Below, piece by piece: positions 1 through 64,000 of a stretch of DNA of 64,000 nucleotides. The position numbers were made by a program, and so were the translations under genes. This DNA comes from Phycisphaerae bacterium (GTDB lineage Bacteria > Planctomycetota > Phycisphaerae > Sedimentisphaerales > Anaerohalosphaeraceae), in contig JAAYCR010000018.1 of assembly GCA_012729675.1 (NCBI GenBank), positions 1 through 64,000 on the forward strand. Direction: 5' to 3'. Below the pieces are notes generated by a model that saw only the letters and a list, made by a program, of their open reading frames with translations, was not told where the DNA came from and did no database searches. Position 1 is the first letter of the stretch. Every line of letters starts with the position of its first letter.

Positions 1-2948
1 CGTTTGATGGCATTTACGGTCCGGGAGATCGCGTGTTTTCCTTTACCGTTCAAGGGAAAGAATTTAAGGACTTTGATATTTGGGTAAAGGCCGGCGGTTT
101 CAATCGCGCCTACATCGAAACCGTGCCCGTTGAAGTGACCGATGGAGAGTTCCGGATTAATTTTACAGCACAGGTGGAAAATCCGATGGTCAATGCCATT
201 GAAATCATCCCGCAACCTGCCATTGAGGCGATCCGGATCAATGCCGGTGCGTATGAGCCGTTTACGGATTCAAGCGGCAACGTCTGGCTGGCGGATCAAG
301 GGTTTGAGGGCGGGTCCACGATTGACCGCAATCCGGATACGGTCATTGCCGGTACTTCCGACAGTGCCTTGTTTTTGACCGAGCGGTATGCGATGGACGC
401 CTTTTCTTATAACCTTCCCAATGGTCGCTATCTCGTCAAGCTATACTTTGCCGAGACGTTCGATGGCATTTACGGTCCTAACCAGCGCGTATTTTCATTC
501 ACTGTTCAGGGGAAAGAGTTCAAGGATTTTGACATTTGGGTCAAGGCTGATGGATACGAGAAGGCCTATATTGAGACCGTTCCGGTGGAGGTGACCGATG
601 GCCAGCTTCGAATCGAATTTACCCCTAAGTATGAAAATCCGGCCATCAATGCCATTGAAATCTTTTCGCAAGCGGCGGCTTCGGTAAGTGCCGGAGACCA
701 GCGAGCGGGGCGTACGGATTATTGGATATTGCAGTATCACAAGCCCGCCGAGCGGTGGGTTGAGGCGATGCCTATCGGCAACGGTCACATGGGTGCGATG
801 GTTTTCGGTCGCACCGCACAGGAGCGCATCCAGTTTAATGAGGATACGCTCTGGACCGGCCAGCCGCAGGATTACCAAAAACCCGGCGCCGCCGAAGTGC
901 TGCCCGAACTGCGGCGGCTGCTTTTTGAAGGCAAGCAGCGAGAGGCCCAGCAACTGGCGTCGGGCCGGTTTATGAGCGATCCTTTGCAGCAGTGTGCCTA
1001 TCAGACGTTTGGCGATTTGAATCTGGCATTTGACGGCCATAACGACGTGACCGACTATCGTCGGTGGCTGGATCTGGACACCGCGATGACCGGCGTTACT
1101 TATACCGTCGGCGGTGTGCGCTACACGCGCGAGTTGTTTGCCAGCTATCCGGATCGGGTCATTGTCGTGCGGTTGTCCGCCGACAAGCCCGGCTCTCTGA
1201 ACTTTAAGGCGACGCTGGCCAGTCCGCATCGCGGCAGCGAACAGTTTGCGGTCGCATCGAATGTACTGGGTCTGAAAGGGCGCGTCACCCAGCGGCACGA
1301 AAACCGAACGGAAAGCCAGATGCGGTTTGAGTCGCGTCTTCGCGTGCTCGCCGACGGCGGTAATGTTGCGGTTTCAGGTGACGGAGCGACCGTTACCGGA
1401 GCCGACAGTGCCGTACTCGTTCTGGCGGCGGCAACCAGTTTTGTCAACTATGCCGATATTTCCGCCGACCCGGCCCAGCGCAGCCAGGCTACCCTGAATG
1501 CCGTTCAAGGCCGCTCGTATGAAGCCTTGAAGCAGCGGCATGTCGCCGATCATCAATCGCTGTTCCGGCGGATGGATATCGACCTTGGCAAAACCGAGGC
1601 GGCCCAATGGGACACCGACGAACGGATCCGCCGCTTCAAAGGCGGTGACGATCCGCACTTAGCGGCGATGTATTTTCAGTTCGGCCGCTACCTGTTGATT
1701 GCTTCCAGCCGTCCGGGGTCGCAGCCGGCCAATCTGCAGGGAGTATGGAACGAGTCGCTGACGCCCTCGTGGGGCAGCAAATACACCGTCAACATCAATG
1801 CCGAGATGAACTACTGGCCGGCGGAGATGACGAACCTGTCGGAGTGCCATGAGCCGCTGTTTATGATGCTGGATGAACTGAGCAAGGCGGGCGCTAAAAC
1901 GGCCAAGACGTTTTACGATGCCCCCGGCTGGGTGCTGCACCACAACACTGACATCTGGCGAGGAACCGCGCCGATCAACGCCTCCGACCACGGCATCTGG
2001 CCGACCGGCGGGGCGTGGCTGACCCAGCACCTGTGGTGGCGGTATGCGTACACGCTGGACGAGACGTTCCTGCGTGAACGTGCGTACCCGATTATGAAGC
2101 AGGCGGCTGAGTTTTTTGTCCACTATCTGGTTGAAGATCCGCGCAGCGAACGTAAGTGGCTGGTCTCCGGCCCATCCAACTCGCCGGAACTGGGCGGTCT
2201 GGTGATGGGTCCGACGATGGATCATCAGATTATCCGCGAGCTGTTTGCCAACTGCATCAAGGCGTCGGAAATCCTGGGCGTTGACGCCGAGTTTCGCCGG
2301 ACGCTTACGACGATGCGTGCCCGTATCGCCCCCAACCAGATCGGCCGTCTCGGCCAGCTTCAGGAATGGCTGGAAGACAAAGACAGTCCCAATGAACGAC
2401 ATCGCCATGTATCGCACCTGTGGGGGCTTCACCCCGGCAGCGAGATTACGCGCGACGCAACGCCGGAACTGTTTGCGGCCGCCCGCAAGTCGCTTGAGAT
2501 TCGCGGTGACGGCGGAACCGGCTGGTCGATGGGCTGGAAGATCAACTTCTGGGCGCGCCTGCTGGACGGCGACCATGCGTTCTCTATGCTCAGCAACCAA
2601 CTGACGCCGCAAATGACGCTGCCGAACCTGTTTGACAATCATCCGCCCTTCCAGATTGACGGCAACTTCGGCGCTACCAGCGGTATCGCCGAGATGCTGA
2701 TGCAGTCGCACGCCGGCGTTATCGATCTGCTGCCGGCACTGCCGAAGGCCTGGGCGAACGGTTATATCAAGGGCCTGCGCGCCCGCGGCGGCTTTGAGGT
2801 GGATATCGAGTGGCGGGATGGGAAACTGACGTCGGCACGCATTTCCAGCGTCGGCGGCAAGGACTGCACGGTTCGTTATGGAACCAAGGTCAAGACCCTG
2901 AATTTGCGTGACGGTCAGTCATCCCGTCTGAATGCGAGTGATTTTTAA
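1..2948 (+). CDS. Malectin-like/GH95 alpha-L-fucosidase (5' end outside window)
   Basis: The frame is open from the first codon (base 3) and enters in the middle of a malectin-like domain, so the start lies upstream of the window. A second malectin-like domain follows (about 215-675), then a full GH95 catalytic region beginning around base 715. GH95 enzymes are inverting exo-alpha-L-fucosidases, with some alpha-L-galactosidases. Catalytic residues known for the family are visible: the Asn-Ile-Asn pair (bases 1791-1799, within NINAEMNYW), the acid Glu in SNSPE (2187-2189) and the Asp in QIDGNFG (2658-2660). The malectin-like modules probably bind carbohydrate. This is the first of five consecutive secreted glycosidase genes and ends before a strong hairpin. 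The substrate could be fucosylated hemicellulose, pectin or an algal glycan; the sequence does not decide. The family call is firm, the linkage specificity inferred. Confidence 0.93.
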
Positions 2949-2961
2949 TTGTTTTGATCGT

Positions 2962-3003
2962 CTCTGTTCTGCGCAAATTGGCAACAATTTGCGCAGAACG
3001 GAG
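2962..3003 (+). terminator. Long perfect hairpin after the GH95 gene
   Basis: Bases 2962-2979 pair with 2986-3003 (18 bp, one G-T wobble) around the 6-base loop GGCAAC. It lies 14 bases after the GH95 stop codon. The downstream sequence is only moderately T-rich, so it may be a terminator or an mRNA-stabilising hairpin between the two fucosidase genes. Confidence 0.7.
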
Positions 3004-3031
3004 CGTCTTGATGGGGTTTCGTTTCTTGTCG

Positions 3032-3047
3032 GTAGTGTAAACACTAC
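3032..3047 (+). promoter_or_regulatory. Operator-like palindrome upstream of the GH29 gene
   Basis: GTAGTGT-AA-ACACTAC is an inverted repeat with 7-base arms and a 2-base centre, 20 bases before the GH29 start. Its size and position suit a LacI- or GntR-type repressor site. A partial copy of the half-site (TTAGTGTTAATGTAAA) lies before the GH62-GH10 gene near 5444. The regulator is not in the window, so function is inferred. Confidence 0.4.
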
Positions 3048-3067
3048 ATGCATATAAGGATTGCATA

Positions 3068-5299
3068 ATGAAAATACAAATCATTTGCCTGATCTTTGCT
3101 GCATGTCTGTTTGCCTTGCCAGCTGTTTTCTGTTTCGGGAACTCAGACCCATATTTCATTCAATCCGCGAAAGTTCCAGATGGGTTTTCTCATGCTCAGA
3201 AAGTCGAGCTTTCGGGAAGGGTTCTTCCTCATCCACGGCAGTTGAAATGGTTTGAGGATGAGTTTCTTGGTTTTATTCATTACGGTCCCAATACCTATAC
3301 CGGCCGTGAGTGGGGCACGGGTACGGAAAGCGCCGTTGTATTTAATCCCGGCGATCTGGATACCGACCAATGGTGTGAGTTGATGAAGGCCGCCGGTATG
3401 AAAAGAGTGGTGATGGTGGTTAAGCATCACGAGGGATATTGTCTGTGGCAGACACGCTACACGGATCATTCCGTCGCCTCTTCGCCCTGGCGCGACGGCC
3501 GGGGGGATGTCCTGCGAGATCTTGCCCAATCGTGTGAAAAATACGGGTTGCGGCTGGGGGTTTATCTTTCGCCGGCCGATCTGTATCAGATCGAAAGCCC
3601 GAACGGCAACTACGGCAACAAGAGTGAGTACACCGAGCGTGTGATCCCCCGTCCGGTGGAAGGCCGTCCTTTTGCGGATCAACGCACTTATACCTATACG
3701 GTCGATGACTATAACGAATATTTTTTGAATCAACTGTTTGAACTTCTGACCGAATACGGCCCAATGTATGAAGTCTGGTTTGACGGTGCGCATCCCAAGC
3801 CGGGGACCGGCCAGACCTATACCTACGACGCCTGGTTTGACCTGATACATAAGCTGGCTCCTGATGCCGTGATATTCGGCAAAGGGCCGGATATCCGATG
3901 GTGCGGCAACGAAGGCGGCTCTACACGGAACGATGAATACAATGTTCTCCCGCTGCCTGTGGCGCCTGCTGACTATCACTGGCCGGACAAAACCGATGGC
4001 AATATTGCAGGACGCAACAGGATCGGCGAGACGACTCGTTATTTTCATTATTATCCTGCCGAGACCAATACCTCCATTCGTCACGGATGGTTCTGGCGAA
4101 ATGACCATGAACAGCAAGTCAGGTCCGCCGATGATGTCTTTGATATCTACGAACGCTCCGTCGGGGGAAACAGTGTTTTCCTTCTGAATATTCCGCCCAA
4201 CACGGAAGGGAAGTTTTCGCCGCGCGATGCGGAAGTGCTTCGGGAAGTCGGCCGGAGGATAAACGCCACGTATGGCACCAACCTGCTTGCCAATAGCCGG
4301 GCCACGGTGGAACATGTTCTGGACGGGAATACCGATACGTGGTGGCAGGCCCCGTCCAACGAAGCCTCTTTTGAAGTCATTTTGCCGGAAAAACGCACCG
4401 TCAATCGTTTTATGATTTGTGAGGCCATCGCTCATCGGGGCGAACGGATCGAGGCACATTATCTGGAAGCCCGCGTGGACGGCAGGTGGGTGCGTGTCGC
4501 CGAAGGCAAAACCGTCGGTTACAAGCGAATTCTCCGTTTTTCGTCCGTGAATGCCGACGCGTTCAGGGTAACGATTACTCAATCGCGTCTTGCTCCTTCG
4601 GTTGCCCATGTTTCAGCGCATTACTATGACGAGCCGCCCAAGCCGGTGATCGTTGGACGTACTTCCGAAGGCCTGTTGACGATGGGGGTGGGGAGTACTT
4701 TTTCATGGCTCGGGCAACAACGGCCGGATCAATCTCAGGACATTTATTTTACGCTTGACGGGAGTACGCCGACCTCCGATTCACTGTGTTATGAGGGGCC
4801 TGTGTCGTTGCCGCTGGGCGGTCACGTCCGGGCCAGAGCCATTGTCAGAGGTCGCCACGGCGCAGTCAGCGAAATTCGCCTCGGGATACCTCGCAATGGA
4901 TGGACAGCCCGCGATACCGATGGCAGACGCGATACGCTGCGGGTATTGGATGGAGATCCGCAGAGCCATTGGAGTTCCGGCCAGGCGGAGTCCGGCACGC
5001 AAAGCCTGACGATCGATATGAAACAGGACTATTCGATTTCCGGATTTACCTATCTGCCTCATCCGACCGGCGGATTCATTGAATCGTATGAGGTCCACAT
5101 CAGTCGCGACGGCGACACCTGGCAGGCGATTCATCAGGGCAGTTTCGGCAACATTCGAAATGACCCAATCCAGAGAATTGTTCTGTTTGATGAACACGCT
5201 GCGGCGCGTTATGTGAAATTGACAAATCTTCGCGCGCCCGGCGGATTGTCGCGCGTCGGCGCTGCGGAAATAGAAATACTCGCGGCAAAGGGAAATTGA
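3068..5299 (+). CDS. GH29 alpha-L-fucosidase with discoidin and chitobiase-like C-terminal domains
   Basis: This is a secreted retaining alpha-L-fucosidase. The start ATG is preceded by AAGGA with 7-base spacing and followed by a signal peptide (residues 1-25). The GH29 barrel spans about 45-400, with FIHYGPNTYTGREWG near the N-terminus, the KHHEGYCLW strand, and the nucleophile Asp239 in MYEVWFDGA. After it come an F5/8 type C (discoidin) domain at about 405-515, a chitobiase C-terminal-like Ig domain at about 545-600 (TLDGSTPTSDS), and a second discoidin domain to the end. The extra modules probably hold the enzyme on polymeric substrate. It lies between the GH95 and GH62-GH10 genes, so the two fucosidase families are side by side and may cover different fucosyl linkages. 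The family call is firm, the natural substrate inferred. Confidence 0.93.
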   Translation: MKIQIICLIFAACLFALPAVFCFGNSDPYFIQSAKVPDGFSHAQKVELSGRVLPHPRQLKWFEDEFLGFIHYGPNTYTGREWGTGTESAVVFNPGDLDTDQWCELMKAAGMKRVVMVVKHHEGYCLWQTRYTDHSVASSPWRDGRGDVLRDLAQSCEKYGLRLGVYLSPADLYQIESPNGNYGNKSEYTERVIPRPVEGRPFADQRTYTYTVDDYNEYFLNQLFELLTEYGPMYEVWFDGAHPKPGTGQTYTYDAWFDLIHKLAPDAVIFGKGPDIRWCGNEGGSTRNDEYNVLPLPVAPADYHWPDKTDGNIAGRNRIGETTRYFHYYPAETNTSIRHGWFWRNDHEQQVRSADDVFDIYERSVGGNSVFLLNIPPNTEGKFSPRDAEVLREVGRRINATYGTNLLANSRATVEHVLDGNTDTWWQAPSNEASFEVILPEKRTVNRFMICEAIAHRGERIEAHYLEARVDGRWVRVAEGKTVGYKRILRFSSVNADAFRVTITQSRLAPSVAHVSAHYYDEPPKPVIVGRTSEGLLTMGVGSTFSWLGQQRPDQSQDIYFTLDGSTPTSDSLCYEGPVSLPLGGHVRARAIVRGRHGAVSEIRLGIPRNGWTARDTDGRRDTLRVLDGDPQSHWSSGQAESGTQSLTIDMKQDYSISGFTYLPHPTGGFIESYEVHISRDGDTWQAIHQGSFGNIRNDPIQRIVLFDEHAAARYVKLTNLRAPGGLSRVGAAEIEILAAKGN

Positions 5300-5311
5300 T
5301 GGCTGGCTTCT

Positions 5312-5373
5312 GAGAGACCGATAGCTCGCCGCCCGAATGGCCGGTATCGGCGGAACAGCCTGTAAGGTCTCTC
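5312..5373 (+). terminator. Structured hairpin after the GH29 gene
   Basis: GAGAGACC (5312-5319) pairs with GGTCTCTC (5366-5373), and CCGATA (5318-5323) can pair with TATCGG (5345-5350) inside. There is no clear T-run, so this may be a processing or stability structure rather than a classic terminator. Confidence 0.4.
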
Positions 5374-5478
5374 TGAAACCGGAGTGATGAACTTGAGTTT
5401 TGAGTTTGCGTCAAGGTTAGTCATACTTCTTGACGCCGAATTGTTAGTGTTAATGTAAATTGTGAGAGGTGTTAAACG

Positions 5479-7587
5479 ATGAAAAATGTATGTGTTTTAT
5501 GGAGTGTTGTTGCGGTACTTCTGGCCGGCGGTGTTTTGCATGCAGCTGAAGGGCTGAAGGTGCCCTTTGAGACGCCGCTGAAGTGGGTCTCTTCGGATGT
5601 GCTTATCCGGCCGGTTTCGGACGACAGGCATACGATCGTGTCCATCAAGGACCCGACCATTGTGCGTTACAACGACTTGTGGCACGTTTATGCGACGGTC
5701 TATTCCACATCCGCCAGAACGTGGACAATTGCGTATCTGAACTTTAAAGACTGGTCGGAGGCCCCGAAGGCCAAGCTGCACTTTATTGATGCTAATCCGG
5801 GTTTAAGAGGGTACCACTGCGCTCCGCATTTGTTCTATTTCCGTCCGCACAAGAAGTGGTACCTGGTTTTTCAGTCGCAGCAGCCGCAATATTGCACCAC
5901 CGATGATATTTCCAAGCCGGAAACATGGAGTGCGCCGCAGAACTTTGTTGACAGGACGCCCGCGAGTATGCCGAGGCTTCCGATTGATTATCACATTATC
6001 TGTGACGATACGCACGCCTATTTGTTCTTCACCGGCGACGACGGTAACTTCTATCGCAGCCGGACCAAAATCGAGGATTTCCCCAAAGGCATGAGCGATC
6101 CGGAGATCGCCATCCGAGACAATCGAAACAACCTTTTCGAGGGCAGCATCACCTACAAAATCAAAGGTTCCAATACCTATCTGACGGTGATCGAGGCCAT
6201 GAGTCCGGCACGGCACTATCGCGCCTGGATCTCCGACCGCCTCGACGGGGAATGGACGCCCGTTCCTGGTGCTAATACATGGCAGAATCCGTTTGCCGGG
6301 ATCAACAATGTCACGTTTGCCGAAGGTGTTACTCCCTGGACCAGGGACATCAGCCATGGGGAACTGATTCGCGACGGGTATGACGAAAAAATGATTCTCG
6401 ACCTTGACAATCTCAAGTTCCTCTTTCAGGGGCGTGCTGCCGACAGCGGCGGGCGATACGAGTTGCTTCCATATCAACTGGGTCTGTTGACGCTCGACCG
6501 GCCGCAACCTGTCAAGAGCGAGGAGCAGACGACTGCCGCGCCATCCGAACTGCCGGCATTGAAGGATGTCTATAAAGACTATTTTTTGATCGGGGGGGCG
6601 TATAACCGCAATCTGGTTACGGGACGCGATCCCAGAGCCGCGGAAATTACGATCAAACACTACAGTGCCGCCACCTCAGAAAATGATATGAAGTGGCAAA
6701 GCGTCCACCCTCAACCGGGTCGGTTTAATTGGGGGCCGGCGGATAGTTTCATGGAATTCTGCGAGAAAAATAACATGGTCCCGATTGGTCATACCCTTGT
6801 CTGGCACGGCCAGACGCCGGGGTGGGTGTATCAAGATGAGGCCGGAAACCCCCTGACGCGAGACGCTCTCCTGGCCCGCATGGAAGAGCACATTACCGCC
6901 GTAGTCGGCCGTTATAAAGGGCGCATTAAAGGTTGGGATGTTGTCAATGAGGCCCTCAACGATGACGGTACCATGCGCAACAGCCAATGGCTGCGGATCA
7001 TCGGTGAAGGAAAACCGGAGCAGCGGTTTGACCATATCGCCAAGGCATTTGAATTTGCCCATGCGGCGGATCCGGATGTCGAATTATACTACAACGATTA
7101 TAGTCTTTCCTCCTCGCGAAGAAAAGCGGACGGGGCGGCGGCGATTGTTAAGCATCTCCAATCCAAAGGCATCCGTATCGACGGTGTCGGGATGCAGGTA
7201 CACGCCGGCCTGACATGGCCCAGTGTTGCGGACCTAGAATACGCGATCAAAACGTTATCGGCGACAGGCGTGAAAGTGATGGTGACGGAGTTGGATATTC
7301 GTATGCAGGACCGCGGCACGCGAGGCGCCGACATCACCCAGATCGACCGTCAAAGCACAGCCGATCCGGAAGCCGAAGCGGCCCGAGCTCAGCAGAGACT
7401 TGCCGACAAATACGCCGAGATTTTCTCTGTCTTGGTTCAATACAAGGAACATATCCCTCGCGTCACCTTCTGGGGAGTGTACGATACGACGTCATGGATT
7501 GGAGGCTCGCCGCTGCTGTTCGATAGAAACTATCAGCCCAAGCAGGCATTTCACGCCGTCGTGAACGTCGTCAAAGAACAAAAGTGA
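5479..7587 (+). CDS. GH62 arabinofuranosidase-GH10 xylanase fusion
   Basis: Two catalytic domains share one secreted chain. A signal peptide (1-23) is followed by a GH62-type five-blade propeller (about 33-342): the SIKDPT strand with candidate base Asp58, Asp176 in HIICDD, candidate acid Glu221 in LFEGS, and GYHCAPHLFYF. GH62 enzymes remove arabinose from arabinoxylan. A short linker rich in Thr, Ala and Pro (343-358) leads into a complete GH10 endo-xylanase (360-700) with acid/base Glu491 in WDVVNEAL and nucleophile Glu604 in VMVTELDI. The start has GAGAGGTG 7 bases upstream. Coupling debranching and backbone cleavage in one enzyme fits arabinoxylan as substrate. GH43 was considered for the N-terminal half, but the strand motifs fit GH62 better. 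Confidence 0.92.
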   Translation: MKNVCVLWSVVAVLLAGGVLHAAEGLKVPFETPLKWVSSDVLIRPVSDDRHTIVSIKDPTIVRYNDLWHVYATVYSTSARTWTIAYLNFKDWSEAPKAKLHFIDANPGLRGYHCAPHLFYFRPHKKWYLVFQSQQPQYCTTDDISKPETWSAPQNFVDRTPASMPRLPIDYHIICDDTHAYLFFTGDDGNFYRSRTKIEDFPKGMSDPEIAIRDNRNNLFEGSITYKIKGSNTYLTVIEAMSPARHYRAWISDRLDGEWTPVPGANTWQNPFAGINNVTFAEGVTPWTRDISHGELIRDGYDEKMILDLDNLKFLFQGRAADSGGRYELLPYQLGLLTLDRPQPVKSEEQTTAAPSELPALKDVYKDYFLIGGAYNRNLVTGRDPRAAEITIKHYSAATSENDMKWQSVHPQPGRFNWGPADSFMEFCEKNNMVPIGHTLVWHGQTPGWVYQDEAGNPLTRDALLARMEEHITAVVGRYKGRIKGWDVVNEALNDDGTMRNSQWLRIIGEGKPEQRFDHIAKAFEFAHAADPDVELYYNDYSLSSSRRKADGAAAIVKHLQSKGIRIDGVGMQVHAGLTWPSVADLEYAIKTLSATGVKVMVTELDIRMQDRGTRGADITQIDRQSTADPEAEAARAQQRLADKYAEIFSVLVQYKEHIPRVTFWGVYDTTSWIGGSPLLFDRNYQPKQAFHAVVNVVKEQK

Positions 7588-7600
7588 TTCGCCGGCGGAC

Positions 7601-7637
7601 CGCTCATGCGCATGACCGGCGGTCATGCGCACGAGCG
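7601..7637 (+). terminator. 17-bp hairpin between the two xylanase genes
   Basis: Bases 7601-7617 pair with 7621-7637 around a GGC loop, with one A-C mismatch. No T-run follows, so it may protect mRNA ends or attenuate rather than terminate fully. Confidence 0.55.
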
Positions 7638-7737
7638 CTGCGGGCTGTGACCGTATGAACAAAGGACTGTTGACATTGATTGGATCCGGTTCGAATAGGA
7701 AATCTCCCGGAAATTTATTGACAAGAGGAAATCTCTC

Positions 7738-8889
7738 ATGAATAACAAGACGATACTGTTCAGTGTTGTTTCCCTCCTTGTAGTGGGGATAGTTGTTGCG
7801 TATGCCGACACTCCCGCTACGCTGAAAGAAGCCTACGAGGGGGCATTTCGTATCGGGACGGCGGTCAACAACGACATCGTTTCCGGTCGGGACAGGGCCT
7901 CTCAGGAGATCGTCATTGCCCAGTTTAACGCGATTACGGCGGAAAATGAGATGAAGGCCGAAATCATCAACCCCAGACCGGGCGTTTACGATTTCACGCA
8001 GGCTGACCAGATGGTGGACTTCGCTGAAAAACACAACCTGTTTCTGATTGGCCATACCCTGGTTTGGCACAATCAAACGCCGGATTGGTTTTTCCGGGAC
8101 GACGACGGCAATCCCAACACACCCCAGGCACAGATTAAGCGTATGCGTCAATATATCGAGACAGTGGCCGGGCGATACGCCGGACGTGTCGATGCATGGG
8201 ATGTGGTCAATGAGGTTATCGACAATGATGGTTCATATCGCCCCACGGTCTGGGTCAACAGCATCGGCAGCGGCGACGAGTTGGTCAAGCTGGCATTCAA
8301 GTTCGCCAGTGAATATGCCCCGGATACAGAATTATATTACAACGACTTCAATGCGTGGCGACCGGCCAAACGAGACGGCATCGTGCGCATGGTCAAGATG
8401 CTGCAGGCCGAAGGAATCCGGATCGATGGGATTGGTATTCAAGGACACTGGGGACTTAATTATCCCAAGACCGAGTATATCGAGGCCGCGATCGATGCGT
8501 ATGCCGCACTGGGGGTTAAAGTAATGATTACCGAGCTGGATATCGATGTCCTGCCGTTAACGAAGGAAGGGCAGATCATCGGTCAGGGGATGATGGACCC
8601 GCAGTTTCAGTTGGAAGAATTCAAGGCATTCTTGGATCCCTATCCCAATGGGCTTCCCGACAGTGTACAGCGGCAATTGACCGATCGGTATGTGGAACTA
8701 TTCCGGATTTTCTATGACAACCGCGATAAGATTGATCGGGTCGCCCTCTGGGGGGTGCATGACGAAATGTCATGGAAGAATGATTATCCGATTCCGAGAA
8801 GAACCAATTACCCCTTGTTGTTCGATCGAGACAGGCGGCCAAAACCTGCCTTTCAGGCGGTGTTAAATCTGCCTTCGCAGGTTAAATAG
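7738..8889 (+). CDS. Secreted GH10 endo-1,4-beta-xylanase
   Basis: This is a single-domain secreted endo-xylanase of 383 residues, the usual size for the family. The signal peptide covers residues 1-23. The barrel carries the GH10 strands NAITAENEMK, GHTLVWHNQTPDW and IQGHWGL, the acid/base Glu159 in WDVVNEV and the nucleophile Glu266 in VMITELDI. AGAGGA lies 8 bases before the ATG. It follows the GH62-GH10 fusion after 150 bases containing a long hairpin. The GH10 modules of the two genes are clearly paralogous but diverged, which suggests different preferred chain lengths or substitution patterns rather than simple redundancy. Confidence 0.95.
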   Translation: MNNKTILFSVVSLLVVGIVVAYADTPATLKEAYEGAFRIGTAVNNDIVSGRDRASQEIVIAQFNAITAENEMKAEIINPRPGVYDFTQADQMVDFAEKHNLFLIGHTLVWHNQTPDWFFRDDDGNPNTPQAQIKRMRQYIETVAGRYAGRVDAWDVVNEVIDNDGSYRPTVWVNSIGSGDELVKLAFKFASEYAPDTELYYNDFNAWRPAKRDGIVRMVKMLQAEGIRIDGIGIQGHWGLNYPKTEYIEAAIDAYAALGVKVMITELDIDVLPLTKEGQIIGQGMMDPQFQLEEFKAFLDPYPNGLPDSVQRQLTDRYVELFRIFYDNRDKIDRVALWGVHDEMSWKNDYPIPRRTNYPLLFDRDRRPKPAFQAVLNLPSQVK

Positions 8890-8960
8890 GGTAAAAAAGG
8901 ATCGGCGCCATGCTGTTGATTTGTAATCTCTTATGATCAAAACAAGAAAGGGTTTGGCAG

Positions 8961-11102
8961 ATGAGACAGTGGATATGTTTCATGATGTGTGTTGTGTGTT
9001 GTTGTTCCCTTGCGGTGATGGCCGACGATGTGGACGACCCGCGGGGCACGATGGTGCCTTGGGAAAACGGCGCGTGGGAAACGGGAAAATACCGGAATAT
9101 TTTTCTCGAAGCCGGCTACAAACAAGAGGATATCGATGCCAAGCTGGCCAAGGCCTATCACGACCTCTTTGAAGGACCCAATCGTGTCTATTTTGAAGTG
9201 GGCGAGGATATGGCCTATGTGTCCGATGTCAAGAACCGCGACGCGCGCACTGAAGGCCTTTCATACGGCTTGATGGTGGCGGTGCAGTTGGACAAGAAAG
9301 AGGTCTTCGACCGCCTGTGGCGATGGACGGTCAAGTATATGCAGCATCAGGACGGCCCGCGCCAGGCCTATTTTGCCTGGTCCGTCAACCCCCAGACCGG
9401 CAGACAGAACTCGGCCGGTTCCGCCTCGGACGGCGAGTTTTATTTCATCACGGCGCTGCTGTTTGCGGCCAATCGGTGGGGCAATGACACGGGCATCAAC
9501 TATTATGCCGAGGCCCGACGGATTCTGGATGCGATGTGGAGCAAGGATGGAACCGCCGGCGTCAGAAACATCATCAATGTGGAACACAAAATGATTACGT
9601 TTGTCCCCGAAGGCAGGGGGTACAATTGGACGGATCCGTCCTATCACGTTCCGGCGTTTTTTGAAATCTGGGCCGAATACGCCAAAGACGGCCATGAAGA
9701 CTTCTACCGCGAGTGTGCCAATGTGGCTCGCGAGTTCCTGCATAAGGCCTGTCATCCGGTGAGCGGCCTGACCCCGGATTATGCCGAGTTTGACGGCTCT
9801 CCGCAGGCCGGGAGAATGAGTGAGTTCGGCTTCGATTCCTGGCGTGTGCCGATGAACATCGCCATGGACTATTCGTGGTACGCCAAAGATAAGGACTGGC
9901 AGAAAGACTACGGCAGACGACTTCATGACTTTCTGTATTCCCAGGGCGTCAATTCTTTTGTCGATCAATACAGCGTCGATGGCTCTCCTCGCCAACGAAT
10001 TATGACGGCGCCCGGCTACCGCAGCGTGCGTCATTCCCTGGGATTTGTCAGTACCGCGGCCACCGCCGCAATCATGGGCACCCAGACGAAAAGCTGGAAA
10101 TTTGTCGATGGCGTCTGGAATGCCAAGCTGGAGCCGTATGAAGACGGTTACTTCGATCCGTATTACGACGGTCTCCTGTATCTGTTCAGCTTGATGCACT
10201 TAAGCGGCAACTATCAGATCATTAAACCCGCCGCCGGTGAACCCATCTCGGACGCGGCCAATCTTGAAGTCAAGCTCACAGAAACGGCCGTCCGAACAGT
10301 GGAAGACGGCGGCACAGGCCCGTATAAAGCGATCATGGTCAGCGACAGCACGCTTGCCACGCATACCATCTTTCGTCCCAAAGACCTCGGTGTATTTGGC
10401 CGAAGCAATAAGCTGCCGATCATTGCATGGGGCAATGGCGCCTGTGCCAATTCGCCCTGGGAACACGTCAACTTTTTATCGGAGGTGGCCTCGCACGGTT
10501 TTCTCGTGATCGCGATTGGCCCGATGCCGCAGGAAGGCCAGCGGGGAGGCGGAAGATCGACAGCGTCGCAGTTGACTGACGCCATTAACTGGGCCATTGC
10601 TCAAAACAGCGACACAACAAGCCCCTACTATAACAAGATCGATACAACAAAAATTTCTGTCAGCGGCATGTCCTGCGGCGGTTTGCAGGCACTGGAGATT
10701 GCTCCTGATGCACGTATCACGACGGCGATCATTTGCAACAGCGGTATTCTGCCTAATCCGGGCGCCGGTATGGCCGGCATGCCGCCGTTGGCAAAAAATC
10801 ATCTTGAGAAGTTGCATTCGCCTGTCATGTATCTCTTGGGAGGGCCGTCGGATATTGCGTATGAAAACGGGATGGACGATTTTCGACGCATTAACCATGT
10901 GCCGGTGTTCGCTTCCAATCTGGATGTCGGTCATGGAGGTACCTATCGGCAGCCGCATGGCGGAGAATTTGCCATCGTTGCAACTGCGTGGTATCAGTGG
11001 CAGTTAAAAGGCGATGAGGAGGCCGGAAAAATGTTCACCGGCCAGCCGTGCGGACTTTCCCAAAGACCCGGATGGGCAGCGGAAAAGAAAAATATACAAT
11101 AG
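8961..11102 (+). CDS. GH8 exo-oligoxylanase-like/alpha-beta hydrolase fusion
   Basis: The N-terminal half (about 25-422) is a GH8 (alpha/alpha)6 domain of the reducing-end-xylose-releasing type: PWENGAWETGKYRN start, candidate acid Glu98 in RTEGLSYG and candidate base Asp292 in FDSWRVP. The C-terminal half (about 440-700) is an alpha/beta hydrolase with the nucleophile elbow G-M-S571-C-G, a candidate acid Asp631 and His658 in DVGHGG. It resembles dienelactone-hydrolase or carbohydrate-esterase folds. A signal peptide (1-20) exports the protein. By context the esterase may remove acetyl or other esters that block trimming of xylo-oligosaccharides; that is inference. The start has AAAGGG upstream. 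A strong terminator follows, so this closes the cluster. Confidence 0.88.
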   Translation: MRQWICFMMCVVCCCSLAVMADDVDDPRGTMVPWENGAWETGKYRNIFLEAGYKQEDIDAKLAKAYHDLFEGPNRVYFEVGEDMAYVSDVKNRDARTEGLSYGLMVAVQLDKKEVFDRLWRWTVKYMQHQDGPRQAYFAWSVNPQTGRQNSAGSASDGEFYFITALLFAANRWGNDTGINYYAEARRILDAMWSKDGTAGVRNIINVEHKMITFVPEGRGYNWTDPSYHVPAFFEIWAEYAKDGHEDFYRECANVAREFLHKACHPVSGLTPDYAEFDGSPQAGRMSEFGFDSWRVPMNIAMDYSWYAKDKDWQKDYGRRLHDFLYSQGVNSFVDQYSVDGSPRQRIMTAPGYRSVRHSLGFVSTAATAAIMGTQTKSWKFVDGVWNAKLEPYEDGYFDPYYDGLLYLFSLMHLSGNYQIIKPAAGEPISDAANLEVKLTETAVRTVEDGGTGPYKAIMVSDSTLATHTIFRPKDLGVFGRSNKLPIIAWGNGACANSPWEHVNFLSEVASHGFLVIAIGPMPQEGQRGGGRSTASQLTDAINWAIAQNSDTTSPYYNKIDTTKISVSGMSCGGLQALEIAPDARITTAIICNSGILPNPGAGMAGMPPLAKNHLEKLHSPVMYLLGGPSDIAYENGMDDFRRINHVPVFASNLDVGHGGTYRQPHGGEFAIVATAWYQWQLKGDEEAGKMFTGQPCGLSQRPGWAAEKKNIQ

Positions 11103-11143
11103 TATTTCATCCTATTCGATTTTGCGAGTAAAGGCGAAATGCC

Positions 11144-11190
11144 GACAGGCCTTTCAGAACCGTTTTTCTGAAAGGCCTGTCATGTTTTCC
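11144..11190 (+). terminator. Intrinsic terminator after the xylanase cluster
   Basis: GACAGGCCTTTCAGAA (11144-11159) pairs perfectly with 11166-11181 (16 bp) around CCGTTT, followed by ATGTTTTCC. This ends the + strand glycosidase cluster. Confidence 0.85.
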
Positions 11191-11301
11191 CGATTTGTCA
11201 GAAAATTTTTCAGTGAGCCATAAACAACGCGCAGAGCGACCGGTTGTGACAAGCAAATGACGGCGTGCGGCAAATACCCCTTCGTGTGCCTCAACGGTTG
11301 G

Positions 11302-11913
11302 TCATTCAAGTTGGATGTCGGCAAAACAGGCGGGGGCGTGGTGCTTTAGGATGCTCAATATCTGCCGGCAGACAGCGCGGATTTCCCATTGGGCTTTGGG
11401 GCTGATGCGCAGTTGGATAATATGCCGCCACTCGCGGAAGTTGGCGGTGACGACGATCTCGCTGGTGCAGGCGTTGGGCAGGACGAACCGGGCGTCTTCG
11501 CGTTTGAGTCCCTTGCTGCGCCATTTGACATACATTTGCCGTATCGTTTCCATATCGGCGGCAAATTCCACGGCGTCCTCGGCCGGCAAGCCGGAGGGTA
11601 TGACAAAGCTGAAATTTTTCTCATCGACATACCGCTGCGATTGCTGCGAGACGCTCATCAGCCGGTGCCGCACCAATTGATGCGTCATCGCCCGCGAGCA
11701 GTTTTCGATGCGGAACGTCGCGCAACTGTGTTCCAGCGGCGAGTCGTGCCCCATCTTGATCAGCCGTGTGATGAAGTCTTCCGCCGAATCGGCGCCGATC
11801 TTTTCGAAGCTCAGATAACAGGTTCGGCCCGCTTCCTCGATGAGTTTTTGGGCGTCCGGCGTGATCGCCAGCAGCGAAACCTTTACCTCGGCACTCTGTA
11901 TCGCAGCATCCAT
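11302..11913 (-). CDS. thyX: FAD-dependent thymidylate synthase ThyX
   Basis: ThyX makes dTMP from dUMP using methylenetetrahydrofolate, with FAD and NADPH as reductants. The signature RHRxxSxxxxSxR is intact at residues 82-94 (RHRLMSVSQQSQR), and the H-x3-R ligand region ENCSRAMTHQL precedes it. The length of 203 residues is normal. The ATG lies 2 bases after the stop codon of the upstream gene, and its GAGGAG Shine-Dalgarno lies inside the last codons of that gene, so translation is coupled. The partner gene also consumes methylenetetrahydrofolate, so the operon groups two fates of the same folate. No thyA is seen in the window. Confidence 0.96.
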   Translation of the reverse strand: MDAAIQSAEVKVSLLAITPDAQKLIEEAGRTCYLSFEKIGADSAEDFITRLIKMGHDSPLEHSCATFRIENCSRAMTHQLVRHRLMSVSQQSQRYVDEKNFSFVIPSGLPAEDAVEFAADMETIRQMYVKWRSKGLKREDARFVLPNACTSEIVVTANFREWRHIIQLRISPKAQWEIRAVCRQILSILKHHAPACFADIQLE

Positions 11914-11915
11914 AT

Positions 11916-13769
11916 CTATATCTCCTCGATTCCGATTTTTTCCGCCGCCGCCAGCGCCATGTTGACATTGCCCATTGGGGCTGAGACGGCGAATCCGGCG
12001 ACGGACGACTCAATTTCGGCCATCATCTCCTGGGCGATTGCGATGCCGAGCCGTCTGGCGTGGGTCGGGTCGGCGGCTCGCGCCATTCGCTCCAGCAGGG
12101 ACGGCGGCACGACCACACCCGGCACCTCGTTGGCCATAAACTCGGCGTTTTTGTAACTGGTAAACGGCCATATCCCGGCGATCACCGGCAGCCGACACCC
12201 GGACGCCTCCAGAAATCGTATCAGGCTGGCGCTGTCAAAGACCGGCTGGGTGATGATATATTCGGCGCCGGCCTCGATCTTTCGGTTGAGCCGCTCGATC
12301 TCCCTGTTCATATCCGAGGCCGCCGGATTGGCCCCCACCCCGACCACAAACGCCGTCTGCGGCGAAATGCGGTTATGGGCGATGTCGAGGCCGTGATTCA
12401 GCTCCGCCACGACCCGGGTCAGGGCGACCGAATCGAGATCAAAGACGCCGGTCGCGTCGGGATACTCGCCCACCTTCGGCGGATCGCCCGTGATAATCAG
12501 GACATTCCGCAGGCCGATGGTGTGGATGCCGAGCAAGTCCGACTGCATCGCGATGATGTTCCGGTCGCGGCAGCAAATATGCAGCAGCGTTTCAATCCCA
12601 CAGGTCTGTTCCAGTTTGATGGCCGTGATCATTGCGCTGAGGCGCGAGCTTGCCCGCGGGCCGTCGGGTATATTGACCGCATCGATGCCCGCCGCTTTGC
12701 AGCGTTTGCCCTTTTCCAACAGGCCGGTCAAGTCCGCCCCGCGCGGCGGAGATATCTCAATTGTGATCACTTTTTGCCCCGAGGCCAGTTTGGCCCCCAT
12801 CGCCGAGCGGTTCGCAAGCGACAGCGGCTCCAGTGGGCGTGCCTGTTCCACATTCATCGAGACGGCCGCGGCAACCGGCCTTGGCGCAACGGCCTTTTGA
12901 ATCGGTTTGATCGCGCGGGCAATCTGTCGAATATGTTCCGGCGTCGAGCCGCAGCAAGCGCCGATGATCTTGGCTCCTTTCTCAAAATACCGCTTGGCAT
13001 ACTCGGCCATATACTCCGGGCTGCTCATATACATCGTCCGGCCATCGACCATCTGCGGCAGTCCGGCGTTGGGCTGAAGCGCCACAGGTTTGGTTGCGAT
13101 TTTTTTGACCCGATCAAGGCAATCGAGCATCGCCGCCGGCCCCAGCGTGCAGTTTAGCCCGACGGCCGCCACATTCGGGCGCTTACACAAGGCTACAATC
13201 GCATCTTCCAGCCTGTCGCCCAGAGCGGTCTGGTAGTCCTCATCGACAGTCAACTGGGCGACAACCTCAAGATCGCACGTGTTTTCGGCCGCCGTCAGTG
13301 CCAGCAGAATCTCCGATACACTGCCGAAGGTCTCCAGCAGGAGAAAATCCGGTGACGCCGCTGCCAATGCGGCAATCTGCCGGCCAAACAGCTCAAGGGT
13401 CTTGGCGTCGTCGATGTCTCCCTGGCCGGTCATCCCCAGCGGACCCACTGCCGCGGCCACCAGGCAAGTCTGGCCGGCAGCCTCGCGGGCCAGCGAAACG
13501 GCGGCGGCATTGATCGCCTCCAGTTTGTCGGCAAGACCAAATCGCGCCAGTTTCACCGCGTTGGCCCCGAAACTGTTGGTCTCGATAAAATCCGATCCCG
13601 CCGCGACATACTGCTGATGAATATCTTTGATCAGGGTTGGCCGGGTGAGGTTTAGCTCATCAAAGCAGGTATTGATAAAAATCCCTTTATTATAAAGCAT
13701 CGTCCCCATCGCGCCGTCGCCGATAAGGACTTTATTGTCCAGCAGTAATGAAAGTTTTTGATGATTCAT
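11916..13769 (-). CDS. yitJ: Bifunctional homocysteine S-methyltransferase/methylenetetrahydrofolate reductase
   Basis: The N-terminal half (about 1-290) is a homocysteine S-methyltransferase barrel: IGDGAMGTMLY near the start, the first zinc Cys in GLNCTLGP and the Cys pair in GACCGSTPEH. The C-terminal half (about 325-610) is a FAD-dependent MTHFR barrel (ITIEISPPRG, LITGDPP, AGAEYIITQPVFD). This two-domain order matches Bacillus YitJ. It would reduce methylenetetrahydrofolate and pass a methyl group to homocysteine to form methionine, though the immediate methyl donor of such fusions is not certain. There is no clear Shine-Dalgarno close to the ATG. No SAM or B12 riboswitch was recognised in the 195 bases upstream. 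It is co-transcribed with thyX. Confidence 0.92.
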   Translation of the reverse strand: MNHQKLSLLLDNKVLIGDGAMGTMLYNKGIFINTCFDELNLTRPTLIKDIHQQYVAAGSDFIETNSFGANAVKLARFGLADKLEAINAAAVSLAREAAGQTCLVAAAVGPLGMTGQGDIDDAKTLELFGRQIAALAAASPDFLLLETFGSVSEILLALTAAENTCDLEVVAQLTVDEDYQTALGDRLEDAIVALCKRPNVAAVGLNCTLGPAAMLDCLDRVKKIATKPVALQPNAGLPQMVDGRTMYMSSPEYMAEYAKRYFEKGAKIIGACCGSTPEHIRQIARAIKPIQKAVAPRPVAAAVSMNVEQARPLEPLSLANRSAMGAKLASGQKVITIEISPPRGADLTGLLEKGKRCKAAGIDAVNIPDGPRASSRLSAMITAIKLEQTCGIETLLHICCRDRNIIAMQSDLLGIHTIGLRNVLIITGDPPKVGEYPDATGVFDLDSVALTRVVAELNHGLDIAHNRISPQTAFVVGVGANPAASDMNREIERLNRKIEAGAEYIITQPVFDSASLIRFLEASGCRLPVIAGIWPFTSYKNAEFMANEVPGVVVPPSLLERMARAADPTHARRLGIAIAQEMMAEIESSVAGFAVSAPMGNVNMALAAAEKIGIEEI

Positions 13770-13964
13770 GGCGATATAGAACGACTCCGTTAGCCTGTTT
13801 TACCTGTCTTTTTTTGAGCGATTTTTCACAAAATAGCAATGGTGTGTTATTTACCAGCAAGATAGGGCGATTTCAAGTGTTTTTTGAGAAACTGAGAGCC
13901 AAGGGGCGTCTCGATAGGTGCGAATTCTGGAAAAAACAGGCATGAAATTCCAAAAATAAAGAAA

Positions 13965-14048
13965 TGCGGATGAGAGGAGTCGAACCTCCACGAGCGTAAG
14001 CCCACAGGCACCTGAAGCCTGCGCGTCTGCCAATTCCGCCACATCCGC
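13965..14048 (-). tRNA. tRNA-Leu (CAG)
   Basis: Read on the - strand, the acceptor strands GCGGATG and CATCCGC pair. The anticodon stem CAGGC/GCCTG encloses loop TTCAGGT with anticodon CAG, a class II variable arm follows, and the T-arm contains GGTTCGACTCC. The 3' CCA is not encoded. The length of 84 bases suits tRNA-Leu. Confidence 0.95.
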
Positions 14049-14074
14049 AAGAAGCACGGGATTTTATCTCTTTT

Positions 14075-14293
14075 TCACACGCCGTCAAGCATTTTTTTTG
14101 ATATTCCGACAAGTTCCGAGAAATCGAGGATTGTGTGCGGGGTGGGTTTGCCCTGCGGCATGGATCGGATAAACATTACACGATTTGATTTGTCAGTTGG
14201 TTTGGGCAGACACATAGAGCGGCCGCTGCGTATAAACCTGTTATCCTGACAGAAAATAACCGGTACATCGGGTCTCAAGCGGTCAAAAAACAC
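14075..14293 (-). CDS. Possible small hypothetical protein
   Basis: A 72-codon frame opens with GTG just upstream of the tRNA-Leu on the same strand. The residue composition is protein-like (charged, no low complexity, a FIRSMPQGKPTPHTILDF stretch), but there is no convincing Shine-Dalgarno sequence and it abuts the likely proS promoter on the opposite strand. I do not recognise a family. It is listed so that a homology search can decide. Confidence 0.27.
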   Translation of the reverse strand: MFFDRLRPDVPVIFCQDNRFIRSGRSMCLPKPTDKSNRVMFIRSMPQGKPTPHTILDFSELVGISKKMLDGV

Positions 14294-14295
14294 GG

Positions 14296-14324
14296 TGGAA
14301 AGTGGAGCAGGGGGGTGTTATAAT
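14296..14324 (+). promoter_or_regulatory. Likely sigma70 promoter of proS
   Basis: TGGAAA (14296-14301), a 17-base spacer and TATAAT (14319-14324) preceded by TGT (extended -10). It lies about 75 bases before proS. Confidence 0.55.
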
Positions 14325-14399
14325 GACACACTTGTTGATTATTGGCAGTGATTTTTGTCCAGAATAAAACCGTGAACTCAACATTCTATTGGAAAAATG

Positions 14400-16130
14400 A
14401 TGCGTTATAGTCAGACCTTGATACCGACGGTAAAAGAAGTGCCCGCGGATGCGGAGATTATCAGTCATCAGCTAATGATTCGTGCCGGCCTGATGCGAAA
14501 GCTGGCCAGCGGGACCTATATCTATCTGCCCGCCGGGCTACGGATGCTGCAAAAGGTGATGGCCATCGTCCGCGAGGAGATGAACGCCACCGGGGCGCAG
14601 GAGATCGTGATGCCGGTGGTGCAGCCGATGGAGTTGTGGCAGCGCACCGGGCGGGATATCGACTACGGCGAGACGCTGGGCAAATTCACCGATCGGCACG
14701 GGCGGGGCAATGTCCTGTCGCCGACGGCCGAGGAGGGCTTCACCTATCTGGCAGCCTGCGAGTTGAAGTCGTACAAGCAGCTCCCGATGAATCTGTACCA
14801 ACTCAACACCAAGTACCGCGATGAGTTTCGCCCGCGCTTCGGTGTGCTGCGGTCGCGCGAGTTTATGATGAAGGACGCATACAGCTTTCACGCCAATGAG
14901 GACTGTCTGCATAAGACGTATATGGATATGTATAACGCCTATCGCCGCGTCTTTTCGAGGTGCGGGCTGGACTATGTCATTGTGCTGGCCGAGTCCGGCG
15001 AGATGGGCGGTTCAGGCTCTCACCAGTTCACCGTTCCCTGCGATAACGGCGAGGACGTCATCGTCTATACCCAGGACAACCAGTTGGCATGGAATATCGA
15101 GAAGGCCCCGGTCGATGCGCTCAGCAAACAGCTTCCCGTCGAGGTCGGACCAGTGGAATTGTTCCATACACCCAAAGCCGGCAAGATCGACGATGCCTGC
15201 GCGTATATGAAGGTCAAACCTTATCAGCTCATCAAGACCCTGATTTACAAAAGCGGCGAAGCGCTGATTGTTGTGCTTGTCCGCGGGGACCATGAGGTCA
15301 ACACCGAAAAGCTCACCCGTTTGATGGGCGGCGCCCATATCGAGATGGCCGATGAGGCGTCGATTGTGTCGCTGACCGGCGCAGCAGTCGGATTTGCCGG
15401 GCCGGTCGGATTGTGCGATAAGGCCGCCGAGGTATTCATTGATTACGGCGTCGCGGCGATGGCCGTCGGAGCAACCGGAGCCAACAAGACTGATTACCAT
15501 ATTATGAACGTTGTGCCGGGGCGGGATTTTCCGCTGGCCGGGCCGAACATTCGTATCGTCGATGTTCGAAACGCCGTCGAAGGCGATACGTACGAAGGCA
15601 AAAAACTGCTCTTCAAACGCGGCATTGAAGTCGGTCAGGTCTTCAAACTGGGCACCAAGTACAGCGTCAAGCTCGAAGCCAACTTTCTCGATGCCGACGG
15701 TGTCGAAAAGCCCGCTCTGATGGGCTGTTACGGCATCGGCATCAACCGTATCATCGCCTCGGCCATCGAGAACGGCCACGACGAGAACGGGATGATTCTG
15801 CCGATTGCGATTGCGCCGTGGGAGGTCATCATCACGCCCGCCGCGCCGGATGAGCCGGTGATGCAGGCGGCCGAGCAACTGTACAAGGCGCTGAGCGAGA
15901 AGGGCGTCGAGGTCTTGCTGGACGACCGCGACCTGCGGGCCGGGGTCAAGTTCAAAGACGCCGACTTGTTGGGGATTCCGATTCGCGTGACCGTCGGCAA
16001 AAAGACGCTGGCCGAGGGCAACGTCGAAGTCAAGCCCCGTACCGAAAAAGAGGCCTCGCTCATCCCCCTGGCAACCGCCGCCGAGGCCGTCGCCGCTCAG
16101 GTGACCCGGATGAAAGAAAATAGAAGGTAG
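14400..16130 (+). CDS. proS: Prolyl-tRNA synthetase, bacterial type
   Basis: ProS charges tRNA-Pro with proline. The class II core is clear: motif 2 region FRPRFGVLRSREFMMKDAYS, YKQLPMNLYQ, and the C-terminal anticodon-binding domain (about 465-570). The editing INS domain lies between motifs 2 and 3 (about 225-385), which marks the long bacterial form; 576 residues is normal. Two ATG codons stand in tandem. I chose the second (14400) because GGA at 14391-14393 then lies at 6-base spacing and because family members start with M-R-x-S-Q. The last codons overlap a repeat word (AATAGAAGGTAGAG) that recurs elsewhere in the window. Confidence 0.97.
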   Translation: MRYSQTLIPTVKEVPADAEIISHQLMIRAGLMRKLASGTYIYLPAGLRMLQKVMAIVREEMNATGAQEIVMPVVQPMELWQRTGRDIDYGETLGKFTDRHGRGNVLSPTAEEGFTYLAACELKSYKQLPMNLYQLNTKYRDEFRPRFGVLRSREFMMKDAYSFHANEDCLHKTYMDMYNAYRRVFSRCGLDYVIVLAESGEMGGSGSHQFTVPCDNGEDVIVYTQDNQLAWNIEKAPVDALSKQLPVEVGPVELFHTPKAGKIDDACAYMKVKPYQLIKTLIYKSGEALIVVLVRGDHEVNTEKLTRLMGGAHIEMADEASIVSLTGAAVGFAGPVGLCDKAAEVFIDYGVAAMAVGATGANKTDYHIMNVVPGRDFPLAGPNIRIVDVRNAVEGDTYEGKKLLFKRGIEVGQVFKLGTKYSVKLEANFLDADGVEKPALMGCYGIGINRIIASAIENGHDENGMILPIAIAPWEVIITPAAPDEPVMQAAEQLYKALSEKGVEVLLDDRDLRAGVKFKDADLLGIPIRVTVGKKTLAEGNVEVKPRTEKEASLIPLATAAEAVAAQVTRMKENRR

Positions 16131-16167
16131 AGGTGGTTCTTAGTTCTTAGTTCTTAGTTCTTAGTTC
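16119..16167 (+). repeat. Tandem GTTCTTA word array
   Basis: Bases 16136-16167 contain 4.6 copies of the 7-mer GTTCTTA. Directly before it, AATAGAAGGTAGAG (16119-16132) overlaps the end of proS and recurs exactly, in reverse complement, at 48856-48869. Confidence 0.85.
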
Positions 16168-16184
16168 GGAGTTTAAGAAAAGGG

Positions 16185-16217
16185 AACCGCGGATTATGCG
16201 GATTGGCACGGATTTTT
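16185..16217 (+). repeat. AACCGCGGATT-type intergenic repeat
   Basis: AACCGCGGATTATGCGGATT followed by a third GGATT unit. A close relative lies at 45036-45071 after argS. Confidence 0.75.
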
Positions 16218-16258
16218 GTTTTTACCACGAAGAAAGTAATACGGTTGATTTTCGTAGA

Positions 16259-16331
16259 ATGGGCTTTAGCCCATCAACAAGCGGCGATTGAGCCGCACGA
16301 TTCCCGTAGGGGCGGACATGCGTGTTCGCCC
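16259..16331 (+). repeat. Three adjacent REP-like hairpins
   Basis: Three inverted repeats sit in a row: ATGGGCT-TT-AGCCCAT (16259-16274), GCGGC-GATTGA-GCCGC (16281-16296) and GGGCGGAC-ATGCGT-GTTCGCCC (16310-16331). They resemble short palindromic intergenic elements rather than one terminator. Confidence 0.7.
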
Positions 16332-16962
16332 GTAAAAAGAAAATTCCCAAGGCCGCAGGCAAATGACGGTCGGGCGAAAGGGGAAACAGGAGACAAAACG
16401 ATGAAGGCTACAGAATACCACCGACATCCACACTCTCTGCTGCCAAAATCGTATACTTTTTCATCTTTCCTGTCCTCTCAATAAAGTTTTCCTCGTCCAT
16501 TGAACAAAAAAACCACCACCGACAGCCCGCGCTGTCAGACCTGATGGGTTCATATCCACAATCCAAATTGTCTATTTCTGACCATCCGTCCGTTTCTCCA
16601 CGTCACAGGTCATCCAATCCGATGACCGGGTGGTTGTACCAGAAGACGACGCGGGCAGTCAAGAAAAACATGATGGGACGGGAAGGCCAAGCCCAACCTT
16701 TTCGATTGATTACTGACTATTGGTGATTAAGGCGGATTTTTCTTGTTGTATGGGCGAACATGCAGGGTCGGGTCTGCGGGTTGAGGGTATTCCAGCACCC
16801 ATAAATTCATAAAGGAAACATTGACTTTTGAGGGGTGCGGGGGTACATTATGGTATTCTGATCGTGGCGGGGGACGGTGAGAGATAGAGGGCCGAGGCGC
16901 GTGTGATTTTCGGCGGGATTTGAGGTTTTTTTTGCGGTATAAACGGGACAAAGAGAGAGTTT
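16332..16962. other. Gene-free spacer between proS and gyrA
   Basis: This 630-base stretch holds no convincing gene. Short open frames at 16203-16484 and 16544-16726 have no Shine-Dalgarno sequence, run through repeats and have random-looking composition. Words of the spacer-repeat type (ACTGACTATTGGTGATTA near 16715) recur here. The gyrA promoter candidate lies at 16821-16849. Confidence 0.6.
16821..16849 (+). promoter_or_regulatory. Candidate gyrA promoter
   Basis: TTGACT (16821-16826), a 17-base spacer and TACATT (16844-16849), about 110 bases before the gyrA start. Confidence 0.4.
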
Positions 16963-19518
16963 ATGGATGAAGAAAAAACAGATTCTTTAGCAGAGCGTTT
17001 TGAGGATATGCAAATCCTCGACGAACTGAAGAATTCTTATCTGAATTACGCGATGAGCGTCATCATGGCGCGTGCGCTGCCGGATGTGCGGGACGGGCTA
17101 AAGCCCTCGCAGCGTCGTATTCTGGTGGCGATGAACGACCTAAACCTCGGGCCGCGCTCCAAGCATCGAAAGTGTGCCAAGATCGTCGGTGACACCGGCG
17201 GCAACTACCACCCGCACGGCGACCAGGCGACCTACGGCACGCTGGTCCGGATGGGGCAGGAATGGAGTATGCGCGAGATGCTGGTTGATCCGCAGGGCAA
17301 CTTCGGCAGCATCGACGCCGACCCGCCCGCGGCCATGCGTTATACAGAGGCCCGGATGACGCAGGCGGCGGTGGATATGCTCGAAGATCTCAAGATGGAC
17401 ACGGTCGATTATGTGCCGAACTATGACGAGACGCGGCAGGAACCGACCGTGCTGCCAGGCAAGTTTCCCAGCCTGCTGGTCAACGGGGGCAGCGGGATCG
17501 CCGTGGGGATGGCGACCAATCTGTCGCCGCATAATGTCGGCGAGGTGTGCGATGCGCTGTTATTAATGGTTGACGATCCGGACTGCGGCTTCAAGGATAT
17601 CCTCGAAAAGCTGCCAGGGCCGGATTTTCCGACGGGCGGTATCATCTGCGGCCGCAAGGGCATTCTGGATGCGTATGTGACCGGCCGAGGGCATTTGCGC
17701 GTGCGGGGCAAGTCGCACATCGAAACCAGCAAAAAAGGTCGTGAGAGCATCATCTTCACCGAAATCCCGTATATGGTGGTCAAGACCAATATCGTCTCAA
17801 AGATTGCCGACTGCGTCAAAGAAGGCGTGATCGAGGAGATTTCGGATATTCGGGATGAGTCTGACCGCAAGGGGATGCGGATTGTCATCGAGCTGAAAAA
17901 AGACGCCGACAGCAATGTCGTGCTCAATAAGCTGTATCGCTACACGCCGCTGCAAACAACATTTGCGGCCAACAACGTCGCGCTGGTCAACAACCGGCCG
18001 GAAACGCTCAACATCCGCCAGATGCTCAAACTGTACATCAGCCACCGGCTGAATGTCATCCGTCGTCGGACGCGGTTTTTGCTTCGCAAGTGCCTCAACC
18101 GGGCGCATATCCTGGAAGGCTTGATTCTGGCGGTAAGCGATATCGATGCGATTATCGCGCTGATCAAGGCCTCGCCGGACGCCCCGACCGCCAAAGAACG
18201 CCTGATGGCCAAGCCGCTGCGGTTGGTGGAGGCCGAGACGCTGCGTAAGCTTTTGCCCGCGTCGTTTATCGACCAGCGGACGCAGAACGATCAGTTCCTG
18301 ACCGGGCAGCAGGCGGACGCGATTTTAACGATGCAGCTTCAGCGGCTGACGGGGCTGGAGATCGAGAAGCTGGCCAAGGAATACGCCGAGCTGGCCGAGA
18401 AGATCGCCGATTATGAGGCGCTTCTGGTCAGCCGCGATTTGCAGTTGGACGTGATTCGCGAAGACCTTCACGAGATCAAGGACAAATACAAAAGCAAACG
18501 CCGCACCGAGATTTTGCAGGATGAGGCCGATGCGTTTGAGATCGAAGACCTCATCGCCGAAGAAGAGACGCTGGTGATGATTACGCACAGCGGCTATATC
18601 AAGCGGTCGCCGCTGGATACGTATCGCAAGCAGGGGCGCGGCGGCAAAGGTGTGATCGGCTCGAATATGAAGGAAGGCGATTTTCTGGAGCATCTGTTTG
18701 TCGCCTCGACGCACGACTATCTGCTGTTTTTCACCAGCAAGGGCATTTGCCACTGGCTGAAGGTCTATAGCATTCCGGAGATGAGCCGTCAGAGCAAGGG
18801 GCGCAATATCGTCAATCTGCTCAGTCTGCCGCCGGACGAGAAGGTGATGTCCATCATCAATGTCCGCGAGTTTGACGACAACCGGTTTCTGATGACCGCC
18901 ACGAAAAAAGGCATCGTCAAGAAGACCGCCCTCAGCGCCTACGGCAATCCGCGCAGCACTGGTCTGATCGCGCTGAAGCTGGACGAAGGCGATGACTTGA
19001 TCGGCGCGTCTATCACGTCGGGCAGCGATCAGATTATCCTTGGCACGCATGACGGGATGGCGATTCGGTTTGAGGAATCCGACGTGCGTCCGATGGGCCG
19101 CGTCAGCATGGGTGTTCGCGGCATCAAGCTCCGCGACGGCGATGAGGTGGTCGATATGGTCGTCGTCGAGTCGGGCGCTTCGTTGTTGACGGTCTGCGAG
19201 CGAGGCTTTGGCAAACGCACGGACCTGGACGATTATCGCGTGCAGAGCCGCGGGGGGCTGGGGCTGATCAATATCAAGACCACCGAGCGGAACGGCAGGG
19301 TCGTTGCGCTCAAGGCCGTGCACGACGACGATGAACTGATGATGATTACGGCTAACGGGATGATCGTTCGCACCGGGTTGAGTCAACTGCGAGCCATCGG
19401 ACGCAACACCGCCGGCGTGCGGATGATTTCGCTCCGTGAGGGCGACAAGCTCGTGGCTGTCGCGCGGCTGATTGTGGATGAGAGTGAGGAAGGCGACGCC
19501 GGGGCGACCGAGGCCTAA
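16963..19518 (+). CDS. gyrA: DNA gyrase subunit A
   Basis: GyrA is the DNA-breaking subunit of gyrase. The breakage-reunion domain carries catalytic Tyr127 in [10 protein letters not shown]. The C-terminal wrapping domain has the GyrA-box-like QGRGGKG (about residue 557), which separates it from ParC. The length of 851 residues is normal. The quinolone region reads [16 protein letters not shown]: the positions of E. coli Ser83 and Asp87 are Gln88 and Gly92 here, both substitutions outside the usual drug-sensitive pattern. AGAGAG precedes the ATG. gyrB is not in the window. holA follows 19 bases downstream. Confidence 0.98.
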
Positions 19519-19537
19519 GCCGCTTTGCAGGATTGAT

Positions 19538-20554
19538 ATGATGGCCAAACGAACACCCACCGCTCACGCATCGCCGCAGACGACGGGGGCAATCTGCGTG
19601 GTCTTCGGGGAGGACGCCTTTCTGGTTGCCAAAGAGGCTGAAAAACGTCTGGACGCATTGCTTGGCGAAGACGAGCGGATGACGGGACTGTCCGAGCCGA
19701 AGGCGTCCGAGGCGCAAATCGCCGATGTATTGGATGAGCTGCGTACCGTGCCGTTTCTGGCCCCGCGGCGTGTGGTCTTTATCAAGGACGCCGAGCCGTT
19801 TGTAAAAAATTACGCCGAACAGATCGAGGCCTATCTCGAATCGCCCAGCCCGACGGGCGTTTTGCTGATGACGTTGCTCAATGTTGATAAACGGACGCGA
19901 TTTTACAAAACTTTGAGCAAGCTCGGCGGCGCTGTCGAGGTGGGTAAGATATGGCCTGATAAGCTGCCGCAGTACGTCGAACAGTATGCCCGACAGGAAC
20001 ACGGAATTGCGATGGATGGGCGGTGCAGCCAGTTGCTGGTGGAGTTGACCGGCGACGACCCCGGGCGGCTGTGTCGTGAGATGGACAAATTGGCCCTGTT
20101 GGTCTATCCCCCAAAAACGGTTACGTTTAAAGCGATTGAGCAGTTGGTCGGGCGCAACCGGATGTTTGACGCCTTTGATGTGATTGACGGCATCATGAGC
20201 AATAATGCCGGTCAGGCACTGTCACGGCTGGCCAATATGTTTGCTTCGGACAAGGACACCCATTACACCGTGGTCGGGGCGTTCGGCTTCCACTTTCGCA
20301 AGCTGTTTTCGGCGCGGGTGATGATGACCAAAGGCAAGACCGCTCAACAAGCCGCCGAAAGCGTGAGGGTGTTTTGGAAGCAAAAACAATCGTTTATCGC
20401 TCAGCTTTCACGGCTTTCGCTGGAGCATCTGGGGTGGGTGTTGGGCGAATTGGGTCGCATCGACCACGGCATCAAGACCGGGCGGACGACTGCGCCGGTG
20501 GCCATGGAGCGGCTGGTGGTGGCGTTGTTCGAAATGCAGAAACCTGCTCGCTGA
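19538..20554 (+). CDS. holA: DNA polymerase III delta subunit
   Basis: HolA is the clamp-opening subunit of the sliding-clamp loader. The 338-residue protein has the AAA-like N-terminal part (VVFGEDAFLVAKEAE, PFLAPRRVVFIKDAEPF), the helical middle region with LTGDDPGRLCREMDKLALL, and the C-terminal collar domain. The start is placed at the first of two tandem ATGs, with AGGA 5 bases upstream (8 bases from the second). It lies 19 bases after gyrA and is probably co-transcribed with it. An upstream in-frame start would run into gyrA and was not used. Confidence 0.92.
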   Translation: MMAKRTPTAHASPQTTGAICVVFGEDAFLVAKEAEKRLDALLGEDERMTGLSEPKASEAQIADVLDELRTVPFLAPRRVVFIKDAEPFVKNYAEQIEAYLESPSPTGVLLMTLLNVDKRTRFYKTLSKLGGAVEVGKIWPDKLPQYVEQYARQEHGIAMDGRCSQLLVELTGDDPGRLCREMDKLALLVYPPKTVTFKAIEQLVGRNRMFDAFDVIDGIMSNNAGQALSRLANMFASDKDTHYTVVGAFGFHFRKLFSARVMMTKGKTAQQAAESVRVFWKQKQSFIAQLSRLSLEHLGWVLGELGRIDHGIKTGRTTAPVAMERLVVALFEMQKPAR

Positions 20555-20743
20555 CGGGAAAATACCCTGTCAATAACCCTGATATTCCCCAAAGATGTCA
20601 AAATGACCGACTTTTCAGGATTTTTCTGGGAATTTACGCTCAATCTGTTATATTATCTTGTCTAATCAAATCAGAAGTTTTACTAATTTTGTTTATAAGT
20701 AGTGTAGTATTGTTGCGAATCGAATTATTTTGGAGTGTGCAGG

Positions 20744-21595
20744 ATGCTGTATCGCATTGTGGCTCACAAGCAGCTTTCGGACAACGTATTTCAGATTGAT
20801 GTGGACGCACCGCTGGTGGCGCGAGCGCGCAAGGCCGGGCAGTTTGTCATTGTCTCGTCTGACGCAGCGAGCGGCGAGCGGATTCCGCTGACGGTTGCCG
20901 GGGCCGATCCGGAGGCGGGGACGATCCGTCTGATCTTCCAGCGTGTCGGCAAGACCACTGCTGCGATGGCCGATATCCCCGTAGGCGGGGCACTGGGATA
21001 CGTGGCCGGGCCGCTGGGACGTCCGACGCACATCGAAAAATTCGGCACGGTCGTCTGTGTCGGCGGGGGCATCGGCAATGCGCCGCTGCTGGCTATCGCG
21101 ACGGCGATGAAAGAGGCGGGCAACCGAGTGATTACGATTCTGGGTGCTCGCACACAGGAATTGGTGATTCTCGAAGACGAGTTTGCGGGCCTCAGCGACG
21201 ACATCATCGTCGTGACCGACGACGGTTCGCACGGCCGCAAGGCACTGGTGACCGAGCCGCTCAAGGAAATCTGCTCGCGCGACCCCAGGCCGAATTTGGC
21301 AGTGGTCATCGGGCCGACGATTATGATGAAATTCTGCTGTGAGGTCACGAAACAGTTTGAGGTGCCGACACAGGTTTCGCTGAATACCATTATGGTCGAT
21401 GGGACGGGGATGTGCGGCGGCTGCCGGGTCGAAGTCGGCGGCAAGACAAAATTCGTCTGTGTCGATGGCCCCGAATTTGATGGCCACCAGGTCAACTTCG
21501 ACCAGATGATGCGCCGGATGACCGCCTACAAAGAGCTTGAAAAACGCGAGATGGAGCAGTATCAGAAACATCGATGTAAAATTGGACTCAAATGA
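20744..21595 (+). CDS. nfnA: Ferredoxin-NADP reductase/Nfn small subunit-like flavoprotein
   Basis: This is an FAD and NAD(P) reductase of the PyrK/NfnA family: an N-terminal FAD barrel, VCVGGGIGNAPLLA for the nucleotide fold, and a C-terminal [2Fe-2S] site. The iron-sulfur ligands read D-G-T-G-M-C-G-G-C plus a later Cys, that is Asp-Cys3, which is the arrangement known for Thermotoga NfnA; the true PyrK at 58.8 kb has Cys at the Asp position. It is followed by its expected partner. The pair would be the flavin-bifurcating NADH-dependent reduced ferredoxin:NADP oxidoreductase, or a related sulfide dehydrogenase. The ATG is chosen because TGGAG lies 8 bases upstream. Confidence 0.88.
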   Translation: MLYRIVAHKQLSDNVFQIDVDAPLVARARKAGQFVIVSSDAASGERIPLTVAGADPEAGTIRLIFQRVGKTTAAMADIPVGGALGYVAGPLGRPTHIEKFGTVVCVGGGIGNAPLLAIATAMKEAGNRVITILGARTQELVILEDEFAGLSDDIIVVTDDGSHGRKALVTEPLKEICSRDPRPNLAVVIGPTIMMKFCCEVTKQFEVPTQVSLNTIMVDGTGMCGGCRVEVGGKTKFVCVDGPEFDGHQVNFDQMMRRMTAYKELEKREMEQYQKHRCKIGLK

Positions 21596-21597
21596 AT

Positions 21598-21657
21598 TAA
21601 ATTCTAAGCACTAAATTCTAAACAAATTCGAAATTCTAATGTTCAAATGACAAAAAC
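21598..21657 (+). repeat. AATTCTAA-type repeat words between the nfn genes
   Basis: The spacer between the two subunit genes is built of variants of ATTCTAA, ACTAAATTCTAAAC, AAATTCGAAATTCTAA and TTCAAATGAC. It is AT-rich and unlike the flanking genes. It belongs to the same class of short-word spacer repeats seen elsewhere in the window. Confidence 0.7.
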
Positions 21658-21717
21658 AAAGCGTTTAACATTCGGAATTATCGGGTTTTTGGTCGTTGAA
21701 TTTCCAAAGTGGAGAAT

Positions 21718-23202
21718 ATGATAGTGGATTCACAGGAAAGATATTTGCAGGAATTGCTGGATAAGCAGGCCAGGGGCGAGTTGAAGGCCAAAGACCGCTA
21801 TGCCATCCCCCCGCAGGATATGCCTGTGCAGGACGGCGTTGAGCGGCGCAGTAATATGTCCGAAGTCGCGCTGGGCTATACCGCACTGCAGGCGCGACTG
21901 GAGGCGATGCGTTGTCTGGGCTGCGCCAATGCGCCGTGTGTCGAGGGGTGTCCGGTACGCATCCGCATTAAAGATTTTGTGGCCGAAATAGCGGCAGGGC
22001 GGTTTGACCACGCCCTGGCGATTATCAAGGAAAACTCTCTGCTTCCGGCCGTCTGCGGCCGGGTCTGTCCGCAGGAGGTGCAGTGTCAGGAACGCTGCAC
22101 CGTCGGCAAGAAATTCAAAGACCCGAATATGAGCGTCTCCATCGGCAGGCTTGAGCGGTTTGTCGCCGATTTGGCCAGCGCTGGCGGTCAAACGCCGCAG
22201 GTGGCCCCGTCTACCGGCAAGAAAGTGGCGGTCATTGGTTCCGGCCCCGGCGGCATCGTCGTGGCCGCCGATACGCGACGCGCTGGCCATGAAGTGACGA
22301 TGTTCGAGGCGTTTCACAAGCCCGGCGGCGTGAAGGTCTATGGCATTCCGGAGTTTCGCCTGCCCAAAAAGATCGTGCAGGAAGAGATCGATGTCCTTGA
22401 GAAAATGGGCGTCAAGATCGTCTGCAACTACATTGTCGGTCGCACCCGCACCATCGAACAATTGATGCAGGAAGACGGCTTCGACGCGGTCTATGTCGGC
22501 GTCGGGGCGGGATTGCCCAAATTTATGAACATCGAAGGCGAATATCTCGTCGGGGTCTATAGTGCCAACGAATATCTGACCCGCACCAACCTGATGAAGG
22601 CCTACGCCTTTGGGCAGGGGGCCGACACGCCCATCGCCGCCGGCAAAAAAGTTGCCGTTCTCGGCGGCGGCAACGTCGCGATGGACGCCGCCCGCATGGC
22701 CGTGCGGCTGGGGGCAGAGAAAGTCTATCTTGTTTATCGCCGCAGCGAGGTCGAGATGCCCGCCCGTATCGAAGAAGTCCACCATGCCAAAGAGGAAGGC
22801 GTCATTTTCTGCACCCTGCAAAACCCGCAGCGCATCCTTGGCAGCGAGGACGGCCATGTCGTCGGGATGGAGTGCCTGCGGTACGAGTTGGGTGAGCCGG
22901 ACGAGTCCGGCCGCCGCCGCCCCGTCGCGATCAAGGGCAGCGCGTTTGTCCTCGACGTCGATACGGTCATTGTTGCTATCGGCAACGGCCCCAACCCGCT
23001 GATCGAACAGACCACGCCGGGTCTGGAATTCAACAAATGGGGCAATATCGTCGTCGATGAAGGGTGCCGCACGTCAATGAAAGGCGTCTATGCCGGCGGC
23101 GACATCGTCCTCGGCGCCGCCACCATTATTTTGGCCATGGGTCAGGGCCGTATTGCCGCCAAAGCGATAAATGCCGATTTGGCCGCCAAGAAACTGTCTT
23201 GA
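21718..23202 (+). CDS. nfnB: NADPH-dependent glutamate synthase-type/Nfn large subunit
   Basis: This is a GltD/NfnB-type flavoprotein. The N-terminal part holds two [4Fe-4S] ligand sets (CLGCANAPCVEGC and CGRVCPQEVQCQERC). Then come the FAD fold (AVIGSGPGGI), the NADP fold (AVLGGGNVAMDAARM) and the C-terminal GVYAGGDIVLGAATI segment that contacts FAD. With the small subunit upstream, it most likely forms a bifurcating transhydrogenase linking NADH, NADPH and ferredoxin pools; a glutamate synthase role is less likely because no large GltB gene is present. Start choice is uncertain: the ATG at 21718 is only 3 bases after GGAG, and the in-frame GTG at 21724 is better spaced. Confidence 0.9.
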   Translation: MIVDSQERYLQELLDKQARGELKAKDRYAIPPQDMPVQDGVERRSNMSEVALGYTALQARLEAMRCLGCANAPCVEGCPVRIRIKDFVAEIAAGRFDHALAIIKENSLLPAVCGRVCPQEVQCQERCTVGKKFKDPNMSVSIGRLERFVADLASAGGQTPQVAPSTGKKVAVIGSGPGGIVVAADTRRAGHEVTMFEAFHKPGGVKVYGIPEFRLPKKIVQEEIDVLEKMGVKIVCNYIVGRTRTIEQLMQEDGFDAVYVGVGAGLPKFMNIEGEYLVGVYSANEYLTRTNLMKAYAFGQGADTPIAAGKKVAVLGGGNVAMDAARMAVRLGAEKVYLVYRRSEVEMPARIEEVHHAKEEGVIFCTLQNPQRILGSEDGHVVGMECLRYELGEPDESGRRRPVAIKGSAFVLDVDTVIVAIGNGPNPLIEQTTPGLEFNKWGNIVVDEGCRTSMKGVYAGGDIVLGAATIILAMGQGRIAAKAINADLAAKKLS

Positions 23203-23438
23203 CAACAGGGTCATTTGTTGTATATGATAACTCACCTTGGTCGTGATCAGGGTTTGCCAGTGAATGAGTATTAAATTTTTACGATTTATGAAATATTATT
23301 GGCGGCAAAATCGACTATATTTATTCAATGGTGAAAGCAGAGCATTGCTGTCTTTGTCAGTTTAAGCCGCAACATCACCTTTTCAATCACGAGTAATTAT
23401 TAAATATTACCAGTTGAAGCGGAATTAAAGAGTTGAGA
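23203..23438. other. AT-rich spacer before the exporter operon
   Basis: This 236-base AT-rich region between nfnB and the efflux operon probably contains the exporter promoter. I see no confident -35/-10 pair and no gene. Confidence 0.4.
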
Positions 23439-25352
23439 ATGCGATTAAAGTTAAAAACGTCCTTGTTTAAAGGTCTGGCCCAAGGGTTTCTCGGAGTGAC
23501 GGTATGCGCGGTGGTCGTGTGGGCAGGCGGGTGCATGAATCCGACTGAGCATCGGCAAAAGGCAGACCGGACGGCGCAGGACATTTTAGCCGAGAAACAT
23601 CTGGAAGCGCTGGGACGTGAAGGGACGGTCACGATTGAGCGGCCGAGTACGATTTTACGTCGCCGGTTGCTGGAAGAGCAGGATTTGGTTGTGTCCGGGC
23701 CGGCATCTCTGGGCAGCGACCGGCTGGAACGAATTGACCACTGGCCGGACGACGAGTATTTGTCGTCGGATATGGAATCTGCCGATGCGTTTGTACAGAT
23801 TCCGGCGGGCCAGACGCTGAAGCTTACGATGCTTGATGCGCTCCAGATCGGGGCGCGGAACAGTTCTCAGTATCAAGATCAGAAGGAAAATGTTTTTGGC
23901 GAGGCGCTTTCGCTGGACCTGGAACGTAATGATTTTCGTACGATTTTTCAGGGCCAGGCGCGGAGTATGATGTCGATCAACACCACCGGCGACCAAACGG
24001 TCATCGGGACGGTGCAGAGCGGCACGCTCTCGGCCAGTCAGCGGTTTTATAACGGTGCCGAGGTTGGCGCGGGGCTGGCGGTGGATTTGGCAAATCTGCT
24101 GACCGGCGGCATGGCGTCCTCGCTGGGACTGGCCGGCGATGCGACGGTGTCAATTCCGCTCTTGCGGGGTTCGGGGCGGCATATTGTCACCGAATCGCTG
24201 ACGCAGGCCGAGCGGAATGTCATCTATGCGATGTGGGATTTTGAGCAGTTCAAGAAAGAGTTTGCGGTGCGTGTGGCGGACAACTATCTAAACGTTTTGC
24301 AGCGATTGGATGCGGTGGACAATAGCCGCGAGAATTATCGCAGCGTAATCGCATCGGCGCGTCGGAGTCGGCGGCTTGCGGACGCGGGGCGGCTTAAAGA
24401 GATCGATGTGGACCAGGCAACGCAGAGCGAACTTCGCGCACGGCAGGGGTGGATATCGGCGATGGAATCGTATCAGAATTCGCTGAATTCATTCAAGTCG
24501 CTGATCGGTCTTCCGCCGGATGCGGATATTGAGCTTGATGCAGAGGATCTGACGGAGTTGGTGGCGCCGACGTTGGCGCTGCGTGAGGATTTCTTGGCCG
24601 AGGAGCAGTCACAATCTCTGCAGCCTGCGCTGCCTGCCAATGCGCCGATCGAGTTGGATGCACCGAGCCTCGATGATGCAGGGCCGTGGGAACTGGATGA
24701 GGTATTTGCCTCACAGCTTGCACTGGCTAATCGCCTTGATTTTCGCAAATTGGTCGAACAGGTCTATGATGCGCAGCGCAGAGTGGTGGTGGCGGCGGAC
24801 CGACTGGGAGCGGAGTTGACGCTTGGCGGTTCGGCGGCATTCGGTTCGAGCCGGGGCAGTGTGGGCAGCGCCGCGTCTGATGACGCCCAACTGCGGCTGG
24901 ACCAGGGAGCTTATTCGGGAATTCTGACGCTAAATTTGCCATTTGAGCGGACTTCGGAACGCGTTGCCTACCGCAACAGTTTGATCAATCTGGAGCGTGC
25001 TGTCCGTTCGGTGCAGAGTCAGGAAGACTCGATCAAATTGTCGATCAGCAATACCCTCAGCACATTACGGCAGGCGCGGGAGAATTTGTATATTCAGACG
25101 CAAGCGGTCATTATTGCCGAAAAGCGTGTTCGCAGCGTGACGCTGTTTCTTGAGGCTGGGCGTGCGGCCATGCGTGATTTGCTGGAAGCCCAGGACGATT
25201 TGTTAAGTGCACAGAACGGATTGACCTCGGCAGCCGTAGGATATAGAGTTGCCGAGTTGGAATTGCAGCAGAATTTGGGATTGCTTGAAGTGGACGAACG
25301 TGGTTTATGGCAGGAAGCTCTGCCCGAGGAGTTGATTTATGCTCAAAAATAA
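23439..25352 (+). CDS. TolC-like outer-membrane efflux lipoprotein
   Basis: This is the outer-membrane channel of a tripartite exporter. The N-terminus is a signal sequence ending at a Cys (VVWAGGC, about residue 30), so it may be a lipoprotein, as in the NodT/OprM type. The body has the paired long helical regions of the OEP family (VADNYLNVLQRLDAVDNSRENY and, in the second half, LINLERAVRSVQSQEDSIKL). An acidic Pro-rich insertion (about 385-425) separates the repeats. I start at ATG 23439 rather than the TTG 6 bases upstream. It overlaps the next gene by 14 bases, which shows tight coupling with the HlyD-like partner. Confidence 0.85.
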   Translation: MRLKLKTSLFKGLAQGFLGVTVCAVVVWAGGCMNPTEHRQKADRTAQDILAEKHLEALGREGTVTIERPSTILRRRLLEEQDLVVSGPASLGSDRLERIDHWPDDEYLSSDMESADAFVQIPAGQTLKLTMLDALQIGARNSSQYQDQKENVFGEALSLDLERNDFRTIFQGQARSMMSINTTGDQTVIGTVQSGTLSASQRFYNGAEVGAGLAVDLANLLTGGMASSLGLAGDATVSIPLLRGSGRHIVTESLTQAERNVIYAMWDFEQFKKEFAVRVADNYLNVLQRLDAVDNSRENYRSVIASARRSRRLADAGRLKEIDVDQATQSELRARQGWISAMESYQNSLNSFKSLIGLPPDADIELDAEDLTELVAPTLALREDFLAEEQSQSLQPALPANAPIELDAPSLDDAGPWELDEVFASQLALANRLDFRKLVEQVYDAQRRVVVAADRLGAELTLGGSAAFGSSRGSVGSAASDDAQLRLDQGAYSGILTLNLPFERTSERVAYRNSLINLERAVRSVQSQEDSIKLSISNTLSTLRQARENLYIQTQAVIIAEKRVRSVTLFLEAGRAAMRDLLEAQDDLLSAQNGLTSAAVGYRVAELELQQNLGLLEVDERGLWQEALPEELIYAQK

Positions 25353-27081
25353 AGTATTCTGGATAGGTTTAACCATTTTTTTGTTGGCGGCCGGGGTTTT
25401 TCTGTTTTGGCAGGGTGCGGCATCGGCGAAAGCGACGACAGAACAGGCGACGTTTCGTGTGGAACGTGGACCGCTGACGATCAGCGTTATGCAGTCCGGG
25501 ACGATCAAGGCCCGCGATATGTTGATCATCAAAAACGAGGTGGAAGGGCGTACGCAAATCATTACGCTTATTCCCGAAGGGACGCGCGTTGAGGCAGGGG
25601 ACGTGCTGGCTCAACTGGATGTCAGCACGCTGATCGACAGCCGTCTGGACCAAGAGATTCGCGTCCAGAACGCCGAGGCGTCGTATGTTGGTTCTAAAGA
25701 AAATCTGGAAGTGGTTCGCAATCAGGCTCAAAGCGATGTGGATAAAGCTCAATTGAGCCTGCAGTTTGCGAGGGAAGACCTTCAGAAGTATATTGATGGC
25801 GAATATCCCAATGAATTGAGGCGTGCCGAAGCGAACATTACCCTAGCTCAGGAAGAACTGACGCGGGTACGCGAAACGATGGAGTGGTCGCGTCGGCTGT
25901 TTGAGGAGAATTTTATTTCTCAGACGGAGCTTCAGGCCGACGAACTGAATGAAAAGAGATGCGCGCTGGATCTTGAGTTGGCGCAGAATAATCTCAATCT
26001 ATTGACGGAGTTTACCTACAAGCGAAATCTGACCCAGCTTGAAAGCGACGTCAGTCAGGCGGAGATGGCACTGGAGCGCATTACACGCAAGGCGCGTGCC
26101 GACGTGGTGCAGGCCGAGGCGGATCTGGTAGCCAAGGAGTCGGAGTACAATCGGCAGAATGACCGCTTGCAGAAGATCGAAGAGCAGATTCAAAAGGCGA
26201 CCATTCGCGCCCCATCGGCGGGTCTTGTGATCTATGCGACCAGCGCGATGACGGGTGGGCGGCGTTACAATATTGAGCCGCTGATTGAGGGACGCGAAGT
26301 TCGTGAGCGTGAGGATTTGTTCTACCTGCCGACGACGGCGTTCGCCAAAGCGGAGGTGAGCATTCACGAGTCGAATCTTGAAAAGATCAGCATGGGACTG
26401 CCTGCGGTCATTACGATTGACGCACTGCCGGGCCGGACGTACCTGGGCACGGTGATGAACATAGCCCCCCTTCCGGATGCACAGAGCATGTGGATGAACC
26501 CGGACCTGAAGGTGTATAACACAGATATTTTCCTTGAGGATAACGATGAGGCGCTGCGGACGGGGATGGGCTGTCAGGCGGAGATCATTGTGGCCAAACA
26601 CGAGAGTGTGCTGTATGTGCCGGTGCAGTCGGTGATCCGTTCCGGCGGACGTCCGACGGTGTTTGTGGCCAAGGGCAATACGATTGAAGAGCGGCAGGTC
26701 GAAATCGGCCTGGACAACAATCGGATGGTGCATGTCATCAACGGTCTTTCAGAAGGCGAAGAGGTGCTGTTGGCGCCGCCGCTTCAGGCCGGTACAGTGG
26801 ATTCGGACGAAGGCGATCAAACCGAGCGTCAGGTGATGCAGCAGCGGGTTCTGGAACGGCTGAATAACAATAATTTTCAGCCGGCTGGCGGGATGCCTGC
26901 TCCGCAGGGGCCAGGTGAATCGCCTATGACGGGTCCTGGCGGCGACGCTCCTTCGGCTGAGCAGATGGAGCAGATGCGTCGGCGTTTCGAGCAAATGACG
27001 CCGGAGCAGCGCGAACAGATGCGGCAAGGGGGCGCCGGTCTCAATGGGCGTCCGCGTCGTCAGCCGGAGAATGCTCAATGA
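25339..27081 (+). CDS. HlyD/MacA-type periplasmic adaptor
   Basis: This is a membrane-fusion protein linking the inner-membrane ABC transporter to the outer-membrane channel. One N-terminal transmembrane helix (residues 5-23) is followed by a lipoyl-like half (IITLIPEGTRVEAGDVLAQLD), a long coiled-coil hairpin (about 100-285), the second lipoyl half (IRAPSAGLVIYAT) and beta-barrel domains. The last 80 residues are rich in Met, Gln, Pro and Gly (MEQMRRRFEQMTPEQREQMR), an unusual tail. GAGGAG lies 7 bases before the ATG, inside the end of the upstream gene. It overlaps the ATPase gene by 4 bases (ATGA). Confidence 0.9.
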   Translation: MLKNKVFWIGLTIFLLAAGVFLFWQGAASAKATTEQATFRVERGPLTISVMQSGTIKARDMLIIKNEVEGRTQIITLIPEGTRVEAGDVLAQLDVSTLIDSRLDQEIRVQNAEASYVGSKENLEVVRNQAQSDVDKAQLSLQFAREDLQKYIDGEYPNELRRAEANITLAQEELTRVRETMEWSRRLFEENFISQTELQADELNEKRCALDLELAQNNLNLLTEFTYKRNLTQLESDVSQAEMALERITRKARADVVQAEADLVAKESEYNRQNDRLQKIEEQIQKATIRAPSAGLVIYATSAMTGGRRYNIEPLIEGREVREREDLFYLPTTAFAKAEVSIHESNLEKISMGLPAVITIDALPGRTYLGTVMNIAPLPDAQSMWMNPDLKVYNTDIFLEDNDEALRTGMGCQAEIIVAKHESVLYVPVQSVIRSGGRPTVFVAKGNTIEERQVEIGLDNNRMVHVINGLSEGEEVLLAPPLQAGTVDSDEGDQTERQVMQQRVLERLNNNNFQPAGGMPAPQGPGESPMTGPGGDAPSAEQMEQMRRRFEQMTPEQREQMRQGGAGLNGRPRRQPENAQ

Positions 27082-27773
27082 GTGACACAAACGGCGCGAT
27101 TGTACGGCTGTGTAAAGCCCGTAAGACGTATCGGATGGGTACTGAGTCTGTCCATGCGCTGGATGGCGTGGATATCGCGTTCGAGCGCGGCAGTTTTTGG
27201 GCGATCATGGGCGCCAGCGGGTCAGGTAAGAGTACGATGATGAACGTCATTGGGTGTCTGGATCGGCTCACCAGCGGGCAGTATCTGCTGGAGGGGCAAG
27301 ATGTTTTCACGCTCGACGATGACCGGCTCAGCGAGCGGCGGCTTCGGCATATCGGGTTTATCTTCCAGAGCTTTAATCTGATTCCTCAGTTGACGGTTCA
27401 GCGCAACATCGAACTCCCGCTGTACTATTTGGGATGGGAGGCGGCCGCCAGCTCCGATCGCGCCCGAGAACTGGCGCGGCGTGTGGGGCTGGAAGAGCGT
27501 CTCAATCACCGGCCGACGGAGTTGTCGGGCGGCCAGATGCAGCGGGTGGCGATCGCGCGGGCGCTGGTTAACGATCCGCATCTGCTGCTGGCGGACGAAC
27601 CAACGGGGAACCTGGACAGCGCAACGGGCGTTCAGATCATGAAACTGCTGGAGGAGCTTCATTCCGAGGGCAAGACGATTATCATGGTAACGCATGAGCC
27701 GGATATTGCGGCCCATGCGCAATACCGACTTCATATGAAAGACGGTCAAATCGACCGGGTCGAAGAGCGATAA
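27078..27773 (+). CDS. MacB/LolD-type ABC transporter ATPase
   Basis: This ATP-binding subunit drives the exporter. Walker A is GASGSGKST, the signature is [15 protein letters not shown], Walker B is [12 protein letters not shown], and the switch His is in MVTHEPD. The length of 231 residues is typical for MacB-type ATPases encoded apart from the permease. It starts inside the stop codon of the adaptor gene and ends 1 base before the permease gene, so all four genes are one transcription unit. Substrate is unknown; relatives export peptides, lipoproteins or drugs. Confidence 0.95.
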
Positions 27774-27774
27774 G

Positions 27775-29043
27775 ATGCATCAAAGTCGAGTTATACGAAA
27801 TATCGGATTGGGAATCGAGAATCTGCTGCTGCACAAGCTGCGGTCGTTTTTGACGATGCTGGGGGTGGTGTTCGGCGTCGGCAGTGTGGTGGCGATGCTG
27901 TCGGTGGGCGAAGGGGCCAGCAAGGAAGCAATGGAGCAGATCCGGATGCTGGGCAGTAACAACATTATTATATCGTCGATCAAGCCCGTCGAAGAGGATT
28001 CCACGGTGACGACAGAGGCGATGCTGAGTATGTTTGGCCTGACGTATCACGATTACGAACGGCTTCGCGAAACCTTTCCGGCAGTTCAGCAAATCGCGCC
28101 GGTCAAGCTGATGCGAAAGGAAACGCGTCTGGGGTCGCGTGCGATGGAGCTTCGAATTGTGGGTACGACGGAGGCGTGGTTTGAACTGGTTCCGCGAGAG
28201 ATTGTGGCCGGTCGCGTGCTGCGCCGCGAGGATCAGGACAATTTCAACGCGGTGGCCGTGCTGACGGAATTCGGGGCGCGGCGTATCCTGGCGACCCAGA
28301 ATACCATCGGACAGAGCATCCGGATCGGCAGCGATTCGTTCGAGGTTGTCGGGATCGTCAAGAGCGAGTCGGGCCAGGCCGGCAATATGCAGATTCCCGA
28401 TCAGGATGTGGACGTGTATATTCCGATGCGGGTTTTGCAGCAGTATTTCGGCGACATTAATGTCACGCGCAGTGCCGGGACACAGATTCGCGAGCGTGTT
28501 GAATTGCATCAGATCATTGCGCAGATCGATGATATTAAAAATGTCGAGGCGACGGCCGAGGCGATTGAGCGGATGCTGGAGCGGTTTCATCGGCGCCGCG
28601 AATATCAGATGAGTGTGCCGCTGGCGTTGCTGCGTCAGGCGGAGGCAACCAAGCGGACGTTTAATATCGTATTAGGGTCGATTGCGGGCATCAGTCTCTT
28701 GGTCGGCGGCATTGGGATTATGAATATTATGCTGGCTTCGGTTACCGAGCGGACGCGGGAGATCGGCATTCGGCGGGCCATCGGGGCCAAACGCCGACAG
28801 ATCATCGGCCAGTTCCTGATCGAGACAGTGGTGCTTTCGACGTTGGGGGGGCTTGTGGGGATCGCCTTGGGGGTCTTGACGCCGCTGTTGATTACTTATT
28901 TTTCAGGGATGCCGACAGTTCTGACACCAATGAGTATATTTCTGCCGATGTTTATAAGCATTAGTATCGGTATTGTCTTCGGGCTGTACCCGGCGGCCAA
29001 CGCCGCCCGCGTTGATCCGATTGTCGCCCTGCGGCATGAGTAA
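27775..29043 (+). CDS. MacB-type ABC transporter permease
   Basis: This is the inner-membrane permease with the MacB/FtsX layout: one N-terminal transmembrane helix (FLTMLGVVFGVGSVVAML), a large periplasmic MacB-PCD domain (about 50-275), then three helices ending in the conserved coupling region VTERTREIGIRRAIGAKRRQI and LYPAANAARVDPIVALRHE. The length of 422 residues is typical. It follows the ATPase by a single base. Together with the adaptor and channel it forms a complete four-gene export system. Confidence 0.94.
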   Translation: MHQSRVIRNIGLGIENLLLHKLRSFLTMLGVVFGVGSVVAMLSVGEGASKEAMEQIRMLGSNNIIISSIKPVEEDSTVTTEAMLSMFGLTYHDYERLRETFPAVQQIAPVKLMRKETRLGSRAMELRIVGTTEAWFELVPREIVAGRVLRREDQDNFNAVAVLTEFGARRILATQNTIGQSIRIGSDSFEVVGIVKSESGQAGNMQIPDQDVDVYIPMRVLQQYFGDINVTRSAGTQIRERVELHQIIAQIDDIKNVEATAEAIERMLERFHRRREYQMSVPLALLRQAEATKRTFNIVLGSIAGISLLVGGIGIMNIMLASVTERTREIGIRRAIGAKRRQIIGQFLIETVVLSTLGGLVGIALGVLTPLLITYFSGMPTVLTPMSIFLPMFISISIGIVFGLYPAANAARVDPIVALRHE

Positions 29044-29239
29044 GAAATTTCCGGTTTTTCACAGCGTGCAGCACTGCATCTAACCCTGCGTGTTTACGTA
29101 ATACCCCGTTTTTTGTGATTTTGGTTAAGTCATTCCCTGAATTTGCCGTTCCTGTAATGGTTTCTTATCTTTTGTATGACTGAACGCTATGCGATTCTTT
29201 GCGTATCGTTGGCTTATCGGACCTTAAAGGAACGGACAA

Positions 29240-30169
29240 ATGAGACATACAAATGGAACAATTCGGTTGCACACGGCGATCTATTTGATCGGTCTGCTGA
29301 TACTTTTCGGGAGTGTGGGCTCTGCTGCAACGCAAACCCTCTCCACGCGAACCCTGCGGACCATGTCACGGGCGTATCTGGCGTACGGTCAGTATGAAAA
29401 GGCCCGCGTGCAGGCCGAGCGGGCGGCAGCGCAGGCGCGACGGGGTAATGCCGAGATTGGCGAGCAGGCGTTGTGCCTGATTGACCTGGCGACGGTTTAT
29501 GGGTATCAAAATATGCTGGACGACGCTGCGGCGAAATTTGAGGCCGGGCTGGAGCTTCAAAAGGCGGCGCTCGGAGAAACGCATCCTTATACGGCACACA
29601 CCCTGCGGATGCTCGGCGATGTGTATCGGCGGCAGGACAAACTTGAGGCGGCAGAAGCGGCACTGGGCGAGGCGTTTTCGGTGATGCTCAAGCACACACG
29701 GCTGCAAAGTCGTGAGATGACGCCTTTTATCATTGCCTCGGCGCAGCTTGCGGCCGCGGCAGGGCGATACGACCAAGCGCGGCAGACCTACGACACCGCG
29801 CAGCAAATGCTGCTGGTTACGTATGGGACTGACCATCTCTATACCGCGCAAGTCATGCAGGGGATGGCGGAAGTATTGCTGGCCTGCGGTGACTTGCAGG
29901 AAGCCCGCGAGCAGATCGACCAATCGATGCAGCTTCAGCAACGCTTTTATGGAGACGGCTCGCAGCAGATGATCGCCGGCTGGCTGGTGCAGGCGCGCAT
30001 CGAGCGGGCGTGCGGGGCGATTGGAGCATCCGAGACGCTGCTGCACAAGGCGATTGCCGCCGCGCGACAGGGCAATAATGTGGTGACATTGGCCCGCATC
30101 CATGAAGAGGTCGGAGCGATTCGCCGCGAAGGCGTTTATACCGCATCGCTGGGCCAGTCATCGATATAG
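29240..30169 (+). CDS. Secreted TPR-repeat protein
   Basis: This exported protein (signal peptide 1-30, cleavage after GSVGSA) consists of about six tetratricopeptide-like helix pairs: YLAYGQYEKARVQAERA, LRMLGDVYRRQDKLEAAEAA, YDQARQTYDTAQ and others, of the kinesin-light-chain type. AAAGGA lies 9 bases before the ATG. It is 196 bases after the permease gene and could be a late member of that operon or independent. A scaffold role in the periplasm is likely, but the partner is unknown. A hairpin shared with the convergent gene follows. Confidence 0.75.
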   Translation: MRHTNGTIRLHTAIYLIGLLILFGSVGSAATQTLSTRTLRTMSRAYLAYGQYEKARVQAERAAAQARRGNAEIGEQALCLIDLATVYGYQNMLDDAAAKFEAGLELQKAALGETHPYTAHTLRMLGDVYRRQDKLEAAEAALGEAFSVMLKHTRLQSREMTPFIIASAQLAAAAGRYDQARQTYDTAQQMLLVTYGTDHLYTAQVMQGMAEVLLACGDLQEAREQIDQSMQLQQRFYGDGSQQMIAGWLVQARIERACGAIGASETLLHKAIAAARQGNNVVTLARIHEEVGAIRREGVYTASLGQSSI

Positions 30170-30180
30170 AAACACAAGTA

Positions 30181-30227
30181 CGCCTGACCTCGTCAACTGC
30201 GGGGGGACACAGTCAAGAGGTCAGGCG
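30181..30227. terminator. Bidirectional terminator between convergent genes
   Basis: CGCCTGACCTC (30181-30191) pairs with GAGGTCAGGCG (30217-30227), an 11-bp perfect stem between the TPR gene (+) and the PEP-CTERM gene (-). Confidence 0.65.
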
Positions 30228-30251
30228 GAAAGTCTAACATCAAGCGGACGT

Positions 30252-30929
30252 TCAGCGTTTTTTACGAAACACGCCGATGCCGCCCATTCCCATTGCCAGC
30301 AGCGCAAGCGTGGCCGGTTCGGGGATGGCGTCGTATTCCAGTTTCAGATACGGCTGATTTTCCGCATTTCGGCTGCTGTTAAACGCGGCGAAGCTAAAAT
30401 CATCTTCCGGATCCACGGTCAGCAGAAATGTTACTTTCCCGTTGCTCAGGTCGGCAGCATAGTCCCAAACACCCATAAGATTCCAGAAATAGTACCGGCC
30501 GGTAGAATCCGCGGACTGTGAGATATCAAGCTTTGTTTGGCCGCCAAGGAGGGATAGGCTTTCGTTCCAGGTCAGTGTGTTATCCCATGCGTCATAGTTG
30601 TTCAAATTCCACAACTGCATCACAGGTTTGGGAGTATCCGAGTCATTATTCAGCCAGATACCGAATTCGGCGTATGTCATGACCGCCTCTTCCGGAATCA
30701 CCGACAGGTCAAACTGAATGAAAATCCGCTGCACATTATAATCTTGCAGCGTGAGACGGTCCGTCCCTTCTTCCTGAATGCGCAGCACGTCCAGTTCGCC
30801 ATACGAGGCGTCAGGGCTTCCCGCGTCCACATACGTGTCAAACAGGATATCCATATCCAGCATTGCGGATGTTGTGCCGCCGAGTGTTAACCCGATCAGT
30901 ATTGCCAATGTCATAAACGTTTTCATCAT
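30252..30929 (-). CDS. PEP-CTERM sorted protein with DNRLRE-like domain
   Basis: This is an exported protein ending in a canonical PEP-CTERM tail: IPEPATLALLAMGMGGIGVFRKKR, that is Pro-Glu-Pro, a hydrophobic helix and basic residues (split here only as description). Such tails are cut and sorted by an exosortase. The body (about 20-195) looks like a DNRLRE/CBM96-type beta-sandwich (TYVDAGSPDASYGE, RIFIQFDLSVIPEEA, LTWNE). GAGGTG lies before two tandem ATGs; the first is used. It is the third gene downstream of tpsB and tpsA, 42 bases from tpsA, so it is probably co-expressed. No exosortase gene is in the window. Confidence 0.88.
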   Translation of the reverse strand: MMKTFMTLAILIGLTLGGTTSAMLDMDILFDTYVDAGSPDASYGELDVLRIQEEGTDRLTLQDYNVQRIFIQFDLSVIPEEAVMTYAEFGIWLNNDSDTPKPVMQLWNLNNYDAWDNTLTWNESLSLLGGQTKLDISQSADSTGRYYFWNLMGVWDYAADLSNGKVTFLLTVDPEDDFSFAAFNSSRNAENQPYLKLEYDAIPEPATLALLAMGMGGIGVFRKKR

Positions 30930-30971
30930 AAACACCTCATTCCTGTAATTATATGAAGTTTTGTTTTTATG

Positions 30972-33650
30972 TTAGATACCTTCGGGCATTACTTGTGAGA
31001 GAATATACGCGGCGATGTTCGGATTTGCCTGCTCGCCCATCAGCGTGTCGCCGTGTTTTTCAAGGGCAAAGACCACCGGGTCACCGATAGGCGCCTTCAG
31101 TTCCGTATCGAGAATCGCGACATAGCGGGCGAAGGCGTCAATGTATTCGGCGGCCAGTGCATACTGCCGATCCTGATCGCCCAGTTGAGCAAAAGCAGTG
31201 ACGACCGACGCGGAGACTTCCGGTGTGAACGGGGCATCGGCCGGGGCCAGTGTGTTGAATATCTGATTCATTGCGGCCAAACGCACGCCGTCGGCGTCGT
31301 TGAGAATCGTCGCGGCTGTGACCAAACTCGCACAGGCGTCACACGGCTGAATGTTCGGATTCATTGCCAGCGAATTGCGAATGGTCATCTGGAGCGTATC
31401 GTCGGAGATACCCAATTCGATGGCCGCCGCCTGCATCTCGACCGGACAACCCATCAATTCGGGAATCTCCAGCACGGCCAGCGGGGCGGCGAAGGCCTTC
31501 GGATTTTCAAGAACCCATTGTCTTCCATCCGAGATGGACGAATTGTTCTGCCCGGCCCCGCGAAGCACATAATTGCCTTCGCCGAGAACGGCCTCGATCG
31601 CTTCGGGATTGTCGGCAAAAGGCAGTTTGCCGCCGTTGATGGCGTCCTCGAGCCATTCACACTGACGCGATGCGACTTCCAGGCGGAATCCGCCGAATTC
31701 TATTTCAGATGTGGCGACAACGTCGGCCAAAAACGGCATTGAGACCGTATCGTAAGCGTCAAAGACCACCGTGGCATCGCCGGCTTTGACGTTGTTCGAG
31801 ACATAGATGGCCGGGGTTTGTACGGTCACATTGCCCTCTGTGCTGGCCGCATAGATGGCGATGTCGCTGGGAACGCCCTTATCGCGGACATAGCCGCCGA
31901 TGAGTGCGTCCTGTGCCAGAAAGTTGACGGCGGGGCGGTCATCAACGCCATAGGGAAATTCGCCGCTGACTTCTTCCGGAGCGACGTATCGGCCTTCTGC
32001 ATTCAGTTTTGCATCGGGTCCGATGGTCAGGTCTTGTCCGCTCTGCAGGACGATGGCGGCTTTGCTGAGCGATTCGCCTTCAGACCCTTTATAGGGCAGG
32101 TCGGCGCCGGTATTGTCCCATACGTCATCCGAGTAGCCGCTGATGGCGATGTTGAGGGCGTCGCCTTCGCCGGTGTGGATTGTTCCGGTTTCAGCAATCA
32201 CCGACACGCCTCCCAAGTCGGCGGTAATGTCGCCGTCGAGGCGGACGTTATTTTGGGCCGCGATATAGATGCTGCCGTCGGTGGACTTGGAAATCTTACC
32301 GGCGGCGTGGACGTTTGCGGTTTCTGAGGCAACGGTCTGGTCGGCGCTGCCGAACAGGATCAGATCGCTGTTAACGGTCAGGTCGTCGGCGGCCAGAATA
32401 TCGGCGTTGCTTCGGGTCTCTGCGGCCGTGGCTGTGATGTTCGCCTGACTTTCAAGATTGGCATACGTGACAATCAAGTTTCCGGCAGTCAAGGTCATGG
32501 CGTCCTGCGACGATGCGCCCTGAAGCATCAGGATGTTTGTACCGGCATCAACGGTCATTGCGCCGTCCGAGGCAGCCTGTCCCTGGAGTACAACCGATGA
32601 CAGGTGACCGGTCAGGCTCATATCCCCGCCGCTGTGGAGGTTGTCAGTGGCCGTAATGTGATAATCCGAATCCACCGTCAGATCGCCGGGGATGTCCAAT
32701 GCGTGGCGGAGTTCAACCTTCTGGGCCGCCAGCTTAACGGTGTCCGCCGCGGTCGAGCCGCCGGGACGCAGGGCGATTTGCTGGGCGGCTCCGGCCTCCA
32801 GTTCGGCGGCCTGGATGGAGCCGCGTTGTTCGACGTTGTAATCGCCGACGGCGTAGGCGAGATTCTGAATGCCGGTCAGTGCCTGTGCAAAGGTATCGCC
32901 TGCGGCCAAAACGACTTTTCCGGTGTCATTCTGAATCGTGCCCGCCGCTTCGTTGGTGATGGTGTAATTGAAGCCGTTGACGTTGGGCGTGGCGATTTCT
33001 ACGACGATATCATCGCTTTCGGAGGCCAGATAAATCTCATCGCCTGTGGCCAGCAGGACAATATTGCCCGACCCGACAACAAGGCCGCTGTTGGAGATTT
33101 GATGTGCCAGCAGTTCAATTTGGTCGGCGGTGATTTCGGCTCCGGCGGCCAGTGAAATCCGGCCGCGTGCATCGCCTGTTTTGAAAGCGAAGTTTTCGCT
33201 GCCGTCCAAGAAATCGGCGTCGGTCATGTCCAGTCCCAGCGTCGAAGCGGTAAAGCGATGGGCCGACACCTCGGCAGTCGGGCCAAACACAATGCCGTGC
33301 TGGTTGATGACGATGATATGCCCCTGGTTGCCGAGGAGCTTGCCGTCAAACTGCGTTTGTGAGCCGCTGAGGATGCGGTTGAGCACGGCAAAATTTGCGC
33401 CCCCGTCTCGAATGAACTCAAGGACTTCGCCATTGTCGGTGTTGAAATTTGACCAGTCAATAATGCTGCGATTGCCCAGCACATCAACGGTTGTGGTATT
33501 GCCTGATGTGTTTACTTCGGTGTTGATTTTATTGAGTACGTCCGTCTCGGAGATTGCCCAGACCGGCCCATTGATAATCAAAAAGGCCGTCAGGCAAGCA
33601 ATTGTCGTTCGAAGCAATTGCCGGGTTGAGCTTTTCATCATTTTTTTCAT
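30972..33650 (-). CDS. TpsA-type filamentous hemagglutinin-like exoprotein
   Basis: A signal peptide (about 1-32) precedes a two-partner-secretion domain: TEVNTSGNTTTVDVLGN, WSNFNTDNGEVLEFI, NRILSGSQTQFDGKLLGNQGHIIVINQHGIVFG. The central region (about 130-650) is a beta-helix-like run of repeated strands. The C-terminal 210 residues differ: mostly helical, with Cys residues including a C-x2-C pair (PCDACAS). At 892 residues it is short for a hemagglutinin. The start is set at ATG 33650, because the longer frame uses the Shine-Dalgarno GAGGGG as coding sequence. tpsB lies 30 bases upstream. It is likely exported across the outer membrane by that partner. Confidence 0.88.
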   Translation of the reverse strand: MKKMMKSSTRQLLRTTIACLTAFLIINGPVWAISETDVLNKINTEVNTSGNTTTVDVLGNRSIIDWSNFNTDNGEVLEFIRDGGANFAVLNRILSGSQTQFDGKLLGNQGHIIVINQHGIVFGPTAEVSAHRFTASTLGLDMTDADFLDGSENFAFKTGDARGRISLAAGAEITADQIELLAHQISNSGLVVGSGNIVLLATGDEIYLASESDDIVVEIATPNVNGFNYTITNEAAGTIQNDTGKVVLAAGDTFAQALTGIQNLAYAVGDYNVEQRGSIQAAELEAGAAQQIALRPGGSTAADTVKLAAQKVELRHALDIPGDLTVDSDYHITATDNLHSGGDMSLTGHLSSVVLQGQAASDGAMTVDAGTNILMLQGASSQDAMTLTAGNLIVTYANLESQANITATAAETRSNADILAADDLTVNSDLILFGSADQTVASETANVHAAGKISKSTDGSIYIAAQNNVRLDGDITADLGGVSVIAETGTIHTGEGDALNIAISGYSDDVWDNTGADLPYKGSEGESLSKAAIVLQSGQDLTIGPDAKLNAEGRYVAPEEVSGEFPYGVDDRPAVNFLAQDALIGGYVRDKGVPSDIAIYAASTEGNVTVQTPAIYVSNNVKAGDATVVFDAYDTVSMPFLADVVATSEIEFGGFRLEVASRQCEWLEDAINGGKLPFADNPEAIEAVLGEGNYVLRGAGQNNSSISDGRQWVLENPKAFAAPLAVLEIPELMGCPVEMQAAAIELGISDDTLQMTIRNSLAMNPNIQPCDACASLVTAATILNDADGVRLAAMNQIFNTLAPADAPFTPEVSASVVTAFAQLGDQDRQYALAAEYIDAFARYVAILDTELKAPIGDPVVFALEKHGDTLMGEQANPNIAAYILSQVMPEGI

Positions 33651-33680
33651 ATTAATGTATCCCCTCAAAAAAGTTAATAT

Positions 33681-35552
33681 TTACCATCTCAATAAAAAAC
33701 CCACGTTTAACCGCCCTTTGCCGGAGCGGGTGTTTTCGGTTGCAATCAGTGGATAGCCGTAATACACGGTTCCCGTAAAGTTTTCGCCCAGTTCGACGAT
33801 GGCGCCGCCGCCGACCGAGGCCATTTCACGATCCCGGTGTTCAGTTGACAGAGGCTCTTCGATGCGGGCCTGTCCGTAGTCCGCAAAGACCAGCGGGGCG
33901 ATCTTGCGGATAAACGGATTCCGCAGGTCTTCGTTGGCGCCGCCGGCGGCATATTCATCGACGCGTGCCTTACGGATGATGTCATACTCGTATTGCAGCG
34001 AGGCGAGAATGCCCCCGTCAACGACCATCTCAAATTCATCATAGCCGCGAACGGTGTACATTCCGCCGAACGAGGTCATTGAGACTGGGGCCAGCCGCTT
34101 GTTTGGAATGATCCACTGGAAGGCGGCGCTGAGACGCTGCACGTTATTGATATCCAGATACCGGCTGTGGCGCGCGGTGGCGGTATAAATGGCCACATCG
34201 CGGTTGGCGCCGGAGCGTGTCAGACCGAAGTCATCCCGATGCGAGCCGTCCAGCGTACTCATCCGCCGGATGCTGAACAGGGTGTCGGATCTGTCGTCGG
34301 ATCGCGTCAGTTCCGCTCCCCAGCCCCACATCGTCAAGTGCACGTCGCTGGTGAGAAATTCCGGAAACAGCGACGGGGTGATCTTGCTTTGTTGATGGGT
34401 CAGCGTGCCGGTGAGGTCGAAGAACCACTTTTCATGCTGGAAGACATTCAGCCGTAACGTGCTGCCGACAAAACTGCCGCGACCGAGGAAACTGATACCG
34501 CCTGTTTCGGCGATGCTGAACTCATTATGGCCGGCAAAGATATTCAGCCGCACGCGCGGCGTAAAGAGCGGAAAATCATAGCTGCCAAAGATGGCGTAAT
34601 CATCAAGCCACGTCTTATCCGGTGTGGTTTGCCAGATGACGGTCAGCCGGTCGTCAAAGCCGAGCAGGTTGGTGTTAATCATCCCCAAACGCGGCCGCCA
34701 TTGAATATCCTCCGTTCCGGAGTTATCGACCTGAACGAAGAAATGCCAGGGGTTGGCCTCATAGACGCGATATTCCATTGCCAGGCTGTTCGGCTCTTCG
34801 CCCTGTGTCACCATCGCCGAGACATAGCGGTCGGGATTGCGATTGAGCAGATTCAGGTACTCGTCCATCGCACGGCGGTTGGCGACTTGACCGGCTTTGA
34901 CCGGCGACCATTCTTCAACCAGTCCTTGCCGCAGATAGCTTCTCTCGGCCGGCTGATTGTTGACATCATAAAACGAGGAGCCGACCGATGAAACCGAAGC
35001 TTCCAGAATGCGAATCGGCAGAATGCCCTGCGACAGTTCTTTGCCGGGTTCGAAGGCGTCGGCGGGGACATAGATATAGATGCCCGCATACCCGCGTTTT
35101 TGATAAAGACTCAGCAGATACTGGGGAAACCCCTGAATCGAACGCGCCGAAACCTCTACGGCCGATCCGGGCTGGGCGACAACCGCTTGCAGCGGTCGAA
35201 AGTCGTACAGGAACATTCCGAGAGTTTCTTTGTCCGGCGATGCGTCAAAGACGGCGGGGATATTGTCCAGCAGACTATCGGTGGAAATCAGGCTGTTGCC
35301 TGAAATCTGTACATGGCTTATCGTGAACCGAGGTGTGGTATCTTCCGGCAAAAGGGCGATCAGTCGGGCAAGGTCGGTTCGACCCCATCGCAGCGGCGGA
35401 GCCTTAACAGCGGCCTCTGCTTCCATTTGCTCAAAACGAAGCTGCTCGTCCGTCTTGGGTTCCGGCATGATATGAGTGCTTGCATAGACCCAATGTGGAC
35501 ACAAAATAAACGCAACGAAACTAACTCCCCAAAAAATCAAGCGATTGTCCAC
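33681..35552 (-). CDS. TpsB/ShlB-type outer-membrane transporter
   Basis: This is a two-partner-secretion pore of the Omp85 superfamily. A signal peptide (about 1-24, ending WVYAS) is followed by a POTRA_2-like domain (FTISHVQISGNSLIS), a second POTRA region, and a 16-strand barrel ending with an aromatic residue (FLLRW). The conserved VRGY motif of the family is present (TVRGYDEFE). The start is GTG 35552 with GGGAGG 5 bases upstream; the longer frame runs through the Shine-Dalgarno. It is the first gene of a three-gene unit with tpsA and the PEP-CTERM gene, and a very good sigma70 promoter lies 137 bases upstream. Confidence 0.9.
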   Translation of the reverse strand: MDNRLIFWGVSFVAFILCPHWVYASTHIMPEPKTDEQLRFEQMEAEAAVKAPPLRWGRTDLARLIALLPEDTTPRFTISHVQISGNSLISTDSLLDNIPAVFDASPDKETLGMFLYDFRPLQAVVAQPGSAVEVSARSIQGFPQYLLSLYQKRGYAGIYIYVPADAFEPGKELSQGILPIRILEASVSSVGSSFYDVNNQPAERSYLRQGLVEEWSPVKAGQVANRRAMDEYLNLLNRNPDRYVSAMVTQGEEPNSLAMEYRVYEANPWHFFVQVDNSGTEDIQWRPRLGMINTNLLGFDDRLTVIWQTTPDKTWLDDYAIFGSYDFPLFTPRVRLNIFAGHNEFSIAETGGISFLGRGSFVGSTLRLNVFQHEKWFFDLTGTLTHQQSKITPSLFPEFLTSDVHLTMWGWGAELTRSDDRSDTLFSIRRMSTLDGSHRDDFGLTRSGANRDVAIYTATARHSRYLDINNVQRLSAAFQWIIPNKRLAPVSMTSFGGMYTVRGYDEFEMVVDGGILASLQYEYDIIRKARVDEYAAGGANEDLRNPFIRKIAPLVFADYGQARIEEPLSTEHRDREMASVGGGAIVELGENFTGTVYYGYPLIATENTRSGKGRLNVGFLLRW

Positions 35553-35688
35553 AATAACCTCCCTGAAAAAAACCAAAAAAATCCGAAATCAACAGAACAC
35601 TCCTTTTCTCCCCTCTCCCCCGACATGGCGTGCATTTGTCCCCGCACGCCTATTGTTATTTCATACCTAATCCTCGATGTTAGGATGG

Positions 35689-35717
35689 ATTATACAAATA
35701 AATTTCACAAAAATCAA
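35689..35717 (-). promoter_or_regulatory. Sigma70 promoter of the tpsB-tpsA-PEP-CTERM unit
   Basis: On the - strand: TTGATT (35717-35712), a 17-base spacer ending in TG, and TATAAT (35694-35689). This is near consensus and is followed by a leader of about 130 bases. Confidence 0.75.
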
Positions 35718-35819
35718 GCGAATTCTATAATTTATTAATAAAAAAAAAGAGAATAAATGAAATCAGTAATAATACCCCTAATAATAAAGAATTTATCGGG
35801 CAAACTGGCATCGGTCTGT

Positions 35820-36032
35820 TCATACGGCCATATTCAGGAGGCGTCCACTCTCCCTGCCGGGTGTTTGACAGGCGGCGCAATACGTCCGGTCGATCAATGA
35901 CTTCAGAGCGATCAAGAGCGGCAACGGTTCGGCGTCCATTTTTTTTGTGCCGGACGAACAGGAAGGACGCTTCCTGTCCGCCGGTCTCGGCGGCGCCGGT
36001 TCTACGACTCGGCATACGACATATTTTTTCAT
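35820..36032 (-). CDS. Possible small Cys-containing hypothetical protein
   Basis: A 70-codon frame starts MKKYVVCRVVEPAP and ends LLNMAV. Third codon positions are GC-rich like those of neighbouring genes, and GGGGG lies 4-8 bases before the ATG. It has a basic Pro-rich first half and a C-x2-C pair (TYCAAC) near the C-terminus. I do not recognise a family. The neighbouring frame just downstream encodes a hydrophobic segment, so the gene may originally have continued into a membrane anchor. Confidence 0.35.
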   Translation of the reverse strand: MKKYVVCRVVEPAPPRPADRKRPSCSSGTKKMDAEPLPLLIALKSLIDRTYCAACQTPGRESGRLLNMAV

Positions 36033-36256
36033 CACGACCCCCATAGAAAACAGTTTTATTACAACGCTGCTCTCACGAAAGGGATTATACCAAAATCGAG
36101 ATATTGATTCAATCGGACGCGGCATCTGAATAGTCCGCTTCCGATAAAGATCGCCGGTACGTTTGAAAAATCGCACTCTGTCAAGATTCTGCTTGTCAGA
36201 ATTGCTTCGTTCGGATAATAATTTTTTGAGAATTCGACTCCTGATATGAGGCGATT

Positions 36257-36457
36257 ATGCGGTTGTTGACAAAATGTCCCGGTTGCAGCATCCCCATCGA
36301 GCTGTCGATTGCCGACGCCGACCGGCGAAAGCGGTGTCCCCGATGCGGGCGACTGTACTATGTGCCCGATACCGATGCCCTGCGCGACGCGATATCTCTG
36401 CTCGGCACGGCACAAACGGACATTTATGTCGATGAAAAAGGCAATGTCTATGGCTGA
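36257..36457 (+). CDS. Small zinc-ribbon protein
   Basis: This 66-residue protein has two metal-binding knuckles, CPGC (residues 8-11) and CPRC (27-30), spaced as in a zinc ribbon, followed by LYYVPDTDALRDAISLL. GAGG lies 6 bases before the ATG. Such proteins are common in planctomycetes and often sit with membrane proteins, but their role is unknown. A small membrane-protein frame follows 72 bases downstream on the same strand. Confidence 0.65.
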   Translation: MRLLTKCPGCSIPIELSIADADRRKRCPRCGRLYYVPDTDALRDAISLLGTAQTDIYVDEKGNVYG

Positions 36458-36529
36458 GGCGGCCTATGGCGGTAATCCAGACCGATAACCTGGGCGTTGA
36501 CCGGCGTGATCCTCGGCGGCGCAACGCCG

Positions 36530-36679
36530 ATGACCGCCATTCTTTTCCAGATCGCTATTATGATCGCCATCTTCACCGGAACGGCGATCACCGTTTTGCT
36601 TGGCATCCGGCTTTGCCGAAAAAGCGGTTTTACTCCGTGGGGAATACTCAACTCCGGCATCTTTCGTTCAGCGAAGTGA
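36530..36679 (+). CDS. Possible small single-pass membrane protein
   Basis: A 49-codon frame (ATG 36530; a GTG at 36506 is also possible) encodes one strong transmembrane helix (ILFQIAIMIAIFTGTAITVL) followed by the short basic tail RLCRKSGFTPWG. No strong Shine-Dalgarno is visible, but composition and codon use fit a real gene. It lies downstream of the zinc-ribbon gene. The function is unknown. Confidence 0.42.
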   Translation: MTAILFQIAIMIAIFTGTAITVLLGIRLCRKSGFTPWGILNSGIFRSAK

Positions 36680-36683
36680 GTGA

Positions 36684-37349
36684 CTACGGATTGCAGGTCT
36701 TGCAGGGGCGCCGTCCGTTTTGTTCGGCCTCTTGTCGTGTTCCAAATGTCAACGTTGTTTCTGGATTAAGGCGTTTGGCGTGCGAACAGGTGGAGAGATG
36801 AAAGACCTTGCTGTTTTTGGCGGCCACGTAAGAGACAGCGGGTGCGGCCTGAGGTTTGACTTGCGGTTTTTCGGTGACGGCGGGCGAAGAGGCGCCCTCG
36901 GCGGTTTCCAGACGTATAATGCGGCGAGCCAGGCCCTGTTCGATGAGCAACTGGGCCAGGTCTTTGCCGTCGATTTCGATATCCGCGACCAGGCCAAATG
37001 TCCGGCCGCGACGGAGATTGTTCAGGGCAATGGACGGTGCGGCCTCTTGTGATTGGGGTTTGAGGGTTTGTTCAAGAAAGGCAATCACGTTTTTGTCCAC
37101 GCTTTCGGCGGCGGCCGGCTCGATCCCTTCGAGAACGACGGGGATGTTTTGGCCGATCACGGACGGGAATTCATCGATATCGCAGTAAATTGTGCAATCC
37201 GGGGCGATCTGCACCACACGCGAGACGGCGATTGAGCCGTAAGTCTTTGGTACAGCATCCTTTTTAGATGTGGACGCGGGTATTGACGGCGTCGCAGCGG
37301 CGACCGCAACAGCCGCACACAAAATCAACCACAGTGGATATCCCTTCAT
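36684..37349 (-). CDS. Secreted SNase-like protein with Ada-type Cys domain
   Basis: A signal peptide (1-19) is followed by a staphylococcal-nuclease-like OB-fold (about 35-150; CTIYCDIDEFP, IPVVLEGIEPAA, LAQLLIEQGLARRI) and a C-terminal domain (about 170-221) resembling the Ada metal-binding module (KVFHLSTCSHAKRL, GRRPCKTC). The nuclease Arg and Asp of the RLxGIDxPE signature are not conserved (VVLEGIEPAA), so catalytic activity is doubtful. GGGAG lies 8 bases before the ATG. It stands alone on the - strand. Confidence 0.72.
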   Translation of the reverse strand: MKGYPLWLILCAAVAVAAATPSIPASTSKKDAVPKTYGSIAVSRVVQIAPDCTIYCDIDEFPSVIGQNIPVVLEGIEPAAAESVDKNVIAFLEQTLKPQSQEAAPSIALNNLRRGRTFGLVADIEIDGKDLAQLLIEQGLARRIIRLETAEGASSPAVTEKPQVKPQAAPAVSYVAAKNSKVFHLSTCSHAKRLNPETTLTFGTRQEAEQNGRRPCKTCNP

Positions 37350-37498
37350 TTTTGTATCTCCCTCGAAAAGTTATTTTTCGACACTATAAAACGGCCCAAA
37401 CTGCGATGCAAGCAAAAAATATGGCTTGACCGCGGGAGTGTGTGAGAATAGTATCCGGCAGAACATTTTGGGTTTGGATTGGCTATGTTTTTTTACAG

Positions 37499-37526
37499 AC
37501 ATCAGTTGTCAGTTATCAGTAAACAG
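37499..37526 (+). repeat. TCAGTTATCAGT word repeats
   Basis: ATCAGTTGTCAGTTATCAGT followed by AAACAG: three degenerate copies of a CAGTT(A/G)T word, of the spacer-repeat class. Confidence 0.7.
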
Positions 37527-37638
37527 TTTTGGAATAAGAGTTTACGTGTTTTGCAAAAGAGATAATTTGGGTTTGTTTGTTCAAGTTCAGCTTCCAACCG
37601 CCAGAGGACAGGAGTCAGCAGGTCGAGTTTTGCTTTAT

Positions 37639-37720
37639 AGCCACAGATTAACACTAATTATTACTGATTGACAGAAAGCAGGAGGCAGAGCGTAGAGGAT
37701 AGAGGGTAGATAGTGAGGGT
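37639..37720 (+). repeat. Purine-rich repeat words
   Basis: CCACAGATTAACAC is followed by a run of GGAGGCAGAG, GTAGAGGATAGAGGGTAGAT and similar words. These relate to AATAGAAGGTAGAG at proS and upstream of the M16 pair. Confidence 0.6.
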
Positions 37721-37968
37721 GGGAAAATAGTAAAAATACGGGACAATTATTTTATGGACGCAATAGACATAAAACACATTCAATATTGGATTTGCGTCGC
37801 CCGGTGCATGCGCTTTTGGAATAATATCACACTTCTTGAACCCCCGGCTTGTTGCCTGTGGCTCCCAGATGAGGTCTCTCAGAGGTTTTCGAAAGAACCC
37901 AAAGGAGTCAAATCAATTGTGCCGGGAAATATTCTCGCTTACCTATGCGGATTTCAGTCGGAAAATGC

Positions 37969-37996
37969 TTGAAATCGATGGACAACCCGCTATACT
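37969..37996 (+). promoter_or_regulatory. Sigma70 promoter of hppA
   Basis: TTGAAA (37969-37974), a 16-base spacer and TATACT (37991-37996), about 60 bases before the hppA start. Confidence 0.65.
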
Positions 37997-38060
37997 GTCC
38001 TAAATTTTAATTTAACCGCAGTTTTGATACAATTAACGCTTTTTGAAAGGATGGTTTACA

Positions 38061-40463
38061 GTGAAAGGTTTAGGAAAAACTCTGAGCATTGGTTTGCCGG
38101 TGCTGGCGATTTCGGCAACCGCCATGGCAGAGGCTGGCGCAACGGCATCGGCATCAGCAAAATTTGCCCCGGCGGCCCCCTTCCTGGCGATGGGGTGTGC
38201 AGTGGTGGCATTGATTATGGCCCTCTACTTTTATAAAAAGGTCATTGCGGCTCCGGCCGGCAATGATAAAATGATCGAAATCGCCAATTACGTCCGCGAA
38301 GGCGCTTATGCCTATCTCTACCGGCAGTACAAAGTCGTCGCCGTGGTCTTCATTATTTTGGTGGTGATTTTTGCATTTCTGGCCTACAAAGGCGTACAAA
38401 ACCCCTTCGTACCCGTAGCGTTCCTGACCGGCGGTATCTTCAGCGGTCTCTGCGGCTTCCTCGGGATGAAGACCGCAACCAACGCCTCCTCGCGTACGGC
38501 TCAGGGAGCCAGCGAGGGACTTAACCGCGGCCTGCAGGTCGCCTTCCGTTCCGGTGCCGTCATGGGCCTGGTCGTGGTGGGTTTTGGTCTGCTGGATATC
38601 GCCCTGTGGTACATCATTCTTGACAAATTCGTATATACGGCCGGACACATGCAGAACGGCCTGGACTTACTCGGGCTTCAGTTGGTCAAACCCGGTATGG
38701 ATGCCGGACATAAGTTGGTGGAAATTACCACCACAATGATTACCTTCGGCATGGGCGCTTCAACTCAGGCCTTGTTTGCCCGTGTCGGCGGCGGTATCTA
38801 TACCAAGGCCGCAGACGTCGGCGCCGATCTGGTCGGTAAAGTTGAAGCCGGCATCCCCGAAGACGATCCGCGCAACCCCGCTACGATTGCCGACAACGTC
38901 GGCGATAACGTGGGCGATGTCGCCGGTATGGGCGCCGACCTGTACGAAAGCTATTGCGGTTCAATCCTTGCAACCGCCGCGCTGGGCGCCGCCCTGCCGA
39001 TGGCTGCAATGGAAAAAAGAGGAATTGACCCGACCATGGCGGTACTGGCTCCGATGATCGTTGCCGGGATTGGTATCCTGCTGTCCATCGCGGGTATCTT
39101 TATGGTCAAGTGCAAAGAAGGCGCCTCACAGAAGAATCTGCTGGCTGCCCTGTTAAAAGGAACGCTCGGCAGTTCCGTGCTGATCGTTGTCGCGCTGGCG
39201 ATCATGGCCTTTTTGGGCATGATTACCTGGGGCATTTTCTGGGCCGTGATCTCCGGTCTGGCCGCAGGCGTAATCATCGGTCAAATCACCGAACGCTATA
39301 CCTCAGATGAATACAAGCCCACACAGGGTATCGCCGATCAGGCCAAGATGGGCCCGGCAACGACGATCATCGATGGTCTGGCGGTAGGCATGTTCTCAAC
39401 AGGGCCGTCCGTAGTAACCATCGTCATCGGTATTGTTTGCGCCTACACCTTCGCGGGAGGCTTCAACGATGTGTCCATGGGCCTGTACGGCATCGGCTTT
39501 GCCGCGGTTGGCATGCTTTCGACACTGGGCATCACTCTGGCAACAGACGCCTATGGTCCCATCGCTGACAATGCCGGCGGCAACGCGGAAATGGCCGGCC
39601 TCGGCGCCGAAGTCCGCAAACGCACCGATGCACTGGACTCTTTGGGCAACACCACAGCCGCCACCGGCAAGGGCTTTGCCATTGGTTCCGCCGCCCTGAC
39701 CGCGATGGCTCTGTTGGCCGCCTATATCGAAGAAATCCGCATCTGGATCGGCCGTCTGGCCCACGAAAGCGCGGATGGCGTTTATTTGGGATTCACAGAA
39801 GCCCAGGCAAAAGTGGCTCCCTTTTCACAGTTTGTCGATGTGTATGACCTGACGATTATGAACCCCAAACTCATCTGCGGCCTGTTCATCGGCGCGATGA
39901 TGGCGTTTGTGTTCTGTGCGATGACGATGAAGGCCGTCGGTCGTGCGGCCGGCGCAATGGTCAACGAAGTGCGTCGCCAGTTCCGCGAGATTCCGGGTAT
40001 CATGGAAGGCAAAGGCAAGCCGGATTATGCCAGTTGCGTGGCCATTTCCACCGCAGGCGCACAGCGGGAAATGATTGTGCCTTCGGCCATGGCCATTATC
40101 GTTCCGGTCATCACCGGTTTGCTGCTGGACGTTGCGGGTGTGATGGGACTGCTGGTCGGCGGCCTGACGGCTGGATTCGTGCTGGCCATCACCCTCAACA
40201 ATGCCGGCGGCGCATGGGACAACGCCAAGAAGTACATTGAAAAAGGCGCCCACGGCGGCAAGAAGCTGCCCGATGGCACCAAGAACCCCGTCCACGGCGC
40301 TGCTGTCGTTGGCGACACCGTCGGCGATCCGTTCAAGGACACCTCCGGCCCCAGCCTGAACATCCTCATCAAGCTGATGTCGATGGTCAGCGTGGTCTTC
40401 AGCGGCGTGATCGTCAAGTTTGCACCGATCGTCAGCAACTGGCTTGGTGGCCTCGGAAATTAA
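38061..40463 (+). CDS. hppA: Membrane-bound ion-translocating pyrophosphatase (K+-dependent type)
   Basis: HppA couples pyrophosphate hydrolysis to pumping H+ or Na+ across the membrane. The substrate site DVGADLVGKVE, the acidic cluster DDPRNPATIADNVGDNVGD and the C-terminal VVGDTVGDPFKDTSGPSLN are intact, with about 16 membrane segments. In GNTTAATGKGFAI an Ala sits where K+-independent enzymes have Lys, so the protein belongs to the K+-dependent class; whether it pumps Na+ or H+ cannot be read with confidence. The start is GTG 38061, with AAGGAT upstream; a TTG 18 bases earlier lies on the Shine-Dalgarno. It is monocistronic, with its own promoter and terminator. Confidence 0.96.
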   Translation: MKGLGKTLSIGLPVLAISATAMAEAGATASASAKFAPAAPFLAMGCAVVALIMALYFYKKVIAAPAGNDKMIEIANYVREGAYAYLYRQYKVVAVVFIILVVIFAFLAYKGVQNPFVPVAFLTGGIFSGLCGFLGMKTATNASSRTAQGASEGLNRGLQVAFRSGAVMGLVVVGFGLLDIALWYIILDKFVYTAGHMQNGLDLLGLQLVKPGMDAGHKLVEITTTMITFGMGASTQALFARVGGGIYTKAADVGADLVGKVEAGIPEDDPRNPATIADNVGDNVGDVAGMGADLYESYCGSILATAALGAALPMAAMEKRGIDPTMAVLAPMIVAGIGILLSIAGIFMVKCKEGASQKNLLAALLKGTLGSSVLIVVALAIMAFLGMITWGIFWAVISGLAAGVIIGQITERYTSDEYKPTQGIADQAKMGPATTIIDGLAVGMFSTGPSVVTIVIGIVCAYTFAGGFNDVSMGLYGIGFAAVGMLSTLGITLATDAYGPIADNAGGNAEMAGLGAEVRKRTDALDSLGNTTAATGKGFAIGSAALTAMALLAAYIEEIRIWIGRLAHESADGVYLGFTEAQAKVAPFSQFVDVYDLTIMNPKLICGLFIGAMMAFVFCAMTMKAVGRAAGAMVNEVRRQFREIPGIMEGKGKPDYASCVAISTAGAQREMIVPSAMAIIVPVITGLLLDVAGVMGLLVGGLTAGFVLAITLNNAGGAWDNAKKYIEKGAHGGKKLPDGTKNPVHGAAVVGDTVGDPFKDTSGPSLNILIKLMSMVSVVFSGVIVKFAPIVSNWLGGLGN

Positions 40464-40504
40464 TCCGTGCGGTTGACGCAGGGCTGGATTTAGAGTATGT
40501 TAAA

Positions 40505-40538
40505 GGGGCGCTCCTGTCGGGGCGCCCCTGTTCTTTTA
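40505..40538 (+). terminator. Intrinsic terminator of hppA
   Basis: AGGGGCGC (40505-40512) pairs with GCGCCCCT (40523-40530), followed by GTTCTTTT. Confidence 0.85.
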
Positions 40539-40569
40539 GCGTTCAGACGACAATCGGATCCAAACCTAT

Positions 40570-41073
40570 ATGCAGAAAAAAACAACGAAGAAAGCAGCTT
40601 CGGCAGCAAAGAAAACCGTCAAAAAGACGGTAAAAAAAGCTGTAAAAAAAACGACAACCCGAAAACCGGAGGGCGAAACGCCCCCCCAAATCGCTGTCAA
40701 GAAGGCCGTCAAAAAGAAGGCCGCACCGCTGCCGAGCGATAAGGCGTTTGCCACAGCCGCGGCACAGATCGCCCGCGACCTGCACTGTCGGGATATTGTG
40801 CTGCTGGATTTGACGGGGTTAAGTCCGGCGACGGATTATTTTTTGATCGCCACCGGCACCAGCGACCGCCAGGGCCGTACTGTGGCCGACGAGATCACGA
40901 TGCTGGCCAAGAAGGAGTACAATCTCAAGTGCTTCGGTACGGCCGGCTACGAGCAGGGCCAGTGGATACTGCTGGATTTTGTGACGGTCGTGGTGCATAT
41001 TTTCGCCGACAAGTACCGCGATTATTACAACCTCGAAATGCTCTGGGGCGACGCGAAGAAGATTGACTATTGA
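40570..41073 (+). CDS. rsfS: Ribosomal silencing factor RsfS with histone H1-like N-terminal tail
   Basis: The C-terminal 110 residues (about 56-167) are a normal RsfS/Iojap domain: VLLDLTGLSPATDYFLIATG, RTVADEI and LLDFVTVVVHIF. RsfS binds ribosomal protein L14 and blocks subunit joining. The first 55 residues are an unusual extension almost entirely of Lys, Ala, Thr and Val (KKTVKKTVKKAVKKTTTRK), like bacterial histone-H1-type tails. The tail is in frame and starts at the only plausible ATG. It may add RNA, ribosome or nucleoid binding; that is inference. The last codons lie in a TTGACTATTGACTATT repeat, where the R-M genes begin. Confidence 0.93.
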   Translation: MQKKTTKKAASAAKKTVKKTVKKAVKKTTTRKPEGETPPQIAVKKAVKKKAAPLPSDKAFATAAAQIARDLHCRDIVLLDLTGLSPATDYFLIATGTSDRQGRTVADEITMLAKKEYNLKCFGTAGYEQGQWILLDFVTVVVHIFADKYRDYYNLEMLWGDAKKIDY

Positions 41074-41078
41074 CTATT
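41063..41078 (+). repeat. TTGACTA tandem word at the rsfS/R-M junction
   Basis: TTGACTATTGACTATT (two copies of TTGACTA plus TT) spans the rsfS stop codon and the start of the methyltransferase gene. Confidence 0.6.
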
Positions 41079-41081
41079 AGG

Positions 41082-42374
41082 ATGAAGACCAAACACAATA
41101 TTATCTGTGGTGATGCAAGAGAGATGTCACACGTCTCCGATCGGAGTGTGCAACTGATTGTAACGTCTCCGCCCTATTGGCAGCTTAAAGATTACGGCTC
41201 GGAAAATCAAATCGGTTTCAACGATACCTACGAAGAATACATCAACAATCTCAATCTTGTGTGGAAGGAATGTCATCGCGCCCTTGAGGACGGCTGCCGT
41301 CTGTGTGTCAACATCGGCGACCAGTTCGCGCGTTCTGTGTATTACGGCCGCTATAAAATCATCCCGATCCGCACGGAAATCATCAAGTTCTGTGAAACCA
41401 TCGGATTTGATTATATGGGGGCGATTATCTGGCAAAAGGTGACAACCTGCAACACCACTGGCGGTGCGACGATTATGGGGTCATTCCCTTATCCGCGTAA
41501 CGGCATCCTCAAACTCGACTATGAATTTATCCTGTTGTTTAAGAAACCGGGGAAATCGAAACCTGTTTCACACCCTATCAAAGAAGCGTCTCGCATGACG
41601 ACAGAGGAATGGAATACCTTTTTTTCGGGGCATTGGAATTTCGCCGGAGAAAAACAGGACAAGCACCTTGCGATGTTTCCCGAAGAGCTTCCCTCGCGTC
41701 TGATTCGGATGTTCACGTTTGTCGGCGATACCGTACTGGATCCGTTTTTGGGCAGCGGCACCACGACGCTGGCCGCCAAACATCTGGACAGGAATTCTGT
41801 GGGGTATGAAATAAACGAGTCGTTTATCCCCTTGATTCGCAAGAAAGTCGGCGCTGAAAAAGAGTGCTTCTTTGACGATATGGAATTCGTTTTTGCACAA
41901 GGTAATAAGGGCAGCGATTACACGGAGCACATCAAGAGTCTGCCCTATCAATTCAAAGACCCGGTCAAGTTTGATAAAAAGATTGACCCTAAAACGCTCC
42001 AATTCGGCTCGCGCATTGATCATGAGAAAAAAGACCGACAAGAATATTTTACTGTCAAGCAGGTGATTTCACCTGAAAAAATGATCTTGAATAACGATGT
42101 TGCGATTCGCTTGATCGGGATTAAACAAAGTCTTCAAAAAAACGGAAAGGCCGTCGATTTCTTGAGGGAAAAACTGCATGGACAACAGGTCTTCCTGAAA
42201 TACGACGATCTTAAATATGACGACGACAACAACCTGCTTTGTTATCTGTATTTGAAAAACAAGACGTTTATCAACGCCCATCTATTAAAATATAAGATGG
42301 CAGTTGTGGACACCACGATGGAATTTCGACATAAGAATCGCTTTTTGGGCTATGCCGGAGATCAGAATGGCTAA
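41082..42374 (+). CDS. Beta-class DNA methyltransferase with C-terminal degenerate SNase-like domain
   Basis: The catalytic part (about 5-255) has motif IV TSPPYW (28-33) before motif I DPFLGSGTT (220-228), the beta-class order. SPPY is usual for N4-cytosine methylation. Residues about 320-422 form a staphylococcal-nuclease-like fold (AIRLIGIKQSLQKNGKAVDF, LREKLHGQQVFLKYD), but the metal-binding Asp and catalytic Arg positions are missing, so it is more likely a DNA-contact module. The start ATG 41082 puts the usual NIICGDAREM near the N-terminus. The gene overlaps the nuclease gene by 8 bases. Base composition is more AT-rich than rsfS, suggesting transfer. Confidence 0.86.
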   Translation: MKTKHNIICGDAREMSHVSDRSVQLIVTSPPYWQLKDYGSENQIGFNDTYEEYINNLNLVWKECHRALEDGCRLCVNIGDQFARSVYYGRYKIIPIRTEIIKFCETIGFDYMGAIIWQKVTTCNTTGGATIMGSFPYPRNGILKLDYEFILLFKKPGKSKPVSHPIKEASRMTTEEWNTFFSGHWNFAGEKQDKHLAMFPEELPSRLIRMFTFVGDTVLDPFLGSGTTTLAAKHLDRNSVGYEINESFIPLIRKKVGAEKECFFDDMEFVFAQGNKGSDYTEHIKSLPYQFKDPVKFDKKIDPKTLQFGSRIDHEKKDRQEYFTVKQVISPEKMILNNDVAIRLIGIKQSLQKNGKAVDFLREKLHGQQVFLKYDDLKYDDDNNLLCYLYLKNKTFINAHLLKYKMAVVDTTMEFRHKNRFLGYAGDQNG

Positions 42375-43002
42375 GGAATGGATTCTCAATAGCGTGATGA
42401 ATCGTTTCCAGTTGAACTTCAAACGCAACGTGGGCGCCGTTTCTGAGGCGATTCGTCAATGCCAGCCGAAAACCGTAGAACAGTGGCAGGAGTACTATTT
42501 CGCACACGTTCGTCCACAAGACCACATTGAGGAGTTGGGGCGCAAACTTTATATCAAGATCACCGAGGTCATCGTTGCCGAAATCGAACAAATTACCGAG
42601 CTGGACTGCATTGAGTATATGCGCAATCTTGTGATTCACCGGACCTACGACGGGTATATGACGGAAATTACCACGATCTACGGCCAATTGCAGGAACGGC
42701 TGGGCGTCGCCATCGAGCCGGCGCCGGATGAATGGGACAGACTGTTTAATGTCGATTTCTTCATCAAAATAAATGCCTCATATATCGGATTGCAGATCAA
42801 GCCGGCCAGCAACGTCTCTCAAATTTCGCAAATTTTCAAAGAGCGAACCCTCCAGCTAAAAACCCACGAAAAATTCACAAAAAATTACGGAGGCAAGGTG
42901 TTTTATGTCTTTTCGTTGAAACAGGGAAACGTCAAGATCATTCAAAATACGGATGTCATCGCGGAAATCCAACAAGAAATAAAGCGAATACAAAGTCTAT
43001 GA
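42367..43002 (+). CDS. MjaI-family restriction endonuclease (CTAG type)
   Basis: This 211-residue protein resembles the RE_MjaI family, whose founding member cuts CTAG. Recognisable stretches are EWILNSVMNRFQLN, NVGAVSEAIRQC, PQDHIEELGRKLY, and EPAPDEWDRLFNVDFF followed by YIGLQIKP. The last gives a PD-(D/E)xK-like site with Asp130 and Gln143-x-Lys145 (Gln in place of Glu). GGAGAT lies 5 bases before ATG 42367, which overlaps the methyltransferase stop. The two genes form a type II R-M pair inserted between rsfS and argS, and the stop overlaps the argS start by 4 bases. The CTAG specificity is inferred from family resemblance only. Confidence 0.8.
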   Translation: MAKEWILNSVMNRFQLNFKRNVGAVSEAIRQCQPKTVEQWQEYYFAHVRPQDHIEELGRKLYIKITEVIVAEIEQITELDCIEYMRNLVIHRTYDGYMTEITTIYGQLQERLGVAIEPAPDEWDRLFNVDFFIKINASYIGLQIKPASNVSQISQIFKERTLQLKTHEKFTKNYGGKVFYVFSLKQGNVKIIQNTDVIAEIQQEIKRIQSL

Positions 43003-45029
43003 AGAAACTGACGGACATATTGGAAGAAAGGGTCTCGCAGGCTATCAAAGAAGTCTGCGGGCAAGCGTATCCGGCGATGGTGCGGGCGGCGGCGGATGGG
43101 CGGTTCGGGGATTATCAGGCCAACGGGGTGATGGCGGCGGCCAAGGCGGTCAAGTCCAACCCGCGGCAACTGGCCGAGCGGGTGGTGGCGGCGATGGAGA
43201 TTGCCGACCTCTGTGAGCCGCCGGAAGTGGCCGGGCCGGGGTTTATCAACCTGCGGCTTAAGGATAGCTTTTTGGCCGAGCGGCTGCTGGGGATGCACCG
43301 GGACGCGGCGCGGCTGGGCATCGATAAGGCCGAGACGCCGAAAACCGTTGTCGTGGACTATTCCGGGCCGAATATTGCCAAAGAGATGCACGTTGGCCAC
43401 CTGCGCAGCACCATCATCGGCGACTGCATTGCACGACTATACGAGTATGCCGGACACACCGTTATCCGCCAAAACCACATCGGCGACTGGGGCACGCAAT
43501 TCGGCAAAGTAATTCTTGCCTTATGGCATATTTGTATGGCAGAGAATCTACACAAAACAGAGAAACCATATTACGATCTCAATCTGCCTGACGACCAAAA
43601 TGCAACTGTTTTCTTTAATCAAATAGTAAATCGTCATCAGAACGATTGGTGTGCAGATTCAAAATTTGTCGAAGGGGATGGCGAACTATATTTCCGCCCA
43701 TTTTTGGACGAATTTTCTCTGAGAAGTAAAACTCTTTGGCCAGTTCTTTTGAAGGCGTATCAATATGTAAATTTACTCGACGAAGCTTTTAAGGGAATGA
43801 AGCGTACTATTAAAACCCGTGAGAAGATTGAAAATGGTCAATTTGTCTATAAAGAAATTTCTTATGAGTCGCTTTCACGTTACATAACTTATATGCTTCA
43901 ACAAGGGGGACAAGATAATGAACAGGAACGAAAAGCATGGAGTTGTGTAAAAGAAATTACGATGCAGCATTGCGCTGAAATTTACAAGCTTCTCAATGCT
44001 ACACTTGAACATCCTCGTGACACTCGTGGAGAAAGCGATTACAATGACAAACTTCCACAGATTGTAATCGATCTGAAGGCGAGAGGACTGGCGACAGAGT
44101 CGGATGGTGCGATTTGTGTGTTTCCGGAAGGGTTTAAGAACAAGGAAGGCGATCCGCTGCCGTTTATTATTCAAAAGAGTGATGGGGCGTTTTTGTATGC
44201 GACGACGGATTTGGCTGCGCTAAGATATCGCCTTCATGGAATCGAATATCAAGGTCAAAATTACCAAGCTGATAGGGTGATTTATGTGACCGATGCGCGG
44301 CAGGCGCTGCATTTTCAGATGCTGTTTGCCACGGCCAAGCTGGCTGGGTGGGTCAAGGACGGCGTTGTGCTCGAGCATGTGACGTTCGGGACGATGCTGG
44401 GTGAAGACGGCAGGCCGTTTAAGACGCGGACGGGCGGGACGGTCAAGCTTAAAGACCTGCTGGACGAGGCCATCGAGCGGGCGACGGCGGTGGTTGAGAA
44501 AAAAAACCCTGACCTGCCCGCCGAGCAAAAGGTAAATATCGCCAAGGCCGTCGGCGTCGGTGCGGTCAAATATGCCGATTATGCCAACAACCGCAACAGC
44601 GATTATGTCTTTAGCTTCGACAAGATGCTGGCGATGGAGGGCAACACCGCCCCGTATATGCAGTACGCCTACGCCCGCATCAAATCCATCGAGCGCAAGG
44701 CTACGGGCAAGGACGTGGATATTGAAAAGGAACTGGCCGGGATTGCGTCCATGACACTGGCCGAGCCGGCGGAGAAAGATTTGGCCAAGCTGCTGGTGCG
44801 GTATGATCAGGCGATTGCCGCGGCGATGGCGGAGTGCCGCCCGAATTACCTGACCGGCTATCTGTACGATGTCGCACAGGCGTTCAGCCGTTTCTATACG
44901 ACCTGCCCGGTACTGACGGCCGACCCCGAAAGCCGCCCGGCCCGGCTGCTGTTGTGCGATCTGACCGCCCGCACCATCCGCCACGGCATGAGCGAACTAT
45001 TAGGCATTGAAGTTGTTGAGCAAATGTAA
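42999..45029 (+). CDS. argS: Arginyl-tRNA synthetase with long AT-rich internal segment
   Basis: ArgS charges tRNA-Arg. The N-terminal Add1 domain (1-110), the HIGH motif as HVGH (131-134), RQNHIGDWGTQFG, the catalytic QKSDGAFLYATTDLAALRYR and the C-terminal anticodon domain with AYARIKSIERKA are all present. The protein has 676 residues, about 100 more than E. coli ArgS. The extra length lies in residues about 171-340, after WGTQFG and before TRGESDY. The DNA of that block (about 43509-44080) is strikingly AT-rich, while the flanks are GC-rich; a shorter AT-rich patch occurs near 44220-44280. The gene overlaps the upstream nuclease gene by 4 bases (ATGA). The frame is intact throughout. Confidence 0.95.
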   Translation: MKKLTDILEERVSQAIKEVCGQAYPAMVRAAADGRFGDYQANGVMAAAKAVKSNPRQLAERVVAAMEIADLCEPPEVAGPGFINLRLKDSFLAERLLGMHRDAARLGIDKAETPKTVVVDYSGPNIAKEMHVGHLRSTIIGDCIARLYEYAGHTVIRQNHIGDWGTQFGKVILALWHICMAENLHKTEKPYYDLNLPDDQNATVFFNQIVNRHQNDWCADSKFVEGDGELYFRPFLDEFSLRSKTLWPVLLKAYQYVNLLDEAFKGMKRTIKTREKIENGQFVYKEISYESLSRYITYMLQQGGQDNEQERKAWSCVKEITMQHCAEIYKLLNATLEHPRDTRGESDYNDKLPQIVIDLKARGLATESDGAICVFPEGFKNKEGDPLPFIIQKSDGAFLYATTDLAALRYRLHGIEYQGQNYQADRVIYVTDARQALHFQMLFATAKLAGWVKDGVVLEHVTFGTMLGEDGRPFKTRTGGTVKLKDLLDEAIERATAVVEKKNPDLPAEQKVNIAKAVGVGAVKYADYANNRNSDYVFSFDKMLAMEGNTAPYMQYAYARIKSIERKATGKDVDIEKELAGIASMTLAEPAEKDLAKLLVRYDQAIAAAMAECRPNYLTGYLYDVAQAFSRFYTTCPVLTADPESRPARLLLCDLTARTIRHGMSELLGIEVVEQM

Positions 45030-45035
45030 TTTTTT

Positions 45036-45071
45036 AACCGCGGATTGCGCGGATTTTCGCGGATTATTGAT
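45036..45071 (+). repeat. AACCGCGGATT-type intergenic repeat
   Basis: AACCGCGGATTGCGCGGATT followed by TTCGCGGATTATTGAT, a close relative of 16185-16217. It consists of three degenerate CGCGGATT units. Confidence 0.75.
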
Positions 45072-45085
45072 AGAAGGGAAGAAAA

Positions 45086-45496
45086 ATGCAGATTACACAC
45101 AAAACAATTTCGGTTCGGACGAACCGGCGGTGTCAGATGATTGACATCACCTCGCAGGTGGCCGAGGTGGTCAGCGAAAGCGGTATTCAAAACGGGACGG
45201 CGATGGTCTTCTGTCCGCACACTACCGCGGCGATTACCATCAATGAAAACGCCGATCCGGACGTGCAGCACGATCTCCTGCTGACGCTGGAGGAACTGCT
45301 GCCGAAAAACCGCCCCGGCTATCGCCACTGCGAAGGCAACAGCGACGCCCACGTCAAGACCTCACTGGTCGGCACCAGCGAACTTGTGATGATTCAGGAC
45401 GGCAGGTTGACGCTGGGGACGTGGCAGTCGGTGTTTTTCTGTGAATTTGACGGCCCGCGCTCCCGCACCGTCTATATCCAAATCACCGGGCAATAA
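45086..45496 (+). CDS. yjbQ: YjbQ/UPF0047 family protein
   Basis: This is a single-domain protein of 136 residues, the normal size, with the family signatures CPHTTAAITINENADPDV, GNSDAHVKTSLVGTSE and GTWQSVFFCEFDGPR. Members show weak thiamine-phosphate-synthase activity in vitro, but the physiological role is unsettled. GGGAAG lies just before the ATG. It is convergent with the uracil-DNA glycosylase gene, with a hairpin-forming repeat between. Confidence 0.93.
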   Translation: MQITHKTISVRTNRRCQMIDITSQVAEVVSESGIQNGTAMVFCPHTTAAITINENADPDVQHDLLLTLEELLPKNRPGYRHCEGNSDAHVKTSLVGTSELVMIQDGRLTLGTWQSVFFCEFDGPRSRTVYIQITGQ

Positions 45497-45510
45497 AGTG
45501 GAAACTGAAA

Positions 45511-45566
45511 TCACAGATTTCGCAGATTACACAGAAAAAATCTGTGAAATCTGTGTAATCTCTGTA
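45511..45566. repeat. CACAGATT repeat forming a bidirectional hairpin
   Basis: AGATTACACAGA (45524-45535) pairs with TCTGTGTAATCT (45550-45561). The whole block is built of CACAGATTT and GCAGATTACACAG words. It lies between convergent genes and may act as a terminator for both. Confidence 0.75.
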
Positions 45567-45580
45567 TCCGGAATAAGCTG

Positions 45581-46336
45581 TTACGCTTTCTTTTTCGGCG
45601 GGGTCAGGCCGAGTTCTTTCATCACCTTCTGCATATCGTCCCAGACGCGGCGGCGGTTTTCGAGGGTGTAGCTGCGCAGGAGGTACGCCGGGTGATAGGT
45701 GGGCATCAGCTTGGCAGGCGGGCAGGTCGGGGAGAAGCGGTATTCGATGAATTGGCCGCGGAGTTTGCCGATTGGCTCGTCGGTTGCCAGCAGTGTGCGT
45801 GCGGCGTGGGCGCCCAGCGCCACAATCACCTGCGGGGCGAGCAGTTCAAGCTGACGTTTGAGATAGGGGCTGCACGCCTGGATTTCATCGGGTTTGGGGT
45901 CGCGGTTTTCCGGCGGGCGGCACTTGACGATATTGCCGATAAAGACATCATCCCGCGTCAGCCCCATTGCGGTAATCATATCGGTCAGCAGCTTGCCTGC
46001 CCGGCCGACAAACGCCAGTCCTTGGGCGTCCTCGTCCGCTCCCGGCCCTTCGCCGATGAAGACCAGCCTGGCCTTCGGATGTCCCTGTCCGGGTACGGCG
46101 TGGGTGCGGGTTGCGCCCAAGCGGCATTTCTGGCATTGGCGGACGACGGCGGCGATTTCGTCGAGGGTGGCATACGTTTCGGTTGCGGCGGCAGTTGGTT
46201 TCATCGTCTCTTCGTCCGAAATAGGCATAGGGGTCTCGGCAATCGGATGTGGGCCGCGAACGCTGAAATCGCCCGTATAAAAAGCATCCAATTCCAGGTG
46301 CCGTGTCAGAATGGATTTTGTTCCTTGACTCATCAT
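45581..46336 (-). CDS. Type-4 uracil-DNA glycosylase (UDGa, Fe-S)
   Basis: This enzyme removes uracil from DNA. The four cluster ligands are Cys68, Cys71, Cys139 and Cys155 (QCQKCRLG, IVKCRPP, QACSPYL), the UDGa pattern. The catalytic loop reads GEGPGADEDAQGLAFVGRAG, and the C-terminal TYHPAYLLR is the HPA loop. An extra N-terminal stretch of about 60 residues, partly Pro- and Thr-rich, is longer than in minimal UDGa proteins; it may be a linker or a start placed too early, since there is no clear Shine-Dalgarno before the ATG. Confidence 0.92.
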   Translation of the reverse strand: MMSQGTKSILTRHLELDAFYTGDFSVRGPHPIAETPMPISDEETMKPTAAATETYATLDEIAAVVRQCQKCRLGATRTHAVPGQGHPKARLVFIGEGPGADEDAQGLAFVGRAGKLLTDMITAMGLTRDDVFIGNIVKCRPPENRDPKPDEIQACSPYLKRQLELLAPQVIVALGAHAARTLLATDEPIGKLRGQFIEYRFSPTCPPAKLMPTYHPAYLLRSYTLENRRRVWDDMQKVMKELGLTPPKKKA

Positions 46337-46395
46337 AGGGCAAATTGTACGTCAACCTGCGGTCAAACTCAACCGCAAAGTCGCTTCGGAAACGA

Positions 46396-47616
46396 TCAGC
46401 GTGACGGGCCGAGGGAGTAGAGCGTATAATCTGCCGGATTAAACGCCTTCAAGACGCTGTGTACATCCTCAAGCGTTACGGCACGGAGACGGGCGATATC
46501 CTGCTCGACCGCGAAATATTCCTGTCGATACACCCAGTTAAAGCCGAGGTTGATCAAACGGCCCATCGGCTGCTCGCTTTTGAGGGCAACGGAGCTGAGG
46601 ACTTTGTTGCGAGCCGCTTCCAGCTCGGCCGGTTCGATGCCGTTGGAGGCCACTGTCGCAAAAAGGGTGTTGAGGATGTCCTCGACCTGTGCGGCGTTTT
46701 CCGGATCGCAGCAGACATAGCTGCAAAACGCCCCCGTCGCATCCATCGCCGCCAGTTCCATAAAGGCGGTATCGGCAATGGCCGGATCGACCAGCGACCA
46801 GAAATACCGCGATCCGCTGTGATCGCCCAGAATGACGCTCAGCAGTTTGGCGGCGTACCAGCGGTCGTCCTGCATCGAGACCGAATCACTGTACATCGCC
46901 AGATGGCGACGATTCAGGCCGGTCTTTTGCTCATAGACTTTTTGGATGGCGCCGCAACAGGGAGGCGTCAGACGGCTCGTTTCCTGCCGTGTCCACGCTC
47001 CGCATTGCCGCTGGACTAACTGACAAAGCCGGTCAAAATCAAAGTTGCCGCAGCAGGCCAGCGTCATATTGTTCGGCGCGTAGCGTTTGTTAAAGTACGC
47101 CCGCATTTGTTCGGCGGTCAGACCGGTGATGCTGTCCACTGTGCCGAGGACGCTGTTGCCGCACGGGTGCCCTTCGAAGAACAATTCCCGCCCGCGGTCA
47201 AACACCAGAAAATCCGGCATATCCAGATACATCGCGATCTCTTCGAGGATGACCTGTTTTTCCATATCGAAATCATCCTGACGCAGCGTCGGCCGCATCA
47301 GTTGTGCCCATAAATCAGCAACCGCCTCCAGATATTCCGGCAGCACCGCGGCGTAATAGACGGTGTTTTCTTCGCTGGTAAAGGCATTGAACTTGGCGCC
47401 GAGCCGGTCGAACGCCTCATTGACCTCCAGCGGCGACAGTGTTTCGGTGCCCTTAAACAGCATGTGTTCCAGAAAGTGGGACACGCCGCTGATCTGGGGC
47501 GTTTCGTCGCGCGAGCCGGTGCGGACAAAAAAACCGACCGCCGCCGACTGGGCGTCGCCATTGATTTCGCCGACAATCGTCAGGCCGTTGTCAAGTTGTC
47601 TGTGTTTGAATTCCAT
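46396..47616 (-). CDS. M16 zinc peptidase, catalytic subunit
   Basis: This is a processing-peptidase-like metalloprotease with an intact inverted zinc motif HFLEH (residues 47-51) and the downstream Glu in QVILEEIAMY. It has the two repeated halves of the M16B family in about 406 residues. The C-terminal Arg/Tyr pair typical of M16 substrate binding is not evident. The ATG 47616 lies 4 bases after the stop of the partner gene, so the two are co-translated. It most likely acts as a heterodimer with the protein encoded upstream. Confidence 0.9.
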   Translation of the reverse strand: MEFKHRQLDNGLTIVGEINGDAQSAAVGFFVRTGSRDETPQISGVSHFLEHMLFKGTETLSPLEVNEAFDRLGAKFNAFTSEENTVYYAAVLPEYLEAVADLWAQLMRPTLRQDDFDMEKQVILEEIAMYLDMPDFLVFDRGRELFFEGHPCGNSVLGTVDSITGLTAEQMRAYFNKRYAPNNMTLACCGNFDFDRLCQLVQRQCGAWTRQETSRLTPPCCGAIQKVYEQKTGLNRRHLAMYSDSVSMQDDRWYAAKLLSVILGDHSGSRYFWSLVDPAIADTAFMELAAMDATGAFCSYVCCDPENAAQVEDILNTLFATVASNGIEPAELEAARNKVLSSVALKSEQPMGRLINLGFNWVYRQEYFAVEQDIARLRAVTLEDVHSVLKAFNPADYTLYSLGPSR

Positions 47617-47620
47617 TGTG

Positions 47621-48847
47621 TCAGACTCGTATTTCTTTGGGGCCGATGGTGACGGCCGTAAAGGTTTCAAAAGGATGCCGCTGCAGAAAGTTGCCGACCG
47701 AGCCGGTGGTCAGGCCTTCGATGGCGTCGCGAATTTCTTCGAGCGGGCGGACGCGGCCGAGCAGAAAAAAATCGCCGGCGATGCCCGCCGAGCGGGCGAC
47801 GGACGATTCGCTTTGCATAATCAGCGAGCTTTTAAGCCCGACTTTGGCCCGCTGCAATTCATCTTCGGTCACACCGTCTTTGAGCCGTTGAAACTGCTCC
47901 CAGGTGACATCCAGCGTTTGCTGGGCTTTGTCGGGCGTGGTGCCGGCGTAGCAGGAAACACCGGCATAATCTTTGAGTGTGTGGTACTTGGCGCCGACGG
48001 CGTAGCACAGGCCGCGTTTTTCGCGCACCTCGGTGAACAAGCGGCTGCTCATACTGCCCGACAGCACCGACACCGCGGCCATTGTTTGATAATACGCCCC
48101 CGCGCTGATCGGCGGAATTTCGGTCATCAGCCCGATATGCACCTGAGCGCCTTCGTTGGGATGGTGTACATAGCTGCGCGGCTTGGGTGTCGGCTCAAGC
48201 GCGGTGGTTGCCCGTTTGCCGCATGCGCCGAATCGCGTTTCGACCAGACGGCAGACGGCGTCAAAATCGTAACGTCCGGCAATGGAAAAAATCATCCGCG
48301 AGGGATCCGCCAACTGTGCGGCGATCTGAGCGCCTTGTGCTGCGGTCAGCGCTTCCAGTTCGGCTTCTTTTCCCAGGCCGGGCCGCCCGTAAGGGTCGGG
48401 GTAGTACTGTTCATACAGCATGAGCATCACCTTGCCGCGCGGGTCGTCATCCAGGCCTTGCAATTCCTGAATGGCCAGTTTGCGAGACAGCTCGAACTGA
48501 TCAGGTTCCAGCCGCGGCGTGAGCAGAATATCGGCGAAGAGATTGATGGCCGCGGCCAGATTGCCCGCTTCCATCGCCGCATTGAGGGTCAGGTGATCGG
48601 CATTGACGGTGGTGTTATGGTGGATACCGAGGCTGTCCAGCGCGTCGATGAGTTGACGGCTGTTGCGACTGCCGGCCCCGCGAAACAGCCAGTCGGCCAG
48701 CACCGCCGCCGCCCCGCAGCAGCCATTCGGCAGCCACGCCGCCCCGCCCGGCGTCAACAGGTGGAAGGACGCGGATTGAACATACTCCATGCGTTCGCCC
48801 ACCAATGTCAGGCCGTTTTCAAGTTGATAAAAATCAAGTTTGGTCAT
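47621..48847 (-). CDS. M16 peptidase-like non-catalytic subunit
   Basis: This has the M16B fold in 408 residues, but the zinc motif is absent: at the expected place the sequence is AAVLADWLFRGAG. In its C-terminal half the substrate-binding region REKRGLCYAVGA is intact, with the Arg and Tyr missing from its partner. This split of catalytic and binding residues matches known M16 heterodimers such as the Sphingomonas SPH2681/2682 pair. It is encoded just upstream of the catalytic subunit, 49 bases after smc. The spacer before it contains repeat words. Confidence 0.88.
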   Translation of the reverse strand: MTKLDFYQLENGLTLVGERMEYVQSASFHLLTPGGAAWLPNGCCGAAAVLADWLFRGAGSRNSRQLIDALDSLGIHHNTTVNADHLTLNAAMEAGNLAAAINLFADILLTPRLEPDQFELSRKLAIQELQGLDDDPRGKVMLMLYEQYYPDPYGRPGLGKEAELEALTAAQGAQIAAQLADPSRMIFSIAGRYDFDAVCRLVETRFGACGKRATTALEPTPKPRSYVHHPNEGAQVHIGLMTEIPPISAGAYYQTMAAVSVLSGSMSSRLFTEVREKRGLCYAVGAKYHTLKDYAGVSCYAGTTPDKAQQTLDVTWEQFQRLKDGVTEDELQRAKVGLKSSLIMQSESSVARSAGIAGDFFLLGRVRPLEEIRDAIEGLTTGSVGNFLQRHPFETFTAVTIGPKEIRV

Positions 48848-48855
48848 TGACGACT

Positions 48856-48890
48856 CTCTACCTTCTATTACCTATCATCTATTTTCTTCT
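48856..48890 (-). repeat. TAGAAGGTAGAG word in the smc/M16 spacer
   Basis: On the - strand this 14-mer is AATAGAAGGTAGAG, identical to 16119-16132 at the end of proS. It is preceded by similar words (AATAGATGATAGGT). Confidence 0.7.
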
Positions 48891-48895
48891 CACAC

Positions 48896-51800
48896 TCACG
48901 CCACAGCCGTTTCGGTTTCATTGCCCGCCTCCTCAAACTGCACGCTGATCTTCTTGCTGACGCCCTGTGTCTGCATCGTGATGCCGTAAAGTACATTGGC
49001 GATGCCCATCGTCCGCTTGGAGTGCGTGATAACGATAAACTGCGACTGGGCCTGAAACTCCTTGACAATCAGGTTAAATCGTTCGTTATTGGCTTCGTCC
49101 AGGGCCGCGTCCACCTCGTCCAGCACACAGAACGGCGAGGGCTTGCTTTTGAAGACCGCAAACAGCAGGGCGATGGCGGTCATCGTCTTTTCGCCGCCGC
49201 TGAGCAGGCTGATCGTGCGCGTCTCTTTGCCGGGCGGGCGTGCGACGATTTCGATACCGCTTTCGAGGATGTCCTCCGGGTTTTCCAGAATCACATCCGC
49301 CTTGCCGCCGCCGAACAGCTTGCGGAAAAGCAACTGGAAGTTCATCCGCACCTGCTCAAAGGTAAGCTCGAATTTTTCCTTGCTTTCCTTATTGATGCGG
49401 GCAATCAACTGTTCCAGTTGGGTCTTGCTTTGGTTCAGGTCCTCCACCTGTGCGGCCAGGAATTCATAGCGTTTTTCGAGGTCTTCCTGCTGGTCGATGG
49501 CGTCCACGTTGACGTTGCCCAGCCGCTCGATTTTGCCGCGCAGGTCGGCGATTTCCTGACGCACCAAATCCCAATCCACGTCATCGTCGCGGAACGATTC
49601 ATACGCGGTTGCCAAATCAATCTGCAATTCTTCCTGTACACGCACGAGCAGGTCTTCTTCTTTGACCTGAAGCTGTCCCAACTCCAGTTCCAGCTTGCGG
49701 ACATTTTCTTCGACGGTCGCCTGCTCTTCGCGAAACTGCCGTAAGTGAATCTCCATCTGTTTGCGTTCGGCGGTGAGTTGTTCGATTTCCCGGTGAAGCC
49801 GGCGGCTGTTTGTTTGGGCCGTTTCTTTGTCGCCGAAAAGCTCCGACACCGAGGCCTCCGTCGCCAGAATCGTGCGTTCGGCCTGCAAAATCTGCTCATC
49901 GCTGCCGAGCGCCTCGGTGCGGGCCGATTCGATGGCCGTGCGGCCGTGCTGAAGCTGGCTTTGGACGGCGCTGATCCGCTGATTGATGGATTTTTGCTGT
50001 TCCTGAATTTGGCTCAGGCGGATGCGTGCCTCGGTCAACTCGGCGTTGCGGGCGTGTCGGATTTGGCACTCCTGGTCGAAACGCGCCTGCAGCGATTCGA
50101 TGTGGGCGTTGCGCTGGCGGTTGATTTCTTCCAGTTCGTCGAGTTTTTGACGGGAGAGATGCTCTTTTTGCACCGATTCCCGGATTTCTTCTTCGAGTAC
50201 CCGAATTTCTTCGGCAATGAGAGGCTGCTCGTCCGTGAGCCGTTTGATATTGGTCTCAAGGATACGCAACTGAGATTCGGCATCCACTTTTTCAGTGTTG
50301 GCCTCATAAATACTCGTCCGCAGTTCCTTGCATAGCCCGGCCAGATGGTCATTTTTATGTTCGGTCTCACCCAGCGCCGACTCGGCGTTGTGAATGGTCT
50401 GATTCAGCCCTTCCAACTCCTCTTCAAGCTGAAGGATGCGGCTTTTTCTGGAGATCAGTCCGTCGGTTTTGCCCACCGGGCCGATGGTCAATGTGCAGCC
50501 GCCGCCGAAGACTTGTCCGTCCGGCGTGACAAAGCGATACGCCGGGCCGAGTCGTCCGGCCAGTTCCATGGCCGTATCCAGCGACTGCACCAGCAGTGTT
50601 TTTCCCAGAAGGCTCCAGAACAGCGGTGCAAATCGGCCGTCACATCGGATAAACTCCGCCAGCCGTCCCAGCACGCCGGGACAATCGGACAAATCGGCGC
50701 TGTCTGCAAACGGCTTCAGCTTGTCCATACAAATCACACGAATCCGGCTGTCCAGTGTCGCCTGAATCGCGGCGTCCTGCAAAAACGCCCCGGTGCTGTT
50801 GACCAGCAGCGCATCGGCAAATCCCTCCAACGCCGCCTCAACGGCCTGAGCGTATTCGGTTTGTGCCACGACGGCGTCGGCAACGATCCCGTCCAGATAC
50901 GCGCGTCCGGCGTCCTGAACGGCCAAAATGTCTTTGAGCGACTGGCTCAGCCCCTGTCGGCGTGTTTCCATATCGCGCAGCACGTTCAGTTCCCGCATCA
51001 CCGCGCTGCGTTGTTCTTTGGTGGCGGCGATGCGGTCGGTCAGCCGAAGGCGTTCATCGCCGACTGCGTCCATCTCGGCACGCTTTTCATTCAGACTCTG
51101 CTGAAGCCTTGACAGCACAGAAAGAATCTCTTCAAGCCGCGACTGGTACTGCGCTTTTTCGGTCAGCCAGCCGGCGAGCTGCTGCTCGGTTTGCGACGCC
51201 TTGCCGCTCAGTCGTGTCTTTTGTCCCGAAAGATTGTTGCGATAATTTCCGAGGCTCTGAATTTCATTATGAAGCTGGGCGGTGCGGCGGACAATGTCGA
51301 TGATGCCGGATTTTTCATCTTCCAACTCCGTCTGTAAATCGGCGCAGCGGGCGTTGATGTCCGCAAGGCTCGCCTGCAAGTGCTCCAATTGAGCGGCTTG
51401 CTCTTTATGCTGCTGCTGATTGCCCAGCAGGTCGTTCCGGCAGGCGCCCATCTCGGCCGAGAGTTGGCGCGTTTGGGCCGTGAGCTTGCGAATCTGTTCG
51501 GATGCGTTTTTTTTGCGGTCTGTCAGTTCGTCAATGCGGCTTTTCAAAAAGCCGATGCGCTCCAATTGCTGTTCGATTCGGCTGCGCGCCGAGATCAGCG
51601 TGCCGTCCCAATGATTGATTTGACTTTCGGTTTCCATGATGCCGCCGGTCAACTGGCTCATCGCCGCATCGCAGCGCGACACATTGGCGGCGACGGCGCT
51701 GAATCGATCCTGCCAACCGGCCAGATCAGACTGTTTGCCTTTTCGTCCGGTGATGATCTTGTTGTATTCCGACAGCGAGAAATTGACGCGAAGCTCTTTG

Positions 51801-52462
51801 AGTTGGTGGCTGTATTCAAGATAGTTGCGGGCCTTGCCAGCCTGAAGCTTGATGCTGCGGAGCTGTTTTTGCACCTCGTTGACAATGTCGGCCAGACGCA
51901 GCAGGTTTTGCTCGGTGCGCTCGAGTTTGCGCAAGGCCTCTTTTTTGTGGGCCTTGAATTTGCTGATGCCGGCGGCTTCTTCAAAAATGAAGCGGCGGTC
52001 CGCCGTTGAGGCCTTCAGGAGTTGGTCGATCTGTCCCTGCTCGATGATCGAATAGGCGCTGACGCCGACGCCGGTATCCATAAACATCTCGCGAATATCG
52101 CGCAGCCGGCAGCTTTTTCCGTTAATTTGGTAGTCGCTTTCGCCGCTGCGAAACAACCGCCGCGAAATGAGCAGGTCATCCTCTTGAAGCCCCAGCCCGC
52201 GCACGTCCGAAAAATGCAGGCTGACCTCGGCCATCCCGCTGGGTTTTCGACTGCCGGAACCGCTAAAGATCACATCGGCCATTGCGCCGCTGCGGAGGCT
52301 TTTGGGGCTTTGGTTGCCTAAAACCCACTTTAGTGCATCCACAACATTGCTTTTTCCACACCCGTTCGGCCCGACAATCGCCGTAATCGGGTGGCTGATT
52401 TTCAGTTCCGTCTTGTCCGCAAAGCTCTTAAAGCCGTTGATAACGATTTTTTCGAGTTTCAT
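48896..52462 (-). CDS. smc: Chromosome segregation protein SMC
   Basis: SMC is the ATPase of the bacterial condensin. Walker A is GPNGCGKS (31-38). Two long coiled-coil arms flank the hinge (about 515-640). The C-terminal head has the signature LLSGGEKTMTAIALL and Walker B CVLDEVDAALDEAN. The length of 1188 residues is normal. It is followed on the same strand by the two M16 genes. Partner genes scpA and scpB are not in the window. Confidence 0.98.
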   Translation of the reverse strand: MKLEKIVINGFKSFADKTELKISHPITAIVGPNGCGKSNVVDALKWVLGNQSPKSLRSGAMADVIFSGSGSRKPSGMAEVSLHFSDVRGLGLQEDDLLISRRLFRSGESDYQINGKSCRLRDIREMFMDTGVGVSAYSIIEQGQIDQLLKASTADRRFIFEEAAGISKFKAHKKEALRKLERTEQNLLRLADIVNEVQKQLRSIKLQAGKARNYLEYSHQLKELRVNFSLSEYNKIITGRKGKQSDLAGWQDRFSAVAANVSRCDAAMSQLTGGIMETESQINHWDGTLISARSRIEQQLERIGFLKSRIDELTDRKKNASEQIRKLTAQTRQLSAEMGACRNDLLGNQQQHKEQAAQLEHLQASLADINARCADLQTELEDEKSGIIDIVRRTAQLHNEIQSLGNYRNNLSGQKTRLSGKASQTEQQLAGWLTEKAQYQSRLEEILSVLSRLQQSLNEKRAEMDAVGDERLRLTDRIAATKEQRSAVMRELNVLRDMETRRQGLSQSLKDILAVQDAGRAYLDGIVADAVVAQTEYAQAVEAALEGFADALLVNSTGAFLQDAAIQATLDSRIRVICMDKLKPFADSADLSDCPGVLGRLAEFIRCDGRFAPLFWSLLGKTLLVQSLDTAMELAGRLGPAYRFVTPDGQVFGGGCTLTIGPVGKTDGLISRKSRILQLEEELEGLNQTIHNAESALGETEHKNDHLAGLCKELRTSIYEANTEKVDAESQLRILETNIKRLTDEQPLIAEEIRVLEEEIRESVQKEHLSRQKLDELEEINRQRNAHIESLQARFDQECQIRHARNAELTEARIRLSQIQEQQKSINQRISAVQSQLQHGRTAIESARTEALGSDEQILQAERTILATEASVSELFGDKETAQTNSRRLHREIEQLTAERKQMEIHLRQFREEQATVEENVRKLELELGQLQVKEEDLLVRVQEELQIDLATAYESFRDDDVDWDLVRQEIADLRGKIERLGNVNVDAIDQQEDLEKRYEFLAAQVEDLNQSKTQLEQLIARINKESKEKFELTFEQVRMNFQLLFRKLFGGGKADVILENPEDILESGIEIVARPPGKETRTISLLSGGEKTMTAIALLFAVFKSKPSPFCVLDEVDAALDEANNERFNLIVKEFQAQSQFIVITHSKRTMGIANVLYGITMQTQGVSKKISVQFEEAGNETETAVA

Positions 52463-52575
52463 TCCTCTTCCTCAGCGAAGCTCGGCTGCATTAACATTTA
52501 TATGAATCATTTCAGTATTATCGGTCTGTCGAGAGGTTTTTCTCAACAGGGATTGGCCAAAAAGCACACTATTTA

Positions 52576-54189
52576 TTACAAATCTTGAAAAATCGCACTT
52601 GCCGTCGTTATCGGCCCTTGCAGATAGACCGCATCAATAGCCTTCTGTTTACACATCTTTTCAAGGATATCAATAATCTGGCAATACGGAAGCGCAAGCC
52701 CGGGCAGTGTCGTGGTCCCTTTCGGAGTTTCGGGCGATTCGCCCATCGCCCGTATGAATTGCGAGATATCAAACCCGCTGGGAATCGGACCGATGACACG
52801 CGGCCGAATGGGATGGGTTCTGGAAATCGAGATAAACCGGTCGCCGGGACGGACGTTGACCGTAACCTCCCCGTTATCCGACCGGAAAAAAATATTTTCG
52901 GCACAGCGGACAGGCGCCCCGAAAATCACAATACCGGGTCTGTCGCTACGGAGCGCATAGATTGCTTTGGGGCCGGCACAATTGACCCTGTCCACAAAAA
53001 AATAACCTCCCACCAGCGATCTGGAGACAAATTCGCTTTTTGAGGCAAGCGCCGTTTCGTATGCGACCAGCCGAAGATTGAAATCGTCCTGTGCGAGGGC
53101 ATGGAGCAGGATGGGTTCGGCGACATTGCGACGCGCATTTCGACCGATCGTTCGCAGGGCGTCGCTTCGCCAGGGCGAGTGCGGGTCAAGAACAAGGTCG
53201 CGCAAAATCGGCAGTGCGCGATTGTCGTCGAGGTTGAACATACATCTCGCGGCGTGAAAACGCACGGCGTCGTCGTCGGATTTCAGCAGGGGGGCCAACT
53301 TGTCCAACGCCGCCTTGCCGATGGCCTCCAGTGCTGTTTCAGGGAGAAGTTTATCAGGCAGATTCCGGAGCCTGTCAATTAACTCGGCAATACGCTGCTT
53401 TTGGAGCGCGGGTTGATCAGCCAGATACAATTGACGAATCATCGTCACAAAACGGACTTGGTCGGTGCGGTGTTTTTCAGGGATCGACAGCAGAATCTCG
53501 CCGGGTGAAACGGCATTGGCCGTTTTTGCCCCGAAGCGTTCATTAATGCGATTGCGAATGGTGCTGGCGGCGACAAAGTCCGGCTGATTCAGCAGCAATG
53601 AGACATTGGTACTGCTGAGCGGATGACCGCCGCCGAGAATGTACCAGTTTGGCGCATCAGCCGGGCGGCTGCGGTCGGCAAAAATCGGCCCCTGCGCCCG
53701 GGCGATGGTTTTGGCGTATTGGTTGAACTGCGTAAAACGGCTCAACTCTTTCAGATCGGTCGTATAAAGATGGCCGCCGGTCAGCGAGGTGGTCTGCGTG
53801 CTGGACAGCGGACGCACCACCACATCAAAGCTCTGTCCGGCTGCGGCCATCGGCGGGATCACGCCCAGCACTTCGACGACCGCCGTATCGAGGCTGTCGA
53901 TGAATTGACGGGGGTTGATCGTGCCGGCGTCGGGAAGCTGCTGCCAGATGTATTTTTCCAGTTCCTGACGCAACGCCGGGGGGCATTCGGCCGAGCCGGT
54001 GCCGAACAGGCCGGCGACAATCCCGAAACCGCGCACCGCGACCGCGGGCGAATCGACCACACGAGCCAAATCGCCAACGGTGTTGTCAAAATTGACCGGT
54101 GTCGGCTGTTCCGGTTCAGGGGCAGAGGCACAAGAAGACAGCACACCGACTAAAGAAGCCATCGCCATAACCCACAGGATTTTTTTCAT
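52576..54189 (-). CDS. FlgI-like lipoprotein with HEAT repeats
   Basis: The protein begins with a lipoprotein signal (LVGVLSSC). Residues about 35-285 resemble the flagellar P-ring protein FlgI: VRGFGIVAGLFGTGSAECP and VIPPMAAAGQSFDVVV, then TSLTGGHLYTTDL. A HEAT-like helical block follows (about 285-390; LAPLLKSDDDAVRFHAARCMF), and FlgI-like sequence may resume after it (VTVNVRPGDRFISISR). No other flagellar gene is in the window. It may be a P-ring homologue re-used in another envelope complex; that is inference. The start ATG 54189 has AAAGGG upstream. Confidence 0.78.
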   Translation of the reverse strand: MKKILWVMAMASLVGVLSSCASAPEPEQPTPVNFDNTVGDLARVVDSPAVAVRGFGIVAGLFGTGSAECPPALRQELEKYIWQQLPDAGTINPRQFIDSLDTAVVEVLGVIPPMAAAGQSFDVVVRPLSSTQTTSLTGGHLYTTDLKELSRFTQFNQYAKTIARAQGPIFADRSRPADAPNWYILGGGHPLSSTNVSLLLNQPDFVAASTIRNRINERFGAKTANAVSPGEILLSIPEKHRTDQVRFVTMIRQLYLADQPALQKQRIAELIDRLRNLPDKLLPETALEAIGKAALDKLAPLLKSDDDAVRFHAARCMFNLDDNRALPILRDLVLDPHSPWRSDALRTIGRNARRNVAEPILLHALAQDDFNLRLVAYETALASKSEFVSRSLVGGYFFVDRVNCAGPKAIYALRSDRPGIVIFGAPVRCAENIFFRSDNGEVTVNVRPGDRFISISRTHPIRPRVIGPIPSGFDISQFIRAMGESPETPKGTTTLPGLALPYCQIIDILEKMCKQKAIDAVYLQGPITTASAIFQDL

Positions 54190-54478
54190 TGTATTAGCCC
54201 TTTCAAGCCAGGAGTGCCGCCGCTTGACAGACACAAAACCTACAATAGAGTAGGCGCACCGGCACTTAACGTCAAGTTTTTTTCTGCTGAAATAGTGGCA
54301 ATTTCGGGTGAAACTACAATATATTGTGTTTTTAGCAATAATGGAGAATTGGGTACCGGGACAAACTTGGTGCCGTCGGAAATCTACCCAAGGTGTGAAG
54401 AATAGGACCCTTGTAAACAGAAAAGCAACATATAAACCAGACTTGAGACGGCCCGACTATAGAGCAGATTTTTTGTCG
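54190..54478. other. Spacer without recognisable gene
   Basis: These 289 bases between the FlgI-like gene and a small gene contain no convincing frame, hairpin or repeat. Confidence 0.4.
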
Positions 54479-54682
54479 TTACGCGGTCAGGGCATACATC
54501 TGTTGGTCGCGGATTTCCTGTGCGATCTTAAATCCCGCATCGAGCGAAAGCGAAAAAACAGGGTCTAATTCGTCATTTATTTGGTGTTCCTGCAAGAAAC
54601 TTTCCGCCAGGGATGTGGCATTCGTAAAGCCGTTCTCGCGAATCTTGTGACGCATCCAATCGAGTACTTGATTTTCAGTCAT
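54479..54682 (-). CDS. Small acidic hypothetical protein
   Basis: This 67-residue protein is predicted helical, starting MTENQVLDWMRHKIREN and rich in Asp and Glu in the middle (INDELDPVFSLSLDAG). GGAG lies 8 bases before the ATG. I do not recognise a family. It is flanked by non-coding spacers on both sides and appears monocistronic. Confidence 0.6.
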   Translation of the reverse strand: MTENQVLDWMRHKIRENGFTNATSLAESFLQEHQINDELDPVFSLSLDAGFKIAQEIRDQQMYALTA

Positions 54683-54884
54683 AGATCATCTCCAAACAGA
54701 ACAACCGTGGTGCGACTTGTGCCGCTCGTCCTCTCTTATCGTCATTATTGGGTTGTTCGGTTGAATATTTCTAATTAGCACACAATAAGGATATGCAAAG
54801 GGCAGAATTAAGCCTTGCGGTATCCGTGGTTTATGGCGACTTCTCTGCCTAATAGACAGAGCTTGTGTGTTTTTTGTGCGTCGG

Positions 54885-56249
54885 TTAGAGACGATAATAC
54901 TGTTCCCACTCTTTTCGTGGAGGCGGCCCGGCCAGCAAGGCATTGGCGGCCTTATCGTTGGTAATCTGTTTGCTTTCCGGGTCGAAGATCAGCGTCTCGG
55001 CGGTTTGCTGGGCAATTTTCCCCAAGCAGAACATCTGGGTCAGCGGCCCGGCCACATCCAGCGACGAACGGCATTCTTCCTGCCCCTTAACCGACAACAG
55101 GAAATTGATGTGATGATCTGATGCGTCCAGTGAGAGCCGGGGAAGATCGGGTTGCAGTTCGACGCGTTTACTTTCGGGAATAATCCGCAATGGGTCGTGG
55201 TGCGTACCGCCGTAAAACGTCAGATTTTTGGAATATATCAGCTTGCCGTTGGTCTGGAGACGGCGTCCTTCCAGCTCCGGCGGCGTTTCAGGGCGATTCT
55301 CCGTTCCATCGTACCAGAAGACTTCGACCGGGGGCTTGTCGCCGCGCGCGGGAAAGTCAAAACGAAGCGTCGTGGCCTGCGGGAAAATAAATTCACTGTG
55401 ACCGTCCACCCGCTCCGGCTCGACTTTTGTCGGCAACCCCAGATCGAGGAAGCGGTGAGCCGTATCCAGAATATGCGCCCCCCAGTCGCCCAACGCGCCG
55501 TTGCCGTAGTAGAACCAACTGCGCCACTCGGCCGGATGATACAAACGGCTGAACGGCTTCATTTCGAGGCCGGCATGCCAGAGGTCCCAATCCAGTGTTT
55601 GCGGCACCGGTTCGCCGTCGGGATAGCTTTCAATCTTCCAGCCATGCCATCGCCGCGGGCTGTTCATAAAGGCCACTACCCGGGTGACATCTTTAATGAT
55701 ACCGGCCTCCGTCCAAGCCTTAAATTGATGGTAATTGGCGCCGGAATGTCCCTGGTTGCCCATTTGTGCGACGACGTTATGCTTTTTCGCCGCCGCCATC
55801 AGAAGCTCACATTCCTGAAACGTATTGGCCAGCGGCTTTTCAATGTAGATATGCTTACCGAGGGCCATTGCCATCATCGCAATCGGAAAATGGGAATGAT
55901 CCGGCGTGCCGATGGTCACCGCGTCGATCTGGCTGCCCATTGCGTCGAACATCTTCCGGAAATCCTGAAATCGCCTGGCGTCGGGAAATTGTTCAAGTGT
56001 CTGAGCAGTCAATCGGCTTCCCATATCCACATCGCAGACCGCAACAACATTGGTATGTTCAGAGCCGCCGATGGCTCTTGCGATATCGCCGCCCCTGTTG
56101 CCAAGGCCCACACAGGCCAAGTTGATTTTCTCATTGGCCGATATTTTTTTGGCGTTGGCCAAACTCGCGCGCAGCAGAGACGGGCTAAGAGATACCGCCA
56201 CGGCACTTGACAAAAAAGCTCGACGATTCACATTATTGAAGCTGATCAT
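54885..56249 (-). CDS. Gfo/Idh/MocA-family oxidoreductase with twin-arginine signal
   Basis: This is an NAD(P)-dependent sugar oxidoreductase-type protein. The N-terminus NRRAFLSSAVAVSLSPSLL is a twin-arginine export signal. The Rossmann fold follows (ACVGLGNRGGDIARA), then the catalytic-site motif IYIEKPLA, with GNQGHSG and GALGDWGAHILD in the C-terminal domain. Exported members of this family are heavily expanded in planctomycetes and related bacteria and are linked to carbohydrate breakdown. AGGA lies 8 bases before the ATG. Substrate and cofactor are not predictable. Confidence 0.93.
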   Translation of the reverse strand: MISFNNVNRRAFLSSAVAVSLSPSLLRASLANAKKISANEKINLACVGLGNRGGDIARAIGGSEHTNVVAVCDVDMGSRLTAQTLEQFPDARRFQDFRKMFDAMGSQIDAVTIGTPDHSHFPIAMMAMALGKHIYIEKPLANTFQECELLMAAAKKHNVVAQMGNQGHSGANYHQFKAWTEAGIIKDVTRVVAFMNSPRRWHGWKIESYPDGEPVPQTLDWDLWHAGLEMKPFSRLYHPAEWRSWFYYGNGALGDWGAHILDTAHRFLDLGLPTKVEPERVDGHSEFIFPQATTLRFDFPARGDKPPVEVFWYDGTENRPETPPELEGRRLQTNGKLIYSKNLTFYGGTHHDPLRIIPESKRVELQPDLPRLSLDASDHHINFLLSVKGQEECRSSLDVAGPLTQMFCLGKIAQQTAETLIFDPESKQITNDKAANALLAGPPPRKEWEQYYRL

Positions 56250-56511
56250 TGTCGTGTTCCTGATTTCTGCGGTTCCAATTTATTTGAAGAGTACGGATAA
56301 TCAATATATGTTATGATCTTTTTCACGAGATCACGGTTCGTTTTTGAGTTCTTGAACGTCTATGTCTTTTATTAATTATTGATTACACATTTCCCACAAA
56401 AAATTATACCATCCGCCCGGCGGAATTCAATGCAAATATTGACAACGGTGGTTTTTTTATTCTGCGTGGACTTCGTGAAAAGCACTGTACAGTGTGTTTT
56501 TGACATTCGTT
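56250..56511. other. Spacer between the PBP4-like and oxidoreductase genes
   Basis: This AT-rich stretch of 262 bases contains the 12-base palindrome CACTGTACAGTG (56483-56494) just after the PBP4-like gene. It may form a weak hairpin. No gene is seen. Confidence 0.4.
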
Positions 56512-57900
56512 TTAGAAGGTTCCGTCGAAGATGGCCTTTGTGATGTCATTGATGGCGGTTCTGGTTTCGGAATTACCGCCTTCTGTCAGGATGGAAAAAA
56601 TGATGTCGCCGCGAAGGGTTCGACAGATGCCAGAGAAAGTGCGGACGTTGGCAATGTAACCGGTTTTGCCATTAATTTTGCCGCGGTAGGGGGGGTGCTG
56701 GAAGAATCGCTGGATCGTTCCGTCGTTTCCCGCCTCCGCTAAAGTTGCCAGATAGCGGTCGGCGTAGGGCTTTTGGTATATATCCTGCAGAACGGCGACG
56801 AGGACATTACAGGAGAGGCGGTTATTTCGGCTCAACCCGCTGCCGTCATCCAGCGTGAATTGTGCATCGTCCACACCGAGGGCATTCAGATAACGCTCAA
56901 CAAGCTTAAGACCGTGCGGCCATTCACCGTTGATGCGGCCTTGTGTGTGTTCAGCGGAGATGGTTTTAATCAGGCTTTCGGCGGCCAAGCCGAGGCTGTC
57001 TTTATTGCAACGGTCGAGAACATCCCAGATGGAATTCGAGAAGGTGTGCACTATCTTGAGGTCGGTTTCCTGTTGGATGTACTTCTGGACGATTTGACCG
57101 CTGATGGTGATGCCGGCATCTCGCAGATGCCGTACCAGCAGATTGGCAAACAGACCAGCAGGCCGTTCGATGGCCAAGTCAAAGCCGGCGGATTGATTGA
57201 GATTGCCGCGGATAGAGATGCGATTGGCCGTTGTGGTGCGATACCCGCCGATGGCGCTGTTGCCGCTGGTGATGAGTTGGAGTTGGTTGATAAGAGTCAG
57301 ATAGTTGTTGTCGGGATCCATTCGCAAAACGGCGGCGCTGGCCTGTCGGGAGGCGGTGATGCGAACGCAGTTGCGGTTGTAATTAAGGCCGCTGGTCTCA
57401 CAGGCATACCACTGATTAAGTTGGTCGGCGGGCCATGAGGGATGGACGCGGTTGAGATCGAAGAAAAAGCTGTCGATGATGACATCGTCGAAGCGGGTCA
57501 AACCACGATCTTTGAGCAGTTGGACGATGTGTTCAAATATCCAGCCGGGGTTGCGGTCGTGACGCTGGTCGATCTGTGGATCGCCGAGGACGGGATCACC
57601 GCCGCCGATAACGACAAGGTTATTGCCGAGAAGGGCGATGCGCGTCTTGAATTGGTAATCGGGGCCGAGATAATGCAGCGCCGATGCGGATGCGGTCAGC
57701 TTCATATTTGAGGCGGGAATCATCGGCTTATCCGCATTCCGGTGGTAGAGGATTTTGCCGTCGTCAGCGCTGACCGCAAGGATGGCAAACTCGGCGTTTC
57801 GCTGATCAGCGCGGTTGATGATCTGCGAAATCGTATTGGCTTGTCCCGCCGCGTAAAGCGACAGAAGAATAATGAGTTGTAGGTATATGCGTTTCATCAT
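56512..57900 (-). CDS. dacB: PBP4-like D-alanyl-D-alanine carboxypeptidase
   Basis: This is a periplasmic class C low-molecular-mass penicillin-binding protein acting on peptidoglycan peptides. A signal peptide (1-21) is followed by the SxxK box S64-N-M-K67 and the KTG box (412-414, NGKTGYIA). The second motif, normally SxN, reads S302-L-G304 in NKDSLGLAAES, so the Asn is replaced by Gly. The large insertion domain typical of DacB (about 95-260) is present, and 462 residues is normal. It lies 58 bases downstream of a response-regulator gene on the same strand and may be co-transcribed with it. Confidence 0.9.
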   Translation of the reverse strand: MMKRIYLQLIILLSLYAAGQANTISQIINRADQRNAEFAILAVSADDGKILYHRNADKPMIPASNMKLTASASALHYLGPDYQFKTRIALLGNNLVVIGGGDPVLGDPQIDQRHDRNPGWIFEHIVQLLKDRGLTRFDDVIIDSFFFDLNRVHPSWPADQLNQWYACETSGLNYNRNCVRITASRQASAAVLRMDPDNNYLTLINQLQLITSGNSAIGGYRTTTANRISIRGNLNQSAGFDLAIERPAGLFANLLVRHLRDAGITISGQIVQKYIQQETDLKIVHTFSNSIWDVLDRCNKDSLGLAAESLIKTISAEHTQGRINGEWPHGLKLVERYLNALGVDDAQFTLDDGSGLSRNNRLSCNVLVAVLQDIYQKPYADRYLATLAEAGNDGTIQRFFQHPPYRGKINGKTGYIANVRTFSGICRTLRGDIIFSILTEGGNSETRTAINDITKAIFDGTF

Positions 57901-57958
57901 GCGGATTTTTTAACATATTGCAGCGGGAGATTCAAGCCGAAGCCGAAAAAATTCAAAA

Positions 57959-58417
57959 TCAATTGAATTTTTTCGGGGCGATTTCGGGTATGGTTAGTCC
58001 CGGTGTGGTCAAAAAAGCGCCAAGCCGCTCCATTGTTTGCATAAATTTTTCATAGTTCGAGGGCTTGACGATGTAGCAATTACACCCGACTTGATAACAG
58101 TGATTGATCTCGCTCGGATCGTCGGTGGTGGTGAGCATAAAAATGGGAATTCTTTTAAGGATGGGATGGGATTTGATCTTTTCCAGCACCGTAATGCCGT
58201 CCATTTTCGGCATTCGAATATCCAGCAGAATCAGCAGAGGACGGTGGACATTTTCGGATTCGCAGGACTTGCCGTTTTCGAGAAAATCCAGAACTTCCTG
58301 GCCGTCTCGGAAACGCATGATGGGTTCGGTAATACCACCCCTGAGGAGATTACGCTCGATCAAAGCAAAATGCCCGTCATCATCTTCGGCAACCAGAATC
58401 ATTGCTTGGGTGCTCAT
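57959..58417 (-). CDS. Stand-alone response regulator receiver (Rcp1-like)
   Basis: This single receiver domain of 152 residues has no output domain. The acidic pair Asp12-Asp13, phosphoacceptor Asp66 (LLDIRMPKMDG), Thr97 region and Lys118 (YIVKPSN) are in place. The insertion before Asp66 and the C-terminal tail resemble Rcp1-type regulators that work with phytochrome-like or hybrid histidine kinases. AAAGGGC lies 8 bases before the ATG. No kinase is in the window. The next gene on the strand is the PBP4-like peptidase, but a functional link is only inferred. Confidence 0.92.
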   Translation of the reverse strand: MSTQAMILVAEDDDGHFALIERNLLRGGITEPIMRFRDGQEVLDFLENGKSCESENVHRPLLILLDIRMPKMDGITVLEKIKSHPILKRIPIFMLTTTDDPSEINHCYQVGCNCYIVKPSNYEKFMQTMERLGAFLTTPGLTIPEIAPKKFN

Positions 58418-58635
58418 ATCAAAGCCCTTTATTTTGTAGGATCGTTATGTTGCCTGATAAACGTTTCCTTGGAACAAGATATTGCATTTTTCGGCAAATT
58501 TCAATATCGATTATCAAACATTTTAGTAAAAAATATACAACGCTGAAAATAAACGATAAGTCATTTTTAATAAATGAATTATGTTTAATTCAAATAGGCG
58601 CATGAAAAAGTCTTGTTTTTCTTAAACAAGCCGTC
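58418..58635. other. Divergent spacer between the response regulator and pyrKD
   Basis: This AT-rich region contains no gene. The pyrKD promoter begins at 58636. Confidence 0.4.
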
Positions 58636-58664
58636 TTGACAGCGTCCGGCCAGACTGATATAGT
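58636..58664 (+). promoter_or_regulatory. Sigma70 promoter of pyrKD
   Basis: TTGACA (58636-58641), a 17-base spacer and TATAGT (58659-58664). Near consensus, it drives a leader of about 120 bases before pyrK. Confidence 0.8.
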
Positions 58665-58693
58665 CTAATCTGTAAGGGAGTGATAAAACGAGC

Positions 58694-58747
58694 ATGATTT
58701 TGTCGGCTTTCTTTGCCGTGGCGGGCTTCCGGAATGTCAGTGGATGA
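58694..58747 (+). CDS. Putative pyrKD leader peptide
   Basis: This 17-codon frame (MILSAFFAVAGFRNVSG) lies in the leader. It runs through the left arm of the attenuator hairpin and stops at TGA 58745-58747 inside the loop. The first codons contain U-rich runs (ATTTTG, CTTTCTTT). AAGGGAG lies about 14 bases before the ATG, rather far. The geometry resembles the pyrBI and pyrE leaders of enteric bacteria. Confidence 0.45.
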   Translation: MILSAFFAVAGFRNVSG

Positions 58748-58767
58748 ATGTTCCGGAAGCTTTTTTT
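58725..58767 (+). terminator. Intrinsic terminator in the pyrKD leader (attenuator)
   Basis: GCTTCCGGAA (58725-58734) pairs perfectly with TTCCGGAAGC (58751-58760), followed at once by seven T. It lies between a strong promoter and pyrK on the same strand, so read-through must be regulated. Confidence 0.78.
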
Positions 58768-58792
58768 ACATAAGTCCTTTAGGGAAAACACG

Positions 58793-59752
58793 ATGGAAAA
58801 TGGGGTCGCCGTCAGACATAAGGGGGTTTTCACGGCTGAGGTGTTGAGCAATCAGCAAATCCGCGAATGCTATTATCGCCTGAATCTAGTCTTGGACCCC
58901 ATCGGCAGCCGCTTTTTTGAGCATGTGGTGCCGGGCCAATTCCTTGAGATTGACCTGTCCGGGCTTTCGCTTCCGCCGGAGCGGCACATTCCCGCTGAAT
59001 TGCGCGATATTGCGGCCAGACAGGTGCTGTTACGCCGGCCGTTCAGCTTTTCAGATGTGGTGACGACCCCGACACAGGATGGACCGTGCGTAAAGCTGGA
59101 GATTGTGTATTGTGTGCTGGGGCCGGCGACTCTGCGAATGATGACGCTCAAGAGCGGCGATGTGCTGAGCCTGATCGGGCCGTTGGGCAACGGATTTAAG
59201 ATTTTCCAAACGCTCAAGCTGGCGGTGTTGATCGCCGGCGGGATGGGGGCACCGCCGCTGCTGCATCTGGGCGGGTATCTGCGACGGCATTTTCCGGCCG
59301 TGGAGACGATCTGCTTTGCGGGGGCCAGAAGCTGTGAGGATTTGCCGTTTACGCTGAAGATTGGCAATTTGACAGGGCTGGTGGTGGATGAGTTTGATAC
59401 GCTGGGGGTCGCCTCGCAGGTCGCCACGGACGACGGTTCGGCGGGGTTTAAGGGATTTGTGACTGATTGTGTACGGCACTGGCTGGAGAATCATACCATA
59501 AAGCCTGAAGAGACAATGATTTTTGCGTGCGGTCCGGAGCCGATGCTGGCCGGGGCGGCGCGGCTGGCGGCGGATTTCGGGCTGGCCTGCCAGGTGAGCA
59601 TGGAGCGGATGATGGCCTGCGGCATCGGGCTGTGCCAGAGCTGTGCGATTGAGGTCAACAAAGGCAAGGCCGACGAGACGGAATATAAGCTGTGCTGCAA
59701 GGATGGGCCGGTGTTTGACAGTCGAAACGTCATTTTTCAGGTGCAGCCATGA
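58793..59752 (+). CDS. pyrK: Dihydroorotate dehydrogenase electron-transfer subunit PyrK
   Basis: PyrK passes electrons from dihydroorotate dehydrogenase 1B to NAD+. The FAD barrel (VLLRRPFSFSDV), the nucleotide fold (VLIAGGMGAPPLLHL) and the C-terminal [2Fe-2S] site C-x4-C-x2-C plus Cys (MACGIGLCQSC, KLCCKDGPVFDS) are complete. The start is ATG 58793 with AGGGA at 7-base spacing; an earlier ATG at 58748 lies inside the attenuator hairpin and is poorly placed. The gene overlaps pyrD by 4 bases. It is preceded by a promoter, a leader ORF and a terminator. At 319 residues it is longer than Bacillus PyrK, mostly in the N-terminal barrel. Confidence 0.95.
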   Translation: MENGVAVRHKGVFTAEVLSNQQIRECYYRLNLVLDPIGSRFFEHVVPGQFLEIDLSGLSLPPERHIPAELRDIAARQVLLRRPFSFSDVVTTPTQDGPCVKLEIVYCVLGPATLRMMTLKSGDVLSLIGPLGNGFKIFQTLKLAVLIAGGMGAPPLLHLGGYLRRHFPAVETICFAGARSCEDLPFTLKIGNLTGLVVDEFDTLGVASQVATDDGSAGFKGFVTDCVRHWLENHTIKPEETMIFACGPEPMLAGAARLAADFGLACQVSMERMMACGIGLCQSCAIEVNKGKADETEYKLCCKDGPVFDSRNVIFQVQP

Positions 59753-60681
59753 CCGAGCAGATTGATTTGACGGTGGATTTTGCCGGCATTATGCTGGCCA
59801 ACCCGGTGCTGACGGCCTCCGGGACGTGCGGCTACGCCGATGAACTTACGGAGTTTATGGATGTGGCGGGTCTGGGGGGGGTGGTGACCAAGAGCATTAC
59901 CCTTGCGCCGCGCAAGGGCAATCCGACGCCGCGTATCGTCGAGACGGATGCGGGGATGCTTAACGCCATCGGGCTGGCCAATATCGGGCTGGAGCGGTTC
60001 GTCAGCGAAAAGATTCCGGTGCTCCAGCGGCTGGGGACGGCGGTGTTCGTCAATGTGGCCGGGCAGATGATCGAAGATTATGTCGCGGTGGCCGAGCGGC
60101 TGGCGCAGGAAAAGGTCGTTTCAGGGCTGGAACTGAACATCAGTTGTCCCAATGTCAAACAAGGCGGCATCAGTTTCGGCACAGATCCGACATTGATCCG
60201 TGAGATTATCGGCGCGGTCAAAAAAGTCTGCGGCGATAAGCCGCTGATTGTCAAGCTGACGCCGACGGTTACGGATATTAGTGCGACGGCGCGGGCGGCG
60301 GTCGAGGCCGGAGCCGATGCACTGAGCATGGTCAATACCTTCACGGCAATGGTCATCGACATCGAGACGCGGCGGCCCGTGCTGGCCAATCGAACGGGAG
60401 GTCTAAGCGGCCCGGCCATCAAGCCGATTGCCGTTTATCTGGTCAATCGTGTCTATCAGGAAGTCGCCAAACCGGCGGGCATCCCGATTCTCGGCGGCGG
60501 CGGCATCCGCAACGCGACCGACGCGGTCGAATTCATGATCGCCGGCGCTAGCGCAGTCACCATCGGCACGGCAACCTTCATCCAGCCCAATACCGCCCTG
60601 CACATTATCGACGGCATCCGGCAGTACTGCACACGTAAAGGCATCCGATCTGTCGCTGAACTGACCGGAACCCTGCGATAA
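59749..60681 (+). CDS. pyrD: Dihydroorotate dehydrogenase 1B catalytic subunit
   Basis: PyrD oxidises dihydroorotate to orotate in pyrimidine synthesis, using FMN. The class 1 catalytic Cys133 is in LELNISCPNVKQGG, marking the NAD-linked 1B form that needs PyrK. The FMN site reads PILGGGGIRNATDAVEFM. The length of 310 residues is normal. The ATG overlaps the pyrK stop (ATGA), so the subunits are made together. No other pyrimidine gene is in the window. Confidence 0.97.
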   Translation: MTEQIDLTVDFAGIMLANPVLTASGTCGYADELTEFMDVAGLGGVVTKSITLAPRKGNPTPRIVETDAGMLNAIGLANIGLERFVSEKIPVLQRLGTAVFVNVAGQMIEDYVAVAERLAQEKVVSGLELNISCPNVKQGGISFGTDPTLIREIIGAVKKVCGDKPLIVKLTPTVTDISATARAAVEAGADALSMVNTFTAMVIDIETRRPVLANRTGGLSGPAIKPIAVYLVNRVYQEVAKPAGIPILGGGGIRNATDAVEFMIAGASAVTIGTATFIQPNTALHIIDGIRQYCTRKGIRSVAELTGTLR

Positions 60682-60866
60682 ACTTCATACTTCCTTTCGA
60701 CTATTTGGTTCTGAAACTTCTCTCCTTACAGTACCACGCCCTATCGGGCCCTCGCTTGTGTTAAAACCAATCGCACCCAAAAAATGCGCGCATTTTGATT
60801 TTGCACTTGCGCCATCCTGAATAGACGTCATAATAGGCACACCAAGGTCAATTTGAGGAGTCTATT
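60682..60866. other. Spacer before the transposase remnant
   Basis: This stretch contains the 16-base palindrome AAAATGCGCGCATTTT (60781-60796). No pyrD terminator is evident. The sequence before the transposase may hold an inverted-repeat end, but none was identified. Confidence 0.4.
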
Positions 60867-61506
60867 ATGAAGGTCGAACTGTATCACACAAGCACCGAAC
60901 TGAAGCGATTGTTTCGCCAAGAAAAGGGTATTCGCCTGGCTACCCGCGTTCGGGCGGTCTATCTGGCCCTGAAGCAGAAAACGGCACCGGAGATTGCCAC
61001 GTTGCTGGGCTACAGCCGCCGACAGGTTCAGGACTGGATATATGCTTACAACCAAAAGGGCCTGGACGGCTTAAAGGATGCGCCGGTCGAGGCACACGCG
61101 GCAAGCTGAATACCGATCAGCTCCAATGGCTCCGGCAGCGAATCGATGAAGTTCCGCGTCCCGAAGACGGCGTCTGTGTCCTGCGCGGCAAGGAGATTCA
61201 GCAGATTGTTCGTCAGCAGTTCAAGGTCCATTACAGCCTCAGTGCCATCTATAAACTATTGCACCGGTTGGGCTACAGTAATGTCTCCTCACGGCCGGAA
61301 CACCCCAAAGGTGATCCGCAGAGGCGTGAAACCTTTAAAAAAAAGTCTGTGATCAGATCCGGCAATTCCGTCTTGATCATCCTGGGATAAAGGTCCAGGT
61401 GTGGTTTCAGGATGAGGCCAGATTCGGGCAGCAGGGTACACTAAGCCGGCAATGGGCCTTAAAGGGGGACAACCGCAGCGTGGCACGCCATCTGTCTAAA
61501 ACCTGA
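60867..61506 (+). pseudogene. Decayed IS630-family transposase
   Basis: Three reading frames in series make up a truncated transposase. Frame 1 (60867-61109) is the N-terminal helix-turn-helix (EIATLLGYSRRQVQDWIYAY). After a shift near 61085-61100 comes WLRQRIDEVPRPEDGVC with SLSAIYKLLHRLGYS. A second shift at a run of eight A (near 61338) leads to the start of the DDE domain (VQVWFQDEARFGQQGTL), which ends at a stop at 61506. The rest of the DDE domain is missing. The shifts could be mutations; the A-run could also be a slippery site in the ancestral element. No terminal inverted repeats were recognised. Confidence 0.88.
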
Positions 61507-61725
61507 AAAAATCAAATCCATCTGCCGGGCAAAATACATTGAAAGCGCATTTATTTAGTGGGATAGGTATAAGTTCCTCGCCTTTATAGGGGGGGGATTG
61601 GGCGGGCGGCCATTGTCGTGTGAATGTGTCGTTAATTCAATAGGATTATGGCGTCTTTACATTTTGTGGGATTGGGGGTAAAATTCCGCTTGTCGAATGA
61701 CGATATTTTAACGATGGATGGAATG

Positions 61726-62034
61726 ATGGCAAATTCTGATATATTACGGTTGTTGTATGACTATTTCCCGACCGCGGTGAATACGGGGCAGTGTCTGGTG
61801 TTTATCAGCGAGGAGTCGAAGGTCGAGTTGTGGGAGCATCGCAACACGTCTTTCGGGCTGCTCAAGCAAACGACTCCGGGGATACGGGTGAAAATCTATA
61901 AAAAGACGCTTAACGGGGATTTTGTGCAGGGACATTATCAGGATTTTCAACTGGACTCGCTCAACGAACTGGCCCAGCAGGTCGAACGTTATATACAGAA
62001 TGCTGTCGGGCAGAATATCCGTGAAAACGTGTGA
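61726..62034 (+). CDS. Small hypothetical protein upstream of yggU
   Basis: This is a protein of about 102 residues (MANSDILRLLYDYFPTAV start) with an alternating strand and helix pattern (QCLVFISEESKVELWEH, GIRVKIYKKTLNG, LNELAQQVERYI). I do not recognise a family. Several in-frame starts are possible (61648, 61714, 61723, 61726); 61726 has GGA at 7-base spacing. Its end overlaps the yggU start by 14 bases, so it is translated together with yggU and the TPR gene. Confidence 0.65.
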   Translation: MANSDILRLLYDYFPTAVNTGQCLVFISEESKVELWEHRNTSFGLLKQTTPGIRVKIYKKTLNGDFVQGHYQDFQLDSLNELAQQVERYIQNAVGQNIRENV

Positions 62035-62299
62035 GTTCACCGTCAAGGTTGTTCCGGGCAGCAGCCGCACGGCGTATTGCGGGATGTATGGCGGGATGGT
62101 CAAGATCAAAGTGGCCGCGCCGCCGGAAAAGGGCAAGGCCAACACGGCGTTGGTCGATTATCTGGCCGGTGTGCTGGCGGTTAAGAAAACTGCGGTGAGC
62201 ATCGTATCGGGGCAGACCAGCCCGGTGAAACAGATTAGCGTCGAAGGGATTGAGAGCGACTATGTTAAAGCGTGTTTTGAGCGTTTTCAGATGGCCTGA
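62021..62299 (+). CDS. yggU: YggU/DUF167 family protein
   Basis: This small conserved protein (92 residues) has the DUF167 pattern: FTVKVVPGSSRTAY, IKVAAPPEKGKANTALVDYLA, and VSIVSGQTSPVKQISVEG. Its function is unknown in all bacteria. The start is GTG 62021 inside the end of the upstream gene, without a clear Shine-Dalgarno, so translation probably depends on coupling. Its 3' end overlaps the next gene by 38 bases. Confidence 0.85.
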   Translation: MKTCEFTVKVVPGSSRTAYCGMYGGMVKIKVAAPPEKGKANTALVDYLAGVLAVKKTAVSIVSGQTSPVKQISVEGIESDYVKACFERFQMA

Positions 62300-63992
62300 C
62301 GCGATACGGCCGATGACGGCGGCACTGGTGTTGTCGGTCCTGTTGCTGGCGACGGCGCAGGCCTCGGCGGCGCTGGCCAACCAGAATAAACGCGGCCTGA
62401 GAGCCTTCACCATCGACGGCGTGCTGCGGCTGGTGGAAGATGAGATCGATATGGGCACCGCGGCGCTGATTTTGTCGCGGGACTGGGGCACGACGCAGAC
62501 GCTGCATTCGTATCGGGGCAGGATCGACGATATGGCCGAGGAAATTCTCAAGACCCTCAGAGAAAAACGCCTGCCGGTCGATTATCGCGCTTTGCCGGTG
62601 ATCAATGCGTATCTGTTTGAGGAGATGGGGTTTCGGGCGGTCGAGACGGCTGACGACCCGGAGGATTTGTTTTTGCACGTCGTCCTTGACCGCAAGCGGG
62701 GGTATTGCCTGAGCCTGTCGATATTGTATCTGGCGATTGCCGAGCGGCTGGGCCTGCCGATGTTCGGGGTGGTCGTACCGGGGCATTTTTTTGTGCGGTA
62801 CGACGACGGGCGGCAGCAGTTCAACGTGGAGACCACCTCGAAGGGGGCGATTGTTCCGGATTCACACTATATCGAAAAGTTCAAGCCACCGACCCGTCCG
62901 CTAAGCCTGTATATGAAGAACCTCACGCAGCGGCAGACGCTGGGCTGCTTTTTTAACAATCTGGGCAACAGCTACAGTCAGGTGGGGATGCTGGATGAAG
63001 CGTTTGCCGCGTTGGAGCGGGCGGTGCAGTTGGCTCCTCAACTGGCCGAGGCGCGCACCAATCTGGGCAATATGTACCTCCGCCGCAAGATGCATCATCG
63101 GGCGCTGGCCGAGTATGAGCAGGCCATGGCGCTATTAGGGCAGGATGTGATAACCTTGAACAATATGGGCACGGCGTATCTGGAGTTGAAGGACTATCAA
63201 AAGGCCGAATCAAGCCTTCGGGCGGCGCTGAACATTGACGGCGAATATGTTGAGGCGTGGCGAAATCTGGGGCTGGTGTATCTGGCGCAGGGAGAAACCG
63301 AAAAGGCCGTTACTCAGGTCAAAACGGCGATTTCTATTAAGCCGCGCGAGGCGGACGGGTATTTGCTGCTGGGGCAGATTTATCGGCAGGCCGACCAGAT
63401 GGACGCGGCGCAACAGCAATTTGAGATGGCGCTGACGATGGACGATGCTCTTGTCGAGGCGCGCATGGGACTGGGGGCGATTCAACTGGAGCGAGGGGCG
63501 ACGCAGCAGGCGATTGCGCAGTTTCAGGCGGTTTTGACGTGCTCACCTGTGAATGCGCTGGCTTATTTCGGCATGGCGCAGGCCTATCACGCCCAGGGAC
63601 AGACCGAAGAGGAGATTCGGGCGTATGAACAGGCACTGAGGATCGAGCCGGGTATGACGGCGGCACTTCAGAATCTGGGGAACGCCCAGATGAGGATGGA
63701 ACGATTTGAGAAGGCCGCCGACCTGTATGAGCGAGCGATTGAAAGCGATCCGGGCAATGCGGCCTTGTATTACAATCTGGGCGTTGCGCTGGCCCGGCTG
63801 AACCGGCATGACGCGGCTGTTGAGACCTTCCAAAAAGCGATTGTGCTTGAACCGCGCAACGGGGCGGCGTATAATGGAATGGCGATATCGTATTATCGGC
63901 TTGAAGACTATGCACAGGCGTATGCAGCCGCCGTCAAGGCCAAATCGCTCGGCGTTGAGGTGCAAGACGCGTTGCTGCAAAACAAACGTTAA
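62262..63992 (+). CDS. Transglutaminase-like/TPR repeat protein
   Basis: A signal sequence or N-terminal membrane helix (about 15-40, ending AQASAAL) is followed by a transglutaminase-like region of the SirB1 type (about 40-210; Cys in KRGYCLSLSILYLAIAERL and His in VVVPGHFFVRYDDG). Then come about nine TPR units from residue 230 to the end (LGNSYSQVGMLDEAFAALE, LGNMYLRRKMHHRALAEYE and so on). The start ATG 62262 lies inside yggU. Such proteins may act as envelope scaffolds or proteases; the specific role is unknown. The stop codon lies 8 bases before the window end. Confidence 0.85.
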   Translation: MLKRVLSVFRWPDAIRPMTAALVLSVLLLATAQASAALANQNKRGLRAFTIDGVLRLVEDEIDMGTAALILSRDWGTTQTLHSYRGRIDDMAEEILKTLREKRLPVDYRALPVINAYLFEEMGFRAVETADDPEDLFLHVVLDRKRGYCLSLSILYLAIAERLGLPMFGVVVPGHFFVRYDDGRQQFNVETTSKGAIVPDSHYIEKFKPPTRPLSLYMKNLTQRQTLGCFFNNLGNSYSQVGMLDEAFAALERAVQLAPQLAEARTNLGNMYLRRKMHHRALAEYEQAMALLGQDVITLNNMGTAYLELKDYQKAESSLRAALNIDGEYVEAWRNLGLVYLAQGETEKAVTQVKTAISIKPREADGYLLLGQIYRQADQMDAAQQQFEMALTMDDALVEARMGLGAIQLERGATQQAIAQFQAVLTCSPVNALAYFGMAQAYHAQGQTEEEIRAYEQALRIEPGMTAALQNLGNAQMRMERFEKAADLYERAIESDPGNAALYYNLGVALARLNRHDAAVETFQKAIVLEPRNGAAYNGMAISYYRLEDYAQAYAAAVKAKSLGVEVQDALLQNKR

Positions 63993-64000
63993 CCCTAATG

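Follow-up and report, generated by a model that had tools for sequence, protein, structure and literature searches.

UTP-sensitive attenuators, as known from the enteric pyrBI and pyrE, consist of a promoter, a U-rich stretch and a terminator placed ahead of a pyrimidine gene. In E. coli, the small RNA SgrS has its own promoter and its own intrinsic terminator, and setA is co-transcribed with it via read-through of this terminator (PMC6582626).

The stretch of DNA analysed here, referred to as the window, consists of the first 64,000 nucleotides of contig JAAYCR010000018.1 of a Phycisphaerae bacterium. It carries a pyrK-pyrD pair, the leader of which (58636-58792) was assigned to the first type, i.e. 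a leader-peptide attenuator, by a first-pass annotation. When this leader is compared with those of its relatives, the conserved entity is, as far as the alignments go, an RNA and neither a peptide nor a pyr-specific site. In the class Phycisphaerae, the element is probably a gene for a non-coding RNA, present in single copy; at this locus, the RNA would measure about 95-100 nt.

Organisation of the pyrK-pyrD leader

All the features described below lie on the forward strand. A sigma-70-type promoter (58636-58664), matching the consensus at 11 of 12 positions, is formed by TTGACA (58636-58641) and TATAGT (58659-58664), separated by a 17-nt spacer. The promoter scan gave it as the best promoter-like site of the region 56000-64000, and found no second promoter between 58664 and 58793 at the window locus. 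Transcription would start at about 58670-58672, and the RNA would thus begin with a 5' part (58671-58703) whose sequence is not kept among relatives. It is followed by hairpin P1 (58704-58718), in which CGGC (58704-58707) pairs with GCCG (58715-58718) around the U-rich loop UUUCUUU, and by the near-invariant GCCGUGGC (GCCGTGGC in DNA; 58715-58722), made up of the 3' strand of P1 and an unpaired UGGC linker. Hairpin P2 (58725-58760), an intrinsic-terminator stem of 13 pairs, has its arms at 58725-58737 and 58748-58760 and its loop, CAGUGGAUGA, at 58738-58747; the core of this stem is a perfect 10-bp helix (GCTTCCGGAA/TTCCGGAAGC), which wobbles extend to 13 pairs. The T7 tract at 58761-58767, a feature found in nearly all relatives, would provide the 3' end of the RNA if transcription terminates there. 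As a whole, the 98-nt leader folds better than its shuffled versions (z of -3.2), with one of 200 shuffles being equally good.

Concerning the downstream genes, pyrK (58793-59752) codes for a dihydroorotate dehydrogenase electron transfer subunit, its best NCBIfam families matching at E 1e-38, which is under the curated cut-off. The start of pyrD (59749-60681) overlaps the end of pyrK, and its product belongs to the class 1B dihydroorotate dehydrogenases (NF005574, 400.7 bits vs. a cut-off of 269).

Two side observations concern the flanks. Just 5' of the -35 box, at about 58605-58625, AAAAAGTCTTGTTNTTCTT is kept in three congeners (loci L003 and L004 among them), and this block is a possible regulator or UP site. 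On the 3' side of pyrD, an 80-aa frame followed by broken frames (60867-61470) looks like the remnant of an IS630-type transposase, as judged from inspection of the sequence and its translation only.

Conservation of the fold and sequence

Using PyrK as a query, the regions upstream of pyrK were fetched from members of the genus, the family and the order. A block of 65 nt recurs in 38 other loci of this set, with the order CGGC, U-rich loop, GCCGUGGC, two to three free bases, a hairpin of 12-13 pairs and a T-tract. Among congeners, the block is almost identical and the flanks are divergent. The hairpin to which the first-pass annotation had drawn attention is indeed conserved, but conservation extends beyond it, to P1 and GCCGTGGC (58715-58722). 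Likewise, the U-rich stretch is present as described, but it corresponds to the loop of P1.

In order members, nearly all cells are paired, and two-sided changes in P2 occur at the lower and upper ends of the stem; at one locus (L032), the P2 stem is rebuilt as CTTGGCGGAA/TTTCGCCAAG. At the class level (n = 46 sequences), two-sided changes are found at 10 of the 13 P2 pairs, with 97.9% of the cells paired. The cells with two-sided changes amount to 86, vs. 24.6 in shuffles, none of the 500 shuffles reaching 86, and the percentage of paired cells is 97.5% vs. 29-51% when the partner is slid. As for P1, pairing is kept in 100% of the cells in order members and in 96% class-wide, with changes that are mostly absent or one-sided.

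Across the class, P1, GCCGUGGC and the P2 base stay constant, and the P1 loop and the upper part of P2 vary. Identity within GCCGUGGC is 98-100% per position over about 129 distinct elements, a value partly built in since the set was collected with GCCGUGGC as an anchor, which the model-based searches did not require. The U-rich character of the P1 loop and the U-tail are likewise conserved. In family f5 (L082 and L084-L089), an extra hairpin is inserted in the P1 loop, GCCGUGGC and the P2 base being kept; judging from these sequences, the P1 loop tolerates a large insertion. The P2 loop reads (N)GUGGAUGA in all but one of the 38 order loci; it is conserved inside the order and variable elsewhere in the class. 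A CsrA sponge acting via the GGA of the order's P2 loop was also considered and rejected, as this GGA proved, by inspection, to be unconserved class-wide.

A promoter matching at least 10 of the 12 consensus positions was found upstream of 107 of the 125 distinct elements, vs. 3.6% of shuffles, the median distance from the -10 box to GCCGTGG being 66 nt. The element combines three features expected of a small RNA gene, namely a promoter at a typical distance, a covarying structure ending in an intrinsic terminator, and independence from one particular downstream gene.

Distribution of the element

A covariance model built from order members (R1) gave matches in 61 of the 161 order genomes and 140 of the 298 class genomes, in essence a single match each, with a few of the weakest matches being noise. 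A class-wide model built later (R2) matched 151 of the 297 class genomes and 116 of the 214 genera, a presence far beyond chance. One copy was found in 150 of these 151 genomes, and a second match in one genome only. The genomes searched are mostly metagenome assemblies. In families f4 and f7, which belong to the same order, a search with the class model, run up to E 1, gave no significant copy, and weak model matches in G118, G083 and G104 were not accepted.

When the phylum was scanned, only class members were retrieved, plus one false positive: the match in G574, the sole one outside the class, is an ordinary terminator with no adjacent GCCGUGGC. When 84,980 species genomes were scanned with an exact pattern, 87 stretches matched. 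The titles listed are those of planctomycetes, mostly Phycisphaerae, Phycisphaerales or Sedimentisphaerales, with a few records labelled otherwise (one "bacterium", one Blastopirellula and one Kuenenia). The Blastopirellula and Kuenenia records are taken as mislabelled bins, since their contigs match order members found in the searches.

With respect to described RNA families, Rfam 15 gave no match at the gathering score for the window element and eight relatives, the best sub-threshold match reaching 16 bits. Identity with 6S RNA (RF00013) was rejected: a separate 6S RNA is present in the window genome and in 12 of the 14 genomes tested. A literature search that scarcely covered subscription journals brought up no previous report of a small RNA conserved in Phycisphaerae.

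Genomic context and association with pyrK

The gene directly downstream of the element, on the same strand, is pyrK in 78 of the 109 fetched loci (about 100 of which are distinct), and some of the non-pyrK loci stop at contig ends. Between pairs of loci, a homologous gene is shared on the downstream side in 61% of the cases and on the upstream side in 10%, so that, in most lineages, the RNA behaves together with pyrK like a single transcription unit. Over the 78 loci, the median distance between the T-tract and the PyrK homology is about 45 nt. Since this gap is mostly too short to accommodate a promoter for pyrK, and none was found here, pyrK-pyrD are probably expressed by read-through of the P2 terminator. 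As a side observation, family f2 (L029, L034 and L040) has a second TTGACA and a TATAAT-like box, with an unusually long spacing of about 20 nt, between the T-tract and pyrK; these boxes may be a promoter of pyrK's own, giving a nearly leaderless transcript.

About twenty loci have something other than pyrK downstream. The same-direction neighbours are a DegT aminotransferase, a HAD hydrolase and lysS, in one family each. In at least five loci, the element is followed, after 6-50 nt, by a convergent gene that Pfam assigns clearly: CstA (L119), an O-methyltransferase (L120), a response regulator with Hpt (L126), a zinc dehydrogenase (L142) and PHO4 (L153). The promoter is retained upstream of most pyrK-less loci. 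Among eight genomes that were searched for PyrK because their element does not adjoin pyrK, PyrK is encoded elsewhere in five; in the other three, no PyrK match was obtained at E 1e-15, and the RNA is still present.

Interpretation of the element

We consider it likely that the element is the gene of a trans-acting small RNA and that pyrK-pyrD are a read-through passenger in most lineages. The conserved fold and its covariation, the single copy, the conserved promoter and terminator, the retention of the RNA at pyrK-less loci and the lack of a conserved frame or peptide all count in favour of this reading. RNA polymerase would start from the 58636-58664 promoter, and the transcript would comprise the short variable 5' part, P1, GCCGUGGC and P2, with its end at the U7 tract. 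Once released, this RNA would be the conserved product and would act away from its own locus, contact being made most likely via GCCGUGGC and the surrounding fold, by base pairing or protein binding; GCCGUGGC is, on the strength of its conservation, likely a functional site. Some polymerases would pass P2 into pyrK-pyrD, so that, in most lineages, the promoter of the RNA would also yield pyrK, as the sgrS promoter yields setA. Three points count against this small RNA: GCCGUGGC is short as a pairing seed, no match to the Hfq family was found in 14 class genomes (G000 included), and families f4 and f7 are without a significant match. In addition, the role in trans has against it that about three quarters of the loci precede pyrK and that neighbours are shared far more often downstream than upstream (61% vs. 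10%), both of which are easier to reconcile with a role in cis, or with a common transcription unit, than with action purely in trans.

A cis-acting attenuator or riboswitch of pyrK-pyrD, in which a ligand or protein on P1, GCCGUGGC and P2 would set the rate of termination at P2, is the main rival reading, conceivable but rather doubtful. The candidates would be a pyrimidine, orotate, a flavin or a protein, and the pyrK-less copies would either control other genes or be relics. The pyrK association just mentioned, which extends across many families, speaks for such a device, as do the short spacing, with which pyrK is likely reached by read-through, a conservation that exceeds what termination needs, and the other same-direction genes (DegT, HAD and lysS) that sometimes follow the element. 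However, intact promoter-bearing copies lie before convergent genes at L119, L120, L126, L142 and L153, and a copy is retained where the PyrK search gave no match. Moreover, no alternative antiterminator pairing or aptamer fold was seen, the 5' part carries no enriched complement of GCCGUGGC, and its pairing with GCCGUGGC or GUGGAUGA is in no clear excess over shuffles.

An unlikely variant would give a class-wide RNA two jobs, those of a trans-acting small RNA and of a regulated switch residing in its terminator. The choice between stopping, which yields the small RNA, and reading through, which yields the pyrK-pyrD mRNA, would then link pyrimidine synthesis or the redox state to a regulatory RNA of global reach, via a ligand or protein at P1-GCCGUGGC-P2.

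Leader-peptide control of UTP-sensitive attenuation, as in the enteric pyrBI and pyrE, is very improbable. Within the window, its geometry is real: the near-consensus promoter, the 17-codon frame, the 10-bp hairpin, the seven T and pyrK are all found where the first-pass annotation had placed them, with a U-rich stretch before the terminator. The frame (58694-58747) indeed runs from an ATG at 58694 across the left arm and stops inside the hairpin loop (TGA at 58745-58747). As regards the distant Shine-Dalgarno, given by the annotation as the weak point, the sole purine-rich block 5' of the frame is AAGGGAG, about 12 nt away. In several close relatives, a frame could be read in the same phase, often from a GTG or TTG, and a recent local use of translation in some of them is conceivable; across the relatives, however, no frame is conserved.

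Indeed, the ATG is absent from the two nearest congeners, relatives have no conserved ribosome-binding site, and neither the start codon, nor the reading frame, nor a codon-length spacing is conserved, the P1 loop inside the element varying by 1-3 nt. The 17-codon frame is thus judged not to be a gene. Stop-free frames enter the hairpin in all three phases (22, 24 and 17), and ATG frames reaching from the predicted start site into the P2 left arm are present in 56 of 115 leaders (49%) vs. 37% when the 5' part is shuffled; adding GTG and TTG starts makes this excess no larger. The alignment of relatives therefore keeps the hairpin but not the short frame, which, as far as the frame goes, is an outcome that the annotation had named as refuting its proposal; the U-rich loop and terminator are kept even in the absence of pyrK. 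UTP-sensitive control of pyrK is not the conserved purpose of the RNA either, since about twenty loci have kept the RNA with no pyrK following it, among them those before convergent genes. What stands of the earlier proposal is a terminator-like hairpin between promoter and pyrK, upon the passing of which pyrK expression should depend; its control by a leader peptide does not stand. This case calls for caution, as a leader-peptide geometry that was persuasive in a single genome was not upheld by comparison.

A PyrR attenuator is hardly credible. In it, PyrR would bind the P2 loop, which in the order reads CNGUGGAUGA and is weakly like the PyrR consensus loop. In its favour, the order's loop partly resembles CNGNG and a PyrR-family gene adjoins pyrB in the window genome and most relatives. 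Against it, the PyrR leader family (RF00515) has no match in the window, where the annotation had likewise recognised no PyrR-type site, and a search of 11 genomes gave no RF00515 match that exceeded the cut-off; the P2 loop is variable across the class, PyrR genes also occur in element-less families, and in two element-bearing genomes no PyrR match passes the cut-off. As a separate observation, the PyrR-family gene of L237 (G000 C90:40500-45500) is followed by pyrB, with no recognisable PyrR leader upstream, and likewise in relatives; the PyrR-family protein may act solely as an enzyme.

Comparison with known systems

Given its single copy, its conservation from promoter to terminator and its presence in about half of the sampled genera, the element probably does something basic. 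It offers a precise target for deletion and RNA-partner work in bacteria where the Hfq search found none, and the occurrence of the same RNA with and without pyrK is a natural comparison for asking how an attenuator arises from the terminator of a small RNA.

Like 6S RNA, the element is conserved, single-copy and small, but its size and fold differ and the 6S locus is a separate one. With the PyrR leader, it has in common a terminator-type leader before a pyr gene and a PyrR-like gene in the genome, but it gives no match over the cut-off for this family, and its P2 loop is non-consensus and variable in the class. It resembles the pyrBI and pyrE attenuators in having a promoter, a U-rich stretch and a terminator before a pyrimidine gene, whereas it has no conserved translated leader, its RNA sequence and fold are conserved, and it is kept without any pyr gene. 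As in SgrS-setA, the element has a promoter and a terminator, and the downstream gene would, by analogy, be reached by read-through; in contrast, SgrS is Hfq-dependent, no Hfq was found in the genomes searched here, and the two RNAs are unrelated in sequence and fold.
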